A stretch of DNA of 64,000 bases, taken from positions 248,001 through 312,000 of the forward strand of contig NZ_AUIJ01000001.1 of the NCBI RefSeq assembly GCF_000423645.1. Reading direction: 5' to 3'. Shown here piece by piece: positions 1 through 64,000 of the stretch. The position numbers and the translations under genes were made by a program. The first letter of the stretch is position 1, and each line of letters begins with the position of its first letter. Below the pieces are notes generated by a model. The model worked only from the letters and a program-made list of their open reading frames with translations, was not told the origin of the DNA and ran no database searches. The DNA comes from Sediminimonas qiaohouensis DSM 21189. Lineage in GTDB: Bacteria > Pseudomonadota > Alphaproteobacteria > Rhodobacterales > Rhodobacteraceae.

Positions 1-1
1 A

Positions 2-1969
2 TTCTATACCGTGCGCGTTGCCGGCCTGCGCGAGCTGTCACAGGCGGGAAACACCACGCCCGCCGCCGATGGCCTGACCCCGGCCGAACAGATGGTTCTG
101 ATCAATGCCGATGCCCGCCGCCTGATGAAGGCGCAGCAACGCATCTTTTCCGACCTCAAGCGCGAATTGGACGCCGAGAACATCTCGATCCTCGACCGCT
201 CGCAACTGAACGAGAAGGACAGGACCCACCTTGCCGACGTGTTTCTCAACCGCGTCTTTCCGGTGCTGTCGCCGCTGGCGATCGACCCGGCGCACCCGTT
301 CCCGTTCATCCCCAACACCGGCTTTTGCCTGGCCCTGCAACTTGAGCGCCGCCACGACAAGCGCGCCCTGCGCGCGCTGCTGCCGATCCCCGCGCAGATC
401 GACCGCTTCGTCACCCTGCCCGCGTCCGAAGGCACCTACCGGGTGCTGCCGCTCGAGGAATTGCTGCTGCTGCACCTCGACAGCCTGTTCCCCGGCTACG
501 AGATGCGCGGCCACTGCGCCTTTCGCGTCCTGCGCGACAGCGACCTGGAAGTCGAGGAAGAAGCCGAGGACCTGGTGCGCGAGTTCGAAACCGCGCTCAA
601 GCGGCGCAAGCGCGGCGAAGTCGTGCGCATGAAGATCAGCGCCGGCGCTCCCGAGGGCCTGACCCGTGTGATCATGGACGAGCTGCACGTCACCCCCGAC
701 GAGGTGGTCGAAGTGACCGGCATGATCGGCATCGCCGACGTCAAGGAACTGGTGCTGGATACCCGCGCCGATCTGCTGTGGCCCACCTTCACCCCGCGCG
801 TGCCCGAACGCGTGCAGGACCACGACGGCGACATGTTCGCCGCGATCCGGCAAAAGGACATGCTGCTGCACCACCCGTACGAGACGTTCGACATGGTGGT
901 GCGCTTCCTGCAACAGGCCGCGCGCGACCCCAACGTGGTGGCGATCAAGCAAACGCTCTATCGCACCTCGCGCCACTCGCCCATCGTCGAGGCCCTGTGC
1001 GAAGCCGCCGAGGACGGCAAATCCGTCACCGCCCTGGTCGAGCTGAAGGCCCGCTTCGACGAGGCCGCCAACATCCGCCAGTCGCGGCGCCTTGAACGGG
1101 CGGGCGCGCACGTGGTCTACGGGTTCCTGGACCTGAAAACCCACGCCAAGATCTCGACCGTGGTCCGGCGCGAGGGCGACAACCTTGTCACCTATACCCA
1201 CTACGGCACCGGCAATTACCACCCCATCACGGCACGCATCTATACCGACCTGTCGCTGTTTACCTGCGATGCCAAGCTGGGCCGCGACGCCACCAAGGTA
1301 ATGAACTACCTGTCCGGCTACGCACAGCCCGAGGGCCTGGAAAACCTGGCGATCTCGCCGATCTCGCTGAAGCAGCGCCTGCTGGACATGATCGAGGCCG
1401 AGATGGAGCACGCCCGCGCCGGCCGTCCGGCGGTGATCTGGGCCAAGATGAATGCCCTGATCGACGCGCAGGTGATCGACGCCCTCTATGCCGCCAGCCA
1501 GGCCGGCGTCAGGATCAGCCTCGTGGTGCGCGGCATCTGCGGGTTGCGCCCCGGCGTCGCGGGCCTGTCGGAAAACATCCGCGTCAAATCCATCGTCGGC
1601 CGGTTCCTGGAGCATTCGCGCATCGTGTGCTTTGGCAACGGCCACGGCCTGCCGCACCGCAAGGCCCGCGTCTACATCAGCTCGGCCGACTGGATGGGCC
1701 GCAACCTCAACCGCCGGGTGGAGACGCTGGTCGAGATCGAGAACCCCACCGTCAAGGCCCAGATCGTCAGCCAGATCATGGCGGCCAACATGGCCGACGT
1801 GGCGCAAAGCTGGGTGATGTCGCCCGATGGCACCTTCTCGCGCGCCGAGGTGCCCGAGGGCACCTTCGCCTTCAACTGCCACCGCTTCTTCATGGAATAC
1901 CCCTCGCTGTCGGGGCGCGGCTCGGCCGGGGCGGGCGACGTGCCGCAACTGACCCACACCGAGGACTGA
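2..1969 (+). CDS. ppk1: Polyphosphate kinase 1, 5' end missing
   Basis: Reversibly transfers the terminal phosphate of ATP onto inorganic polyphosphate. The frame is open from base 2 and runs off the left edge, so only about the last 655 residues of a ~700-residue family are present. Visible family features are the phospholipase D-like catalytic halves: THYGTGNYHP at about bases 1195-1225 holds the histidine that is phosphorylated in characterised PPK1, and HRKARVYISSADW near 1657-1695 belongs to the second half. It is followed on the same strand, 115 bp later, by ppx, the matching polyphosphate-degrading enzyme, the usual pairing. The N-terminal domain cannot be judged here. The family call is very secure. 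Confidence 0.97.
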   Translation, partial: FYTVRVAGLRELSQAGNTTPAADGLTPAEQMVLINADARRLMKAQQRIFSDLKRELDAENISILDRSQLNEKDRTHLADVFLNRVFPVLSPLAIDPAHPFPFIPNTGFCLALQLERRHDKRALRALLPIPAQIDRFVTLPASEGTYRVLPLEELLLLHLDSLFPGYEMRGHCAFRVLRDSDLEVEEEAEDLVREFETALKRRKRGEVVRMKISAGAPEGLTRVIMDELHVTPDEVVEVTGMIGIADVKELVLDTRADLLWPTFTPRVPERVQDHDGDMFAAIRQKDMLLHHPYETFDMVVRFLQQAARDPNVVAIKQTLYRTSRHSPIVEALCEAAEDGKSVTALVELKARFDEAANIRQSRRLERAGAHVVYGFLDLKTHAKISTVVRREGDNLVTYTHYGTGNYHPITARIYTDLSLFTCDAKLGRDATKVMNYLSGYAQPEGLENLAISPISLKQRLLDMIEAEMEHARAGRPAVIWAKMNALIDAQVIDALYAASQAGVRISLVVRGICGLRPGVAGLSENIRVKSIVGRFLEHSRIVCFGNGHGLPHRKARVYISSADWMGRNLNRRVETLVEIENPTVKAQIVSQIMAANMADVAQSWVMSPDGTFSRAEVPEGTFAFNCHRFFMEYPSLSGRGSAGAGDVPQLTHTED

Positions 1970-2084
1970 TGCCGCGCCATTTCGGCGCAGGCCCGCGGCA
2001 TCGGCGCATCGGGGCATCGGGGCGATTGACCTTGTGCCCCGCCCTGTCGCATTGTGCGCGCGGGTCACCAGAAGGACAAATGGA

Positions 2085-3653
2085 ATGGATGGCACGCCAG
2101 ACCCCGAGGCGCATGATTGGGGGCCTTTCGGGCGCCCGCTGTTCAACGACGCCTCGTCGCGCGCGCTGGCCCGCGTGGGGGTGGTCGATGTCGGCTCCAA
2201 CTCGGTGCGGCTGATGGTGTTCGACGGCGCCGCGCGCAGCCCGGCGTATTTCTACAACGAAAAGATAATGTGTGCGCTTGGCGCCGGCATGTCCGAAACC
2301 GGCCGCCTGAACCCCAAGGGGCGCCAACGCGCGCTGGCCGCGATGCGCCGGTTTCGCCACCTGGCCGACGGCATGGGCATCTCACCGCTGACCGCCGTCG
2401 CCACCGCCGCCGTGCGCGAGGCCGAAGACGGCCCCGATTTCCGCGCCGAGGTCGAATCCGAAACCGGCATCCGCCTGTGGGTCATCGACGGCGAGGAAGA
2501 GGCCCGCCTGTCGGCGCAAGGCGTGTTGCTGGGCTGGCCCGGCTCTTATGGGCTGGTGTGCGACATGGGCGGCTCGTCGATGGAACTGGCCGAGATCGCC
2601 GGCGGCCGCGTCGGCCGGCGCATCACCTCGCAACTGGGGCCGCTGAAGCTCAGCGGAATCAAGGGCGGCAAGAAGGGGCGCAAGGCCTTCATCAAGGACA
2701 CCCTGGCCGAGCTGTCCGACTACATGGGGCCCCAGAAAAACCGCCTGTTCCTGGTTGGCGGGTCATGGCGCGCCATCGCCCGCATCGACATGGAGCGACG
2801 CGGCTACCCCCTGCACGTGCTGCACGAATACCGCATGAGCGCCCGCGCGATTCGCGACACCGTCAAATACATCGCCGCCAACGACCCCGACGATCTGCGC
2901 GCCCGCGCGGGCGTTTCCAGCAGCCGCATGTCGCTGGTGCCGCTGGCGGCCGAGGTGCTCAAGCAGGTGGTCAAGGCATTCCACCCCCGCGACATCGCCA
3001 TCAGCAGCTATGGCATCCGCGAGGGGATGCTGTACGAGCAGATGCCCCAACGCCTGCGCGACCGCGATCCGCTGATCGAGGCGTGCCATTACGCCGAAAG
3101 CAAGGACGCCCGCCTGCCGGGGTTCGGCAAGACGCTCTATAATTTCATCCTGCCGCTGTTCAAATCCGTCCCCGAAGAGCGCAAGCGCATCATCAAGGCC
3201 GCCTGCCTGCTGCACGACGTCAGTTGGCGCGCCCACCCCGACTACCGCGCCGAGGATTGCTTTGACAACGCCACCCGCGCCAACCTGGGCGGGCTGAAAC
3301 ACGCCGAGCGGGTGTTTCTGGGGCTGGCCCTGCTGCACCGCTATACCAACAAGCGCGGCAACACGCGGTTCGACCCGCTGCTATCGCTGATCGACGATCA
3401 GACCTTGCAGCAGGCCGAGGTCCTGGGCAAGGCGATGCGCTTTGGCGCGATGCTGTGGCCGCACAAGGACGCGCGGCTTGGCGAGATCCGCTGGTTCCCC
3501 AAGAAGAAAGAGCTGGAGCTGCGCCTCACCCCCGAGGTCGAGCCGCTGTTCGGCGAGGTCGCGCAAACCCGCTTTCAATCCCTCGCCGGGGCGCTGGGCG
3601 CAAAAACCCGCGTCATCCCCCCACGCGCCGGGGGCAAGAAACCCAAGAAGTGA
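2085..3653 (+). CDS. ppx: Exopolyphosphatase (Ppx/GppA family)
   Basis: Releases phosphate from polyphosphate chain ends, or hydrolyses pppGpp in GppA-type relatives. The ASKHA nucleotide-binding fold shows as VVDVGSNSVRLMVFDG near the N-terminus and CDMGGSSMELAEI about 110 residues later; an HD-like C-terminal domain (ACLLHDVSW) follows, giving the long ~520-residue form. An upstream GTG at 2034 is in frame, but I prefer ATG 2085 because gaagga at 2071-2076 is correctly spaced. It lies directly downstream of ppk1, so the two may be co-transcribed. Ppx versus GppA specificity cannot be settled from sequence, but the ppk1 neighbour favours Ppx. Confidence 0.93.
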   Translation: MDGTPDPEAHDWGPFGRPLFNDASSRALARVGVVDVGSNSVRLMVFDGAARSPAYFYNEKIMCALGAGMSETGRLNPKGRQRALAAMRRFRHLADGMGISPLTAVATAAVREAEDGPDFRAEVESETGIRLWVIDGEEEARLSAQGVLLGWPGSYGLVCDMGGSSMELAEIAGGRVGRRITSQLGPLKLSGIKGGKKGRKAFIKDTLAELSDYMGPQKNRLFLVGGSWRAIARIDMERRGYPLHVLHEYRMSARAIRDTVKYIAANDPDDLRARAGVSSSRMSLVPLAAEVLKQVVKAFHPRDIAISSYGIREGMLYEQMPQRLRDRDPLIEACHYAESKDARLPGFGKTLYNFILPLFKSVPEERKRIIKAACLLHDVSWRAHPDYRAEDCFDNATRANLGGLKHAERVFLGLALLHRYTNKRGNTRFDPLLSLIDDQTLQQAEVLGKAMRFGAMLWPHKDARLGEIRWFPKKKELELRLTPEVEPLFGEVAQTRFQSLAGALGAKTRVIPPRAGGKKPKK

Positions 3654-3656
3654 CAG

Positions 3657-3893
3657 GGGACCACCCCGCGCGAAATAGCGCACGAAGGGCGCCGCGCATC
3701 GCCGGGCCGCCCGTCGCCCCAAAGGGGCGCCGCCCAACATCGGCACGCCTCCGGCGTGACGGCACGGCGATTTGGCTGCAGCCTGCGCAACGCTCCAGGG
3801 CTCTTCGGATTTGGCTGTCATAAAGTGCCCCGCACCAGCGTAGGATCGCCGCACCGCGGCCCGTCGATGCGCGGCGCCTCAACCGGTCGTCAA
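3657..3893. repeat. Dispersed inverted-repeat-ended element, copy 1
   Basis: Fills the convergent gap after ppx. The left end (3690-3711, cgccgcgcatcgccgggccg...) is nearly the reverse complement of the right end (3858-3876, ggcccgtcgatgcgcggcg). A core at 3831-3862 (accagcgtaggatcgccgca...) recurs at 20407-20435 and 37199-37227. The left flank, gcgcgaaatagcgc...gggc, also recurs at 20285. This copy is longer than the others because of extra GC-rich bases at about 3712-3765. No transposase is nearby. It resembles a MITE or another non-autonomous intergenic repeat. Confidence 0.8.
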
Positions 3894-3908
3894 CCCAAAC
3901 ACCCCCGC

Positions 3909-4301
3909 CTACAGCTCGATCTCGCCGCCCGGCTCCGGCGGCCCGGGCTGGGGCTCGGTATCAGGCTTGCGGCGCAGGATGATATCGCCATTGGGCAGCA
4001 TCTCGGGCGGGTAATAGTTGGTGATGTCCTCGACCTTGCCCAGCAAATCGGCCAGCGCCGGCCCCATCTCGTGCAGGAACTCGCGCATCGCCGGGGTCAT
4101 CTCGCCGGCCAGGTCGCGCAGGTTTTCCATCGCCGGGTCCACCTCGTCCATGAGGCCCCGCAGGAACAGGCGCGCGCCTTCCTCCATCAGGGAATAGCCA
4201 TCGCCGGGGCCCTCGCCCTCAGGCGGCGCGTCCTGATCCTCCGCCACCGCTGGCATCGCCACCAGGCACAGCACCGAAAGCAATTTCAACGCGTGTTTCA
4301 T
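3909..4301 (-). CDS. Small exported acidic protein, unknown function
   Basis: A 130-residue protein with a clear N-terminal signal peptide (MKHALKLLSVLCLVAMPAVA, cleavage probable after AVA), so it is predicted to be periplasmic. The mature part is acidic, with a helical middle (residues about 38-90) rich in Met, Leu and Glu and a proline-rich tail ending PGPPEPGGEIEL. I do not recognise a catalytic motif. Similar small exported proteins are common in Rhodobacteraceae and often carry misleading names. It converges with ppx across a repeat element. Codon use matches its neighbours, so I treat it as a real gene. Confidence 0.75.
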   Translation of the reverse strand: MKHALKLLSVLCLVAMPAVAEDQDAPPEGEGPGDGYSLMEEGARLFLRGLMDEVDPAMENLRDLAGEMTPAMREFLHEMGPALADLLGKVEDITNYYPPEMLPNGDIILRRKPDTEPQPGPPEPGGEIEL

Positions 4302-4389
4302 GGCCCCATCCTAATGCATTTTCGCCCTTGGGTGTATCGCTTTCTCCCCCGCTTCTCCCTGCCCTCGCAGGCACGCCAGACCCATCCGC

Positions 4390-5442
4390 TCACAGGTCCA
4401 GATCAACCGTCACCGGGAAATGATCCGACGCCGTCAACAGCGCATCGCGCAGCTCCGGCACCCACCAGCACCCCGGATCATCGAACGGATGCCAGATGCG
4501 CCAACCATGCGCGTGCGGCCGCAGATCGGGCGAGACCAGGATATAATCCAGCAGCGCCGACAGGTAACGCTCGCCGGGCTCGCTGCCATTGCGCGACTGC
4601 GGCGCCAGCAGGAACCGCGCCGAAACCGGGATCGCGCCAAGACGATGCCGCAGCGCCCAACGCGCATGCGGATCATGCAGCACCTTGCCCGGCGCATCGC
4701 CCATCACGATCTCCAGCGTCGAGCGCCCGAACAGCCCCTCGAACTCGTCCAGCCCCGGACCATCGTTCAAATCGCCCATCACGATCAGCGGCTCGCCGCG
4801 CTCCAGTTCCTCGTCGATGCGCCGCCGCAGCCAGATCGCCTGCGCCAGTTGCTTGCGCCGGTTGGCGATCGACAGGCGCATGATCTGATCATCGTTGGTA
4901 GCCCCGTGCGGCGCCTTGGATTTCAGATGCACGCCGATCACGCGGAACCGCGCGCCGCTCTCCTTCACCTGTACCGCCAGTTCCAGCGGCGGCTTTGAAA
5001 ACCGCACCTGCTCGGCGCTCGCGTCGATATCCAGATCGATCCGAAACACCCCGTCGAACCGCGGCACCCCCTCTTGCTCGCGCGCGCTCTCGGGCGGTCC
5101 ATGCGGCTCATGCCGCACCGATACAACGTCCGGATCGTATAACAGCGCGATTTCCTGTTGCGTGTCGTTGCGAAAGCCAATCACCGCCCGCCGCGCCCGC
5201 AGATCAAAGAACTTGGCGAAGTTTTCCAACGAGCGAACGGTCTTGCGGTCGGTATTGTGGTTGGGCGCCTCGACCACCAGGATCATGTCGGAGTCAATCG
5301 CCGTGAACACGATGCCCAGCCCGCCCAGTTGCTGCCCTCGCGTCACCCCCCGCCGCGCCGAGGGCTGCGCGTCGTCCTGCGGCACGCCGTCGTCATCGAA
5401 AAGCGCGTTGAACCATTCCACGTTATATGTGGCAATCCGCAT
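4390..5442 (-). CDS. Endonuclease/exonuclease/phosphatase-family hydrolase
   Basis: A ~350-residue member of the metal-dependent EEP superfamily (DNase I/exonuclease III fold). Visible signatures are the N-terminal MRIATYNVEWFNALF, the central MGDLNDGPG (Asp/Asn of the active site) and the C-terminal ASDHFPVTVDL with the catalytic Asp-His. The substrate (DNA, phospholipid or another phosphodiester) cannot be deduced. ATG 5442 is chosen because the homologous N-terminus starts there; upstream in-frame sequence is antisense-like and lies inside the next gene. The start overlaps the upstream gene's stop by one base (TGATG), implying translational coupling with the TerB/J-domain gene. Confidence 0.88.
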   Translation of the reverse strand: MRIATYNVEWFNALFDDDGVPQDDAQPSARRGVTRGQQLGGLGIVFTAIDSDMILVVEAPNHNTDRKTVRSLENFAKFFDLRARRAVIGFRNDTQQEIALLYDPDVVSVRHEPHGPPESAREQEGVPRFDGVFRIDLDIDASAEQVRFSKPPLELAVQVKESGARFRVIGVHLKSKAPHGATNDDQIMRLSIANRRKQLAQAIWLRRRIDEELERGEPLIVMGDLNDGPGLDEFEGLFGRSTLEIVMGDAPGKVLHDPHARWALRHRLGAIPVSARFLLAPQSRNGSEPGERYLSALLDYILVSPDLRPHAHGWRIWHPFDDPGCWWVPELRDALLTASDHFPVTVDLDL

Positions 5443-6128
5443 CAGGCCGCCTCGCCCGCGATTTCCTCCCACGCGCGGTTGATGTCGATCATGCGCCGCT
5501 CGGCCATCTTGACGGCCTCCTGCGGCACTCCCCGCGCCGCCAGCGCATCGGGATGCGTCTCGCGGACCATGCGCTTCCATGCGCGGCGCACCTCATCGAG
5601 GGGCGTGTCGGGGCTCACGCCCAGGATGACATAGGGGTCGGGCGTGGCATCGGGCACGAACCGGCTTCGGATCGCGCGAAACTCGGCCTCGGGCAGTTCC
5701 AGGATCTCGGCCACCCGGCGCAAGAAGGCATCCTCGGCGGGGTGGTAGCTGCCATCGGCCATCGCGATGTGAAACAGCCCCTCCATCAGGTCGCACAGGC
5801 AATCCTGCCCGTCGCGGAACATGGCGCGGATCTTGCGGGCGTATTCCTCGTACCCGGCCACGTCCTGCCGCGCCAGGTTGAACACCCGCGCCGCGCCCGC
5901 CTCGTCCTGCGGGGCGATGATAAACACCTCGCGCATGGCGCTCACCTCGTTGCGGGTGACCTGCCCGTCGGCCTTGGCCATCTTCGCGCTCAGCGCGATC
6001 ACCGCGATGGTAAACGCCACCGACCGTTCCGGCGCGCCGCCCACGCGCAGCCGGTCAAACACAACGCTCAGCCCCTCGCCCTTGCGCAGGGCCGACAGCG
6101 CGTCGGAAATGCGTGTCCAGATTGACAT
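5442..6128 (-). CDS. TerB-J-domain co-chaperone, DjlA-like
   Basis: A 228-residue protein with an N-terminal TerB-like helical domain (about residues 30-150) and a C-terminal J domain (about 165-228) carrying the HPD tripeptide at 192-194 (RETHPDALAARG), which in DnaJ proteins stimulates DnaK ATPase. This is the DjlA architecture, but the membrane-spanning N-terminus of E. coli DjlA is not seen, so it is probably soluble. It overlaps the EEP hydrolase by one base and heads that two-gene unit. Confidence 0.88.
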   Translation of the reverse strand: MSIWTRISDALSALRKGEGLSVVFDRLRVGGAPERSVAFTIAVIALSAKMAKADGQVTRNEVSAMREVFIIAPQDEAGAARVFNLARQDVAGYEEYARKIRAMFRDGQDCLCDLMEGLFHIAMADGSYHPAEDAFLRRVAEILELPEAEFRAIRSRFVPDATPDPYVILGVSPDTPLDEVRRAWKRMVRETHPDALAARGVPQEAVKMAERRMIDINRAWEEIAGEAA

Positions 6129-6170
6129 GGGACTATCCTAACCTTTCGCGTGCACCCTGTCAGTGCGACA

Positions 6171-6662
6171 TCACAGAAACTTCTGCAGCACAACCAGATC
6201 CATCCAGCGGCCAAACTTGCGTCCCACCTGCGGCAGCCGTGCAACCTTGGCAAAGCCCACAGCCTCGTGAAACGCAACGCCTGCGGGGTTTTCCGCGCTG
6301 ACCCCCGCGATCATCGAATGAACCCCCGCCGCGCGGGCATGATCGCACAGCGCCGCCATCAGGGCCCGGCCCACACCGCGCCCGCGCGCGGCCTCGGACA
6401 GGATGATCGAATGCTCCATCGTGTGGGCATAGCCCGGCCCCTTGCGAAACTGTCCGTAGGTGGCAAAGCCCAGAACCGCGCCCGCCTCCCCCTCGGCCAG
6501 CAGAAAGGCGCGCCCTTCGATGCGGCACGCCTCGAACTCGGCCGCCAGCCCCGCAGGTGTCTTGAGCGTGGTGGTAAAGGTCGTCGCGCTATCGCGGATC
6601 AGCGGGTTCCAGATCTCCGCAACCGCCCCGGCATCACACGCCCGCGCGGCCCTTATGCGCAT
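6171..6662 (-). CDS. GNAT N-acetyltransferase, phosphinothricin acetyltransferase-like
   Basis: About 163 residues. It starts MRIRAARACDAGAVAEIWN and contains the acetyl-CoA binding motif A region (ARGRGVGRALMAALCDHAR) followed by FHEAVGFAKVARLPQVGRK, typical of the Pat/Bar-like GNAT subgroup that acetylates amino acids or their analogues. The substrate here is unknown. ATG 6662 begins the recognisable fold; the longer frame upstream lies within the preceding VOC gene. It follows that gene with a ~10-bp gap, so the two are probably one transcript. Confidence 0.87.
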   Translation of the reverse strand: MRIRAARACDAGAVAEIWNPLIRDSATTFTTTLKTPAGLAAEFEACRIEGRAFLLAEGEAGAVLGFATYGQFRKGPGYAHTMEHSIILSEAARGRGVGRALMAALCDHARAAGVHSMIAGVSAENPAGVAFHEAVGFAKVARLPQVGRKFGRWMDLVVLQKFL

Positions 6663-6672
6663 GTCAGGTTCC

Positions 6673-7290
6673 TCATGCCAGATGCCTGCGCCCGTTCGGC
6701 GTGTCGAACTCGGCCACCAGCTCTGCCGCCGGGCCGTCCTGCACCACGACGCGCGCATCGTTCACCAGCGGCGACAGCGCGGTGCGCAGATCGCCACCCC
6801 GCGGATGCGACAGCACTAACCGGTTCAGCCGGCACCCTGATGGCTCCAGCCGCTCCGCCGGATGCCCCGGCCCCTGCCATTGCATCAACGCCGGGAAACA
6901 GCCGCCAAACGGCACGGTCCCGTCGCTCGGAACCGCCATGTGCCACCGCAGGTCGCCCCGCTCCAGCGCCACGGGCGCGCCGCTGCCCTCCGGGCTACGC
7001 TCCAGCGCCGCGTCCAAATCCTCGCAGCGACCGATCCAGTTCGACAGGCACGGCGCCCCGGCGAACCGGTCCAGATCGAACCACCGCGCGCATTTCGGCA
7101 CCGGCGCTTTTGGGTCAACCGCGATCACCTCAAGGTACAGGCCATCCTCCAGCCCCAGCAACATGTTATGCGTGCCATACCGCGCATGCGCGCCGCCGGG
7201 CTGCAATGTCACGCCCAGCGCCTCCTCGACATGCGCGCGCCCCGCCTCCAGCGTCTCGGCCGCCACCGCCAGGTGATCCAGATCCACCAT
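6673..7290 (-). CDS. VOC-family glyoxalase-like protein
   Basis: A 205-residue protein beginning MVDLDHLAVAAETLEAG, with the two-part vicinal-oxygen-chelate layout: an N-terminal half with GTHNMLLGLEDGLYLEVIA (the Glu is a usual metal ligand) and a divergent C-terminal half. It best resembles the Glyoxalase_3 group, members of which are mostly uncharacterised. It sits immediately upstream of the GNAT gene on the same strand. It is about 160 bp beyond the mcm terminator-like element, so it probably has its own promoter in 7291-7453, where I see no strong motif. Confidence 0.85.
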   Translation of the reverse strand: MVDLDHLAVAAETLEAGRAHVEEALGVTLQPGGAHARYGTHNMLLGLEDGLYLEVIAVDPKAPVPKCARWFDLDRFAGAPCLSNWIGRCEDLDAALERSPEGSGAPVALERGDLRWHMAVPSDGTVPFGGCFPALMQWQGPGHPAERLEPSGCRLNRLVLSHPRGGDLRTALSPLVNDARVVVQDGPAAELVAEFDTPNGRRHLA

Positions 7291-7453
7291 GCCCGTGCTC
7301 CTTTTCCCAATTCAACATACCCGGTGCCGGGGGGCGATGAAAGCCTCGATCGGCCGTTGATCAACCCGGTTGAGACGCCGCGCATTGGCGCCAATCCTCA
7401 ACACCCATAACAGACCGCTCATCCCCAGCCCGCGCAATTCCCGCCCCCGCACC

Positions 7454-7506
7454 GCTTCTTCTGGCTAAAAATATCCTCGGGGGGTGTGGGGGGCAGACAG
7501 CCCCCC
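7454..7506 (-). terminator. Composite terminator-like element after mcm
   Basis: Read on the minus strand just past the mcm stop: a G6/C6 hairpin (7488-7506, loop of seven), then a C-run, then GAGGATATTTTTAGCC. The same arrangement (GC hairpins, CCCC, GAAGTATTTTGGGCAAG-like tail) occurs at 19044-19140 and 32072-32140, each time downstream of a minus-strand gene. It probably acts as an intrinsic terminator. Confidence 0.65.
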
Positions 7507-7515
7507 GCCCCGGCC

Positions 7516-9645
7516 TCAGCCGCGCGCCGCGCGGATCAGCTTCAGGATATCCTGCGCCGCCTCGGGGATGTTGGTGCCGGGGCCGAAGATGGCCTTCACC
7601 CCCGCCTTTGTCAGGAACTCGTAATCCTGCTGCGGGATCACGCCGCCGCAGATCACGATGATATCGCCCGCATCGCGCGCCTTCAGCGCCTCGATAAGCT
7701 GCGGCGCCAGGGTCTTGTGCCCGGCGGCCTGGCTGGAGATGCCGATCACGTGCACATCGTTGTCGATGGCGTCCTGCGCGGCCTCTTCGGGCGTCTGAAA
7801 CAGCGGCCCCACGTCCACGTCGAACCCGATATCGGCGAATGCCGTGGCGATCACCTTGGCGCCGCGGTCGTGCCCGTCCTGCCCCATCTTGACCACCAGC
7901 ATACGCGGGCGCCGGCCCTCTTCCTCGGCGAAATCCTCGACCGATTTCTGGATCGCGGCGAACCCCTCGTCGCCCTCGTAGGCAGCGCCGTAGACGCCCG
8001 CCAGCGTCTTGACCTCGGCGCGGTGGCGGCCGAACACCTTTTCCATGGCCATGCTGATCTCTCCTACGGTTGCGCGGGTGCGCGCGGCCTCGACCGCGGC
8101 CTCCAGCAGGTTACCGCCCTCGCGCGCGCGGCGGGTCAACTCGTCCAGCGCGGCGGTGCACGCGTCCTCGTCGCGTTCGGCGCGGATACGCTCCAGCGCA
8201 CGCACCTGACCGTCGCGCACCTTGGCGTTGTCGATATCCAGGATATCGATCGGGTCCTCTGTTTCCTTGCGGTACTTGTTGACCCCAACGATCACCTCGT
8301 CGCCGCGGTCGATCATCGCCTGCCGGGTGGCGGCGGTTTCCTCGATGCGCAGCTTGGGCATGCCGCTGGCCACGGCCTTGGTCATGCCGCCCATCTGCTC
8401 GACCTCTTCCATCAGCTCCCACGCCTTCTCGGCCAGGTCATGGGTCAGCCGCTCCACGTAATACGACCCTGCCAGCGGATCGACCACGTTGGTCACGCCG
8501 GTTTCCTCCTGCAAGATCAACTGCGTGTTGCGCGCGATGCGGGCGCTGAAATCCGTGGGCAGCGCGATCGCCTCGTCCAGTGCGTTGGTGTGCAGCGACT
8601 GCGTGCCGCCCAGAACCGCGCTCATCGCCTCGTAGGCGGTGCGGATCACGTTGTTGTAGGGGTCTTGCTCCTGCAAGCTGACACCGCTGGTCTGGCAATG
8701 GGTGCGCAGCATCTTTGATCGGTCCTCCTGCGCGCCGAACTCGGTCATGATGCGGTGCCACAACAGCCGCGCCGCGCGCAGCTTGGCCGCCTCCATGAAG
8801 AAATTCATGCCGATGGCGAAAAAGAACGACAGCCGCCCGGCGAACTTGTCCACGTCCATGCCCGCCTCGATCGCGGCCTTCACGTATTCGCGCCCGTCCG
8901 CCAGCGTATAGGCCAGCTCCTGCACCAGGTTCGCGCCAGCCTCCTGCATGTGGTAACCCGAGATCGAGATCGAGTTGAAGCGCGGCATCTCGGTGCTGGT
9001 GAACTCGATGATATCGCTGATGATCCGCATGCTTGGCTCGGGCGGATAGATATAGGTGTTGCGCACCATGAATTCCTTCAGAATATCATTCTGAATGGTG
9101 CCCGACAGGACCGACTTGTCGTGGCCCTGCTCCTCGCCGGTGACGATGAAACTGGCCAGGATCGGGATCACCGCGCCGTTCATCGTCATCGACACGCTGA
9201 CCTTGTCCAGCGGGATCTGATCGAACAGGATCTTCATGTCCTCGACGCTGTCGATTGCCACACCCGCCTTGCCGACGTCGCCGACCACGCGCTCGTGATC
9301 GCTGTCATAGCCGCGATGCGTGGCCAGGTCGAACGCCACGCTGACGCCTTGCTGCCCCGCCGCCAGCGCCCGGCGGTAAAAGGCGTTGCTTTCCTCGGCG
9401 GTGGAGAACCCCGCGTATTGCCGGATCGTCCAGGGCCGCCCGGCATACATGGTGGCGCGCGGGCCGCGCGTGAACGGGGCAAACCCCGGCAGGCTGCCCA
9501 GGTGCGGCAGACCCTCGACATCCTCGGCGGTATAAAGCGGCTGAACCTCGATCCCTTCCAAGGTTTTCCACGTCAGCGCCTCCAGCGGCCTGCCGCGGAG
9601 CTCTTTCTCGGCGCGGGCGCGCCAGTCATCCCTTGTGTCGCTCAT
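7516..9645 (-). CDS. mcm: Methylmalonyl-CoA mutase, full-length
   Basis: Adenosylcobalamin-dependent isomerisation of (R)-methylmalonyl-CoA to succinyl-CoA, the last step of propionyl-CoA assimilation. The 709 residues form one polypeptide with an N-terminal TIM-barrel substrate domain ([15 protein letters not shown]..., [15 protein letters not shown]) and a C-terminal B12 domain with the DxHxxG motif ([10 protein letters not shown], His about 592, the cobalt ligand) and the later ICGGVIP segment. Single-chain mutases of this length are typical of alphaproteobacteria. It is in the same neighbourhood as pccA, pccB and pccR but separated from pccA by a divergent DUF4174 gene, so it has its own promoter. 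I see no PccR-type TTTGCAAA box before it, but there is a perfect palindrome at 9710-9725. Confidence 0.97.
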
Positions 9646-9709
9646 CGTGCTGGTCCTTTCATCTGTGCGCGCGCGCCTTCACGCGGCGCAAAAATCTTTG
9701 GGGGCGGGC

Positions 9710-9725
9710 GCGAATGGCCATTCGC
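9710..9725. promoter_or_regulatory. Perfect 16-bp palindrome in the mcm/DUF4174 divergent gap
   Basis: GCGAATGGCCATTCGC is its own reverse complement. It lies 65 bp upstream of the mcm start and 44 bp upstream of the DUF4174 start. A dimeric regulator could control both genes from here. The regulator is unknown. Confidence 0.5.
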
Positions 9726-9768
9726 ATTCGCGGTCAAACCTCCTATATCTGCGGAGGAAGGAGGGGCC

Positions 9769-10227
9769 ATGAAATCTGCATTCAGCCTTGTCGCCGCGTT
9801 ATTCGTCATTTTGTCAATCGCACCCGCACTGGCGGTCGAGGAGGATGGCGGGGATAGCCCCGAAATGCCCCTGATGGAAGCGGGCGACATCACGCTTGAA
9901 CAGTTCAAATGGGAAAACCGCCTGATCGTGGTGTTCGCCGACAGCCCGCTCGACCCGAGCTTCAGGCAACAGATGGAAAAGCTGCGCGAAGACGTCCCCG
10001 CCCTCCTGGTCCGCGACGTGGTGGTTCTGACCGATACCAACCCCGAGGGAAAATCATCGCTGCGCCAGAAACTGCGCCCACGCGGTTTCGGGCTGGTGCT
10101 GATCGGCAAGGACGGACAGGTCAAGCTGCGCAAACCCGCACCCTGGGACATGCGCGAGATTTCCCGCAGCATCGACAAGTGGCCGATCCGCCAGCAGGAA
10201 ATCCGCGAGGATCTGGGCAAGGACTGA
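9769..10227 (+). CDS. DUF4174 exported protein
   Basis: A 152-residue protein with a signal peptide (MKSAFSLVAALFVILSIAPALA) and a mature domain matching the DUF4174 pattern: WENRLIVVFADSPLDPSFRQ, then RDVVVLTD and FGLVLIGKDGQVKLRKPAP, a thioredoxin-like strand order without a CxxC. The function is unknown; it is predicted to be periplasmic. ATG 9769 has a strong ribosome-binding site (ggaggaaggagg, 9753-9764), and the longer upstream open frame is antisense to mcm. It converges with pccA and diverges from mcm, so it is embedded in the propionyl-CoA cluster. Confidence 0.88.
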   Translation: MKSAFSLVAALFVILSIAPALAVEEDGGDSPEMPLMEAGDITLEQFKWENRLIVVFADSPLDPSFRQQMEKLREDVPALLVRDVVVLTDTNPEGKSSLRQKLRPRGFGLVLIGKDGQVKLRKPAPWDMREISRSIDKWPIRQQEIREDLGKD

Positions 10228-10287
10228 CCGCCGCGGCGCCGCGGCGACCAGTCGAGTGCTGCTGTCGCGTCTGCCAGTATCATCGCG

Positions 10288-12288
10288 TCATTCGAACTCC
10301 ATGATCACGTCATCCACGCCCAGGCTGTCGCCGGCGCCGGCGTTGATCTTCGCCACCACGCCGCGGCGCTCGGCGCGCAGGATGTTCTCCATCTTCATCG
10401 CCTCCACGGTGCACAGGGCCTGGCCCTCCTGCACCTCGTCGCCCTCGGCCACGTCAACCTTCACGATCAGGCCGGGCATCGGGCACAGCAACAGCTTCGA
10501 GGTATCCGCCGCCTCCTTCTCGGGCATCAGGGCTGCCAGCTCCGCCTGGCGCGGCGTGCGCACGTGGCATTTCAGGTCCGCGCCGCGCGTGCGCAGGTGG
10601 AACCCGCCCGATATTTTCCCGACCTTCAGCACCAGCGGCGCACCGTCCACGTCCAGCACCGCCAGCGGGTTGCCGGGGGTCCAGTCGCTTGCTACGCGCA
10701 TCTGCGTGCCATCCTCGAAATTGACACTGGCGCCCTCGTGGTCGGCGTCGATGCTCACGGCAAACCGCTCCCCCTGAAGCGTCACCACCCAGTCGCGCCC
10801 GACATGGCGCTCGTGGTTGTCCATGCGCCCCGAAATGCGCGCGCGCCGGATCTCGCCCACCCGGTGCATCGCCGCCGCCGCCGCCGCGATCCGGCGCAGA
10901 TCGTCCTCGGGCAAGGTAACGCCGTTGAACCCGTCGGGGTATTCCTCGGCGATGAAGGCGGTGGTCATCTCGCCCGCGACGAACTTGGGGTGATCCATCA
11001 CCGCGCTGAGGAACGGCAGGTTGTGGCCGATCCCCTCCACCTCGAAACTATCCAGCGCGACGCGCATTTCCTCGATCGCCTGCGCACGGGTCGGCGCCCA
11101 TGTGCACAGCTTGGCGATCATCGGATCGTAATACATGGAAATCTCGCCGCCCTCAAAGACGCCGGTATCGTTGCGCACCTTGGCGGTGTCGCTGACCGTC
11201 TCCTGCGGCGGGCGATAGCGCGTCAGCCGCCCGATCGACGGCAGGAACCCGCGATACGGGTCTTCGGCGTAAAGGCGGCTCTCAATCGCCCAGCCATTGA
11301 GCGCGATATCCTCTTGCGTGAACGGCAGCTTCTCACCCGCCGCCACACGGATCATCTGCTCGACCAGGTCCACGCCGGTAATCAGTTCGGTCACAGGATG
11401 CTCAACCTGCAACCGCGTGTTCATCTCCAAAAAGTAGAAATTCTTGTCGCCATCGACGATGAACTCCACCGTGCCCGCGCTCGCGTAATCCACCGCATGC
11501 GCCAGCGCCAGCGCCTGCTCGCCCATCGCCTTGCGGGTGTCCGCGTCAAGGAACGGGCTCGGCGCCTCCTCGATCACCTTTTGATTGCGCCGCTGGATCG
11601 AGCATTCGCGCTCGTGCAGGTAAACGCCGCCGCCGTGGCTGTCGCACAGCACCTGGATCTCGATATGGCGGGGTTGGGTGACGAACTTCTCGATGAATAT
11701 GCGGTCATCGCCGAACGATGACGCCGCCTCGTTCTTCGAACTCTGGAACCCCTCGCGCGCCTCGTCGTCGTCCCACGCGATGCGCATGCCCTTGCCGCCG
11801 CCGCCAGCCGATGCCTTGATCATCACCGGGTAACCGATCTCGCGACTGATCTTGACCGCCTCCTCGGCGTCCTCGATCAGGCCCATCACGCCCGGCACGG
11901 TGCTGACGCCCGCCTCCTGCGCCAGCTTTTTCGACGTGATCTTGTCGCCCATCGCCTCGATCGCGCCCTTGGGCGGCCCGACAAAGGCCACGCCCTCGGC
12001 CTCCAGCGCCTCGGCGAACTTGGGGTTTTCCGACAAGAAGCCATAGCCGGGATGCACCGCCTCTGCGCCGGTGTCGCGGATCGCCTTCATGACGTTGTCG
12101 ATCACGATATAGGACTGGTTCGCGGGCGCCGGGCCGATATGCACCGCCTCGTCGGCCATCCGCACATGCAGGGCATCCCGATCGGCATCGGAATAGATCG
12201 CGACGGTCTTGATGCCCATGTTGCGGGCGGATTTGATAACCCGGCAGGCGATCTCGCCCCGGTTCGCGATCAGGATTTTCTTGAACAT
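10288..12288 (-). CDS. pccA: Propionyl-CoA carboxylase alpha subunit (biotin carboxylase/BCCP)
   Basis: Carboxylates biotin with bicarbonate and ATP and presents it to PccB, which makes methylmalonyl-CoA. The 666 residues hold a biotin carboxylase domain starting MFKKILIANRGEIACRVIKS, the ATP-grasp glycine-rich loop KASAGGGGKGMRIAW and EMNTRLQVEHPVTE. A linker follows, then a C-terminal biotinyl domain with EAMKMEN (Lys about 632 is the biotinylation site). ATG 12288 is chosen at the conserved N-terminus with gaggggcaag just upstream. pccB lies 2.1 kb upstream on the same strand, separated by small exported-protein genes, so pccA is probably transcribed separately. The identity as PCC rather than MCC rests on the mcm/pccB/pccR context. 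Confidence 0.95.
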   Translation of the reverse strand: MFKKILIANRGEIACRVIKSARNMGIKTVAIYSDADRDALHVRMADEAVHIGPAPANQSYIVIDNVMKAIRDTGAEAVHPGYGFLSENPKFAEALEAEGVAFVGPPKGAIEAMGDKITSKKLAQEAGVSTVPGVMGLIEDAEEAVKISREIGYPVMIKASAGGGGKGMRIAWDDDEAREGFQSSKNEAASSFGDDRIFIEKFVTQPRHIEIQVLCDSHGGGVYLHERECSIQRRNQKVIEEAPSPFLDADTRKAMGEQALALAHAVDYASAGTVEFIVDGDKNFYFLEMNTRLQVEHPVTELITGVDLVEQMIRVAAGEKLPFTQEDIALNGWAIESRLYAEDPYRGFLPSIGRLTRYRPPQETVSDTAKVRNDTGVFEGGEISMYYDPMIAKLCTWAPTRAQAIEEMRVALDSFEVEGIGHNLPFLSAVMDHPKFVAGEMTTAFIAEEYPDGFNGVTLPEDDLRRIAAAAAAMHRVGEIRRARISGRMDNHERHVGRDWVVTLQGERFAVSIDADHEGASVNFEDGTQMRVASDWTPGNPLAVLDVDGAPLVLKVGKISGGFHLRTRGADLKCHVRTPRQAELAALMPEKEAADTSKLLLCPMPGLIVKVDVAEGDEVQEGQALCTVEAMKMENILRAERRGVVAKINAGAGDSLGVDDVIMEFE

Positions 12289-12512
12289 CTTGCCCCTCTT
12301 CCTTTCCTTACCCTGCAACGGCGCGGCCCTGTCCCGGCCGCGCAAAGCGCCCCACCGGCGCCGCGTCACATTTCATTGATTTGATGGAATTATTCAAAGC
12401 ATCGCGCAGCGCCGCCGCAAACGGCGCGATGTCATGCCTGCGGGCGCCCGCTCCGGAAAATCCGGGGGCGCCGCGCGTGTTCAACCGATAACTGGCCTTG
12501 TCTGCCGCGCGT

Positions 12513-12719
12513 TCAGTTGCAGCGGCCCGGGTACTTCTGGCAATAGGCGACGTTGGCCGCCGCCCCCACAAGCGCGCCACCCGCGACATTCCCGTCCAGC
12601 AGAACCGAGGTGCCCGCGCCTGCGCCAGCGCCCAACAGCGCCTGTTCGCCCATGGTATCACCGCACCCGGCAAGCGCCGCGAAGCAGGTAAATCCAAGGC
12701 CCAATATTGCAGTCCGCAT
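12513..12719 (-). CDS. Small lipoprotein with glycine-zipper-like tail
   Basis: A 68-residue protein. MRTAILGLGFTCFAALAGC is a lipoprotein signal peptide with lipobox LAGC, then a Gly/Ala-rich segment (LLGAGAGAGTSVLLDGNVAGGALVGAA) that could span or pack against a membrane, and a short Cys-containing end (YCQKYPGRCN). The function is unknown; glycine-zipper small lipoproteins are often envelope stress or structural proteins. gggaaagag precedes ATG 12719. It lies between pccA and a conserved small gene on the same strand. Confidence 0.75.
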   Translation of the reverse strand: MRTAILGLGFTCFAALAGCGDTMGEQALLGAGAGAGTSVLLDGNVAGGALVGAAANVAYCQKYPGRCN

Positions 12720-13086
12720 ATCGCTCTTTCCCTTTGCTTGCGTGGCGTATCACCCAAATAGGATACCACGACCTTCACCATCTTGAAACGCCCATGCAGC
12801 TTGGCCGCGAGGCGCGCGACCCCGGTCCCCCGGCCCCTCTTCGGCCCGGTGGCGGGCAAAAAAATGGATGGGCTGCCAGTTGCCTGACAAGCCCATCCAA
12901 CAGGGGAAGGGTATGGGGTCAGGTCCGTATCCAAAATCCGAACCTTGTGCGCGGGCCACTTTGTCTCTGTCCGCGCACCATCGATCATGGCGGGCAAACC
13001 GGCCCCCGCCAAGCCGTCGCGCCCGGCACGGCGTGGTTGAGCGGCGCTCCGCTCAGATACGCGGGGGTTGCGCGGAAACATGCCGG
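12720..13086. other. 367-bp intergenic region with hairpins, no convincing gene
   Basis: Between two minus-strand small genes. It holds a strong minus-strand intrinsic terminator (12857-12898), a second perfect 8-bp hairpin (gtgcgcgg...ccgcgcac, about 12948-12980), and presumably the promoter for the 12513-12719 lipoprotein in about 12720-12850. Open frames crossing it on either strand have poor codon use and no family resemblance. Confidence 0.6.
12857..12898 (-). terminator. Strong Rho-independent terminator
   Basis: On the minus strand: stem GGATGGGCT (12898-12890), a 15-base loop, stem AGCCCATCC (12874-12866), then ATTTTTTTG. It is 190 bp past the stop of the 13087-13434 gene, so it ends either a long 3' UTR or an independent small RNA. 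Confidence 0.85.
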
Positions 13087-13434
13087 TCATGCCTCGAACA
13101 CCTCGGGGAAAGATGCGCGCGCCGCCGCCACGTCGATCCGCAGCAGCGCCTCATAGCTTTCGGGGTCGAATGGATCCTCTGCCGGCACCACTTCGCGCCC
13201 GAACAGCCAGTTCAGCCGCCCGGCATCCAGGTTGCCGCGCTCGAACGGCTCATCTCCGAAATGATCCCATAGCGCGGCCAGAAACGCCTCGTCCGCGCGC
13301 TTGTCGGCGGGGCGGCGATCAGCGTAGCGCGCCCTTGGGGCCAGCGGCGTCACCCCCTTGGGGTTGGGCCGGCGAATGACAAACTGAAAATCCGTCCCGG
13401 GCAAGCGCCCGGGAAATCCGCGATGCTTCAGCAT
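13087..13434 (-). CDS. Conserved small hypothetical protein
   Basis: A 115-residue protein, no signal peptide and no membrane segment. Aromatic and charged residues are well spread (KHRGFPGRLPGTDFQFVIRR, FLAALWDHFGDEPFERGNL, RLNWLFGREVVPAEDPFDPE), which argues for a folded soluble protein. I do not recognise a family. It lies in the cluster of small genes between pccB and pccA on their strand. The downstream strong terminator at 12857-12898 may end its transcript. Confidence 0.65.
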   Translation of the reverse strand: MLKHRGFPGRLPGTDFQFVIRRPNPKGVTPLAPRARYADRRPADKRADEAFLAALWDHFGDEPFERGNLDAGRLNWLFGREVVPAEDPFDPESYEALLRIDVAAARASFPEVFEA

Positions 13435-13512
13435 GGCACGGCCCTCCCGAAGGCAGTGGGCAGGTCCGCGCCCGCCCGGCCGCCAATCGGCCCGTGCCCA
13501 AGGGCTGCGCCC

Positions 13513-13845
13513 TTAGCCGGCGACTGCGCCGGTCTGGCCGTTGGTGCCGGTCTGGCCGTTGCCGTCGGTCTGGCCGTTGCCGCCGGTCTGCCCGTTGCCG
13601 CCGTTGCCACCGGGCGGCTGGTATTGCTCGTTCGGCACGCAGGGCGCGGCGCCGGCCACGTCCTGGCATCCGCCGCCAGGCTGACATGGCACGCTCTGGT
13701 TGCCCTGAACACAGCCCTGAAGTTCGCCCATCTTGTTGTAGACCGGCTCGCCGCTAATCGCCATCTTCTGGGGTTCCGGCTGGGCGCAGGCCCCGAGGAA
13801 GCCGGCAATCGCCAGCCCTGTGCCAAGCATGGTAACTCTGAACAT
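13513..13845 (-). CDS. Small lipoprotein with Gly-Asn-Gly-Gln tail repeats
   Basis: A 110-residue lipoprotein: signal MFRVTMLGTGLAIAGFLGAC with lipobox LGAC. The mature part has several cysteines (CVQGNQSVPCQPGGGCQDVAGAAPC) and a C-terminal low-complexity tail of NGQTGG/NGQTDG/NGQTGT repeats encoded by an ~18-bp DNA repeat at about 13530-13615. A good ribosome-binding site (aaaggag) precedes ATG 13845. It shares the CAQP start of mature sequence with the 47-residue lipoprotein at 14038-14181, suggesting related targeting or duplication. The function is unknown; repeat number may vary between strains. Confidence 0.75.
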   Translation of the reverse strand: MFRVTMLGTGLAIAGFLGACAQPEPQKMAISGEPVYNKMGELQGCVQGNQSVPCQPGGGCQDVAGAAPCVPNEQYQPPGGNGGNGQTGGNGQTDGNGQTGTNGQTGAVAG

Positions 13846-13969
13846 TGGAAACTCCTTTTACCCCTCGTTATGCGGAAAAAAAACGATCCGCGTCCGACGA
13901 TTGTAGCAAAATCCGGGCTATTCGGCCACATTGATGCGCCGCGGCGCAAACGCAGTCCCGGACAAGGGC

Positions 13970-13997
13970 AAAAGAGAGCGGGCACCACCATGCCCGC
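13970..13997 (-). terminator. Hairpin terminator after the 47-residue lipoprotein gene
   Basis: Minus strand: GCGGGCA, 6-base loop, TGCCCGC, then TCTCTTTT. A second long GC hairpin (14003-14030) lies just before it. Both sit between the 14038-14181 gene and the next lipoprotein gene. Confidence 0.6.
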
Positions 13998-14037
13998 GGG
14001 AGCCGGGGCAGGCGCAAACGCCCGCCCCGGTCCGGTG

Positions 14038-14181
14038 TTACTTGAATTTTCCGGTGTATTCCGGCTCGGTCGAGATCGGCTCGGGCTCGACCACGACATA
14101 TTCTTCCTGTGCGGGCTGCGCGCAGGCGCCGACAAAGCCGACGACGCAAAGCGCCAGTATGCTCTTGATGCTTGTTGACAT
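14038..14181 (-). CDS. Very small lipoprotein (47 residues)
   Basis: Encodes MSTSIKSILALCVVGFVGAC as a lipoprotein signal (lipobox VGAC), then an acidic, Val/Glu/Pro-rich mature peptide (EEYVVVEPEPISTEPEYTGKFK) before TAA. A ribosome-binding site (aaaagagacagg) precedes the ATG at 14181. The mature N-terminus CAQP is the same as in the 13513-13845 lipoprotein. It is a probable outer-membrane or inner-membrane anchored peptide of unknown function. It sits directly downstream of pccB on the same strand, followed by hairpin terminators. Confidence 0.7.
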   Translation of the reverse strand: MSTSIKSILALCVVGFVGACAQPAQEEYVVVEPEPISTEPEYTGKFK

Positions 14182-14433
14182 GCCTGTCTCCTGTCTCTTT
14201 TTGCGGACATAACGGGGTCAATGCCCCCAACCTGCCCAATAGATGGGACCGCGCCCAACCGGACACGCCCGGCGCCAAGTATACCGCACCCGGCGGTGGA
14301 AATACATCCGCCCCGGCGCGCGCGCCGATCCTGTGACGCCAAAGCCTCAACCGGCAGGCCACCTGAAGAGTGCGCCGCAAGATATTGTATGTGCGTCATA
14401 ATCTTCCCCAAATGCAGAGCAGGCATTATCGCC

Positions 14434-15966
14434 TCAAAGCGGGATATTGTCGTGCTTCTTCCACGGATTGCTCAGCTTCTTGCCCCGCAGCGCGGCAAAC
14501 GCCCGCGCCACCCGTTTGCGGGTGCTGCGCGGCTGGATCACCTCGTCGATAAAGCCGCGCTCGGCCGCGACGAACGGGTTGGCAAAGCGCGCCTCGTAAT
14601 CGGCGGTGTGGCTGGCGATCTTTTCCTCGTCGCCCAGGTCGGCGCGATGGATGATCTCGGTCGCGCCCTTGGCGCCCATCACCGCGATTTCCGCCGTTGG
14701 CCAGGCGTAGTTGAAATCGCCGCGCAGGTGCTTGGATGCCATCACGTCATACGCCCCACCATAGGCCTTGCGCGTGATCACCGTCACCTTGGGCACCGTC
14801 GCCTCGCCATACGCGAACAGCAGCTTCGCACCGTGCTTGATCACACCGCCCAGCTCCTGCCCCGTACCGGGAAGGAACCCGGGCACATCTACAAAAGTCA
14901 GGATCGGGATCTCGAACGCATCGCAGAACCGCACGAACCGCGCCGCCTTGCGGCTGCTGTCGATATCCAGGCACCCGGCCAGGACCATCGGCTGGTTCGC
15001 CACAACGCCCACGGTGCGCCCCTCAAGGCGGATGAACCCGGTGATGATGTTCTTGGCGAAATCCTCCTGGATCTCGTAGAAATCGCCCTCGTCGGCGATC
15101 TTGTGGATCAACTCCTTCATGTCATACGGCATGTTCGGGTTGTCCGGGATCAGGGTATCAAGGCTCGGCTCGGCCCGATCGGGATCGTCGAAAAACGGGC
15201 GAACAGGCGGCTTTTCCTGGTTGTTGAGCGGCAGCAGATCGATCAGGCGCCGCACCTCGGCCAGGGCCTCGACATCGTTTTCAAACGCCGCGTCGGCGAC
15301 GCTGGATTTCTTGGTATGGGTCGATGCCCCGCCCAGTTCCTCGGCGGTGACCACCTCGTTGGTGACGGTCTTGACCACGTCGGGGCCGGTCACGAACATG
15401 TAAGAGCTATCCTTCACCATGAAGATGAAGTCGGTCATCGCCGGCGAATACACCGCGCCGCCCGCGCAGGGGCCCATGATCACGCTGATCTGCGGGATCA
15501 CGCCGCTGGCCATTATGTTGCGTTGGAACACCTCGGCATAGCCGGCAAGGCTATCGACGCCCTCTTGGATGCGGGCGCCGCCCGAATCGTTGAGCCCCAC
15601 CACCGGCGCGCCGTTCTGCATGGCCATGTCCATGATCTTGCAGATCTTTTGCGCGTGCGTCGCCGACAGCGACCCACCGAACACCGTGAAATCCTGGCTG
15701 AACACATAGACCATGCGTCCGTTCACCGTGCCCCAGCCGGTCACAACGCCATCGCCGTAGGGGCGCTGTTCTTCCATGCCGAAATCGGTACAGCGATGCG
15801 CGACGAACATGTCGAATTCCTCGAACGTGCCCTCGTCGAGCAGCAGCTCGATCCGCTCCCGCGCAATCAGCTTGCCGCGCCCGTGCTGCGCATCGATCCG
15901 CTTCTGGCCGCCACCCAAGCGGGCCTGTTCACGGCGGTTTTCCAGTTCCTGCAGGATATCTTTCAT
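14434..15966 (-). CDS. pccB: Propionyl-CoA carboxylase beta subunit (carboxyltransferase)
   Basis: Transfers carboxyl from PccA biotin to propionyl-CoA, giving methylmalonyl-CoA. The 510 residues start [20 protein letters not shown] and have the crotonase-like N half ([37 protein letters not shown]) and the C half ([30 protein letters not shown]). The length and motifs are those of PccB. ATG 15966 matches family N-termini; the frame upstream covers the promoter. That promoter carries TTTGCAAA-type sequences at 16030-16075 of the kind reported for PccR in Rhodobacter sphaeroides, so propionyl-CoA-responsive control is likely. Confidence 0.96.
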
Positions 15967-16029
15967 GGCTGTTCCCTTCCGTTTGGCGTCCGTATACAGG
16001 GCGAACAGCGCGGCACAAAACGATTTCCG

Positions 16030-16075
16030 GCAAATTTGCAAATTTTGGAAAATACAAGTTTTGCGAATAGCAAAA
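16030..16075 (-). promoter_or_regulatory. Probable PccR operator upstream of pccB
   Basis: An AT-rich patch 64-110 bp before pccB contains GCAAATTTGCAAA (16030-16042, including TTTGCAAA at 16035-16042) and TTTGCGAATAGCAAAA (16060-16075). In R. sphaeroides a TTTGCAAA-X4-TTTGCAAA motif before pccB is needed for PccR control (from memory of published work). The match here is in half-sites, not the full spaced motif. Confidence 0.65.
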
Positions 16076-16135
16076 TTGAATATTTCCGCAGCGGCGCAAT
16101 GGACTTCCCCAAGACCGCGCCCTACCGATTGTGGA

Positions 16136-17350
16136 ATGACGCGCGACTCAACCTCCGGGTATCTCAAACCGGGTCACCCACCCCATATATCCACGCTGAT
16201 CCTGCTTGCCGGGATTTCGGCGCTGAGCATGAACATCTTCCTGCCGTCGCTGCCCGGCATGGCCGAGTATTTCCAGACAGATTACCGCCTGATGCAGCTT
16301 TCGGTCGCGATCTACCTAGGCATGAACGCGGTGCTTCAGGTGCTGATCGGGCCGGTGTCGGACAAGTACGGCCGCCGCCCGCTGATCCTCGGGTGCCTCG
16401 TGATCTTCTGCATCGCGACGGTGGGCTGCCTGCTGGCGCCCAACGCCTATATCTTCCTTGCCTTCCGCATGATCCAGGCGGTTGTGGCCATCGCGATGGT
16501 GCTGTCGCGCGCGGTGGTGCGCGACATCTACGAACAGGACCGCGCCGCCTCGATGATCGGATACGTCACCATGGGCATGGCCGTGGTGCCCATGATGGGC
16601 CCCGCCATCGGCGGCGTGCTGGAGGAGCTGTTCGGCTGGACCGCCAATTTCTGGATGCTGCTGCTGTGCGGGCTGCTGGTGCTGGCGGTGTCGTGGCGCG
16701 ACCTGGGCGAAACCGCCCCGCCCAGCACCAACACCCTCGCGCAACAATTCCGCGAATACCCCGAGCTGCTGACCGCGCCGCGCTTTTGGGGCTACTGCCT
16801 CGCCGCCGCGTTCGGATCGGGGGCGTTCTTTGCCTATCTCGGCGGCGCCCCCTTCGTCGGCAGCGAGGTATTCCACCTTAGCCCCGGCGTGTTGGGCTTC
16901 TACTTCTCCGCCCCTGCGGTCGGCTATTTCATGGGCAACTGGGCCACCGGCCTGCTGTCCGCGCGGATCGGCGTCAACCGCATGGTGCTGTGCGGCGCGC
17001 TCAGCGCGTCAACGGGCATGGCGCTGTCGCTGCTGCTGTCCTATGCCGGGTTTTCCGGGCCGCTGGTGTTCTTTGGCTTCATGACGATGGTGGGCCTTGG
17101 CAACGGCATGGTCATCTCGAACGCCACCGCAGGCATGTTGTCAGTGCGCCCGCGCCTTGCCGGCACCGCCTCGGGCCTTGGCGGCGCGATCATGATCGGC
17201 GGCGGCGCGGTCCTGTCGGCGCTGGCGGGTGCGCTGCTGGTGCCGGGGCGGGGCGAGTTTCCGCTGACATGGATCATGTTCATCACCTCGGTGTTCTCGG
17301 TGCTGTCGATCCTCGCCGTCATCCGCCGCGAACGCCGCCTCGGCATCTGA
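16136..17350 (+). CDS. Bcr/CflA-type MFS multidrug efflux transporter
   Basis: About 404 residues with 12 predicted membrane segments starting at [20 protein letters not shown]. The MFS motif A between segments 2 and 3 is clear ([15 protein letters not shown]), as is [19 protein letters not shown] in segment 4, the Bcr/CflA signature region. It is probably an inner-membrane proton-driven exporter of drugs or metabolites. ATG 16136 is chosen because longer upstream sequence is antisense to pccB and non-homologous. It diverges from pccB, so its promoter overlaps the PccR-box region, and it runs toward pccR; whether it belongs to the propionate regulon is unknown. Confidence 0.92.
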
Positions 17351-17567
17351 TCGCGCCAACAAAACGGATTCGCCTGCCCGGGTCGCGCCCGACCCTGGGT
17401 GGGCGCATAGCAGCGCTCGTGATTGGCGCAATTCTCAAAAGCAGTGATGACTTACATGCCATAAACGACATCACCAAAGCGCCCTCCCGTGGGGAGGGTC
17501 GGGCGCGGCCCGGGCTTGCAGCCCGCGCCATGGGGTCAAACCAACACCCCGCGCTTGCCCCCGCCGC

Positions 17568-17604
17568 TTTGCAGATTTACAACCCGCTAAACACGGTTTG
17601 CAAA
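17568..17604 (+). promoter_or_regulatory. Probable PccR autoregulatory site
   Basis: TTTGCAGATTTACAAC (17568-17583) and an exact TTTGCAAA (17597-17604) lie just before the pccR start codon at 17615. The half-sites resemble those before pccB. Binding this close to the start would block initiation, consistent with negative autoregulation. Confidence 0.6.
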
Positions 17605-17614
17605 GGCACCCCAC

Positions 17615-19015
17615 ATGGCCACCCGAAAACTCTACGCCGGCGCCAAGCTGCGCGAAACGCGCCAGCGCCTCGCCCTAACGCAAAAGGATTTCGCCGCCAA
17701 GCTGGGCGTGTCCCTGCCCTATCTCAACCAGATGGAGAACAACAACCGCCCGGTCTCGACCACCGTCGTGCTGGCGCTGGCGCAGGAGTTTGGCTTCGAC
17801 GTGACCGAACTGGGCAGCGGCGATAGCGCCCGGCTCGTCTCCGACATGCGCGAGGCGATGGCCGATCCCGTCTTCGCCGACAACGCGCCGCCGATGGCCG
17901 ATCTGCGCCTCGCCGCGTCGAACGCCCCGGCGCTGGCGCGCGCCTTCCTGGACCTGCACCGCGCCTACCGCGAAACGCGCGAGCGTCTGGCGTCGCTGGA
18001 CGAGGCGCTTGGCCGCGACGATTCCCGCATGCAAACCAGCCCATGGGACGAGGTGCGCGATTTCTTCCACTATTGCGACAACTACATCGACGCGGTCGAT
18101 CACGCCGCCGAACACTTCGCCGCCCGCGCCGCCCCCGGCACACCGATGGCCGCCCATGCCGCCGCCGCGCTGGACCGCGCGGGCGTCAGCATCGCCCACG
18201 CCGACACCCCCCGCCTGCGGCAGTTCGATCCCGCCAGCCGCATCCTGACGCTGTCCAGCCGCGCCGCCCCCGAAACCCGCGCCTTCCAGATGCTGCTGCA
18301 ACTGGCGCTGCTCAACCACGACCCGCTGATCGAGGCAACGCTCGACCTGGCCCGCTTTCAATCCGACGCCGCCCGCGCCATCGCCAAGATCGGGCTGGCC
18401 AACTATTTCGCCGGCGCGGCCCTGATGCCCTACGGCGCCTTCCTCGCCGCCGCGCAGGACACCCGCCATGACCTGGAGCTGCTGGCGCACCGCTTTGGCG
18501 CCTCGATCGAACAGGTGGCGCACCGCCTCTCGACCCTGCAACGCCCCGGCGCCAAGGGCGTGCCGTTCTTCTTCGTGCGCGTCGATCAGGCCGGCACCAT
18601 CACCAAGCGCCACTCGGCCACGCACCTGCAATTCGCGCGCTTCGGCGGCGCCTGCCCGCTGTGGAACGTGCACCGCGCGTTCGAGACACCGGGCCGGTTC
18701 CTCCGGCAACTCGCCGAAACCCCCGACGGCGTGCGCTATATCAGCCTCGCGCGCGACGTGTCCAAACCCGGCGGCAGCTTCGGCGCCCCGATCCGCCGCT
18801 TCGCCATCGCGCTGGGCTGCGAGGTGCGCCACGCCAGCGCGCTGGTCTACGCCGATGACCTGGACCTCACCAACCCCCGCGCGTTCGAGCCGATAGGCAT
18901 CTCCTGCCGCATCTGCGAACGCACCACCTGCCACCAGCGCTCGGTGCCACCACTAGAGAGGCGCCTGAGCGTCGACGCCGACCGCCGCGACGTGCTCCCC
19001 TACACGGTGGAATAG
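17615..19015 (+). CDS. pccR: Short-chain fatty acyl-CoA regulator, PccR-like
   Basis: A 466-residue XRE/ScfR-family regulator. The N-terminal HTH (residues about 9-63) contains LRETRQRLALTQKDFAAKLG and SLPYLNQMENNNRPVS. The middle is IrrE/ImmA-like, but I see no HExxH, so it is presumably a ligand-binding rather than protease domain. The C-terminal ScfR domain ends with a conserved Cys cluster (CRICERTTCHQR, about 431-442). Family members sense acyl-CoAs; PccR of R. sphaeroides controls pccB. The location beside pccB and the TTTGCAAA boxes before both genes support the same role. Confidence 0.88.
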   Translation: MATRKLYAGAKLRETRQRLALTQKDFAAKLGVSLPYLNQMENNNRPVSTTVVLALAQEFGFDVTELGSGDSARLVSDMREAMADPVFADNAPPMADLRLAASNAPALARAFLDLHRAYRETRERLASLDEALGRDDSRMQTSPWDEVRDFFHYCDNYIDAVDHAAEHFAARAAPGTPMAAHAAAALDRAGVSIAHADTPRLRQFDPASRILTLSSRAAPETRAFQMLLQLALLNHDPLIEATLDLARFQSDAARAIAKIGLANYFAGAALMPYGAFLAAAQDTRHDLELLAHRFGASIEQVAHRLSTLQRPGAKGVPFFFVRVDQAGTITKRHSATHLQFARFGGACPLWNVHRAFETPGRFLRQLAETPDGVRYISLARDVSKPGGSFGAPIRRFAIALGCEVRHASALVYADDLDLTNPRAFEPIGISCRICERTTCHQRSVPPLERRLSVDADRRDVLPYTVE

Positions 19016-19043
19016 CGGCCAACGACGCCCACCGCCAACACGG

Positions 19044-19145
19044 CTTCATCTTGCCCAAAATACTTCGGGGGGCCGCGCGTGAAACGCGCGGCGGGGCAGC
19101 GCCCCACCGGCGCGCGGGGGCATCGCCCCCCGCGCGCCCACTCTA
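19044..19145 (-). terminator. Composite multi-hairpin terminator-like element after the YdcH gene
   Basis: Read on the minus strand: hairpins GCGCGC-GGGGGGCGATGCCCCC-GCGCGC, GGGGCGCTGCCCC and CCGCGCG...CGCGCGG, then CCCCCC and GAAGTATTTTGGGCAAGATG. It is the richest of three copies of this arrangement in the window. It separates pccR (+) from the YdcH gene (-), so it may serve both strands. The stretch 19146-19259 holds one more small hairpin and nothing else recognisable. Confidence 0.6.
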
Positions 19146-19259
19146 TAAAGCGTGGCGCAGCCACACCGCTACCCGGCGCAACGCCAAACGGCGCGCGAGA
19201 CGCGATTACTCATACAAAAACCAGCAATTGGCTCTACCGTTCAGAGTAAAACCGCCCGC

Positions 19260-19496
19260 TCAATCCGTCAGCATCGCATATAGCTGATCCTTCAGCGCGG
19301 CGCGTTTCTTGCGCATTTCCACCTCGGCCAGTTCCTCGACCGGCTCCACGTTCGTCTCCGCCCGGTGCACCGCCCGGTTCAGCTCGTGATACTCCTCCGC
19401 CAGCTTGGCGAAATGACCGTCATTTTGCTTTTTCTCGGTGATCTTGTCGGCCAGGTCCGGAAACTCGTCCTGCAGTTCATGGGGTGTATGGGACAT
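19260..19496 (-). CDS. YdcH-like DUF465 protein
   Basis: A 78-residue, highly charged, helical protein with the DUF465/YdcH pattern: FPDLADKITEKKQNDGHFAKLAEEYHELNRAVHRAE, then a basic KKRAALKDQLYAML end. The whole length is predicted as an antiparallel coiled coil. The function of the family is unknown. ggagagcg lies before the ATG. It is a monocistronic-looking gene ahead of the composite terminator. Confidence 0.88.
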   Translation of the reverse strand: MSHTPHELQDEFPDLADKITEKKQNDGHFAKLAEEYHELNRAVHRAETNVEPVEELAEVEMRKKRAALKDQLYAMLTD

Positions 19497-19581
19497 TTCG
19501 CGCTCTCCTTATCTTGCGTCGATCAGACCCTATCGCACCGCCGCGCCGCCCCGCCTTGAGACAGATCAATCCGCCCCACCC

Positions 19582-20145
19582 TCAGTCGATTTCATCGCCG
19601 TATTCCAGGATGATCGGCACGATGATTTCCTCCTCGTCCATCAGGTGACGATCCAGGAACCCGCGAAACCCCTCCTGCACCTGCAACAGCCGCCCCACGC
19701 CATCATGCGCGCCCTTGCCCTCCTGCAGCGCCCGCAGCACCGCGTTGGTGCCGTCCGCCAGCTCCTTCATGTGCCGGTCCAGCGCGTGATGATCGGCATC
19801 CAGCACCTCGAACGCCCGCAGCAGCCGCTTGTCGAAGCCCTGGAACTTCGGGAAATACTCGTGATCCTCGATCATGTGATGGCCGTGCAACTGGTTCAGG
19901 AAAAACCCGGTATAGCGCGACAATTCGGCCCCGAACCGCGGTTGCGCCTCGTCCAGCTGAAGCTGCGCGTCGCTCACCAGCTTGTCCAGCACCTTGCGAA
20001 ACATCAGGTGCCGTTCCAGCCAGAACGCCGTCAGATCGTTGAAATTGGCATGTCCCTGCCACGCGGCGCGGGGGAATTTGCGGGCCAGCACGCGCAAGTG
20101 CTCAGGCAGGCCGGTGCGGGTTTCCAGGTCAAGCGCGGTATCCAT
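19582..20145 (-). CDS. Hemerythrin-domain protein
   Basis: About 187 residues with a four-helix hemerythrin-like domain. Candidate di-iron ligands are spread as in the family: HANFNDLTAFWLERHLMF, GHHMIEDHEYFPKF, DADHHALDRHM and RGFLDRHLMDEEEIIVPIIL. Such proteins bind O2 or NO or manage iron. ATG 20145 is used; the upstream extension runs into GC-rich non-homologous sequence. The long upstream gap (20146-20483) is mostly a dispersed repeat, so the promoter must be in about 20146-20270. Confidence 0.88.
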   Translation of the reverse strand: MDTALDLETRTGLPEHLRVLARKFPRAAWQGHANFNDLTAFWLERHLMFRKVLDKLVSDAQLQLDEAQPRFGAELSRYTGFFLNQLHGHHMIEDHEYFPKFQGFDKRLLRAFEVLDADHHALDRHMKELADGTNAVLRALQEGKGAHDGVGRLLQVQEGFRGFLDRHLMDEEEIIVPIILEYGDEID

Positions 20146-20270
20146 GCGCGCATCATACGCCACCGCCCCGTCCCCGTCGCCGGGAGAATACGCACACCCC
20201 CTACACACCGCCGCACAGGCGCAGGGCCATGCGGGTGCGGTTTTGGCGGGATATGGCCGGCTGCTGCCTT

Positions 20271-20460
20271 CTCATATAGTGCCTTGCGCGGAATAGCGCC
20301 CAAAGGGCGCCGCGCATCGCCGGGCCGCCCACCGGCACGGCGATTTTGCTAACGTATGCGCACCGCACAAATGTCATTCGGATTTGGCCAGCATAAACTG
20401 CCCCTCACCAGCGTAGGATCGCCGCACCGCGGCCCGACGATGCGCGTCCCGTCAACCCTC
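20271..20460. repeat. Dispersed inverted-repeat-ended element, copy 2
   Basis: Occupies most of the 338-bp gap between the hemerythrin gene and betA. Left flank ctcatatagtgccttgcgcg, left end cgccgcgcatcgccgggccg (20308-20327), core 20407-20435, right end ggcccgacgatgcgcg (20431-20446). The inner segment (tgtcattcggatttgg) also matches copies 1 and 3. It has the clearest left flank and is the best reference copy. Confidence 0.8.
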
Positions 20461-20483
20461 CGCCCTATGACCGCCCAAGCCCC

Positions 20484-22142
20484 CTACCGCTGCGCCGTCT
20501 TCCACTCGGGGTGCATCCACGGCTGCGCGTTTTCCGGCGACAGCGGCGTGCGGCCCAGCAGGTGATCGCTCACCTTCTCGCCCACCATGATCGACGGCGC
20601 GTTGAGGTTGCCGTTGGTGATGCGCGGAAACACCGAGCTATCCGCCACTCGCAACCCCGTCACCCCGATCACGCGGGCCTGCTCGTCGACCACCGCGCCC
20701 GCGTCATCCGCGCGCCCCATCCGGCAGGTGCCACAGGGGTGATAGGCGCTTTCCACGTGCTCGCGGATGAAATCGTCCAGCGCCTCGTCGCTCTGCGCCT
20801 CAGCCCCCGGTTGGATCTCGTGGCGCACGTAGGGCTTGAACGCCTCCTGCTCGAATATCTCGCGCGTCAGCCGGATGCAGCGCCGGAAATCGCTCCAGTC
20901 CTGATCGGTACTCATGTAGTTGAACAGGATGCGCGGATCATCATCAGGATCGCCCGAGCGCAGCGTCACCCGCCCCCGCGAGGGTGATCGCATCGGCCCC
21001 ACATGCGCCTGGAACCCGTGCCCCTCGGCGGCGACCTGGCCATCATAGCGCACCGCGATCGGCAGGAAATGGAACTGGATATCAGGGTAATCCACCCCCG
21101 CGGCCGAGCGGATGAAGCCCGCGCTTTCAAACTGGTTGCTGGCCCCCGGCCCGCTGCGCGCCAGCAGCCACCGCGCCCCGACATAGGCCTTGCCCAGCAG
21201 GTTCCAGTATTTGTACAGGCTCACCGGCTGGCTGGCGGCCATCTGGATATACAGCTCCAGGTGATCTTGCAGGTTGCCACCCACGCCGGGGCGGTCGGCG
21301 ACCACCTCGATCCCGTGCTCGGCCAGGTGCCCGGCCGGACCGATCCCCGACAGCATCAACAGCTTGGGCGAGTTGATGCTCGACGCCGCCAGAACCACCT
21401 CGCGCCGCGCTCGGATCACCTCGCGCTTGCCGCCGCGCGTGACCTCGACGCCAACGGCGCGGCCCTCTTCGATCACCACGCGCCGCACCAGCGCGCGCAC
21501 CAGGTCGCAATTGTCGCGCCGCAGCGCCGGCTTGAGATAGGCGTTGGCCGCCGACCAGCGCCGCCCGCGCCACACCGTCATGTCATAGGGGCCGAACCCC
21601 TCCTGTTTCTCGCCGTTATAGTCGTCGGTGCGCTCGTACCCGGCCTGCTGCCCGGCCTCGACAAAGGCCCGCGCCAGCGGGTTGGCGCGCGTGCCCCGGG
21701 TGACATGCAGCGGCCCATCGGTGCCGCGCCAATCCGGATCGCCGCCATGGCCGCCATCGTGCCAATGCTCCATCCGCCGGAAATACGGCAGCACGTCGGC
21801 ATAGCCCCAGCCGCGCGCGCCGCTGTCGCGCCAGTGGTCATAGTCGCACGCATGGCCGCGCACGTAGATCATCCCGTTGATCGAGGACGAGCCGCCGATC
21901 ACCTTTCCGCGCGGGCACGCCAGCCGCCTGCCGCCAAGGTGCGGCTCCGGCTCGGTCTCGTAGCCCCAGTCGTAGCGCTTCATGTTCATCGGGTAGCTGA
22001 GCGCGCCGGGCATCTGGATGAACGGCCCCGCATCGGTGCCGCCATGCTCGACCACCAGCACCGATTCGCCCGCCTCGGCCAGCCGATAGGCCATCGCACA
22101 GCCCGCGCTGCCTGCTCCGACTATCACGAAATCCGCTTCCAT
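20484..22142 (-). CDS. betA: Choline dehydrogenase (GMC oxidoreductase)
   Basis: Membrane-associated FAD enzyme oxidising choline to betaine aldehyde (and onward). The 552 residues start with the FAD-binding [20 protein letters not shown], then [20 protein letters not shown] and the GMC signature-type [17 protein letters not shown]. The C-terminal active-site region is [10 protein letters not shown] and [13 protein letters not shown]. BetA is the best match because it is last in betI-betB-betA and opposite choline transporter genes. The gap to betB is 76 bp, so co-transcription is likely. Confidence 0.95.
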
Positions 22143-22218
22143 TACGTCTCACTCGCATCAATGGGGCGCGCGGCCCCGTTTCGCCATTGCCTGAACGCCG
22201 CCGCCGCGGCCGGGCGCC

Positions 22219-23685
22219 TCAGAACGGCGCCTCGACGTGGCCCATGCGCACGTAGACCGCCTTGGTCTGGCTGTAATGCTCGATCGCGGCGGTGCCGTTC
22301 TCGCGCCCCACGCCTGACATCTTGACGCCGCCAAAGGGCACCTGCACCGGCGCGTCGTTGTAGGAGTTGATGAAACAGCTCCCCGCCTCAAGCTGCCCGA
22401 TCACGCGGTGCGCACGGGCGATGTCTCGCGTGAACACCCCCGCCGACAGGCCGAATTGCGTGTCGTTGGCGCGCGCGATGACCTCGTCCTCGGCGTCGAA
22501 ATCCAGAACGCACATCACCGGGCCAAAGATTTCCTCGCGCGCGATGGTCATCTCGTCGCGCACATCCGCGAACACCGCCGGCGTCAGGAAATACCCCTCG
22601 CGGTTCACCCGCTGGCCGCCCTGCACAAGGCGCGCGCCCTCGGCCACACCCTTGGCGATGTAGCCCTCCACGATCTCAAGCTGCCCGGCACTGATCAGCG
22701 GGCCGAAATTTGTGCCCTCGTCCATCGGATCGCCGATCACCACGCCATCAAGGCGCGCGCTCAGCCGCTCAAGGAACGCATCGCGCAGGCCGCGCTGCAC
22801 GAACACCCGCGTGCCGTTGGAACACACCTGCCCCGAGGAATAGAAATTGCCCATGATCGCGCCGCTGACGGCGTCCTCCAGATCGGCATCGTCGAACACG
22901 ACCATCGGGGATTTGCCGCCCATCTCCATGGTGACATGCTTCATCCCGTCGGCGGCGGCGGCATAGACCTTGCGCCCCGTGGGCACCGATCCTGTCAGGC
23001 TGACCTTGTCCACCCGCGCATCCGTGCTGAGCGCCGCGCCGACCGAGCCGGCGCCCTGCACCACGTTGAACAGGCCCGCAGGCGCGCCCGCCTCGATCAG
23101 GATCTCGGCCACCTTCAGCGCGCAAAGCGGCGTTTCCTCGGACGGCTTGAACACCATCGCGTTGCCGCACGCCAGCGCCGGCGCCGCCTTCCAGCAGGCG
23201 ATCTGCGTCGGATAGTTCCACGCGCCCAGCCCCACGCACAGGCCCAGCGGCGCGCGCGTGGTATAGGCCCAATCGCCGCCCGGCAGCGCGATATGCTCAC
23301 CGTTCAGGGAGCCCGCCAGCCCGCCGAAATACTCCAGCGCGTCCGCCCCGCTGGTGGCGTCGGCAACCAGCGTTTCCTGCAACGGCTTGCCGGTGTCCAT
23401 CGTCTCCAGCTCGGACAATTCGCGGTTGCGCTCGCGCATGATGTCCGCCGCCCGGCGCAAGACCCTGCCCCGCTCCATCCCCGACAGCGCCGCCCAATCG
23501 CGCTGCGCCGCGCGGGCCGAGGTGATGGCCCGCTCGATCACCGCGTCGGTGGCGGCATGCACGGTGGCGATCACCGCGCCGCTGGCGGGGTGGATCACCT
23601 CGATCAAAGCGCCGGCGGTGTCCTCGACATAGGTGCCACCGATGAAATGGCTGGCTTCGGGTTGAGTTTGCGAACTATTGGTCAT
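22219..23685 (-). CDS. betB: Betaine aldehyde dehydrogenase
   Basis: Oxidises betaine aldehyde to glycine betaine with NAD(P)+. The 488 residues have the aldehyde dehydrogenase order: the cofactor-fold region PWNYP-equivalent ([14 protein letters not shown]), the general-base glutamate in [15 protein letters not shown]-like sequence and the catalytic cysteine in [18 protein letters not shown] 23685 is at the family N-terminus ([17 protein letters not shown]) with aaggttccc upstream; the long in-frame extension is antisense to betI. It is the middle gene of the bet operon, 56 bp after betI. Confidence 0.95.
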
Positions 23686-23741
23686 CGGGAACCTTCTTGT
23701 TGCCGTGATTGTCGGAAACGGGGCAAAAGCGGCCGCGCCGC

Positions 23742-24326
23742 TCAATGCGCCCCGCGCGCCAGCTCCAGCGACAGGCTGCGCAACACCTGCGCCACCGCCG
23801 CCCCGCCATCGGGGTTGTCGCGCCCCAGGGTGTGGCGCAGGTAAAACCCGTCGATCAACGCCGCCAGACGGTCCGCGACCTGCCCTGCGCGCGCGCCCAC
23901 CAGCGACCTCAGCGCATGGCTCAGATTGCTGCGCAGCCGGTGCTGATAGATACACAGCAAACGGTTCGCCTGCGCCGAGGTCTGAGCCAGAACGTAGAAA
24001 TTCAGCCAGGTCGCAATCACCTCGCGGCGAAAGTTGGAATCGCTGAAACTGGCCCGCACGATCGCCTCGACACGGGCATGCGCGGTATCGGCCATGGCCA
24101 ACGCGCCGCGCACCTCGGCGCCATACACCGTCAGCGTGTGACGCATCGCCGCCAGGAATATCTGCTCCTTGCCGCCAAAGTAGTGATGCGCCAGCGCGCT
24201 GGACATACCCGCCCGCCGGGCGATCTGCGCCACGGTCACGTCCAGCGTGCCAGCCTCGCCTATCGCATCAATCGTCGCTTTGACCAAAGCGGCACGGCGT
24301 ATAGGCTCCATTCCGAGCTTGGGCAT
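23742..24326 (-). CDS. betI: Transcriptional repressor BetI (TetR family)
   Basis: A 194-residue TetR regulator of the choline genes; choline relieves repression in enterics. The N-terminal HTH is plain: [22 protein letters not shown], then [27 protein letters not shown]. The length equals that of known BetI. ATG 24326 is chosen at the conserved [11 protein letters not shown]. It leads betI-betB-betA and faces choX across a 95-bp gap that contains an ATTGACTCGTCAAT inverted repeat, its probable operator. Confidence 0.95.
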
Positions 24327-24371
24327 TGAAATTCTCCGCAGGATTTGCAATCCCAAGGTAATTCGAGTTTA

Positions 24372-24385
24372 ATTGACTCGTCAAT
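24372..24385. promoter_or_regulatory. Probable BetI operator
   Basis: ATTGACTCGTCAAT is an ATTGA-N4-TCAAT inverted repeat in the betI/choX divergent gap. It resembles the ATTGG-N4-TCAAT core of the E. coli bet operator (from memory). One site could control both betIBA and choXWV. Confidence 0.7.
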
Positions 24386-24421
24386 CAAGAAAACGACACC
24401 AAGACAAACAGGAGTTCCACA

Positions 24422-25345
24422 ATGACCTACCGCACGACACTCTCGGCACTGGCGATCGTCGCTGCCGCCCCCGCGATGGCCGATTGCACCAGCGTCACCT
24501 TCGCCGATGTCGGCTGGACCGACATCACCGCCACCACCGCCGCGACCAGCGTCGTGCTGGACGCGATGGGCTACGACACCGAGACCAAGCTGCTGTCGGT
24601 TCCCGTGACCTACACCTCGCTGGCGGCAGGCGATATCGACGTGTTCCTTGGCAACTGGATGCCCACGATGGAGGCCGACATTGCCCCCTACCGCGAGGAC
24701 GGCACCGTTGAAACCGTGCGCGCCAACCTCGAAGGGGCCAAGTATACGCTGGCCACCAACGCCGCCGGCGCCGAGCTGGGCATCACCGATTTCTCCAAGA
24801 TCGCGGACCAGGCCGAGGCGCTGGACCAAACCATTTACGGCATCGAGCCGGGCAATGACGGCAACCGCCTGATCATGGACATGATCGCCGACGACGCGTT
24901 TGGCCTTAGCGGCTTCGAGGTCAAGGAAAGCTCGGAACAGGGCATGCTGGCACAGGTCGCCCGCGCCGACCGCAAGGACGAGCCGATCGTGTTCCTGGGA
25001 TGGGAACCGCACCCGATGAACGCGCGCTTCGACATGACCTACCTCACGGGCGGCGATGACTGGTTCGGCCCCAACCTGGGCGGCGCAACCGTCTACACCA
25101 ACACCCGCGCCGGCCTGTCCGAGGAATGCCCCAACCTGGGCACCTTCCTGGGCAACCTGTCCTTCACCCTGTCCATGGAGAACGAGATCATGGCCGACAT
25201 CCTCAATGACGGCGCCGATCCCGAAGAGGCAGCAACCGCGTGGCTCAAGGCCAACCCCGACACGCTCGGCCCGTGGCTTGACGGTGTGACCACCGCCGAT
25301 GGCGAACCGGCCCTGCCCGCCGTCAAGGCCGCGCTGGACATGTAA
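24422..25345 (+). CDS. choX: Choline ABC transporter substrate-binding protein
   Basis: A 307-residue periplasmic protein: signal MTYRTTLSALAIVAAAPAMA, mature start DCTSVTFADVGWTDITATTA as in ChoX/ProX proteins, and aromatic-rich ligand loops (FLGNWMPTMEAD, FLGWEPHPMNARFDMTYL) suited to the trimethylammonium group. caggag precedes the ATG. First gene of choXWV, divergent from betI. Choline rather than glycine betaine is inferred from that context. Hairpins after the gene may raise its mRNA level over the permease. Confidence 0.94.
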   Translation: MTYRTTLSALAIVAAAPAMADCTSVTFADVGWTDITATTAATSVVLDAMGYDTETKLLSVPVTYTSLAAGDIDVFLGNWMPTMEADIAPYREDGTVETVRANLEGAKYTLATNAAGAELGITDFSKIADQAEALDQTIYGIEPGNDGNRLIMDMIADDAFGLSGFEVKESSEQGMLAQVARADRKDEPIVFLGWEPHPMNARFDMTYLTGGDDWFGPNLGGATVYTNTRAGLSEECPNLGTFLGNLSFTLSMENEIMADILNDGADPEEAATAWLKANPDTLGPWLDGVTTADGEPALPAVKAALDM

Positions 25346-25379
25346 CCCCCCGCAAAACCCGCCTCGCGCGCCGCGCGCT

Positions 25380-25461
25380 GCCCCCGCAATACCGGGGGCG
25401 GCAAGCGGCGGACGGGGCCGCTATGCCTGTCCGGGCGCGCGAAACACGCTTTGCGCGCCCG
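25380..25461 (+). other. Paired hairpins between choX and choW
   Basis: Within the 153-bp gap are GCCCCCG-caata-CCGGGGGC (25380-25399) and a 9-bp stem CGGGCGCGC/GCGCGCCCG (25432-25440 with 25453-25461). Neither has a T-run. Such structures after binding-protein genes commonly protect the upstream mRNA and give excess binding protein over permease. Confidence 0.6.
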
Positions 25462-25498
25462 TCCCCCTCCCGGACGTATTCGCCAAAAGGCCTTGCTC

Positions 25499-26335
25499 AT
25501 GAACTGGCTTACCGACTCAAAAATCCCCATCGGCCCCTATGCCGCCGACCTGTTTGACTGGCTGCAAACCAACGGTGCGTGGTTCTTCGACGCCCTCGCC
25601 GATGCCATGGAGGCGCTGATCGACGCCTTCCTGTGGCTGTTGCAAACCCCGCACCCGGCGGTGATCGCGCTGATCTTCATCGCCTTCACATGGGCGGTGC
25701 AGCGGAACTGGAAAACCTGCCTGTTCGTCGCGTTCGGTTTCGCCTTCATCCTCAACCAGGGCTATTGGGAAGAAACCACCGAAAGCCTGACGCTGGTGCT
25801 GTCGGCCTGCGTGTTCTGCATGGCCATCGGCGTGCCCATCGGCATCGCCGCCGCGCACCGCCCGCGCCTTTACCGCGGGTTGCGCCCGGTGCTGGACCTG
25901 ATGCAGACGCTGCCCACCTTCGTCTACCTGATCCCCGCGATCGTGTTCTTCGGCATCGGCATGGTGCCGGGGCTGATCGCGACGGTGATCTTCGTGGTGC
26001 CCGCGCCCATCCGCCTGACGCATCTTGGCGTCACCTCGACACCCAAACCCCTACTCGAGGCGGCGCAGGCCTTCGGCTCGACCCCCAGCCAGACGCTGAT
26101 CAAGGTCGAACTGCCCCACGCCTTGCCGCAGATCATGGCGGGCCTGAACCAGACCATCATGCTGTCACTGTCGATGGTCGTGATCGCCGCGCTGGTGGGC
26201 GCTGACGGGCTGGGCGTGCCGGTGCTGCGCGCAATCAACACCGTCAACGTGTCCCTTGGCTTCGAAAGTGGCCTCGTGATCGTTGTGCTGGCCATCATGC
26301 TTGACCGTATGCTCAGACTGGAGCGCGCCCAATGA
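25499..26335 (+). CDS. choW: Choline ABC transporter permease
   Basis: A 278-residue ProW-type inner-membrane permease. Several membrane segments start at about residue 55 (PAVIALIFIAFTWAVQ), and the EAA-type loop that contacts the ATPase is visible (EAAQAFGSTPSQTLIKVELPHALPQI region). ATG 25499 is chosen as the family start. The stop overlaps the choV start by ATGA, implying coupled translation. It forms the channel of ChoXWV. Confidence 0.94.
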   Translation: MNWLTDSKIPIGPYAADLFDWLQTNGAWFFDALADAMEALIDAFLWLLQTPHPAVIALIFIAFTWAVQRNWKTCLFVAFGFAFILNQGYWEETTESLTLVLSACVFCMAIGVPIGIAAAHRPRLYRGLRPVLDLMQTLPTFVYLIPAIVFFGIGMVPGLIATVIFVVPAPIRLTHLGVTSTPKPLLEAAQAFGSTPSQTLIKVELPHALPQIMAGLNQTIMLSLSMVVIAALVGADGLGVPVLRAINTVNVSLGFESGLVIVVLAIMLDRMLRLERAQ

Positions 26336-27366
26336 CCACTCCCGCCGTTCGTTTCAATTCCGTCTCCATCGTCTTTGGCGAGCGCCCGCAAGCGGCGCTG
26401 CCCCTGATGGACGAGGGCCTTTCGCGCCCCGAGATCCAGGCGCAGACCGGGCAGGTTCTGGGCGTGCACGATTGCTCGCTCGACGTGGCCGAGGGCGAGA
26501 TCGTCGTGCTCATGGGCTTGTCCGGCTCGGGCAAATCGACGCTTCTGCGCGCGGTCAACGGCCTCAACCCGGTGGCGCGCGGCAGTGTCGAGGTCGCCAC
26601 CGATACCGGCCTGACCAACGTCACCACCGCCAGCCCGCGCACCCTGCGCGACATCCGCCAGAACCACGTCGCTATGGTGTTCCAGCAATTCGGCCTGCTA
26701 CCGTGGCGGAGCGTGCGCGACAATGTCGGGCTGGGGCTTGAGCTGGCCGGGCTGGGCGCGGATGAGCGCCGCACCCGCATCGATGAGCAGCTATCGCTGG
26801 TGGGCTTGGCCGACTGGGCCGATCGCCGCGTGTCGGACCTGTCGGGCGGCATGCAACAGCGCGTCGGCCTGGCCCGCGCCTTTGCCACGCGCGCGCCGAT
26901 CCTGCTCATGGACGAGCCGTTCTCGGCGCTCGACCCGCTGATCCGCACCCGCCTTCAGGACGAGTTGTTGGAGCTGCAGAAATCCCTGGGCCGCACCATC
27001 GTCTTCGTCAGCCACGACCTTGACGAGGCGTTCAAGCTGGGCAACCGCATCGCCATCATGGAGGGCGGGCGCATCGTGCAATGCGGCACCCCGCAGCAGA
27101 TTTTTACCAACCCGGCAACCGAGTATGTCGCCGATTTCGTGGCGCATATGAACCCGCTGGGCGTGCTGCGCGCCGTCGACGTGATGGACCCGGCCAGCGA
27201 CACGCCCGACCGCAGCGTGCCGCCCGAGGCCACCATCCGCGAGGTGATGCAGGCCGCGCAGGGGCACGATCGGCCAATCGGCGTGGTGGACGGCGATGGT
27301 CAGCTTCTGGGCCAGATCACCCGCAATGTCATCCTGGCCAAACTCCTGGACCCCCGCGGAACCTGA
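26332..27366 (+). CDS. choV: Choline ABC transporter ATP-binding protein
   Basis: A 344-residue ATPase of the ProV/OpuA type. Walker A is GLSGSGKSTLLRA, the Q-loop region FQQFGLLPW, the signature LSGGMQQRVGLARA and Walker B ILLMDEPFSALD, followed by FVSHDLDEAF. The C-terminus after about residue 270 is a short, single CBS-like remnant rather than the full CBS pair of ProV. It starts inside choW (ATGA overlap) and ends the cho operon, before a tandem repeat. Confidence 0.95.
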   Translation: MTTPAVRFNSVSIVFGERPQAALPLMDEGLSRPEIQAQTGQVLGVHDCSLDVAEGEIVVLMGLSGSGKSTLLRAVNGLNPVARGSVEVATDTGLTNVTTASPRTLRDIRQNHVAMVFQQFGLLPWRSVRDNVGLGLELAGLGADERRTRIDEQLSLVGLADWADRRVSDLSGGMQQRVGLARAFATRAPILLMDEPFSALDPLIRTRLQDELLELQKSLGRTIVFVSHDLDEAFKLGNRIAIMEGGRIVQCGTPQQIFTNPATEYVADFVAHMNPLGVLRAVDVMDPASDTPDRSVPPEATIREVMQAAQGHDRPIGVVDGDGQLLGQITRNVILAKLLDPRGT

Positions 27367-27382
27367 GGCGGGGGCGACGGGG

Positions 27383-27482
27383 CTCAGACCACCGCCGCCA
27401 AAGGCGGCTCATACTTTGGTCGCCAAAGGCGGCTCATACCTTGGTCGCCAAGGGCGGCTCAGACCTTGGTCGCCAAGGGCGG
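27383..27482. repeat. Four tandem 25-bp repeats at the EamA 3' end
   Basis: Units at 27383-27407, 27408-27432, 27433-27457 and 27458-27482 share ctca(g/t)acc or ctcatac, then ttggtcgccaa(a/g)ggcgg; the first unit is the most diverged. The last unit encodes the final residues and stop of the minus-strand EamA protein, so the array looks like repeated copying of that gene's end into the convergent gap after choV. Confidence 0.9.
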
Positions 27483-28373
27483 CGGCGTCAGCACACGCCG
27501 CCGCAGCACCGCCTCGCGCCATGTGATGAACGTGACCGACCCCAGGATCACAAGGCCCCCGGCCACAACCCACGGATCGACGCCCTCGCCAAACACCAGC
27601 GCCCCCAGCGTCACCGCCCAGACCAGTTGCAAAAACGTCACCGGCTGCGTCACCGTCACCGGCGCCACCGAAAACGCCAGCGTCATCGTGTAGTGCCCCG
27701 CCGTCGCCAGCAGGGCAACACCGCTCAGCACCAATAGCGCGTGCCAATCGGGCGTGACCCAGACCGCCGCCGCCATCGGCGCAAGGCCCAGTGTCACCCA
27801 AAACGACAGCATCCCAACCACCACCGCTGCGTTGGTCTCGTCCGTCAGCATCTTGGCTAAAAGGTAGGACGCCCCGAACACCACCGCCGTGCCCAGCATG
27901 GCCAGGTGCCCCGGCCCGATCTCGCGGAACCCCGGCCGCAGGATGATCAGCGCCCCCAACAGCGCCGCGATCACCGCCAATATCCGCCTCAGGGCCAGCT
28001 TTTCACCAAGAAACAGCGCCGCGCCAAGCGTCACGTAAATGGGCGACATGTAGTTCATCGCCGTGACATCGGCGATCGGAATGCGCGCCATCGCAAAGAA
28101 CCACAGCGCCACGCCAATCGCATGCGCCATCCCGCGCAGCGCGAACAGGCCCCATTGCCGCTGCGACAGGCGCACGTTCATGATCGGGCGCAGCAGCGGG
28201 ATCATGAACAACAGCCCGATCGCATAGCGCAGGAACGCCGCCTGCGACGCCGGAATGCCGGTGCCAAGGTATTTCACCATCGCCGTCACCCCGACGAAAA
28301 GAAAGCCGGTGATCACCATCCAGAAGACGCCCAATACCGGGCGGGGCTGCGGAGTTTCCATCATGCCGGCCAT
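27459..28373 (-). CDS. EamA/DMT-family exporter
   Basis: About 304 residues with ten predicted membrane segments in two EamA halves (FWMVITGFLFVGVTAMVKYL ... and GTAVVFGASYLLAKMLTDE). The second half ends with VFGEGVDPWVVAGGLVILG, a common EamA motif. The substrate is unknown. Several close Met codons exist (28373, 28364, 28361); none has a strong ribosome-binding site, so the start is uncertain by a few residues. The C-terminus (TPPPLATKV) is encoded by the last unit of a 25-bp tandem array. It follows argO by 35 bp on the same strand. Confidence 0.9.
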   Translation of the reverse strand: MAGMMETPQPRPVLGVFWMVITGFLFVGVTAMVKYLGTGIPASQAAFLRYAIGLLFMIPLLRPIMNVRLSQRQWGLFALRGMAHAIGVALWFFAMARIPIADVTAMNYMSPIYVTLGAALFLGEKLALRRILAVIAALLGALIILRPGFREIGPGHLAMLGTAVVFGASYLLAKMLTDETNAAVVVGMLSFWVTLGLAPMAAAVWVTPDWHALLVLSGVALLATAGHYTMTLAFSVAPVTVTQPVTFLQLVWAVTLGALVFGEGVDPWVVAGGLVILGSVTFITWREAVLRRRVLTPPPLATKV

Positions 28374-28408
28374 CAACACATGCCGCACGGGCAAGGGCAA
28401 GCCCCCGC

Positions 28409-29011
28409 TCAGGCCCCGCGCAACAGCGCGATGGCGATCGCCCACATCACCGCGCCCACGCCCAGGTCCAAAGCCCGCCACGCGTTCGGCCTTGCAAAAA
28501 AGGGCGCCAACAGGCGCGCGCCATAACCCAGGCCAAAGAAAAAGACGAAACTGGCCAGCATTGCACCCAGTGCAAACCCGCTATGCGATTCATACTGCGC
28601 CGAAACCGACCCCAGTAGAACCACGGTATCCAGGTACACATGCGGGTTGGCCCAGGTCAGCATCAGGCACGTCAGAACCACCGTCCGCGCGCCCTGCGCG
28701 CCGCCGTTGCGCACGCTTAGCACTTCGCCGCCGCGCCACGCCGCCCAGAACGCCCGCACGCCATAAACGCCCAGGAACGCCGCGCCGCCCCACCGCATCA
28801 CCGGCTCCAGCCACGGCACCGCCTGCGCCAGCGCGCCAAACCCCGCCACACCGGCGGCGATCAGGATCGCATCGCTGACCGCGCAGGTCATCACCACCGC
28901 CAGGACATGCTCGCGCCGGATGCCGTGGCGCAGGACAAAGGCGTTCTGCGCCCCGATCGCCAGGATCAGCGATATGCCCAGCCCGAACCCCGCCACGAAT
29001 GCCGCCTGCAT
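28409..29011 (-). CDS. argO: LysE/ArgO-family amino-acid exporter
   Basis: A 200-residue inner-membrane exporter with five to six membrane segments. The N-terminal signature FGLGISLILAIGAQNAFVL and the mid-protein LTWANPHVYLDTVVLLG are those of the ArgO/LysE group, which exports arginine or lysine. Which amino acid is exported here is not certain. It lies upstream of the EamA gene on the same strand; a miniature dispersed repeat lies before it. Confidence 0.9.
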   Translation of the reverse strand: MQAAFVAGFGLGISLILAIGAQNAFVLRHGIRREHVLAVVMTCAVSDAILIAAGVAGFGALAQAVPWLEPVMRWGGAAFLGVYGVRAFWAAWRGGEVLSVRNGGAQGARTVVLTCLMLTWANPHVYLDTVVLLGSVSAQYESHSGFALGAMLASFVFFFGLGYGARLLAPFFARPNAWRALDLGVGAVMWAIAIALLRGA

Positions 29012-29130
29012 GATGCCCTGCCCTCCGTCATGCGCCTATGCTTGGCGCAGCCCCGGCATAGCGGGCCGGCGAAAAATCCGCCAGCCCCGGCGCGGCGTGG
29101 TGTTGTTCGACCTCTGACGCGAGGTGTTCG

Positions 29131-29212
29131 GTTGAAAAGCCGCGCATCGTTGGGCCGCGGTGCGGCGATGCGCGGCGCCCTGCGGGCTTGATTCCGCGCA
29201 GCGCGCTATATC
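29131..29212. repeat. Miniature, inverted copy of the dispersed element
   Basis: In the hutU/argO gap. Bases 29131-29165 (gttgaaaagccgcgcatcgt...) are the reverse complement of the right end of copy 3, and 29166-29212 (gatgcgcggcgccctgc ... attccgcgcagcgcgctata) the reverse complement of the left end of copy 2. The ends are fused with the middle missing, about 80 bp in all. Confidence 0.75.
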
Positions 29213-29263
29213 GAAGGTCAGCTCAAGGCCAATCACCCCCCGGATGACCAGGCGACCCAGACC

Positions 29264-30928
29264 CTACAATATCCCCGGCAGGTTCAGCCCATGTTCACGT
29301 GCGCAATCCAACGCGATGTCATAGCCCGCATCGGCATGCCGCATCACGCCCGTCGCCGGATCGTTCCACAACACGTTGGCCAGCCGCCTGTCCGCCGCCT
29401 CGGTCCCGTCGCAACAGATCACCATGCCGGAATGCTGCGAGAACCCCATGCCGACGCCGCCGCCGTGATGCAGGCTGACCCATGTCGCACCGCTCGCCGT
29501 GTTCAAAAGCGCATTCAACAGCGGCCAATCGCTGACCGCGTCGCTGCCATCCTTCATCGCCTCGGTCTCGCGGTTGGGGCTGGCCACCGATCCGCTATCC
29601 AGGTGATCGCGCCCGATCACCACCGGCGCCGACAGCTCGCCATTGCGCACCATCTCGTTGAACGCCAGGCCCAGCTTGTGCCGCAGGCCCAGCCCCACCC
29701 AGCAGATGCGCGCCGGCAGCCCCTGGAAACTGATCCGCTCGCGCGCCATGTCCAGCCACTGATGCAGGTGCGGATCATCGATCAACTGCTTCACCTTGGC
29801 GTCGGTCTTGTAGATATCCTCGGGATCACCCGACAGGGCGCACCACCGGAACGGCCCCACACCGCGGCAAAACAGCGGCCGGATATAGGCCGGCACGAAC
29901 CCGGGAAAGGCAAACGCATCCTCTAGCCCCTCCTCCAGCGCGACCTGCCGGATGTTGTTGCCGTAATCCAACGTCGGCACGCCCGCGTTCCAAAACTCCA
30001 CCATCGCCTGCACATGCACCCGCATGCTGGCACGCGCGGCGCGCTCCACCGCCTTTGGGTCACGCTCCTGCGCATCGCGCCACTGCGCCACGCTCCAGCC
30101 CTGCGGCAGGTAGCCATGCACCGGGTCATGGGCGCTGGTCTGGTCGGTCACGATATCGGGGCGCACCCCGCGCCTCACCAACTCGGGAAACACGTCCGCC
30201 GCGTTGGCGATCAGGGCCACGCTCCGGGCCTCGCCCGCAGTGGTCCAGCGCCCGATCATCTCCAGCGCCTCGTCCAGGTCATCGGTGATCTCGTCGACAT
30301 AGCCGGTGCGCTTGCGAAACGCCGCGCGGTCCGCGTCGCATTCCACCGCCAGGCAGCAGGCCCCGGCAAACACCGCCGCCAGCGGCTGCGCGCCGCCCAT
30401 GCCGCCCAGACCCCCGGTCAGGATCCACCGGCCCCTAAGCTTGCCGTCGTAATGCTGCCGGCCGGCCTCGACAAAGGTCTCGTAGGTGCCCTGCACGATG
30501 CCCTGGCTGCCGATATAGATCCACGACCCGGCGGTCATCTGCCCGTACATCATCAGGCCCTTTTTATCGAGCTCGCTAAAATGGTCCCAAGTGGCCCAGT
30601 GCGGCACCAGGTTCGAGTTGGCGATCAACACCCGCGGCGCGTCCGCATGCGTGCGGAACACCCCCACCGGCTTGCCCGATTGCACCAGCAATGTCTCGTC
30701 ATCCTCCAGCGCCTTCAGCGCCCCGACGATGCGGTCGAAATCCTCCCACGTGCGGGCGGCGCGACCGATGCCGCCATAGACGACCAACTCGTGCGGGTTC
30801 TCGGCCACGTCGGGGTGCAGGTTGTTCATCAGCATCCGCATCGGCGCCTCGGTCAGCCAGCTTTTCGCGCTGATCTCGGGGCCCGTGTCGGGGTATATGT
30901 CGCGGGTGTTGTGGCGTAGGTTCGTCAT
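29264..30928 (-). CDS. hutU: Urocanate hydratase
   Basis: Second step of histidine degradation: urocanate plus water to imidazolonepropionate, with NAD+ as a tightly bound cofactor. The 554 residues start [20 protein letters not shown]. The NAD-binding glycine run is [15 protein letters not shown], and the conserved [20 protein letters not shown] contains the active-site cysteine region. ATG 30928 has gagggagcgag upstream. It is last of hutI-hutH-hutG-hutU on the minus strand, but a 328-bp gap before it may hold its own promoter. Confidence 0.97.
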
Positions 30929-31256
30929 TGTCTCGCTCCCTCGGCTGGCCGGCATAGGGCCGGCGATGATGTCAGAATTAGTGGTGTGCAGGCGCACATG
31001 AGGCCCGAATTCTCCGGCCGCAGACGGTCAAATTCCCGCCCGCGCGACGTCAGGGCATTCGTTTTTCTCAGAAACGGCGCATAATCATCGGATTTCATTG
31101 GAATTATCGGCGTTTCACAAATGTCGTTCGCAGGCGCATCCAAGGACCGCCCAAACACGCCGTCAAACACCCTATACACTGCCGCTTTCCCGGCCCTATC
31201 CGCGCCTCGCTCCCGGGCCTCGGGCTGACCGCGCGCCCCACCTGCATCGCACGAAT
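30929..31256. other. 328-bp gap between hutG and hutU
   Basis: Lower GC and AT-rich patches (31050-31120) compared with the flanking genes. On the minus strand an open frame (GTG 31260 to TGA 30925) spans it exactly, overlapping hutG and hutU by four bases each, but it uses AGG, AGA, ATA, CTA and TTG codons unlike its neighbours, so I do not call it a gene. A hutU promoter or a regulatory leader is more likely. Confidence 0.5.
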
Positions 31257-32057
31257 TCACCGTAATTCTCCCGCTTCAACAACGTCCGCCAGGCCATTCA
31301 AGATATGCAACAAATGCGGCCTGAGCACCTCTGCCTTCGGCTCCAGGTACCGCCACGGCGGCGCTTCTTGCATATAACTCGCTTGCGCCAGCTCCATCTG
31401 GATGGCATGCACGCCCTCATCGGGCCTGCCATAGGCCCGCGTGGTCCACCCCCCGCGGAACCGGCCGTTGACGACATGGGTAAATCCCGCCGCCTGCGCG
31501 GCACGCGCGACCGCCACCTCCTCCACCAGCGCCGCACAGCTTGTGGATAAGTTCGTCCCAATGTTGAAATCCGGCAAGATTCCGTCGAACAAATGTGGAA
31601 TTTTACTCCGAATTGAGTGGCAATCATAAAGTATCGCCACCCCGTGCCGTGCCTTCACCCGCGCCAATTCCGCCGCCAGCGCGGCATGATAAGGCGCGTG
31701 ATACGCCGCCCGCCGCCGCGCCACTTCGGCCTCATCCGGCGCCTGTCCCTCGCGGTAAATCGGCCGCCCGTCGAAATCCGTAAGCGGACACAGCCCCGTT
31801 GTCGCCTGCCCCGGATACAGACTCGCGCCATCGGGGGGCCGGTTCACATCGATCGCGTAGCGATGCACCCTCGTGCGCACCGTGCTCACGTCATCGCGCA
31901 ACCCGGCATACAACCGCTCGACATGCCAGTCGGCATCGGCCAGCGCCCGCCCCACCTCGTTCAGTCCCGCCCAGATCTCCGGCGGCACCTCGGTCCCGGT
32001 ATGCGGCAGGCCCAGGACGATCGGCCCCTCGCCGCGCGTCACCTCGATCACGCTCAT
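31257..32057 (-). CDS. hutG: N-formylglutamate deformylase
   Basis: Final step of the five-step pathway: N-formylglutamate to glutamate plus formate. The 266 residues start MSVIEVTRGEGPIVLGLPHT; FGH-family metal-site sequence is visible in LYDCHSIRSKIP and the preceding GLPHTGTEVP. ATG 32057 is the family start; the longer frame covers the hutH-hutG gap. The presence of HutF in the same locus confirms this is the deformylase rather than formiminoglutamase. Confidence 0.95.
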   Translation of the reverse strand: MSVIEVTRGEGPIVLGLPHTGTEVPPEIWAGLNEVGRALADADWHVERLYAGLRDDVSTVRTRVHRYAIDVNRPPDGASLYPGQATTGLCPLTDFDGRPIYREGQAPDEAEVARRRAAYHAPYHAALAAELARVKARHGVAILYDCHSIRSKIPHLFDGILPDFNIGTNLSTSCAALVEEVAVARAAQAAGFTHVVNGRFRGGWTTRAYGRPDEGVHAIQMELAQASYMQEAPPWRYLEPKAEVLRPHLLHILNGLADVVEAGELR

Positions 32058-32071
32058 CGCCCCTCCCCGTG

Positions 32072-32140
32072 CTTCATCTTGCCCGCAATACTCCGGGGTG
32101 AATTGGCCGCAGGCCAAGAGGGGCAGCGCCCCTTTCCCCG
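32072..32140 (-). terminator. Composite terminator-like element between hutH and hutG
   Basis: Minus strand: GGGGCGCTGCCCC hairpin, TTGGCCTGCGGCCAA hairpin, then CCCCGGAGTATTGCGGGCAAG. Third copy of the arrangement seen at 7454 and 19044. Being inside the hut operon, it may only partly terminate and lower hutG/hutU relative to hutI/hutH. Confidence 0.5.
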
Positions 32141-32145
32141 CCCCG

Positions 32146-33681
32146 TCACGGCAACAGCTCCACACCCGCCACCGTCACCACCTCGCGGCCCCGGATCAGT
32201 TCCGCCGCGCGCTCCAGGTCCGGCGCCATGTAGCGGTCCTCGCCCAGCGTCGGCACCGCCTCGCGCAGCCGCGCCAGCACCCGCCTGAGCGGCGCGCTGG
32301 TGCTCAGCGGCGCGCGAAACTCCACCCCCTGCGCCCCGGCCAGAAGCTCAACCCCAAGGATCGCCGACAGGTTCCGCACCATCCGGCCCAGGCGCACCGC
32401 GCCATGCGCGGCCATGCTCACGTGATCCTCCTGGTTGGCCGATGTGGGCGTGCTGTCGGTGCTGCACGGGTTGGCCAGGTGCTTGTTCTCGCTCATCAAC
32501 GCGGCGCTGGTCACCTCGGCGATCATCATCCCCGAGTTCAGCCCCGGATCGGGCGTCAGGAACGGCGGCAGGTCATGGCTCAGCGCCGGATCGACCATCA
32601 GCGCCACGCGCCGCTGCGCGATCGCGCCCAGCTCCGCCACCGCCAGCGCGATCTGATCGGCGGCGAACGCCACCGGCTCGGCGTGGAAATTGCCCCCCGA
32701 CACGATCCGCCCCTCGCCCTCAAGGACCAAGGGGTTGTCGGTCACCGCGTTCGCCTCGATCCATAGCGTCCGCGCCGCCCCGCGCAGCAGGTCCATGCAC
32801 GCGCCCGCCACCTGCGGCTGACAGCGGATGCAATAGGGATCCTGCACCCGCGCGTCGCCCTCGCGGTGGCTCTCGCGGATCTCACTGCCCGCCATCAGCG
32901 CGCGCATCGCGTCGGCCATCTCGATCTGCCCGGCGTGGCCGCGCAGCGCGTGGATCTCCGGCAACAGCGGCGCCGTCGATCCCATGATCGCGTCCGTGGA
33001 TAGCGACGCCGTCACCGCGCTGGCCTCAAGGCACTCCCACGCGCCGAACAATCCCGCCAACGCGCAGGCAGTGGAAAACTGCGTGCCATTGATCAGGGCC
33101 AGCCCCTCCTTCGGGCCCAGCACCACGGGCATCAGCCCTGCCTGCGACAGCGCCTCGGCGCCCGGCATCCGCGTGCCGGCGACCTCGGCCTCGCCCTCGC
33201 CGATCATCACCGCCGCCATATGCGCCAGCGGCGCCAAATCGCCCGACGCGCCCACCGACCCTTGCGCCGGGATCACCGGGGTTATGCCATGTGCCAGCAT
33301 CGCCTCGATCAGTGCGATCAACTCCCACCGCACCCCCGACGCGCCGCGCGCCAGCGACGCCGCCTTCAGCGCCATCATCAGGCGCGCGGTATCGCGCTCC
33401 AGCGCCGCGCCCACGCCGCAGCAATGCGACAGGATCAGGTTGCGCTGCAACGCGGCGGTGTCTTCCGGCGCGATCTTGCGGCTGGCCAGCTTGCCAAAGC
33501 CGGTATTCACCCCGTAAACTGCGGCCTGCCCCCGCGCGGCGGCGTTCACCATACCGGCGGACTGCTCCACCCCCGCGCGCGCCGACGGGTCGATCTCGGG
33601 CACCGGCGTGCCGCGATAGACGGCGCGCATCGCCTCCAGCGTCATATTGCCCGGCTCGATCACCAGCTTGGTCACAGACAT
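32146..33681 (-). CDS. hutH: Histidine ammonia-lyase
   Basis: Deaminates histidine to urocanate, the first step. The 511 residues contain the Ala-Ser-Gly triad (145-147 in [14 protein letters not shown]) that forms the MIO electrophile, the catalytic tyrosine in [12 protein letters not shown] (Tyr 57), and [20 protein letters not shown] further on. ATG 33681 overlaps the end of hutI by ten bases, so translation is probably coupled. Confidence 0.97.
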
Positions 33682-34868
33682 CCCGAAAATATCCTTCTGT
33701 TGAGGGGGTTGAACCCGATCCGATACGCCAGCTCCGCAGGCTCGGACACGTCCCACACTGCCAGATCGGCCCGGCACCCCGGCGCGATCCGCCCCTGGTC
33801 AGGCAGGTCCAGCGCCCGCGCCGCCACCCGCGTCACCCCCGCCAGCGCCTCGGCGGGCGTCATCCGAAACAGGGTGCAGCCCATATTCATCGCCAGCAAT
33901 GGCGAGGCCAGCGGCGATGACCCCGGGTTGCAATCGGTCGCCAGCGCCATCTCGACGCCCGCCGCGCGGAACGCCTCAACAGGCGGCGCCTGCGTCTCGC
34001 GCAGGGTGTAGAACGCACCGGGCAGGATCACCGCCACCGTGCCCGCCGCCGCCATGGCGCGCACATCGTCCTGCGTGGCGTATTCCACGTGATCGGCCGA
34101 CAACGCCCCATAGCGCGCCGCCAGCGCCGCACCGCCCATATGGCTCAACTGCTCGGCATGGAGCTTCACCGGCAGGCCCAATTCCGCCGCCGCGTCGAAC
34201 ACGCGCGCGATCTGGGCCGTGTCAAAGGCGATGGATTCGCAAAACCCGTCCACCGCATCGACCAGCCCCGCCGCGTGCGCCGCGCGCAGGCCTTTGATGC
34301 ACACCTCGTCGATATAGGCATCCGCGCGTCCCTCGTATTCGGGCGGCAATGCATGCGCGGCCAGCCACGTCGTGCGGATATGCACCGGCCGCTCGGCGGC
34401 AATGCGGCGCGCCACGCGCAGCATCCGCATCTCGGCATCGATATCCAGGCCATAGCCCGATTTCACCTCGATCGCGCCGACGCCCTCGGCGATCATCGCG
34501 TCCACGCGCGTGAGCGCACCCGCCAGCAATTCCGCCTCGCTGGCCGCGCGCGTATCGCGCACCGTTGACACGATGCCGCCACCGGCGCGCGCCACCTCCT
34601 GGTAGCTGGCCCCCTCAAGGCGCATCTCGAACTCGCCCGCGCGGGTGCCGCCGAACACGATATGGCTGTGGCAATCGATAAGGGCCGGCGTCACAAGGCA
34701 CCCGCCCATGGCGCGGGTTCGCTCCGCGCCGTCCGCCACGGGCGCATCGGCGCGCGAGCCGACCCACACGATACGCCCGTCCTCGACCAAGATCGCCGCG
34801 TCGCGGATCAGGCCATAGCCCCCCTCCATCGTCGCGGCATCCAGTTCCGTCAACAAAACCCGGCTCAT
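33672..34868 (-). CDS. hutI: Imidazolonepropionase
   Basis: Third step: hydrolyses imidazolonepropionate to formiminoglutamate. About 398 residues, amidohydrolase fold with metal ligands in [32 protein letters not shown] and [23 protein letters not shown] 34868 is preferred (aggaatc upstream); an in-frame ATG at 34889 would add seven residues. It is the first minus-strand hut gene and faces hutF across a gap with a HutC-like operator. Confidence 0.96.
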
Positions 34869-34904
34869 GGCGATTGATTCCTGTTTCATCTGCGCTTATG
34901 GTAT

Positions 34905-34920
34905 ATATGTCTATACATAT
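34905..34920. promoter_or_regulatory. Probable HutC operator
   Basis: ATATGTCTATACATAT lies in the 68-bp hutI/hutF gap. Its outer ATATGT/ACATAT arms form an inverted repeat, and it resembles the TGTATATACA-type sites of GntR/HutC regulators. It is well placed to repress both transcripts; urocanate is the inducer in characterised HutC systems. Confidence 0.65.
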
Positions 34921-34936
34921 TAATCTCGAGTCAAGA

Positions 34937-36300
<1,364 letters not shown>

Positions 36301-36304
<4 letters not shown>

Positions 36305-37008
36305 ACCAGTCCCCTCAGACCGCGCATACCTGGCAAAGCATCCGGGCCGAGGTTTTGCGCCGCATCCGCGCGCGCGAATGGCCCCCCGGCAGCATGATCC
36401 CGAACGAGGCCGATCTCGCGATCGAGCTGGGCTGCGCCCGCGCCACAGTCAACCGCGCCCTGCGCGACCTGGCCGAGGCCGGCGTTCTGGACCGCCGCCG
36501 TCGCGCCGGCACCCGCGTCGCCGCCACCCCGGTGCGCCGCGCCGTCCTGCAGATCCCCGTGATCCGGGACGAGGTCGCTGCCCTGGGGCAGGCCTACGGC
36601 TATCGCCTGCTGTCGCGCAAGTTGGCCACGCCGCCGCCATCCGTCGCCGCCACCCTCGCCCTGCCCGAAGGCGGGGCCGCCCTGCACGTACGCGCCCTGC
36701 ACCTGTCGGGCGCGCATCCCTTCGTGATCGAGGATCGCTGGATCACCCCCGCTGCGGCGCCCGGTATCCTCGATGCCGACCTGTCGCAGGTCTCGGCCAA
36801 CGAATGGCTGGTGCGCAACGCCCCCTTCACCGGCGGCACCCTGTCCTTCGGCGCGGTCAGTGCCGATGACGGGTTGGCCGCGCTTCTGGGCTGCCTGCCG
36901 GGAACGGCGCTGCTGCGGCTCGACCGGACCACGTCGGACGGCACGCAGATCGTCACCGCCGCGGCGCTGACCTACCACGCCGGCTACCGGCTCCAGACGA
37001 CGATCTGA
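36301..37008 (+). CDS. hutC: Histidine utilisation repressor (GntR family)
   Basis: A 235-residue regulator with an N-terminal GntR winged helix (SIRAEVLRRIRAREWPPGSMI, then CARATVNRALRDLAEAGVLDRR) and a C-terminal UTRA ligand domain ending TAAALTYHAGYRL. HutC family members bind urocanate and release DNA. Its start overlaps the hutF stop (ATGA), so repressor and HutF are made together. The likely target is 34905-34920. Confidence 0.95.
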
Positions 37009-37095
37009 GGCACCGTACGAATCGGACGGCTCAGGGCGCGAAACGTCCGTTTCGGGCAGTACGTCAATCGTCTACGAGGCGCGCGTTGAGGTAGG

Positions 37096-37256
37096 GAATA
37101 GCCGCGCATCGCCGGGCCGCCCCCAGGCACGGCGATACGGTTGAAACCTGCGCTACGCACAGATGTTTTTCGGACTTGGCAAACGTAAAATGCCCCGCAC
37201 CAGCGTAGGATCGCCGCACCGCGGCCCAACAACGCGCGACTTCTCAACCTGTTGAT
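37096..37256. repeat. Dispersed inverted-repeat-ended element, copy 3
   Basis: Fills the convergent gap between hutC and the YebC gene. Left end gccgcgcatcgccgggccgc (37101-37120), core accagcgtaggatcgccgca (37199-37218), right end ggcccaacaacgcgcg (37223-37238) then acttctcaac. The interior (cacagatgtttttcggactt) parallels copies 1 and 2. Confidence 0.8.
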
Positions 37257-37283
37257 ATAACACATTTTCCAACCGACGCCGCC

Positions 37284-38024
37284 CTAAAGCTGCGCCAATA
37301 CCTCGTCCGACGCCTCGAAATTGGTGGTCACGCGCTGCACGTCTTCGTCATCCTCCAGCGCATCCACCAGCTTCATCAACTTCTGCATCCCCTCGAGGTC
37401 CAGCTCGGTGGTCGTCGTCGGCCGCCAAACCAGCTTGGTCGATTCGGACTCGCCCAACTCCTGTTCCAACGCGGTCGCCACGTCGTTCAGGTCGGTATCG
37501 GCACACCATATGGTATGGCCGTCTTCGCTGCTTTCCACATCTTCTGCGCCCGCCTCGATCGCGGCCATCATCACGGTGTCGGCATCGCCCACGTCGGCGG
37601 GGTAGATCACCTCGCCCTTGCGCTCGAACATGAATTGCACCGATCCCGTCTCGCCCAGGTTCCCGCCGTTCTTGGAAAACGTCGATCGCACCGTGGACGC
37701 CGTGCGGTTGCGGTTGTCGGTCATCGCCTCGACTATCACCGCCACGCCGTTGGGCCCATAGCCCTCATAGCGGATTTCCTCGTAGTCCTCGGCATCGCCC
37801 GCTTGCGATTTTTTGATAGCCCTTTCAATGACATCCTTGGGAACGGACTGCGTCTTGGCTTCCTTGACGGCCATCCTCAGGCGTGGGTTCTTCTCGGGGT
37901 CCGGGTCGCCCATCTTGGCAGCGACGGTGATCTCCTTGGACAGTTTCGAGAACAGCTTGGAGCGCACCGCGTCCTGGCGATTCTTGCGATGCTGGATGTT
38001 GGCCCATTTCGAGTGCCCGGCCAT
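37284..38024 (-). CDS. YebC/PmpR-family protein
   Basis: A 246-residue cytosolic protein beginning [21 protein letters not shown], the diagnostic YebC/TACO1 start, with [21 protein letters not shown] in the middle. The family includes DNA-binding regulators and ribosome-associated factors that help translate proline stretches, so the precise role is open. ATG 38024 is the family start; the frame upstream is leader. It diverges from the SLC13 gene. Confidence 0.96.
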
Positions 38025-38144
38025 GCGTGCCTCCGTTCTCAGTGTTTGGTGTTGCGCCTCTATACTCAGCCCCCCCTTTCGCCGCAAGGTGCTTGCCATT
38101 ATCGCCCCTCTGCGCTTGGGTAATCCGCGAAAGGATCGCGCGCC

Positions 38145-39917
38145 ATGACCACCGAGCAATTGATTCTATTCGCGATTTTCGTGACCGTCTTCGGCATGTT
38201 CGCCTGGGGGCGGGTGCGCTACGACATCGTGGCACTTGGCGCGCTCCTGCTTGGTGTCGTGCTGGGCGTCGTGCCCTCGGATCAGGCGTTTTCCGGCTTC
38301 GGCCATCCCGCCACGATCATCGTCGCGATGGTACTTATCGCCTCGGCGGGACTGACCCGTTCGGGGGCGGTTGGCCTGATCACCCGGCACGTGATTCGCT
38401 CGGATCGCGGGGTGACATCTCATATCGTGATACTTGGCGGAATCGGCGCCGCGCTGTCGGGATTTATCAACAATATCGCGGCGTTGGCCCTTTTGATGCC
38501 GGTGGATATCCAGACCGCCGCCAAGGCCAAGCGCGCCGCGGGCAGGACATTGATGCCATTGGCGTTCGCGACCATCCTGGGCGGCATGATCACGATGATC
38601 GGCACGCCGCCCAACATCATCGTCGCCTCGATCCGGCAGCAGGAACTGGGTGCGCCATTTGCCATGTTCGATTACACGCCCGTCGGGCTGGGCGTGGCGA
38701 TCGCCGGCCTGATCTACGTTACGTTTCTGGGCTGGCGCCTGATCCCGCAGCGCGACGATGGCGTCGGCCAGGCCGAGGATCTGGCCGACTACGTGGCCGA
38801 ACTAATGGTGCCCGAGGACAGCAAACTGATCGGCGAGCGTCTCGGGAGCCTCGATCCCGCCGCCGAAGACTCTGACGTGGCGATTCTATCGCTGTTTCGG
38901 GATGGTAAACGCCGCCGCGGCCCCTCGCGCAACGCCATCCTCAACGCCGGCGACACCCTCCTGATCGAAGCCTCCCCCTCCACCCTTGAGGAATTCCGCC
39001 GTGAAACCGGGCTGGCCTTTCCCAAAGGCCGCAGCGACAAGGCGCGCATCCCCACCGACGAGGGGCAGGTCCTGGTCGAGGCGGTCGCCCGCGAAGACAG
39101 CCGCATCACCGGGCGCACGGCGCAGACCATCGGCCTGGGCTGGCGGCAACAAACCATCCTGATGGGCATTTCGCGCCGGGGCCGCACCATTCGCGACCGC
39201 GCCCGCCGCACCACGATCGAGCCTGGCGATATCCTGTTGCTGCTCACCCCCGAGGACACTTCCGACCACGTGGTCGATTGGCTGGGCTGCCTGCCGCTGG
39301 CCGGCCGCGCCCACGCGATCACGGACGAGGGCAAGGCGCCGCTGGCGATGACCCTTTTCGCCGCCGCGATCCTGGCGGCCTCTTTCGGGCTGGCCTCCAT
39401 GCCGGTGGCGCTTGGGTTGATGGTGGTGGCGTTCGTGGTGACGCGCATCCTGCCGACGAAAGAGCTCTATTCCCACGTGGATTGGCCGGTGATCGTGCTT
39501 CTGGGCTCGATGATCCCTCTGGGGCTGGCGCTGGACAGTACCGGCGGCACCCAGATCATCGCCTCGGGCCTGACGTTCGTGACCAGCGGCCTGCCGGCCT
39601 GGGTCAGCCTTCTGGTGCTGATGGTGGTGACGATGACCCTGTCGGACATCCTTAACAACAACGCCACGACGATCATCGCCGCCCCCGTCGGCATCCGCGT
39701 GGCCGAACAGTTGCAGGTTAACCCCGACCCGTACCTGATGGCGGTCGCGGTGGCGGCATCCTGCGCCTTTCTCACGCCGATCGGGCACCAGAACAATACC
39801 GTGATCCTTGGCCCCGGCGGCTACCGCTTCGGCGATTACTGGCGCATGGGGCTGCCGCTTGAGGCGCTGGTCGTGGTCGTGGCGATCCCGCTGATCCTGC
39901 TGGTCTGGCCGCTGTAG
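38145..39917 (+). CDS. SLC13/DASS-type permease with TrkA-C domains
   Basis: A 590-residue inner-membrane carrier: membrane segments in residues 1-185, a soluble insert of about 200-395 with two RCK_C/TrkA-C units ([15 protein letters not shown] and [19 protein letters not shown] regions), then more segments. Conserved carrier hairpins are [14 protein letters not shown] and [17 protein letters not shown], with [11 protein letters not shown] and [15 protein letters not shown]. Relatives carry sulfate, phosphate or dicarboxylates; the ion here is not determined. Confidence 0.92.
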
Positions 39918-39967
39918 CGTTCGCCACCGGACACAACGTGCCCGGCGCGGCGGCGGGCTTGAGCGGA

Positions 39968-39998
39968 CATCTCATATAGCGCCCTGCGCGGAATCAAG
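39968..39998. repeat. End fragment of the dispersed element
   Basis: atctcatatagcgccctgcg followed by cggaatcaa matches the left flank of copy 2 (20272-20296) with few changes and the miniature copy in reverse. No core or right end follows, so only the outer left flank remains, in the convergent gap between the SLC13 and YmdB genes. Confidence 0.55.
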
Positions 39999-40019
39999 GC
40001 CGCAGCCCGGCCCGGCGCC

Positions 40020-40832
40020 TCACGGCGCCGATGGCTCCAGCCGCCCACCCTGCCGGATCATGCGCACATCGCGCGCCTTGCCGGTGGCGTCGTCGGTTTC
40101 CACCAGCAACCCCGATAGCGTCACCTCGCCCAAGGCGGGGGTGAACCGCGTCTTGCCCATCCCGGTGACGAAGCGGCGCATCGGCTCGGTCTTGTCCATG
40201 CCGATCACGCTCAGGTAATCGCCGCACATGCCGGTATCGGTCTGATAGGCCGCGCCGCCGGGCAGTATCTGCGCATCCGCCGTCGGCGAATGGGTGTGCG
40301 TGCCCACGACGACGCTGGCCCGCCCGTCGCAGAAATGGCCCATGGCCATTTTCTCGCTGGTGGCCTCGCAATGCACATCGACAATCGCCGCCTGCACCGA
40401 ACCGCCAAGCGGATGCGTGCGCAGGACCGAATCGATGGCCGAGAACGGATCGTCGAACGCCCGCTTCATGAACACGTTGCCCAGCACATGCGCCACCAGC
40501 ACCTTGCGCCCGCGCGCATCCTGAAACACCCGCGCGCCCCGCCCCGGCGCCGCCTTGGCAAAGTTGATCGGCCTGAGAAGGCGCGTGTCCCCCTCGACCG
40601 CCTGCAGCATGTCCTTTTGATCGAAACAGTGATCCCCCAACGTCAGGCAATCGGCGCCCGCCGCCAGCAGGGCACTGGCATGCGCCGCGTTGCACCCCAT
40701 GCCACCCGTCGCGTTGTCGGCATTCACCACAACGAAATCCACTCGCCAATCTCTGCGCATGCGTGGCAGCGCCTCGGTCACCGCCTGCCGTCCGGCCCGG
40801 CCCATGACATCGCCCAAAAACAAAATTCTCAT
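40020..40832 (-). CDS. YmdB-type metallophosphoesterase
   Basis: A 270-residue protein of the TIGR00282/YmdB family. It starts MRILFLGDVMGRAGRQAV, then VNADNATGGMGCN, LTLGDHCFDQKD, and VDVHCEATSEKMAMGHFCDGRAS with VVGTHTHSPTADAQI. Bacillus YmdB is a 2',3'-cyclic-nucleotide phosphodiesterase with effects on biofilm; whether this one does the same is unknown. It precedes the folate enzyme gene on the same strand's downstream side, 48 bp apart. Confidence 0.93.
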   Translation of the reverse strand: MRILFLGDVMGRAGRQAVTEALPRMRRDWRVDFVVVNADNATGGMGCNAAHASALLAAGADCLTLGDHCFDQKDMLQAVEGDTRLLRPINFAKAAPGRGARVFQDARGRKVLVAHVLGNVFMKRAFDDPFSAIDSVLRTHPLGGSVQAAIVDVHCEATSEKMAMGHFCDGRASVVVGTHTHSPTADAQILPGGAAYQTDTGMCGDYLSVIGMDKTEPMRRFVTGMGKTRFTPALGEVTLSGLLVETDDATGKARDVRMIRQGGRLEPSAP

Positions 40833-40880
40833 GTGTCTTGGCTATGCCGGATCGCGCGCCCCGGCAAGGGCGTTTGCCGC

Positions 40881-41441
40881 TTAGAACGTCACGACACCGG
40901 CTTCGGTCACGACCATGTCCAGCGGCTGATCGGTCGGCTCAAGCGGCAGATTGTCGGCCTCCTGCGCGCTGTAGGCGAACCCGATGGCTAATGTCTCGGG
41001 CCGGGTTGCGCGCAATTGCTCCAGCGTGCGGTCATAAAACCCCCCGCCATACCCAAGGCGCCCGCCAGCCCGGTCGAACGCAACCAGCGGCACGATCACC
41101 ACCTCGGGCACGATCCAGTCATCGACAACCGGCACCTGCGCCCCGAACGGCCCCTCGCGCAGGGCACAGCCCGGCCACCACCGTGAGAACCGCAACGGCA
41201 GGCCCGGGCATTCGATCACCGGCACGCCAACCGGCCCGTGACGCGATGCCTTCGCCATCGCCGAAAGCGGGCTGATCTCGGTGCGGATCGGCATGTAACC
41301 GGCCAGGGGGCGCCCCCTATGCCGCGCCAGAACCTGCGCCAAATGCTCGCTCCGGTCCGCGCCAAGCGCGGCATGCGCCGCCTTGCGCCGGTCAAAGGCG
41401 GCGCGGCGCGCCTCGGCCTTGATGTCGTCGATCCCGGTCAT
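40881..41441 (-). CDS. 5-formyltetrahydrofolate cyclo-ligase
   Basis: ATP-dependent conversion of 5-formyl-THF to 5,10-methenyl-THF, returning a storage folate to one-carbon metabolism. The 186 residues carry the family motif LGYGGGFYDRTL and an N-terminal basic segment (IKAEARRAAFDRRK). ATG 41441 overlaps the mgtE stop (ATGA); the in-frame upstream extension is within mgtE and is rejected. Confidence 0.94.
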   Translation of the reverse strand: MTGIDDIKAEARRAAFDRRKAAHAALGADRSEHLAQVLARHRGRPLAGYMPIRTEISPLSAMAKASRHGPVGVPVIECPGLPLRFSRWWPGCALREGPFGAQVPVVDDWIVPEVVIVPLVAFDRAGGRLGYGGGFYDRTLEQLRATRPETLAIGFAYSAQEADNLPLEPTDQPLDMVVTEAGVVTF

Positions 41442-42844
41442 AGCAGCACCGCCGCCGCCAGTCCCAGAAAGGCGAAGAAGCCCACGACATCGGTGATGGT
41501 CGTCACGAACGGCCCCGACGCCAGCGCCGGGTCGATCTTCATGCGGTCCAGCAACATGGGGATCACGATCCCACCAAGCGCGGCAGCGACCTGCGTGAGC
41601 AGCATCGCCAGCCCGATCACCGCCGCCAGCATCGGCACCCCGAACCACAGCCCCGCGACAAACGCCATCAAAAGTCCGAACGCCGCACCGTTCAGCGCCC
41701 CTACGGACAACTCTCGCCCCACCACGCGCATCGCGTTCTGCGCGGTCAAATCGCGCGTCGCAATAGCCCGCACGGCCACCGTCATCGTCTGCGTGCCCGC
41801 GTTTCCGCCCATCGACGCGACGATCGGCATCAGCACGGCCAGCGCGACCATCTGGTCGATCGTATCGGCGTACATGTTGATCACCATCGACGCCAGGATC
41901 GCGGTCAGCAGGTTCACGAACAGCCACACCGCGCGCCCCTTGGCCGCCTCGAATATGGTGTCCGACAGGCTCGATTCCTCGCTCACACCGGCAAGGCGCA
42001 AGATGTCTTCCTCGTGTTCCTCGTCCAGCACCGCCATGGCGTCGTCGATGGTGATGACCCCGACAAGGCGCTCGTCCTCGTCCACCACGGGCGCCGAAAT
42101 CAGGTGGTACTGGTTGAAGGCATAGGCCACGTCGCCTTCGTCCTGTGTCGCCGGGATGATCTGGAACACGTCCTCGACGATCTCGGTCAGCTTCACCTCG
42201 CGGCTAGATCGCATGATCTTGCCCAAGGTCACATTGCCCACCGGGTGCATCCGCGGATTGACCAGAACCATGTGATAGAACTGATCCGGCAGATCGTCCG
42301 AGCCACGCAGGTAATCTATGGCATCGCCAACCGTCCAATGCTCGGGCGCGGCGACGACCTCGCGCTGCATCAGGCGGCCGGCCGAGTATTCGGGGTAAGA
42401 CAGCGCCTGCTGCACGGCAACGCGATCGGCATCCTCAAGCGCGTCCAGAATGGCACCGTGACGCGGCTCGTCCAGATCCTCCAGCAGGTCAACGACATCG
42501 TCGCTTTCCAGGTCGCGCACCGCATCGGCCAGCACATCGGGCGACAACTGCGCGATCACCTCTTCGCGGATGCTCTCGTCAAGCTCCGACAGGATGTCTC
42601 CATCGAACTCCAGGCCATAAAGCCGGATCAGATCGGCGCGATCGGCGCTGCTGATTTGTTCCAGAAGGTCGGCGATGTCGGCCGGGTGCAGCGGCTCCAT
42701 CAACTCGGTCAATTGCGCGGCGTCGCCCGCCTCGACCGCGTCGCGAATTGCCTGAACCGCGCGCCGGTCCAGCCTGTAAGAGCCCTCCTCGGCCACCTCT
42801 GGCGCCTCGGTCTGCATGTCGTCGTCGTCGTGATCATCCAGCAT
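41438..42844 (-). CDS. mgtE: MgtE magnesium transporter
   Basis: A 468-residue Mg2+ channel/transporter. The N-terminal superhelical domain (about 40-150, MEPLHPADIADLLEQIS), two CBS domains (about 155-270) and five membrane segments from about 305 (LFVNLLTAILASMVINMY, VALAVLMPIVASMGGNAGTQT) appear in order. The cytosolic domains gate the pore according to internal Mg2+. ATG 42844 is chosen because aggaggg is well spaced; ATG 42862 is possible. It is coupled to the folate gene by ATGA. I see no Mg2+ riboswitch upstream. Confidence 0.95.
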   Translation of the reverse strand: MLDDHDDDDMQTEAPEVAEEGSYRLDRRAVQAIRDAVEAGDAAQLTELMEPLHPADIADLLEQISSADRADLIRLYGLEFDGDILSELDESIREEVIAQLSPDVLADAVRDLESDDVVDLLEDLDEPRHGAILDALEDADRVAVQQALSYPEYSAGRLMQREVVAAPEHWTVGDAIDYLRGSDDLPDQFYHMVLVNPRMHPVGNVTLGKIMRSSREVKLTEIVEDVFQIIPATQDEGDVAYAFNQYHLISAPVVDEDERLVGVITIDDAMAVLDEEHEEDILRLAGVSEESSLSDTIFEAAKGRAVWLFVNLLTAILASMVINMYADTIDQMVALAVLMPIVASMGGNAGTQTMTVAVRAIATRDLTAQNAMRVVGRELSVGALNGAAFGLLMAFVAGLWFGVPMLAAVIGLAMLLTQVAAALGGIVIPMLLDRMKIDPALASGPFVTTITDVVGFFAFLGLAAAVLL

Positions 42845-42966
42845 GTCAGACCCTCCTGCCATCCGCGTCCCGTCATAGCGGATGATCGTAACAGGAAACA
42901 ATGCCAAGCAGCGATTTACCTTGCCCCGACCCCGGACTACAACGGTGCGTCGGAAAGGACACACAC

Positions 42967-44262
42967 ATGCCCGAACAAACCCTTCTTCTCGGTCAGACCC
43001 TGACCTTTGACGCAGATCCTTTTGCCGCAGGCCCGGCCGCTGCCCGCCACGACGGCCACGGCGGTGTGCTCATTGAGGGGGGGCACATCACCGCCACCGG
43101 CCCCGGCAGCGATTTGCGCCGCGCCTACCCCGGCGCACAGGTTGTCGATTACGGCGATGGCGTGATCACCGCGGGGTTTGTCGACGCCCACGTGCACTAC
43201 CCGCAGACGGCGATCATCGCCAGTTGGGGCAAGCGGCTGATCGACTGGCTGAACACCTACACCTTCCCCGAAGAAACCCGTTTCAATGACCCCGCCTATG
43301 CGGCCCGCATCGCGGCGCGCTACCTGGACCTGACCGCATCGCATGGCACCACCACGCTATGCAGCTACTGCACCATCCACCCCGCCAGCGTGGACGCCCT
43401 GTTCACCGAGGCAAGAGCCCGCGGGCAGCGCGTGATCGCGGGCAAGACCTGCATGGACCGAAACGCGCCCGACGGGCTGCGCGACAGCGCGCAATCGGCC
43501 TATGACGATAGCAAGGCATTGCTGGAGAAATGGCACGGGGTTGACCGGCTTTCCTACGCGATCACGCCGCGCTTTTCGCCGACATCGACGCCTGGTCAAC
43601 TCTCGGCGCTTGGCGCGCTTTGGGCCGAATACCCCGACTGCCTGATGCAAACCCACCTGTCCGAGCAGACGGATGAAATCGCGTGGGTCAAATCCCTCTA
43701 CCCCGAAGCGCGCGATTACCTCGACACCTACGAGGCGCATGGCCTGCTGGGCGCCCGCGGCCTTTATGGGCACGCCATTCACCTTGAGCCGCGCGAGCGG
43801 GCGCGATTGGCCGAGGTCGGTGCGGCGCTGATTCATTGCCCGACATCGAACACCTTCATCGGATCGGGCCTTTTCGACATGGCCGCCCGCGTGGCCGAGG
43901 GACTGCGCGTGGGGCTGGCCACCGACACCGGCGGCGGCTCGAACTTCTCGATGCTTCGCACCATGGCGGCGGCCTACGAGATCGGGCAGTTGACCGGCAC
44001 GGCCCTGCACCCGGCGCAACTGCTGTGGCTGGCGACCGCAGGATCGGCTGCAACGCTTCACATGCAAGACCGGATCGGCACCCTCGCGCCGGGTATGGAG
44101 GCCGACATTGCCGTCATTGACCTGGCCTCGACCCCCGCCATCGCGCAGCGCGCCGAACGGGCAGGTGACCTGTGGGAGGCACTTTTCCCCACCATCATGA
44201 TGGGCGATGACCGGGCCATTCGCGCCACATGGGTGGGCGGCACGCTGGCGCATCAACGGTAG
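42967..44262 (+). CDS. guaD: Guanine deaminase
   Basis: Converts guanine to xanthine in purine salvage and catabolism. The 431 residues have the amidohydrolase zinc site FVDAHVHYPQ, then TTLCSYCTIHP, THLSEQTDEIAWVKSLYP, YGHAIHLE and LATDTGGGSNFSMLRTM, the last typical of guanine deaminases. ATG 42967 has ggaaagga upstream. It is divergent from mgtE and meets the EcsC gene end-to-end three bases apart. Confidence 0.95.
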   Translation: MPEQTLLLGQTLTFDADPFAAGPAAARHDGHGGVLIEGGHITATGPGSDLRRAYPGAQVVDYGDGVITAGFVDAHVHYPQTAIIASWGKRLIDWLNTYTFPEETRFNDPAYAARIAARYLDLTASHGTTTLCSYCTIHPASVDALFTEARARGQRVIAGKTCMDRNAPDGLRDSAQSAYDDSKALLEKWHGVDRLSYAITPRFSPTSTPGQLSALGALWAEYPDCLMQTHLSEQTDEIAWVKSLYPEARDYLDTYEAHGLLGARGLYGHAIHLEPRERARLAEVGAALIHCPTSNTFIGSGLFDMAARVAEGLRVGLATDTGGGSNFSMLRTMAAAYEIGQLTGTALHPAQLLWLATAGSAATLHMQDRIGTLAPGMEADIAVIDLASTPAIAQRAERAGDLWEALFPTIMMGDDRAIRATWVGGTLAHQR

Positions 44263-44265
44263 GCA

Positions 44266-45045
44266 TCACTTGCGCGCGGGCGATTGCGCGGCGATCCGGG
44301 CGCGCAGATCCTCCACCAACTCGGCGTGCGGCTTGTCAACTGCTATCGCCAGACGCCGCAGGCCGAAATGCACCTGCGCCATTTCCTGGTAGTAGGAGGT
44401 AAAGGCATAATTGACCGTCGCCCCCGCGACCGCGCCCAGCACCGGAACCGTTTGCGCCGCCAGCTTTTGACCAAGCACGGTCGCCAGACGCGGCGCCACC
44501 CGCGCGATCAGGGTCTGCACCGTAGCCCCGCGCAACGCCAGCCGCGTGGACAGGAACGCCAGGTCGGCCCCATCGTCGCGCGCGGTCAGCGGCCCGGCGG
44601 CGCCAAACACCTCAAGGCAATCGAAACGCACGCTTTCGGCGCCGGGGTCAAAGCCGTTTCCGGCGGCAACATCCTGTATCGCGCGCAGCAGCAGCGTCGT
44701 CGTCACCGGCAGCTCGACCATCGCGCCGGGCAATCCACCGGCGCCACCAAACCCGCCAAGCGCCGTCGCCAGCGCGGTCTTGGCCCAGGCGGGCTGATCA
44801 CCGACCCAACCGCGGCTGGAATGCGCGGCACCCATGGCCTGTTCCAACGCGCGGCTTGTCAGGCCGTTCAACCCGCCGCGCAGATCGTCCGGCAACCGCT
44901 CAAGCAGGGTCTCGGCCTGCGTGCCAAGCTGTGTCAGCAAACGCATCGCCGCCCCGTCCGCGCCGCGATAGCGCCGCGCCAATGCGGCCAGTTCGGCCTC
45001 CAGGTCGGGCGCCGCGCTCGGCGCCGGGGGCAGGATTTCGGTCAT
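44266..45045 (-). CDS. EcsC-family protein
   Basis: A 259-residue protein with the EcsC pattern: LNGLTSRALEQAMGAAHSSR, ALGGFGGAGGLPGAMVELPVTT, and a C-terminal PVLGAVAGATVNYAFTSYYQEMAQVHFGLRRL. EcsC in Bacillus is part of a transporter/protease locus, but the biochemical role of the domain is unknown. It converges with guaD. The small 65-bp gap upstream separates it from a GNAT gene on the same strand. Confidence 0.9.
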   Translation of the reverse strand: MTEILPPAPSAAPDLEAELAALARRYRGADGAAMRLLTQLGTQAETLLERLPDDLRGGLNGLTSRALEQAMGAAHSSRGWVGDQPAWAKTALATALGGFGGAGGLPGAMVELPVTTTLLLRAIQDVAAGNGFDPGAESVRFDCLEVFGAAGPLTARDDGADLAFLSTRLALRGATVQTLIARVAPRLATVLGQKLAAQTVPVLGAVAGATVNYAFTSYYQEMAQVHFGLRRLAIAVDKPHAELVEDLRARIAAQSPARK

Positions 45046-45110
45046 TGTATCTCGGTCATCGTCCGTTCATCCGGGTCATGACTGACAGCTTTGGCATCCG
45101 CCCGCCGCTG

Positions 45111-45599
45111 TCAAGGCTCGGCGCGGGTGACGGCGCCACGCACCCCGTCCCATCCGCCGGGAACCAGCGCCCGGCCCAGCACCCGGTCGGGATTGGTCGG
45201 CGGGGGCATTTCAACCCCCTCAAGGCGGTCAAACCCAAAGCGGCCATAATAGGGCGCATCGCCCACCAGCATCGCGCGCTGCCACCCGGCATCGGCGGCC
45301 CGGTGCAAACTGTCCCGGATCAGCCACGCACCCAGCCCCTCGCCCTGACGGGTGGGATGCACGGCCACCGGCCCCAGCAACAGCGCAGGCGCGCCCCCCA
45401 CCTGCACCGGCCAATACCGGATCGCACCGCCCAACACACCGTCACCGTCGCGCGCCACAAGGCACAAGCCCGCCACCGGCGCGACGCCATCGCGTAGCCG
45501 GTACGACGACAACGCCTCGCGCCCCGGTGCGAAACACAGGTCGAACAACGCTTCGACCTCCCACCAATCGGCCTCGGTTTCCTCTTGCAGCTGCAGCAC
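45111..45599 (-). CDS. GNAT N-acetyltransferase, YhbS-like
   Basis: About 162 residues. YhbS-type GNAT: LGPVAVHPTRQGEGLGAWLI is the acetyl-CoA loop, then AMLVGDAPYYGRFGFDRLEG. The substrate is unknown. No ATG is in a good place. GTG 45599 (with aaagg 11-15 bases upstream) or GTG 45608 are the candidates; the open frame further upstream to 45782 has no homologous look and would abut the divergent flavin reductase gene. Confidence 0.85.
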   Translation of the reverse strand: MLQLQEETEADWWEVEALFDLCFAPGREALSSYRLRDGVAPVAGLCLVARDGDGVLGGAIRYWPVQVGGAPALLLGPVAVHPTRQGEGLGAWLIRDSLHRAADAGWQRAMLVGDAPYYGRFGFDRLEGVEMPPPTNPDRVLGRALVPGGWDGVRGAVTRAEP

Positions 45600-45780
45600 C
45601 AGCGACACGCCTTTGCAAAATTCGGGTGGCACCGCGCCTAGCACGCACTGCAAGCGCGGGCAACGCGAACCGCTACCCCCGCCCCGATCGCAAATCACGG
45701 CACAGCGCCGAAGAATTCGCCGCGGCGAGGCTGGTTTTTCACGCGCACGCAGGCTAGATGCGCCGCAAAGGAGTACGCGC

Positions 45781-46386
45781 ATGTTCTATCAGCCCAAGGA
45801 TGGCCACGGCCTTCCGCATAATCCGTTCAACGCCATCGTCACGCCGCGCCCGATCGGCTGGATCTCGAGCAGGGGCGCGGACGGGCACGACAACCTGGCG
45901 CCCTATTCGTTCTTCAACGCGGTCGCCTACACCCCGCCGCAGGTGATGTTTGCCTCGACCGGGATCAAACCCGATCGCGACGGCACCAAGGATTCCGTCG
46001 CCAATATCCGCGAAACAGGCGTCTTTTGCTGCAACATCGTCGGCTACGAGATGCGCCACCAGATGAACGCCTCCTCGGCCTCCCTGCCCGGCGACGTTGA
46101 CGAGTTCGCCCATGCCGGCCTTGAAAAGATCGCCTGCGAAACGATCCCCTGCGCCCGCGTCGCGGGAACGCCGGCGGCCCTGGAATGCCGGATGACGCAG
46201 ATCGTGCAGATCGAAGGCGAAAGCAACTTCGTCGTATTCGGCGAGGTGACGGGCGTGCACATGCGCGACGATTGCCTGCGCGATGGCCTGTTCGACATCA
46301 CCCGCTATCGCCCCCTGTCGCGGCTGGGATACCGCGATTACACGGTGATCGACCACCTGTTCACCCTGTCGCGCCCCGACGATTGA
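45781..46386 (+). CDS. Flavin reductase-like domain protein
   Basis: A 201-residue FMN-binding split-barrel protein. VTPRPIGWISSRGADGHDNLAPYSFFNAV is the flavin-binding start of the flavin reductase-like family (seen as two blocks), followed by DSVANIRETGVFCCNIVG and FGEVTGVHM. It may supply reduced flavin to a monooxygenase or have another FMN role; no partner gene is adjacent. ATG 45781 is preceded by aaaggag. It is followed by the MTA phosphorylase gene 86 bp later. Confidence 0.9.
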   Translation: MFYQPKDGHGLPHNPFNAIVTPRPIGWISSRGADGHDNLAPYSFFNAVAYTPPQVMFASTGIKPDRDGTKDSVANIRETGVFCCNIVGYEMRHQMNASSASLPGDVDEFAHAGLEKIACETIPCARVAGTPAALECRMTQIVQIEGESNFVVFGEVTGVHMRDDCLRDGLFDITRYRPLSRLGYRDYTVIDHLFTLSRPDD

Positions 46387-46472
46387 CGCCGCACCGGGCC
46401 AAGGGGCTTGTGTGTGCGCGCGCTTTGGCCGACAAACCGGGTAGGGTTCAAAGGAATTGCGGAGAAGACAGC

Positions 46473-47342
46473 ATGGGCACCTCTATCGGGGTCATCGGCG
46501 GCTCGGGCCTTTACGAAATCGAAGGCCTGGAAGGCGCCGAATGGGTAACCGTCAGCAGTCCATGGGGCGCGCCATCCGACCAGGTCCTGACCGGACGGAT
46601 GAACGGCGTGGACATGGCCTTTCTGCCGCGTCACGGACGCGGGCATGTGCATTCCCCCTCGACCGTGCCCTATCGCGCCAATATTGACGTGCTCAAACGC
46701 CTGGGCGTGACCGACGTCGTCAGCATCAGCGCCTGCGGCTCGTTCCGCGAAAACATGGCGCCGGGCGAGTTCGTGATCATCGATCAGTTCATCGACCGAA
46801 CCACCGTGCGCGAAAGCAGCTTCTTCGGCACCGGCTGCGTCGGCCATGTCAGCATGGCGCACCCCACCTGCAAGCGTCTGTCGGCGGCCTGCCTTGAGGC
46901 CGCGCGCGACGCCGGGATCGCCGTGCACGAGTCGGGCACATACCTTGCCATGGAGGGGCCGCAATTCTCGACCCTGGCCGAGTCGCGCATGTACCGCGAG
47001 GTTTGGGGCGCCGATGTGATCGGCATGACCGGCATGCCCGAGGCCAAGCTCGCCCGCGAGGCCGAGCTTTGCTATGCCTCCGTCGCCATGATCACCGACT
47101 ACGATAGCTGGCACCCCGATCACGGCGAGGTGGACATCAGCCAGATCATCGCAACGCTTACGGGCAACGCCGACAAGGGGCGCGCCTTGGTGTCGCGTCT
47201 GCCCGCCATTCTGGGCGAGGCGCGCGATCCCTGCCCGCATGGCTGCGACCGGGCGCTGGAGTTTGCGCTGCTGACAGCGCCCGATGCGCGGGACCCCGAA
47301 TTGGTGAGCAAACTTGACGCGGTCGCCGGCCGCATCTTGTGA
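46473..47342 (+). CDS. mtnP: S-methyl-5'-thioadenosine phosphorylase
   Basis: Phosphorolysis of methylthioadenosine to adenine and methylthioribose-1-phosphate. The 289 residues start MGTSIGVIGGSGLYEIEGLE and have LPRHGRGHVHSPSTVPYRAN, ESGTYLAMEGPQFSTLAESR and MTGMPEAKLAREAELCYAS, all typical. ATG 46473 follows ggagaag. The adenine product can be salvaged by Apt, encoded 0.56 kb downstream on the same strand; a small membrane protein lies between. Confidence 0.95.
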   Translation: MGTSIGVIGGSGLYEIEGLEGAEWVTVSSPWGAPSDQVLTGRMNGVDMAFLPRHGRGHVHSPSTVPYRANIDVLKRLGVTDVVSISACGSFRENMAPGEFVIIDQFIDRTTVRESSFFGTGCVGHVSMAHPTCKRLSAACLEAARDAGIAVHESGTYLAMEGPQFSTLAESRMYREVWGADVIGMTGMPEAKLAREAELCYASVAMITDYDSWHPDHGEVDISQIIATLTGNADKGRALVSRLPAILGEARDPCPHGCDRALEFALLTAPDARDPELVSKLDAVAGRIL

Positions 47343-47443
47343 TCCGCTATCCGCTCGTCGCGGGGCATCACGATCACACAATCCCGCGCGATCGGGGCCG
47401 CGCCCCACTGGACTTGAGCCAAGCGGCGCGGCATCACCATTGC

Positions 47444-47833
47444 ATGACCGAATTCATCGCGCGCATCACTGATCAGGCTTGGCGCTCCGCCATGGGCCGC
47501 CGGTTCGAAGCCTTCACCGAGGAGGCTTTCCACGTCATCCGCTGGAGCCTCATGGTCGGGCTGGCGCGGTATCTGTCACTCCATGCGCCCGGCTGGCAGT
47601 TCACGCTGATCCACTGGACACTGTCGGCGCTGCTGTTCGGCTACATCGCCTCGCGGCTCCTGCTGCGCCCCGAGATCGCGATCTTCAAGAAAACGGATAC
47701 GCGCTGGCGCAAGCTGCTTCAATCGGCGTTCAACTTCATCGTTTGCGTCGGCGCGTTCCTTGTCCTGATGTGGGGGATCAACGCCCTTGCGCATGGCGTG
47801 GCGCAATACCGCTTCGGCGCCATGGGGCAATAA
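47444..47833 (+). CDS. Small membrane protein, unknown
   Basis: A 129-residue protein with an N-terminal amphipathic part and two clear membrane segments (TLIHWTLSALLFGYIASRLLL, about 50-72, and FNFIVCVGAFLVLMWGINALA, about 97-118), joined by a basic loop. I do not recognise a family. ATG 47444 is chosen where the hydrophobic and charged pattern becomes protein-like. It lies between mtnP and apt, all same strand, so it may share their transcript. Confidence 0.7.
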   Translation: MTEFIARITDQAWRSAMGRRFEAFTEEAFHVIRWSLMVGLARYLSLHAPGWQFTLIHWTLSALLFGYIASRLLLRPEIAIFKKTDTRWRKLLQSAFNFIVCVGAFLVLMWGINALAHGVAQYRFGAMGQ

Positions 47834-47899
47834 CTTGCAGCCTCGCGCGCTCTGGCTTATGCGAAGCGTTACCGCGCAGGTTTGTGAAAGAGGGCCAGG

Positions 47900-48436
47900 A
47901 TGAGCAGCAAAACCGTTCGCGACTACATTCGCACAATCGTCGATTTCCCGCACGAAGGGATCATGTTTCGCGACGTGACCACCCTCTTTGCCGATCCGCG
48001 CGGGTTTCGCATGGCGGTTGACCAGATGCTGCACCCCTATGCCGGACTACGCATCGACAAGGTCGTCGGCCTTGAGGCGCGCGGCTTCATCCTCGGCGGC
48101 GCGGTCGCGCACCAGTTGGGCACCGGGTTCGTCCCGATCCGCAAGAAAGGCAAGCTGCCCGGCGCCGTCATAAGCGAGGACTATACGCTCGAATACGGCG
48201 ACGCGGTGATCGAGGTGCACGACGACGCCATCGCACCGGGCGAAACCGTGCTGGTCGTCGATGACCTGCTGGCCACCGGCGGCACCGCGCAGGCCGGCAT
48301 CCGCCTGATCGAGCGGTTGGGCGGCGAGATCGTCGGCTGCGCCTTCATCATCGACCTGCCCGACCTGGGCGGGCGCGGCAAGCTCGAAGCCATGGGCATG
48401 GACGTGCACACCCTCTGCGCGTTCGAAGGGGACTAG
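47900..48436 (+). CDS. apt: Adenine phosphoribosyltransferase
   Basis: Makes AMP from adenine and PRPP. The 178 residues have [31 protein letters not shown] and the PRPP loop [18 protein letters not shown], exactly as in Apt. ATG 47900 follows agggccagg. It is functionally linked to the upstream MTA phosphorylase. Its stop TAG and the stop of the opposing FAD-oxidoreductase gene share one CTAG (48433-48436). Confidence 0.96.
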
Positions 48437-49866
48437 GCGCCGCTCCCCCCCGCCCGCTGCAAAACCGCGCCGGGGTTCATGATGCCGCGCGGGTCCAGGG
48501 CCGCTTTCAGATCACGCATCAGCGACAGCTTGACGGGATCGCCATACCGCTCCAGATCGCCCACCTTCAGGCGCCCGATGCCGTGCTCAGCGCTGACCGA
48601 TCCGCCCATCTGATGCACCAGGTCGTGTACCGTGCGTTTGATCTCGTCTCGCTCGGACACGTGATCCGCGCGGCTGCGCCCCGGCGCGGGAAACACGTTG
48701 TAATGCAGGTTGCCATCGCCCAGATGCCCGAAACAGTTGATGCGAAACGCGCCAAGCGCCGCGATCGCCGGCGCACCCTTTGTTATGAACTCGGGGATCG
48801 CGCCCAGGGGCAGCGAGATGTCGTGGCTTGAAACCGCGCCTATACGCCGGTTCGCCTCGGGGATCTGCTCGCGCAGCTCCCAGAAATCATGACGCTGCGC
48901 CTCGCTCTGCGCGATCAGCCCGTCATCGACAAGGCCAGCCTCCAGCGCCTCGGCGAACAAGGTCTCAAGCGCGCCCGCCGGGTCCAGACCGCGCGCGAGC
49001 CCCACGTCGATCAGCACCGTCCATTCCGGGGGTTCGGCAAACGGCTGGCGGATATCGGGCAACGCCTCGGCCAGGAAATCAAGACCCTGCCGATGCATCA
49101 ACTCGAACGCTGTGATGCCCTCGGCCATATGCGCCTTGGCCATGCTCAAAAGGCGCAGCGCCGCCTCGGGTCCCGCGACCACCATCAGGGCGGTGCCCTC
49201 GCCCGCTGGCCGCGGGAATAACTTCAGACTGGCCGCCGTTATCACGCCCAAACTGCCCTCGGACCCGATATAAATATCGCGCAAATCATACCCGGTGTTG
49301 TCCTTGCGCAGCCGCGACAGCCCGTTCCAGATGCGCCCGTCGGGCAATACCACCTCCAGCCCCAGACACAGATCCCGCGCATTGCCATAGCGCAGCACGT
49401 TCACCCCGCCCGCGTTGGTGGCCAGGGTGCCACCGATCCGCGCCGATCCCTTGGCGGCAATGCTCAGGGGGAACAGGCGCTCCCGCGCGGCGGCGGCATC
49501 GTGGACATCCGACAGGATCGCGCCCGCCTCGACCTCCATCACGTTTTCCTCGGGCCAGAGCCCGCGCACCGCCTGCATCCGCTCCAGCGACAGCAACAGC
49601 GGCACCGGCCCATCGGGCGAGACCTGCCCGCCGACAAGGCCGGTGCCGCCGCCATAAGGCACCACCGGGACCTGCGCCGCATAGGCATGACGCAGCACGG
49701 TCGACACCTCCTCGGCCGAGGCAGGCGCCGCGACGATCCCCGCCTGCCCGGACCACCGCGCGCGCGGCTCTTCCAGGTAATGTGCTGCCACCTCGCGCAG
49801 CGCCGCCGCCGGCAGCTCTGCGCCAAGTGCCTCGATGAAGGCCGGGGTAACAGATTTCAAAGACAT
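48433..49866 (-). CDS. FAD-linked D-2-hydroxyacid dehydrogenase (GlcD/D2HGDH type)
   Basis: About 477 residues, a PCMH-type FAD-binding N-terminal part ([55 protein letters not shown]) and a C-terminal oxidase part ending [16 protein letters not shown] and [19 protein letters not shown]. Relatives oxidise D-2-hydroxyglutarate, D-lactate or glycolate. With no glcEF neighbours, a D-2-hydroxyglutarate or D-lactate dehydrogenase is likelier than glycolate oxidase, an inference only. Confidence 0.9.
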
Positions 49867-49920
49867 GCATAGCACTTATCACGCCAGCACCGCGCGTCCA
49901 GTGGCATCACTGCGCACGCG

Positions 49921-50733
49921 CTATCGCAGATACCTCGGGCGCAGCACATGAATTGTCGGCCGCGCCGGCAGATCGCGCAGCGACAGGGTCAGGGTGTCTT
50001 TGCCCTCGCTCCGCACGTCATAATCATCGCTCATCCCGTCCAGAAACGCCCTGAGCGTGCCATCCCCGAACCAATGCATCGGGATCACCACCGACGAGCG
50101 TAGCCGCCGCAGAACCGCCATCATGCTGACAAGGTCCAGCGTCATACCCCCATCCACCGGCGCCATCACCACGTCAAGCCGGCCAAGCGCGGCGAATTGG
50201 GCCTCATCGGGCACGTGGTGCAAATGCCCCAGATGCCCGACGCACAGGCCGGCCACCTCGAACACGAAGATGGAATTGCCGTATTTCTCCACACCTCCGC
50301 CGAAACTTCGGATATCGGTCGGCACGTTGCGGATCAGCATATCGTCGATCTCCAGATGGTGATCGGCCGCCTCGCCGGGCATATCCGACCACCCCTTCAG
50401 AACATGCTTGATCGCCGGGTCGGGATGGGCGGTGAAATGCGTGGAATGGGCATGGTTCATCGTGACGGCATCGGGGATGAAATCCACGTTGCCGATGAAC
50501 CCGGTGAAATCCGTCACCACCGAGGCGCCCGCCGGGCTCTGGATCAGGAACGACGCATGCGCCAGGTACCGGATGCGCACCGATTGATCCGGCACTGGGC
50601 TGCGAAAGCTGGCCTTGTGGACATAGGACACCCCCGGCGCGGCATCCGCGATGGCGATGCAATGGCTCGGCCGGCGCTCTTGCGCGACCGCCGCCCCCGC
50701 CAGGAAAACGAAACACAGGACAAGACGGATCAT
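49921..50733 (-). CDS. Exported MBL-fold metallohydrolase
   Basis: A 270-residue protein with signal peptide (MIRLVLCFVFLAGAAVA) and an UlaG-like metallo-beta-lactamase fold: RIRYLAHASFLIQSPAGASVVTDF is the starting block, NHAHSTHF replaces the canonical HxHxDH with an NHAHSTH form, and GHLGHLHHVPDEAQ and PMHWFGDG supply later histidines. The altered first motif means its metal chemistry is uncertain. Periplasmic by prediction. It is 55 bp downstream of the FAD-oxidoreductase start region on the same strand (reading leftwards it precedes that gene). Confidence 0.82.
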   Translation of the reverse strand: MIRLVLCFVFLAGAAVAQERRPSHCIAIADAAPGVSYVHKASFRSPVPDQSVRIRYLAHASFLIQSPAGASVVTDFTGFIGNVDFIPDAVTMNHAHSTHFTAHPDPAIKHVLKGWSDMPGEAADHHLEIDDMLIRNVPTDIRSFGGGVEKYGNSIFVFEVAGLCVGHLGHLHHVPDEAQFAALGRLDVVMAPVDGGMTLDLVSMMAVLRRLRSSVVIPMHWFGDGTLRAFLDGMSDDYDVRSEGKDTLTLSLRDLPARPTIHVLRPRYLR

Positions 50734-50797
50734 GCGCGCACCTCCCTTTACCTGCAAAGGATAGCACGGCCCCCGAAAATATCAGCCCCGAAAGGTC

Positions 50798-51382
50798 TCA
50801 GCCCGCCCCGGTGCGCCCGCGCCGATCAGGCCGCAGCGCCGCATAAAGCACATGCGTGCGCCATCGCCCGTCGATTTGCAGGTAGCTTTGCGCAACGCCC
50901 TCGTACTTGAATCCGCACCGCTCCAGCACCCCGCGCGAGGCGACGTTTTCAGGCAGGCAAGCCGCCTCGACCCGGCTCAGGTCAAGCCGGTGAAAGGCGT
51001 GGTGCACGACCGCCTCGATCGCCTCGCGCATGTAGCCCTGCCGCGCGTAGGGCTGCCCGATCCAGTAACCCAGAGTGCCCGCCTGCGCCGGGCCGCGCCG
51101 GATATTGTCCAGCGTGATCGCCCCGATCAACGTGCTGTCGCTGCGACGGATCAGGAACAGCGGCATCGCCGTACCCGCCGCCACAGACCGGCTGGCCCAG
51201 TAGACCCGGTTGGAAAACGCCTTGCGCGTGAGGTGATCACTGGCCCAGCTCGGCTCCCACGGGGTCAGGAAATCGGCGCTGTCGCGGCGCAGGGTGCTCC
51301 ACGCGAGGAAATCGGAATGCACCGGGGTGCGCAGGGTCATGCGCTCGGTCTCGATGCGCATCTTCCTCCGCATCCGCAGCAT
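50798..51382 (-). CDS. RimJ/RimL-type GNAT N-acetyltransferase
   Basis: About 194 residues of the ribosomal-protein alanine acetyltransferase type: RIETERMTLRTPVHSDFLAW, IGAITLDNIRRGPAQAGTLG, YWIGQPYARQGYMREAIEA and NVASRGVLERCGFKYEGVA. Close to RimJ of E. coli, whose target is ribosomal protein S5; here the target is not proven. ATG 51382 overlaps the stop of the M16 peptidase gene by one base (TGATG), so it is the last gene of the long cta/thrC unit. Confidence 0.9.
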   Translation of the reverse strand: MLRMRRKMRIETERMTLRTPVHSDFLAWSTLRRDSADFLTPWEPSWASDHLTRKAFSNRVYWASRSVAAGTAMPLFLIRRSDSTLIGAITLDNIRRGPAQAGTLGYWIGQPYARQGYMREAIEAVVHHAFHRLDLSRVEAACLPENVASRGVLERCGFKYEGVAQSYLQIDGRWRTHVLYAALRPDRRGRTGAG

Positions 51383-52644
51383 CAGGCCGCGCGCCGATCT
51401 TGCAGCGCCTGTTGCCCCGGCGCGCCGCTTACGGGGCCATAAAGCGCCAGCGCGGTCCGCGCCTCGGCCACCATGTGCCCTGCCATCTCGCGCACGTCGC
51501 GCACGCCCACGGCGTCGATCTCGGCGACGACCTCTTCGGGCGGCGGGATGCGCCCCTTGATCTGCAGCATCCGCGCCAGCCGCTCGGCCCGGTTCGACGG
51601 GCTTTCCAGCCCCATCAACAGCCCCGCCTTGAGCTGCGCGCGCGCGCGCGCCAGCTCAGCCTCGCTCATGTCATCGGCGGCGCGCTTCATCTCGTCCAGG
51701 GTCAAGCCCACCAACTCTCCGATCTGATCGCCGGAGGTGCCGGCATAAATCGTCATCATGCCGGTGTCGGAAAACGCGCCCGCCTGCGCGAAAATGGTAT
51801 AGCACAGCCCGCGCCGCTCGCGGATTTCCTGGAACAGGCGGCTGGACATGCCGCCCCCCAGGGCCGCTGCATACACCTGCGCCGTGTGAATGGCCGGGTC
51901 GGTGATCTTCGGCCCCTCGAACGCCAGCGCGAAATGCGCCTGCTCAAGCTGCTTTTCCACCCGCAGATCGCCCCCCTCAAAGGTTGCCGTCTCCAGCGGC
52001 GGAACGGCGGCGGGTTTCATTGCGCCGAACATGTCCTCGGCCAGGCGGACCAACTCATCGTGATCAACGGCGCCCGCGGCCGAAAGGATCATGTTGCCGG
52101 GGCTGTAGTGGCGGCTCACGAACCCGTCCAGATCCGCGCGCCCGAACCTGCGCACCGCCTCGGAGGGGCCAAGGATCGGACGGCCAAGCGCCTGCCCGGG
52201 ATAGGCGCGCTCTTGCAACCAGTCAAAGATGATATCGTCGGGCGTGTCGGCGGCCTGCCCGATTTCCTGCAAGATAACGCCGCGCTCCAGCTCGATCTCG
52301 CGCGCGTCGAACACGGAATTAAGCACGATATCCCCGATCACATCCAGCGCCAGCGGCACATCCGCCCCCAGCACCCGCGCGTAATAGGCCGTCGCCTCGC
52401 GCGAGGTATAGGCGTTCATGTAGCCGCCGACATCCTCGATCGCCTCGGCGATCTGCACCGCGCTGCGCCGCGCCGTACCCTTGAACGCCATGTGCTCAAG
52501 GAAATGCGCGACGCCGTTTTCCTCGGCCCGCTCGTGCCGCCCGCCCGACAGCACCCAAACGCCGATGGCCGCGGATTCAAGCGCGGGCATCCGTTCGGTC
52601 ACGACACGGAATCCGTTCGACAGGGTATCTATTCTGACAGTCAC
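51382..52644 (-). CDS. M16-family zinc peptidase (processing-peptidase-like)
   Basis: A 420-residue single-unit M16B peptidase similar to mitochondrial processing peptidase beta. The inverted zinc motif HFLEH is at 47-51 (NGVAHFLEHMAFKGT), with the downstream glutamate in ELERGVILQEIGQ. The natural substrates in bacteria are unknown. The start is a GTG (52644) overlapping the thrC stop in GTGA. The thrC-M16 linkage is common in alphaproteobacteria. Confidence 0.94.
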   Translation of the reverse strand: MTVRIDTLSNGFRVVTERMPALESAAIGVWVLSGGRHERAEENGVAHFLEHMAFKGTARRSAVQIAEAIEDVGGYMNAYTSREATAYYARVLGADVPLALDVIGDIVLNSVFDAREIELERGVILQEIGQAADTPDDIIFDWLQERAYPGQALGRPILGPSEAVRRFGRADLDGFVSRHYSPGNMILSAAGAVDHDELVRLAEDMFGAMKPAAVPPLETATFEGGDLRVEKQLEQAHFALAFEGPKITDPAIHTAQVYAAALGGGMSSRLFQEIRERRGLCYTIFAQAGAFSDTGMMTIYAGTSGDQIGELVGLTLDEMKRAADDMSEAELARARAQLKAGLLMGLESPSNRAERLARMLQIKGRIPPPEEVVAEIDAVGVRDVREMAGHMVAEARTALALYGPVSGAPGQQALQDRRAA

Positions 52645-54029
52645 TTCGCGATACGCTCCCGGATCAGGGTCTCAATAGCAGGCAGGTCGTTGTCAACGCG
52701 GCTGATCCGCTCGGGTAGATCGAACAGATCGGCCATGCGCGGCGGCAGTTCGGGGCGCTGGCCCATGGCCTCTTCGACCGCGTCGGGGAACTTGGCGGGA
52801 TGCGCCGTCGCCAGCGTGATCATCGGCGTCGCCTGATCGCGCAGGCGCGTCGCCACGTCCACCGCCACGGCAGAATGCGGGCACAGAACCTCGCCCGTCT
52901 GGGCATAAGTCCGACCAATCGCCCGGCGCGTTTCGTCCTCCGATGTGCGGGCGCTATCGAACACCTCGCGCAGCGCCTGCAGCGCCCCCTGGCTCACCGT
53001 GAAACCACCCTCTTTCAACGCATCCATGCTCTGCGCCACCGCCGCGCCATCTTGCCCATAGGCATAAAACAGCGCCCGCTCGAAATTCGAGCTGACCTGG
53101 ATATCCATCGACGGGCTGATCGACGGGATCACGCCATCGGGCCGGTACTCGCCCGTGCCAAGGCAGCGGTGCAAGATGTCGTTCTGGTTCGTCGCCACCA
53201 CCAACCGATCAATCGGTAGCGCCATCGACCGAGCGATGTAGCCCGCGAAGACATCGCCGAAATTGCCTGTCGGCACGGTAAAGCTGACCTTTCGGTGCGG
53301 CGCGCCCAGGCTGACGGCCGAGGTGAAGTAGTAAACCACCTGCGCCAAAACCCGGGCCCAGTTGATGCTGTTGACCCCGGCAAGGCGCACCTCGTCGCGA
53401 AAGGCGAAATCGTTGAACATGTCCTTCACGCGCGCCTGCGCATCGTCAAAATGCCCGTCGATAGCCAGGGCGTGCACGTTGTTTTCCGAGGGCGTGGTCA
53501 TCTGGCGGCGCTGCACCTCGCTGACGCGGCCATGCGGGTAAAGGATGAACACGTCAACCGCATCCAGCCCGCGAAAAGCCTCGATCGCCGCCGATCCGGT
53601 ATCGCCGCTGGTGGCGCCGACGATGGTCACGCGCTGCCCCGACCGTTTCAGCGCGGCCTCGAACAGCTGACCGATCAGTTGCATCGCGAAGTCTTTGAAG
53701 GCCAGCGTCGGCCCGTGGAACAGCTCCAGCAGGAAGTGGTTGCTGTCCAGTTGCACCAAAGGTGCGCGCGCCGCGTGGCCGAACCCGGCATAGGCCCGCG
53801 CGATGATGTCTTGCAGCTCCGCATCGGTAAAAGCGTCCCCGATGAACGGGCGCATGATGCGATAGGCGGCTTCCTCGTACCCCAGCCCGGAAAGGGCGGC
53901 GATATCGTCCTTTGACCATTGCGGCAGGGTCTCAGGCAGGTACAGGCCACCATCGCGCGCCAGCCCGGTCAGCATGGCCTCTTCAAAGTTCAGAACCGGC
54001 GCCTTGCCTCGGGTCGAGATATATTTCAC
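52641..54029 (-). CDS. thrC: Threonine synthase
   Basis: PLP enzyme converting O-phosphohomoserine to threonine. The 462 residues start (V/M)KYISTRGKAPVLNFEEAML and have the PLP lysine region FHGPTLAFKDFAMQLIG, then GATSGDTGSAAIEAF and SFTVPTGNFGDVFAGYIA. A GTG start at 54029 is chosen at the family N-terminus, overlapping the surf1 stop in GTGA; no ATG is suitable. It is placed inside the cytochrome-oxidase transcript, with M16 peptidase after it. Confidence 0.95.
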   Translation of the reverse strand: MKYISTRGKAPVLNFEEAMLTGLARDGGLYLPETLPQWSKDDIAALSGLGYEEAAYRIMRPFIGDAFTDAELQDIIARAYAGFGHAARAPLVQLDSNHFLLELFHGPTLAFKDFAMQLIGQLFEAALKRSGQRVTIVGATSGDTGSAAIEAFRGLDAVDVFILYPHGRVSEVQRRQMTTPSENNVHALAIDGHFDDAQARVKDMFNDFAFRDEVRLAGVNSINWARVLAQVVYYFTSAVSLGAPHRKVSFTVPTGNFGDVFAGYIARSMALPIDRLVVATNQNDILHRCLGTGEYRPDGVIPSISPSMDIQVSSNFERALFYAYGQDGAAVAQSMDALKEGGFTVSQGALQALREVFDSARTSEDETRRAIGRTYAQTGEVLCPHSAVAVDVATRLRDQATPMITLATAHPAKFPDAVEEAMGQRPELPPRMADLFDLPERISRVDNDLPAIETLIRERIAK

Positions 54030-54709
54030 GTTGCCTTGCCTTTCGTGGGTTGTCTGCTGCGCCACATGAACGCCGCCGTCATGACCAGCCATATCACCGC
54101 CAACGAGAACCACGTAATCGCGTATCCCAGGTGGTCATTTGGAATGGCCGATGTATTCACCGGCAGCGGCTCGACCCCGTCCACCGCCGGGATGATCCGG
54201 CGCGCGACGATTAAAACCGGCTCGGCCTCAAGGTGCGCGGCCATAGCCGGCACGTCGCGGGCGAACCAGATATTGGCGCCCGTGTCCGGGTCTGGGGTGT
54301 AGCTGTCCACTTCCTGCGGCCAGTGAAGGTTACCCTCAACCGTGATCCGCGCGCCGTCATATGCGCCCTCAACCTCGTCGGTCGGGACAAACCCCAGATC
54401 GGCCATGATACGCCGATCATCCGACAGGCGCAGCGGCGCAATGATGCGGTACCCGGCGCCGATTTCCTTGCGGCTGACCAGCACCCGCAGCGCGCCGGGC
54501 TGCAATACGCCGGTGGCCTCGACGGGGGCGTAGCGGTCGCTTTGCGGATCGGGGTTGGCGGGCAGCGCCACTGGATCGGCCGCGATGCGCGCCTCGATAT
54601 CGGCGAGGATGCCCTCTTTCCACGCCAATCGCTGCACCTGCCAAACGCCCAGCCCCACCAGCACGGCCGCACCGGCAAGACCAAAGATCAACGGGATCAG
54701 AAAGCGCAT
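54026..54709 (-). CDS. SURF1-family cytochrome oxidase assembly protein
   Basis: About 227 residues, membrane segments at both ends (FLIPLIFGLAGAAVLVGLGVWQ and YAITWFSLAVIWLVMTAAFMW) flanking a periplasmic domain, the SURF1 layout. It has the family's LGVWQVQRLAWKEG and GYRIIAPLRLSD stretches. SURF1 proteins help deliver heme a to subunit I. ATG 54709 or GTG 54712 starts it. The gene lies 120 bp after ctaE, with a strong hairpin between, and overlaps thrC by four bases. Confidence 0.92.
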   Translation of the reverse strand: MRFLIPLIFGLAGAAVLVGLGVWQVQRLAWKEGILADIEARIAADPVALPANPDPQSDRYAPVEATGVLQPGALRVLVSRKEIGAGYRIIAPLRLSDDRRIMADLGFVPTDEVEGAYDGARITVEGNLHWPQEVDSYTPDPDTGANIWFARDVPAMAAHLEAEPVLIVARRIIPAVDGVEPLPVNTSAIPNDHLGYAITWFSLAVIWLVMTAAFMWRSRQPTKGKAT

Positions 54710-54733
54710 CACGCAAGGGCCCTTTCAACGTGG

Positions 54734-54758
54734 AAGGCGCGCGAAAATCGCGCGCCTT
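54734..54758 (-). other. Strong 11-bp hairpin between ctaE and surf1
   Basis: AAGGCGCGCGA/TCGCGCGCCTT with a three-base loop; no T-run follows on the minus strand. It lies 24 bp before the surf1 start. It may be a processing or stability boundary, or an attenuator, splitting oxidase genes from surf1-thrC. Confidence 0.6.
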
Positions 54759-54831
54759 GCCTTGTTACGTCTTGACCAGTTTTTTTCAACCGCAAACAAG
54801 CCGCATCAGGGCGCTGCCCGCTGCAGATCGG

Positions 54832-55632
54832 TCAGCCGCCCCAGATATAGACCGCGGCGAACAGGAACAGCCACACAACGTCGACGAAGTGCCAGTACCA
54901 CGCAGCCGCCTCGAACCCGACATGCCGCTCGGGGGTGAAATGCCCGCGTTGCGCCCGAATCAAGCAGACCAGCAGGAAAATCGTCCCGATGATGACGTGC
55001 GCCCCGTGGAACCCCGTCGCCATGAAGAAGTTCGCGCCATAAATGTTGCCGGCAAACCCAAAGGCCGCGTGGCTGTATTCATATGCCTGAAACGCAGTGA
55101 ACAGCACACCCAGCACGATCGCCAACGCCAGACCCGCCTTCATGTCCTTGCGGTTGTTCTCATGCACCAGCGCATGGTGCGCCCAGGTCGCCGCCGCACC
55201 CGAGCACAGCAGGATCAGCGTGTTGATAAGCGGCAGGTGCCACGGATCGAACGTCTCGATCCCCGCCGGCGGCCATTGCCCGTCCTTGATCGGGCTGAGC
55301 GGCCCCATGGGATAGAGCGCATGCTTGAAAAAGCTCCAGAACCACGCCGCGAAGAACATGATCTCGGACATGATGAACAGGATGAAGCCATAGCGCAGAC
55401 CGATCCGCACCACCGGCGTATGATCGCCCTCATTCGCCTCGGCGATGACATCCGACCACCAGCCGAACATGACGTAAAGCACCCCGGCAAAGCCGATCAG
55501 GAACATCCACGGCATGCCCTCGCGCATGAACAGGACCGCCCCGAAGAGCATGATAAAACCGGCCACCGCGCCCAACAGGGGCCAGATGGAGGGGTTCAGG
55601 ATGTGGTAGTCGTGGTTTTTTTCGTGCGCCAT
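54832..55632 (-). CDS. ctaE: Cytochrome c oxidase subunit III
   Basis: A 266-residue, seven-helix subunit of the aa3-type oxidase. It starts [20 protein letters not shown] and has the conserved [37 protein letters not shown] and a C-terminal [21 protein letters not shown]. It supports proton uptake and oxidase stability. It follows ctaG by 27 bp. Subunit I (ctaD) is not in the window, as is usual for Rhodobacter-type loci. Confidence 0.97.
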
Positions 55633-55659
55633 TGCGTCATTTCCCTCGTTGGAAGGTCT

Positions 55660-56238
55660 TTAGTTGAGGTTCGTCTTGCCGTCCTGCGCCAAGGCCGCCT
55701 GGGCCTCTTCGGGCAGGTCAATCTCGTAGAATGTATAAGACAGGGTGATCTGGTGAACATATTGCCCTTCGCGGTCGTCCACGATCTCGGGATCGACATA
55801 GAAGGTGACCGGCATTTCCACACGTTCGCCGGGCTGTAGAACCTGCTCGGTGAAACAAAAGCAGTCGATCTTGGTAAAGAACCCGCCCGCCTCGTATGGG
55901 GTGACGTTGTAGGCGGCCTGCCCAGCGATCGGGTGGTCCGTCGGGTTATACGCCTCGTAGAACGCCAGCCCGGTTTCCCCGATGCGGACCTCCATCTCGC
56001 GCTGCATGGGCTTGAACTCCCACGGCATGCCGCGCTCCTTGGAGCCGTCGAAGCGCACCTTGATCGTCTCGTCCAGGATCCTGTCCGAGCCCGCCTCGGC
56101 CACGCCGGTCACGCCTCCGAACCCGGTCACGCGGCAGAACCAGTCGTAAAACGGCACCGATGCCCAGGCCAGTCCCCCCATCAGCACAACAACCCCGACC
56201 AGTTGCACCACGGTTTTTTGCTGCTTATCCATTGCCAT
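55660..56238 (-). CDS. ctaG: Cytochrome oxidase copper chaperone CtaG/Cox11
   Basis: A 192-residue membrane-anchored protein that inserts CuB into subunit I. One N-terminal membrane helix ([22 protein letters not shown], two blocks), then a periplasmic beta domain with the copper motif CFCF at residues 126-129 ([10 protein letters not shown]). The start (ATG 56238, or 56232) lies inside the preceding small gene, a 14-base overlap. Confidence 0.96.
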
Positions 56239-56407
56239 CTGCGCTCGCTCCCACTTCTTCGGAACTCGGCATTTGCATGTCTCCGCGCGTCACCTTGACC
56301 ACTGTCAGGCCAAAGACCAGGACGATGAACCCCGCCAGCACCAGGCCGACGCCGATATTCCGGCCGCTCCGGCGCTTGTGCAGCTCATGTTCCTCCCGAA
56401 AACTCAT
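56225..56407 (-). CDS. Small membrane protein of the cta operon (CoxF-like)
   Basis: Sixty residues: a charged N-terminus ([17 protein letters not shown]), one membrane helix ([20 protein letters not shown]) and a polar tail. Short proteins like this commonly sit between ctaB and ctaG in Rhodobacterales and are presumed to aid oxidase assembly. ATG 56407 overlaps the ctaB stop by one base (TGATG), and its end overlaps ctaG by 14 bases, so translation is tightly coupled. Confidence 0.85.
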
Positions 56408-57345
56408 CACCATCCCCCAAGCCCTAGCGGCGCCAGTGCCGCCTCGGCCAGTATCGCGCCGAAATGCGCGAACAGATACAGTAGCGACAGCGCGAAGAAC
56501 CGCTTTTCGACGCGGTATTTGTCCGCCTGCGCCTGCGCCTCGTCCCGGCGCCAGATGTCGAACGCGCCTTTCAGGAACAGCGCGTTCAGCACCACCGCCA
56601 CGCTCAGGTAGATCGGCCCGCCGATCGCGGTGAACGCCGTTCCCACGGCAACGGGAGCCAGCAGAATGGTGTATGCCAGCACATGGCGCCGCGTCACGCG
56701 GCGGCCGTGCGTCACCGTCAGCATCGGCACACCGGCATTCTCGTAGTCCGAATTCATGAACAGGCACAGCGCCCAGAAATGCGGCGGCGTCCACATGAAG
56801 ATCAGCGCGAACATCAGCACCGATTCAAGGCTGACACCGCCGGTGGCCACGGCCCATCCGATCATCGGCGGGAACGCCCCCGCCGCGCCGCCGATCACTA
56901 TGTTCTGCGGCGTCCACCGCTTGAGCCACATCGTATAGACGACCGCGTAGAAAAAGATCGTGAAGGCCAGCAGCCCCGCCGCAACGAAATTCGATGCCAG
57001 CGCCAGCATCACCACCGCCATCCCCGACAACGCCGCGCCGATGGCCAGCGCCTCTTGCGCGGTGACAAGGCCGGCGGGAACGGGGCGCTGCGCCGTGCGC
57101 TTCATCACCGCATCGATATCCGCGTCCCACCACATGTTCAGGGCGCCGGACGCGCCCGCCCCCACGGCAATGAACAGCACGGACGCCAGCGCAACAACCG
57201 GATGCACGGCCACCGGCGCCGCCAACAACCCGACCGCCGCCGTGAACACGACAAGCGACATGACACGCGGCTTGAGCAGGGCGACATAATCGCCGAACCC
57301 GGCCTCTCCGGTCTGTGCCTGGGTATTGAAACTGGTATCGCTCAT
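56407..57345 (-). CDS. ctaB: Protoheme IX farnesyltransferase (heme o synthase)
   Basis: Attaches a farnesyl group to heme b, giving heme o on the way to heme a. The 312 residues form a UbiA-type multi-helix protein with the aspartate-rich substrate site [20 protein letters not shown] and the second loop after [18 protein letters not shown] 57345 is the conserved position. It follows ctaC by 76 bp. Confidence 0.96.
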
Positions 57346-57421
57346 CTGTGTCTCCGCGGCCGGCTCACGTAGGTGTGCACCGGCCAGATCTGCTCATGAC
57401 GCGCGTTGCGCGGGCGGCGGC

Positions 57422-58264
57422 TCACTCGGCCGAGGCCACCTCGACATCGCGCGGCGTGCCGGCGTATTCCTCGATCGCACCGTCAAGCCATTTGTCATAC
57501 TCTTCCTGGCTGACAACCTTGACCGTGATCGGCATGTAGGCGTGATCCTTGCCGCACAACTGCGAGCATTGCCCGAAATAGACGCCTTCCTTCTCGGGTT
57601 TGAACCAAAGCTGCGCCAGGCGTCCGGGAACGGCATCCTGTTTCACGCCGAACGCGGGGATCGTCCAGCTATGGATCACGTCCGCGCCGGTGACCCGCAT
57701 CACGACGGTCTTGCCAACCGGCACCACCACCGCGGTATCGGTCGCCAGCAGGTACTCATCCGGGTTGTAGCCATGCTCGGCCAGCGCGTCCTTACCCAGC
57801 ATGAAGCTTTCGAACCCGAAATCGTGATCGGTATACTCGTAGCCCCAGAACCACTGATACCCGGTCACCTTGATGTTGATGTCACCCTCCGGGAATTCCT
57901 GCTGCTTGAACAGCACCGGCAGGCTGAAGGCGCCGATGAACACCAGGATCACGATCGGAACGATGGTCCACGCAACCTCGAGCGGCGAATTGTGCGTGAA
58001 GCTGGCCGGCGACGGGTTGGCGCGCTTGTTGTAGCGCATGATCGCGTACAGCAGCAATGCGCAGACAAACAGCGTGATCACGGCGATGATCACCAGGATC
58101 ATCCCATCCAGCCACTGAAGGTCACGCGCAAGTTCCGTGGCGGCGGGCTGAAACCCCATCCCGCCCTGCTTGGGCTCACCAATGATCTGCAAGTTGTCCT
58201 GCGCAAAGACAGGACCGGCAATAAAGGCCGCCAAAGTGGCCACGAGGCTGAAGATAGGTCGCAT
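57422..58264 (-). CDS. ctaC: Cytochrome c oxidase subunit II
   Basis: A 280-residue precursor: signal peptide ([17 protein letters not shown]), two membrane helices (about 50-75 and 92-115), then the CuA cupredoxin domain. The CuA ligands show in [17 protein letters not shown] (C-x3-C-x3-H-x2-M) with the earlier histidine in [12 protein letters not shown]. First gene of ctaC-ctaB-small-ctaG-ctaE. An FNR-type box lies in the gap shared with tldD, about 150 bp upstream. Confidence 0.97.
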
Positions 58265-58409
58265 TGTTCACCCTGATTAGGTTGAGGCGTTTCCGGTTCA
58301 TATCATAGTCGGCACCGCTTTTGCGGAAATCCGGTTGTCCTGATGCTGCAAAGGACCATAATCTTGTTCACAAGACAACAAATCCCATTGCGGCAAACGG
58401 ACGCTGTTT

Positions 58410-58423
58410 TTGATTTAGATCAA
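58410..58423. promoter_or_regulatory. Perfect FNR/FnrL-type box
   Basis: TTGATTTAGATCAA matches TTGAT-N4-ATCAA exactly. It is centred about 40 bases before the tldD start and 152 before ctaC. FnrL is the oxygen-sensing regulator of Rhodobacteraceae, and control of an aa3 oxidase by it would make sense. Which gene responds, and in which direction, is not shown by sequence. Confidence 0.75.
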
Positions 58424-58456
58424 ATTCCCCCCGCTGAAAAGACTGGAAAAATAAAC

Positions 58457-59881
58457 ATGCCCGATATGCCTTTCCGGCCCTTCGAAGACTCGCTTGACCC
58501 CGATGGCGCCCTTGCCCTGTTGCGCGAAGCGACCGACGGGGCCGATGATGGCGAGCTTTTTCTCGAACGGCGCCGGTCCGAGGCGCTGGTTTTCGATGAT
58601 GGCCGCATTCGCACCGCCAGCTATGACGCGGCCGAGGGATTCGGCCTTCGATCGGTGCGGGGCGAGGTCACCGGCTACGCCCATTCCTCCGAGATGTCCG
58701 AGCCCGCACTGCGCCGCGCGGTCGAAACCGCCCGCCTCGCGGTGCAGGGCGGCGGCGGCACCCTTGCCGGCAGTCCGACACCGACAAATTACCGACGTTA
58801 TACAGACGGCGATCCGATCGCCGGTGCGCCCTTTCCCGTCAAGATCGACACCCTGCGCGAGATAGACGCATTCGCGCGCGATCTCGACACCCGCGTCGTG
58901 CAAGTCAGCGCCACCATCGCCGCCTCCCTGCAAGAGGTCGAGATCCTGCGCCCCGATGGCCTGCATATCAGGGACGTGCGCCCAATGACGCGACTCAACG
59001 TCAGCGTCATCGTCGAACAGGATGGCCGCCGCGAACAGGGCACCGCTGGCGGCGGCGGGCGAGTCCTGCTCGATGGTTTGCTCGATCCCGCCGATTGGCA
59101 GGCCAAGACCCAAGAGGCACTGCGCATCGCCCTGGTCAACCTGCGGGCAGAGGCGGCACCGGCGGGCGTGATGGACGTCGTGCTTGGCCCCGGCTGGCCC
59201 GGCATCCTCCTGCACGAGGCGATCGGCCACGGCCTTGAGGGGGATTTCAACCGCAAGGGCAGCTCCGCCTTCGCCGGCCTCATGGGACAGCGGATCGCAG
59301 CACCCGGCGTTACCGTGGTGGATGACGGCACCATCCCCGACCGGCGCGGCTCCATCACCGTGGACGACGAGGGCACACCGTCGCGCCGCAACACCCTGAT
59401 CGAAGACGGCGTTCTGGTCGGATACATGCAGGACCGCCAAAACGCGCGCCTGATGGGGGTCGAGGCCACCGGCAACGGCCGCCGCGAAAGCTATGCGCAC
59501 GCGCCCATGCCCCGGATGACCAACACTTGCATGCTGGGCGGGGAAACCGACCCCGCGGATATCCTCGCCGATCTGGCGGACGGGATCTATGCCGTCGGCT
59601 TTGGCGGCGGGCAGGTGGACATCACCAACGGCAAGTTCGTCTTTTCCTGCACCGAGGCCTACCGCGTTCAGAACGGACGCGTCGGCGCGCCGGTCAAGGG
59701 CGCGACCCTCATCGGGGACGGCGCGACGGCGTTGCAGAAAATTCGCGCGCTAGGCAATGACATGGCGCTTGATCCCGGCATGGGCAACTGCGGCAAGGCC
59801 GGGCAATGGGTGCCCGTCGGAGTGGGACAGCCGACCGTCATGATCGGGGGGCTGACCGTGGGCGGCTCCGCCGCAGGATAG
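58457..59881 (+). CDS. tldD: TldD metalloprotease
   Basis: Subunit of the TldD/TldE zinc protease that trims small peptides and modified peptides such as microcins or CcdA. The 474 residues have the zinc motif HEAIGH (253-258) in GILLHEAIGHGLEGDF, and the later GTIPDRRGSITVDDEGTP and MLGGETDPADILADL. TldE is not in the window. ATG 58457 is taken at the family start. It diverges from ctaC; the 3' end overlaps the opposing EamA gene by 44 bp. Confidence 0.96.
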   Translation: MPDMPFRPFEDSLDPDGALALLREATDGADDGELFLERRRSEALVFDDGRIRTASYDAAEGFGLRSVRGEVTGYAHSSEMSEPALRRAVETARLAVQGGGGTLAGSPTPTNYRRYTDGDPIAGAPFPVKIDTLREIDAFARDLDTRVVQVSATIAASLQEVEILRPDGLHIRDVRPMTRLNVSVIVEQDGRREQGTAGGGGRVLLDGLLDPADWQAKTQEALRIALVNLRAEAAPAGVMDVVLGPGWPGILLHEAIGHGLEGDFNRKGSSAFAGLMGQRIAAPGVTVVDDGTIPDRRGSITVDDEGTPSRRNTLIEDGVLVGYMQDRQNARLMGVEATGNGRRESYAHAPMPRMTNTCMLGGETDPADILADLADGIYAVGFGGGQVDITNGKFVFSCTEAYRVQNGRVGAPVKGATLIGDGATALQKIRALGNDMALDPGMGNCGKAGQWVPVGVGQPTVMIGGLTVGGSAAG

Positions 59882-60830
59882 GCGACCCCTCTAGCCTTCC
59901 GGGTTTCGACACCGCGGCGCGCCCCAGGCGCCGGGAAAACAACCGGCCATCGGTTACGATGATGCCCAGCGCTATGATCGCAAACCCGATCCACGCCTCC
60001 GGCCCAATCCTTTCCCCAAGGAAAGCCGCGCCAAGGCTGATTGCAAAGGGCGGAATAAGCAGCGTCACCAATAGCAGGTTGGCCGCCCCCGCGCGGGCAA
60101 GGATGGCAAAGTACAGGACATAGGCCAGGGCCGTAGACAACGATGCAATGCCAATCAACGCGCCCCATACCTGCCATGACAGATCAGGGTCCGGCGGGCC
60201 ATCAACCAGTATCACGACGGGCACCATCAACAGGCTGCTACCTGTCAACATTCCCAAAGCGTTCACCAAGGGCGGCTGCCCGGCCAGCGCCCGACGCCCC
60301 CAGACACCGGCCAGCGCATAAGATATGGCCGCCCCCAAAACTGCCAGTTGCGCCAGATTGCCGGGATCGAGACCGCTCAACGCCTCCGGCCCCATGACAT
60401 AAGCCACTCCCGCCAGCGCCAGAACTGCACCGGCGACTTTCCTCTTGCTCAAAGGTTCGTCGGCCAGAAGAAGCCCCGCCAGCAACGCCCCGAAAACCGC
60501 CGTTGTCCCGTTGAGGATCGACGCGAGGCCACTGTCGATGCGCGTCTGCCCCCAGAAGATCAATGAAAAGGGAATGGCATTGTTGAGCGCGCCCATGACC
60601 AGATAAGCCCCCCAGACCCGCGGTGACCGGGGCAAGGTCAAACCGCGCAGGCGCACGATCAGGAAAAGGATCGGCAAGGCCCAGACTACCCTGTGCAAGG
60701 TGATCGTGAGCGGCGGCACCTCGGTCAAGGCAACTTCCGCGAAAAAGAAGGAGCCCCCCCAAACCGCCGCAAGCGACACAAGCATGAGGACGGAGCCCAA
60801 TTCCAGTTTCGGAACGGCGAGTCTTGTCAT
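59838..60830 (-). CDS. EamA/DMT-family transporter
   Basis: About 330 residues, ten predicted helices in two EamA repeats (LVSLAAVWGGSFFFAEVALTE... and ISYALAGVWGRRALAG), with FLGERIGPEAWIGFAIIALG at the end of the second repeat. The basic C-terminal tail (about 25 residues rich in Arg/Ser) is encoded partly antisense to tldD and may be a late-stop extension. ATG 60830 is preferred over 60848. The substrate is unknown. Confidence 0.9.
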   Translation of the reverse strand: MTRLAVPKLELGSVLMLVSLAAVWGGSFFFAEVALTEVPPLTITLHRVVWALPILFLIVRLRGLTLPRSPRVWGAYLVMGALNNAIPFSLIFWGQTRIDSGLASILNGTTAVFGALLAGLLLADEPLSKRKVAGAVLALAGVAYVMGPEALSGLDPGNLAQLAVLGAAISYALAGVWGRRALAGQPPLVNALGMLTGSSLLMVPVVILVDGPPDPDLSWQVWGALIGIASLSTALAYVLYFAILARAGAANLLLVTLLIPPFAISLGAAFLGERIGPEAWIGFAIIALGIIVTDGRLFSRRLGRAAVSKPGRLEGSPILRRSRPRSAPRS

Positions 60831-61165
60831 CGTGATGCTGGTCCCCATTGTGCGATTGATGCATGATGGCCTACCCCGCCCTCACCACGGGGGCGACCCG
60901 TTTCTTGCTCATACGGGCTCCGAACCGAGCGCTCTATTCACCCTTGCGCCCCCGGACCCGGCTCACCGGCAGGCCACCGATGCGATACCGATGCTATACC
61001 GACGTGATGCCGACAGGACCGAGCGCCTCAAGCGCTGAAATATTTAATATCATATATCAATATGTTACAAGGCATCCTCACAAAATCTGCGACTCAGCCG
61101 CATTCGATTTACCCTCCGTTAACCGACAGCGCCCAATAGTGGCCTTGCAAGCAGACGGAGTCGTG
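60831..61165. other. 335-bp divergent gap before dprA
   Basis: GC-rich on the left, with four 11-bp repeat units (60976-61019), then an abrupt AT-rich stretch at 61036-61075 (gaaatatttaatatcatata), which is a good place for the dprA promoter or for DNA bending. An inverted repeat gagcgcctcaagcgct (61020-61035) lies between them. I see no gene. Confidence 0.55.
60976..61019 (+). repeat. Four phased 11-bp repeats upstream of dprA
   Basis: Units accgatgcgat, accgatgctat, accgacgtgat and gccgacaggac follow each other directly, with decay toward the right. The 11-bp spacing puts each unit on the same face of the helix. Confidence 0.7.
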
Positions 61166-62317
61166 ATGACCGAGGAACACAATCCTTCTTCCACTCACCC
61201 CCTACTCCCACCCACCACGGAAGATGATCGGGTGTCGTGGCTTCGTCTCTTGCGCTCTCGCCGTGTCGGGCCCAGCACGTTTTACCGCCTGATGTCCGAG
61301 CATGGCAGCGCGCAAGCCGCGCTCGCGGCACTTCCGGGCATCGCGCAGGCCGCCGGGGTCGCCAGCTACGCCCCCTGCCCCGAGGACACCGCCATCGCCG
61401 AGATGCGCGCCGCGCAAACCGCCGGCGCACGCATGATCTGTTTCGGCGAGGCCGAGTATCCAACTACCCTTGCCGAGATCGGCGATGCCCCGCCCCTGTT
61501 GTGGGCAATCGGCGACATGAGCATCCTGCAGCGCCCCATGATCGCGCTTGTCGGCGCCCGCAACGCCAGTTCGCTGGGCACGCGCATGGCCCGCGCCCTT
61601 GCGGCCGAACTGGGACAAGCGGGCTATGTCGTTGTCTCGGGCCTTGCCCGCGGCGTCGATACCGCCGCGCATGCCGCCGCACTCGATAGCGGCACGCTGG
61701 CGGTGCTGGCGGGCGGGGTTGATGTGCTTTACCCATCTGAGAACGCGCGCCTTGCCAACGACATCACCGCGCATGGCCTGCGCCTGTCGGAACAACCGAT
61801 GGGCATGACACCGCAAGCGCGCCATTTCCCGCGCCGCAACCGGATCATCAGCGGCCTATGCCCCGCCATCGTCGTGGTCGAGGCAGCAGCGAAATCCGGC
61901 AGCCTGATCACCGCGCGCACCGCCTTGGACCAGGGGCGCGAGGTGCTGGCAGTGCCCGGCCATCCCTTTGACGCCCGCGCCGCGGGCTGCAACATGCTGA
62001 TCCGCGATGGCGCCGCGCTGGTGCGCAACGCCCGCGACGTGATAAGCGTCCTCGCCCCGATCGAGGCCTCGCAGCCGCAGCTTGACCTCGGCACGCCGCA
62101 GCCGCCAGAGACGCCCAAGGCTCCGAAACGCACCCTTCGCGAAACCGCAGCCCTGCACGGCGAGATACTGCAACGCCTTGGCCCCAGCCCGCTGGCCGAG
62201 GATCAGCTTATTCGCGATCTGAACGCCCCCGCGCGCGTAATCGCCCCGGCGCTTGTCGATCTGGAACTGGATGGCAAGATCAGGCGCAGCGCCGGCGGCC
62301 TTCTGGCCCTGGGGTGA
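61166..62317 (+). CDS. dprA: DNA-processing protein DprA
   Basis: Protects incoming single-stranded DNA and loads RecA in natural transformation. About 383 residues: an N-terminal SAM-like part ([19 protein letters not shown]), the Rossmann-fold core (ALVGARNASSLGTRMARALA, VVSGLARGVDTAAHAAAL, GSLITARTALDQGREVLAVPG), and a C-terminal winged helix (LGPSPLAEDQLIRDLN). ATG 61166 has a fair ribosome-binding site (cggag); the earlier in-frame extension covers the promoter. It is followed by topA, a common pairing. Confidence 0.96.
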   Translation: MTEEHNPSSTHPLLPPTTEDDRVSWLRLLRSRRVGPSTFYRLMSEHGSAQAALAALPGIAQAAGVASYAPCPEDTAIAEMRAAQTAGARMICFGEAEYPTTLAEIGDAPPLLWAIGDMSILQRPMIALVGARNASSLGTRMARALAAELGQAGYVVVSGLARGVDTAAHAAALDSGTLAVLAGGVDVLYPSENARLANDITAHGLRLSEQPMGMTPQARHFPRRNRIISGLCPAIVVVEAAAKSGSLITARTALDQGREVLAVPGHPFDARAAGCNMLIRDGAALVRNARDVISVLAPIEASQPQLDLGTPQPPETPKAPKRTLRETAALHGEILQRLGPSPLAEDQLIRDLNAPARVIAPALVDLELDGKIRRSAGGLLALG

Positions 62318-62415
62318 TCGGAAACGGCCACGCAATACCGCGCATTGACAATTCCTTGCTGTGCCCCACATGGTCCGCCGCCATGGATACGGGACCGAGT
62401 CGAAAGGAATATCAA

Positions 62416-64000
62416 TGCCAGTCGTTGTTGTAGAATCTCCGGCCAAGGCCAAGACGATCAACAAATATCTCGGCTCGGACTACACCGTTCTGGCATCATA
62501 CGGACACGTGCGCGACCTGCCCCCAAAGGATGGATCGGTGGACCCCGAGCACGACTTCGCCATGAAATGGGAGGTCGGAACAGACGCCCGCAAACACGTC
62601 AAGGCAATCGCCGATGCGCTGGCCGATGACCCCGACCTGATCCTCGCGACCGACCCCGACCGCGAAGGCGAAGCCATCAGTTGGCACCTCGAAGAGGCCC
62701 TGCGCAAACGCCGCGCCCTGAAAAAAGATACGCCCGTCAGCCGCGTCGTGTTCAACGCCATCACCAAGACCGCCGTCACCGAGGCGATGAACAACCCACG
62801 CGACATCGACGCGCCGCTGGTCGAGGCATATCTCGCCCGCCGCGCGCTCGACTACCTCGTCGGCTTCAACCTCAGCCCCGTGTTGTGGCGCAAGCTGCCC
62901 GGTGCCAAATCCGCCGGGCGCGTGCAATCGGTCTGCCTGCGCCTCATCGTCGAGCGCGAGATGGAGATCGAAGCGTTCAAGCCGCGCGAATACTGGACGG
63001 TCAAGGCACAACTCACCACCCCGCGCGGGCAGGAATACGAGGCCCGCCTGACCGTGCTCGCCGGCAGCAAGCTTGATAAATACGGGATCGAGAACGAGAC
63101 CCAGGCCGAAATGGCAGTGCAGGCGATCACCTCGCGCGATCTGACCGTCACCTCGGTCGAGGCGAAGCCGGCCAACCGCAACCCCTCGGCGCCGTTCATG
63201 ACATCGACCCTGCAACAGGAGGCCAGCCGCAAGTTCGGCATGGGCGCGCGCCAATGCATGAGCGCGGCGCAACGCCTCTACGAGGCGGGGCACATCACCT
63301 ACATGCGGACCGACGGCATCGACATGGCCCCCGAGGCCGTGATGGCCGCGCGCGACGCGATCAAGACCCGCTACGGCGAGGATTACGTGCCTAAATCCCC
63401 GCGCATGTACAAGAACAAGGCCAAGAACGCCCAGGAAGCGCATGAATGTATCCGCCCCACCGACATGACCCGCGACGCCGCCGCGCTCCGGCTGTCGGAC
63501 AGCGATCAGCGCAAGCTTTACGATCTGATCTGGAAGCGTACGCTGGCCTGCCAAATGTCCGCCGCGCGGTTGGAGCGGACCACCGTCGATATCGGTAGCG
63601 CCGATGGCCAGGTCGGCCTGCGCGCGACAGGCCAGGTGATGCTGTTCGACGGCTTCCTGAAGGTTTACGAGGAAGGGCGCGACGACACCGCCGCGGATGA
63701 CGACGACCGCCGCCTGCCCCAGATCATGCAGGGCGAGGCCGCAGGGAAAAACGGCGTCACACCCGAGCAGCACTTCACCCAACCGCCGCCGCGCTATACC
63801 GAGGCAACGCTGGTCAAGCGGATGGAAGAGCTGGGCATCGGGCGCCCCTCGACCTACGCCAGCGTGATCGGCACGATCCAGGACCGCGAATATGTCCGCA
63901 AGGAGGGCAACCGCCTGTTTCCCGAGGACAAGGGGCGCATCGTCACGGTTTTCTTGATGAATTTCTTCCGGCGCTACGTGGAATACGATTTCACCGCCGA
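62416..64000 (+). CDS. topA: DNA topoisomerase I, 3' end missing
   Basis: Relaxes negative supercoils by single-strand passage (type IA). The first ~528 residues are present; the gene runs off the right edge. The TOPRIM domain has the acidic residues in VVVESPAKAKTINKYLG and LILATDPDREGEAISWH (Glu 7; Asp 80, Asp 82 and Glu 84), and the active-site tyrosine is 296 in HITYMRTDGIDMAPEA. ATG 62416 follows gaaagga. dprA is 98 bp upstream on the same strand. Confidence 0.97.

Follow-up and report, generated by a model that had tools for sequence, protein, structure and literature searches.

A shortened copy of a dispersed, palindrome-rich element between hutU and argO of Sediminimonas qiaohouensis, probably derived by internal deletion at a 7-bp repeat

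The window, a 64,000-nucleotide stretch of the Sediminimonas qiaohouensis DSM 21189 genome, carries a short palindromic sequence (29131-29212, the mini copy) in the gap between hutU and argO, both on the minus strand. hutU, identified by the urocanate hydratase model at 931 bits, has its stop codon at 29264-29266, and argO, a LysE/ArgO-type exporter gene that the lysine-exporter and ArgO models match below their cut-offs, starts at 29011. A preliminary description of this DNA placed the sequence in front of argO; it does lie in the hutU-argO gap, but it is nearer to the 3' end of hutU, and its probable extent ends about 100 bp before the argO start. The two genes flanking 29012-29263 adjoin in this genome (G000, a 3.55-Mb draft). 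In the congener G002 (L100, L127) they are found on different contigs, each next to other genes, so that the mini copy marks a site where the gene order differs. On the minus strand, 29131-29212 reads as the left end of a dispersed element joined straight to the right end, with the interior missing. The parts of the mini copy and the fuller copies in the window are as follows.

29113-29252, minus strand: probable extent of the shortened element; outer limits tentative, with an outer inverted-repeat-like motif at 29113-29128 and TTGGCCTTGAGC-like words on the other side
29130-29169, minus strand: right end of the element, as in copy 3; 90% identical to 37210-37249, 88% to 3845-3885 and 20418-20457
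29139-29176, no strand assigned: 38-nt palindromic hairpin from the fused ends; predicted RNA fold -31.0 (plus) and -27.0 (minus) kcal/mol
29157-29231, minus strand: left end and flank, as in copy 2; 75% identical to 20254-20328
29163-29169, minus strand: putative deletion joint at ATCGCCG, a 7-bp word that the full copies of the window have in each of their ends
3664-3885, plus strand: copy 1, long form, in which the ends stand some 45 bp farther apart than in the medium form (G000:C1:251664-251885, Larm-Ins-Int-Rarm)
20254-20460, plus strand: copy 2, medium full-length form, from genome searches and part scan
37101-37249, plus strand: copy 3, medium form without the left hairpin (G000:C1:285108-285249, Bmed-Int-Rarm)
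39955-40030, plus strand: copy 4, consisting of the left end (C1:287971, left arm alone)

In canonical orientation, positions 2-56 of the mini copy match the left end of copy 2 (81.8% over 55 nt), and positions 44-82 match the right end of copy 3 (89.7% over 39 nt). These two matches overlap by 13 nt, and the overlap includes ATCGCCG at 29163-29169. Copy 4 also resembles the left part, with 39955-40014 as an inverted match to 29171-29230 (80%) and 39974-40030 at 80.7% to the mini copy. The arrangement given in the preliminary description, a reverse-complemented right end followed by the left end with the interior absent, is thus borne out by the alignments of 29130-29169 and 29157-29231 listed above. 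As for the outer limits, the TTGGCCTTGAGC-like words at one side were seen by eye to be common to other copies, and the outer motif at 29113-29128 scores 10, which equals the 99% level of the control and is borderline. That GC-rich hairpin words resemble the element merely by chance is practically negligible as an explanation. A 122-nt piece folded as DNA is no more stable than shuffles (z -0.6), as chance would allow, but the two matches score 55.4 and 53.6 bits against 31.9 bits for the best of 40 two-base block shuffles searched against the window, and five copies have the same joint. Chance similarity was rejected on this shuffle control together with two other short copies in G000, which match the mini copy at E 3e-21 and 1e-20 in a whole-genome search; the likeness is therefore not limited to short GC-rich words.

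The word ATCGCCG occurs twice in the fuller copies of the window, once in the left part and a second time in the right arm (positions 63 and 165 in copy 2, 8 and 110 in copy 3, 38 and 185 in copy 1). The spacing is 102 bp in the medium copies 2 and 3 and 147 bp in the long copy 1, and the short copy has a single ATCGCCG, bordered by left-end sequence on the one hand and by right-end sequence on the other. Genome-wide, 52 places were collected by two whole-genome searches and a local part-by-part scan of the fetched loci; a profile scan gave 53. Among the 52 places there are 14 medium forms (left arm, hairpin B, interior and right arm; in one, on C8, the interior is shorter), 13 long forms (with an added segment), five short forms (left arm and right arm only), one left arm with added segment and right arm, and 19 partial copies. 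Flanking gene ends of the G000 copies are 3' ends in 64 of 100 cases (two-sided binomial 0.007, from a crude gene caller that missed argO). Thus, the copies tend to sit behind genes, like the mini copy behind hutU. The pattern GGCACCTTGTRTCAG, with two mismatches allowed, is no commoner genome-wide than the control (17 against 20 matches), and six of its 17 matches adjoin elements. Two side observations belong to the same genome. At G000:C15:54683-54779 (L063) a different internal deletion was read by eye, in which the added segment is kept and the interior is lost, with joints at other short repeats. At 13527-13598 of the window there are tandem 18-bp repeats, seen as three register copies of 36 nt.

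An 80-bp class of copies therefore exists, and all five of its members in G000 have the joint CATCGCCGCACCG.

C1:277152, short copy (the mini copy of the window)
C5:55065, short copy
C3:174219, short copy
C1:373781, short copy
C5:48810, short copy

The breakpoints coincide in 5/5 short copies among the 52 places, at the 7-bp direct repeat, in agreement with the internal deletion suggested in the preliminary description. We consider it probable (roughly 0.72) that the mini copy is a dispersed, non-coding element of Rhodobacteraceae, rich in palindromes, that lost its interior by slippage at ATCGCCG, and that this happened several independent times. Replication slippage across hairpin-forming DNA produces such deletions. 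Here, the new strand would slip between the ATCGCCG words during replication, hairpins between the two words may help this slippage, and one repeat would be lost with the interior; the same deletion may have arisen repeatedly and independently. The whole element would most likely spread as a non-autonomous MITE-like mobile element by means of a putative transposase, and the mini copy looks like a decay product. Repeated slippage between the 7-bp repeats of the element itself is the most likely cause of the mini copy.

Mini copies that are identical may have arisen separately, since their breakpoint would be dictated by a short repeat within the element. The preliminary description had also offered the fused ends as the mobile or functional unit. 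In that case a transposase would recognise the two ends, and the short copies would have spread from one founder. The single joint in 5/5 short copies fits such a spread, as do two short copies at places where the readable congeners lack the element, and the occurrence of a joint that is rare elsewhere five times in G000 could mean a small amplified subfamily. On the other hand, the short copies occupy just 5/52 places and form no group of their own. Mean identity in the shared arms is 0.711 among the five short copies, 0.710 between them and 28 others, and 0.698 among the others, and 1744 of 5000 random sets of five were as alike (one row per place), in a test that is weak at about 100 shared positions and five copies. 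The nearest copy is full-length for four of the five; for the fifth, one short and three full copies tie at 0.78, and at this value L003, itself a short copy, ties for nearest to the short copy L006. The inner hairpins of the short copies differ, and most of these copies are nearest to different full copies. Since the short copies are no more alike than random sets, repeated deletion is favoured over the spread of one short founder, and the short form as a mobile unit in its own right appears unlikely. We found no case in which one species carries a full copy where another carries a short one, so that deletion in place was not observed directly.

The joint was also searched for, with at most two mismatches, in 295 genomes that represent the family by one per genus, among them G000. 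Matches were obtained at 20 places in 14 genomes. Read singly, they are seven short forms (five in G000, one in G181 and one in G098), seven right arms of full copies and six unrelated or unclear sequences; the short joint is thus present in one copy each in two of the 294 other genomes scanned. Another short form with the same joint is carried by Roseovarius pacificus (L228; spotted by reading rows and then checked). Were the short form mobile, its joint in G181, G098 and Roseovarius pacificus would call for transfer or repeated origin. The short forms in these three genomes and in G000 are best explained by deletions that occurred independently at one and the same 7-bp repeat.

The places of the short copies were compared among congeners. 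At the place of L006, 8 unaligned bases in G001 stand against 138 in G000, and the neighbouring genes are collinear on one G001 contig. The convergent stop codons there are separated by 3 bp in G001 and by 10 bp in G002 (alignment, by eye). In G002 a BLAST match at this place runs about 60 nt into the element stretch, and the alignment shows no element. At the place of L003, 86 unaligned bases in G002, with no element match, stand against 251 in G000. Hence the element differs by presence and absence between close relatives, being absent at the L006 place in G001 and G002 and at the L003 place in G002; this reading covers L006 and L003 among the five short copies, and G001 has contig ends at the L003 place. 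At both places the element was gained in the G000 lineage or lost in the others. As the readable congeners lack the element at the two short places, arrival as a short copy and later shortening are indistinguishable there.

The change of gene order at the mini copy raises another explanation, namely that it is the recombination joint of two distant full copies at ATCGCCG, which would have brought hutU next to argO. In G002 both genes lie well inside their separate contigs, which agrees with such an event, and no element stands beside hutU or argO in the G002 stretches fetched, a point also counted for this explanation. Against it, the genes on either side of the short copy L006 are collinear on a single G001 contig, so that at least L006 needs no rearrangement. 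Recombination between distant copies is decidedly unlikely, even more so than a mobile short form, and repeated slippage remains the preferred reading.

Length classes and cores differ between congeners at the same place. A long form (L052) corresponds to a medium form (L074) at 85% over 3158 bp, and another long form (L126) to a medium form (L073) at 82% over 1779 bp. At the L143/L009 place (86% over 2755 bp) the outer parts agree, and the core is of type 1 in one congener and of type 2 in the other; by eye, paired strands of these cores changed together. This core swap points to exchange among dispersed copies or to a template switch between inverted repeats. The second core type, in which arms GCGCCCGACCGCC replace ATCGCCGGGCCGCC, was observed in L025 (C1:427927), L027 (C5:91858) and L143 (G001). 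There are also possible traces of insertion. The complete copy at C1:190511-190851 (341 bp) ends in 15-bp inverted repeats that differ at one position, and a 7-bp direct repeat, TTGGCAT, adjoins it flush on both sides, as happened in 47 of 20000 random 341-bp spans; this direct repeat at insertion comes from one copy, and none was readable at the L006 place. An outer 24-nt motif, read by eye from some of the copies that were then scored, exceeds the 99% control level (10) on one side or both at 7/53 places and does not at 46/53, with 330-nt flanks compared to 250-nt control pieces.

Being inverted repeats of one another, the ends that remain give the 38-nt hairpin at 29139-29176. It is predicted to be more stable than all of 200 shuffles (z -4.6 on the plus strand, -4.4 on the minus strand), with 14 outer pairs on the plus strand enclosing a small inner stem. 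A strong hairpin of about 80 bp, as in the preliminary description, was rejected, since the palindrome is 38 nt long and the whole 82-nt stretch is less exceptional as RNA (z -1.5 plus, -3.5 minus). A consensus promoter or terminator in the mini copy was rejected as well. No promoter-like sites were found in 28950-29350 and no terminator-like sites inside the mini copy; the sole terminator-like site nearby (29079-29092, minus strand) lies outside it. There is no sign of a specific function at argO, and any effect on argO or hutU is speculation. The predicted hairpin behind hutU could at most affect mRNA stability or read-through.

On a wider scale, a search of 41 genomes with copy 2 gave matches at E 0.001 in 11, eight of them (G000 included) at 1e-13 or better. 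An exact right-arm pattern was found in at least 112 stretches at no fewer than 80 loci, on many Rhodobacterales contigs. Among the 84 right-arm pattern matches listed, 47 have the left motif upstream, at 104-108 nt in 44. The other three distances are 59, 60 and 79 nt, and two of these arose because an inner word was taken (L160 and L215, really 106 and 108). The other 37 of the 84 are chance matches in other bacteria, copies with too different a left arm, cuts at stretch ends, or the short L228. The alignment A1 was drawn from 74 candidates, of which four were dropped (L042, shifted; L043, without left hairpin; L080 and L158, chance), and has 70 rows, namely 12 from G000, eight from relatives and 50 named loci. 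The named loci represent at least 15 genus names besides Rhodobacterales without a genus name. Thus, the family spans many genera of Rhodobacteraceae and the Roseobacter group. Pseudosulfitobacter plasmids carry the element too, with 89 records including CP069022.1 and 60-80% identity at the best place; no annotated feature lies under the element among the 20 plasmid matches listed, in an incomplete gene table.

Conserved columns of A1 are found in the interior ATAAA region as well as in the arms, where the right-arm columns are invariant by construction, because the named loci were collected with the exact right-arm pattern. An interior motif, approximately TTCGGATTTGGCnGGCATAAAGYGC, recurs across many genera (A1; L158-L237). 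In the left hairpin there are paired changes, with GC replaced by CG in 8/70 rows at one pair. RNAalifold on the element gave little covariation (term -0.12). The named structure scored 26 cells with 8 pairs changed on both sides (0/500 shuffles; slid versions at most 16 cells and 6 pairs), a score tempered by the fact that related copies exceed shuffles easily. An alternative long helix is weaker (9 cells), and two slid versions of it score higher in covariation. The mid strand and the right end pair in 89.1% of cells, and two inverted units forming a hairpin are thus present. A known Rfam family was rejected, since no match in the window reached the gathering score in Rfam 15; elsewhere, the element stretch of L172 overlaps a sub-threshold match only (Bp1_738, 20.5 bits against 45, E 0.64). 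It is possible, if doubtful, that the full element is a structured element throughout Rhodobacteraceae whose interior, with the above motif and hairpins that show paired changes, is kept by selection as a 3'-region RNA or a protein-binding DNA site, the short copies being forms that lost this function by a recurrent built-in deletion.

The repeat was not found in the portions of PMC8632094 and PMC4809877 consulted. No earlier description of the family was found in the literature searches made, as judged by titles and the openings of abstracts. An internal deletion is a known kind of event, and the element family was not found described. The mini copy shows a decay route of a dispersed bacterial palindrome, and it brings out an element family that is common to many Rhodobacteraceae genera, has a conserved interior and is named in no library consulted.

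Modular intergenic palindromes with length classes are known as the RIME/ABC mosaic elements of rhizobia and the Correia/NEMIS elements. By description, the element can also be likened to the ERIC/RU repeats of enterobacteria, which, in the parts of the source consulted, are MITE-like, non-autonomous and intergenic, about 100-170 bp long, with terminal inverted repeats and stem-loops (PMC2759123). RU elements duplicate TA at the target according to the same portion of that source, whereas the complete copy here has a 7-bp repeat. Bru-RS of Brucella, an alphaproteobacterial intergenic stem-loop palindrome of 103-105 bp in the portion of the paper seen, was likened by description as well (PMC2267715). 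REPINs, as far as the consulted sections of the REPIN paper go, accompany RAYT transposases (PMC3116915), while no RAYT gene was detected with the element. A RAYT-driven REPIN was rejected, as the RAYT domain (Y1_Tnp, PF01797) has no match in G000 or in seven relatives with the element at E 1e-13 or better (G001, G002, G004, G011, G012, G013 and G022), some of these genomes being incomplete drafts (G001 58%, G002 87%). Among three genomes with marginal element matches, PF01797 is present in G036 and absent in G018 and G024. The element further differs from REPINs in its long conserved interior and, for some G000 copies, in outer inverted repeats. Both REPINs or REP singlets and this element are dispersed, extragenic, hairpin-forming inverted repeats. 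In the sections consulted, deletion of the sequence between the paired REPs of one REPIN is stated to leave a long palindrome, and such events were seen in SBW25 as unpublished data (Bertels and Rainey, 2011, PMC3116915). The short form described here resembles this REPIN deletion palindrome, and the full element appears to behave in the manner of a MITE or a REPIN.
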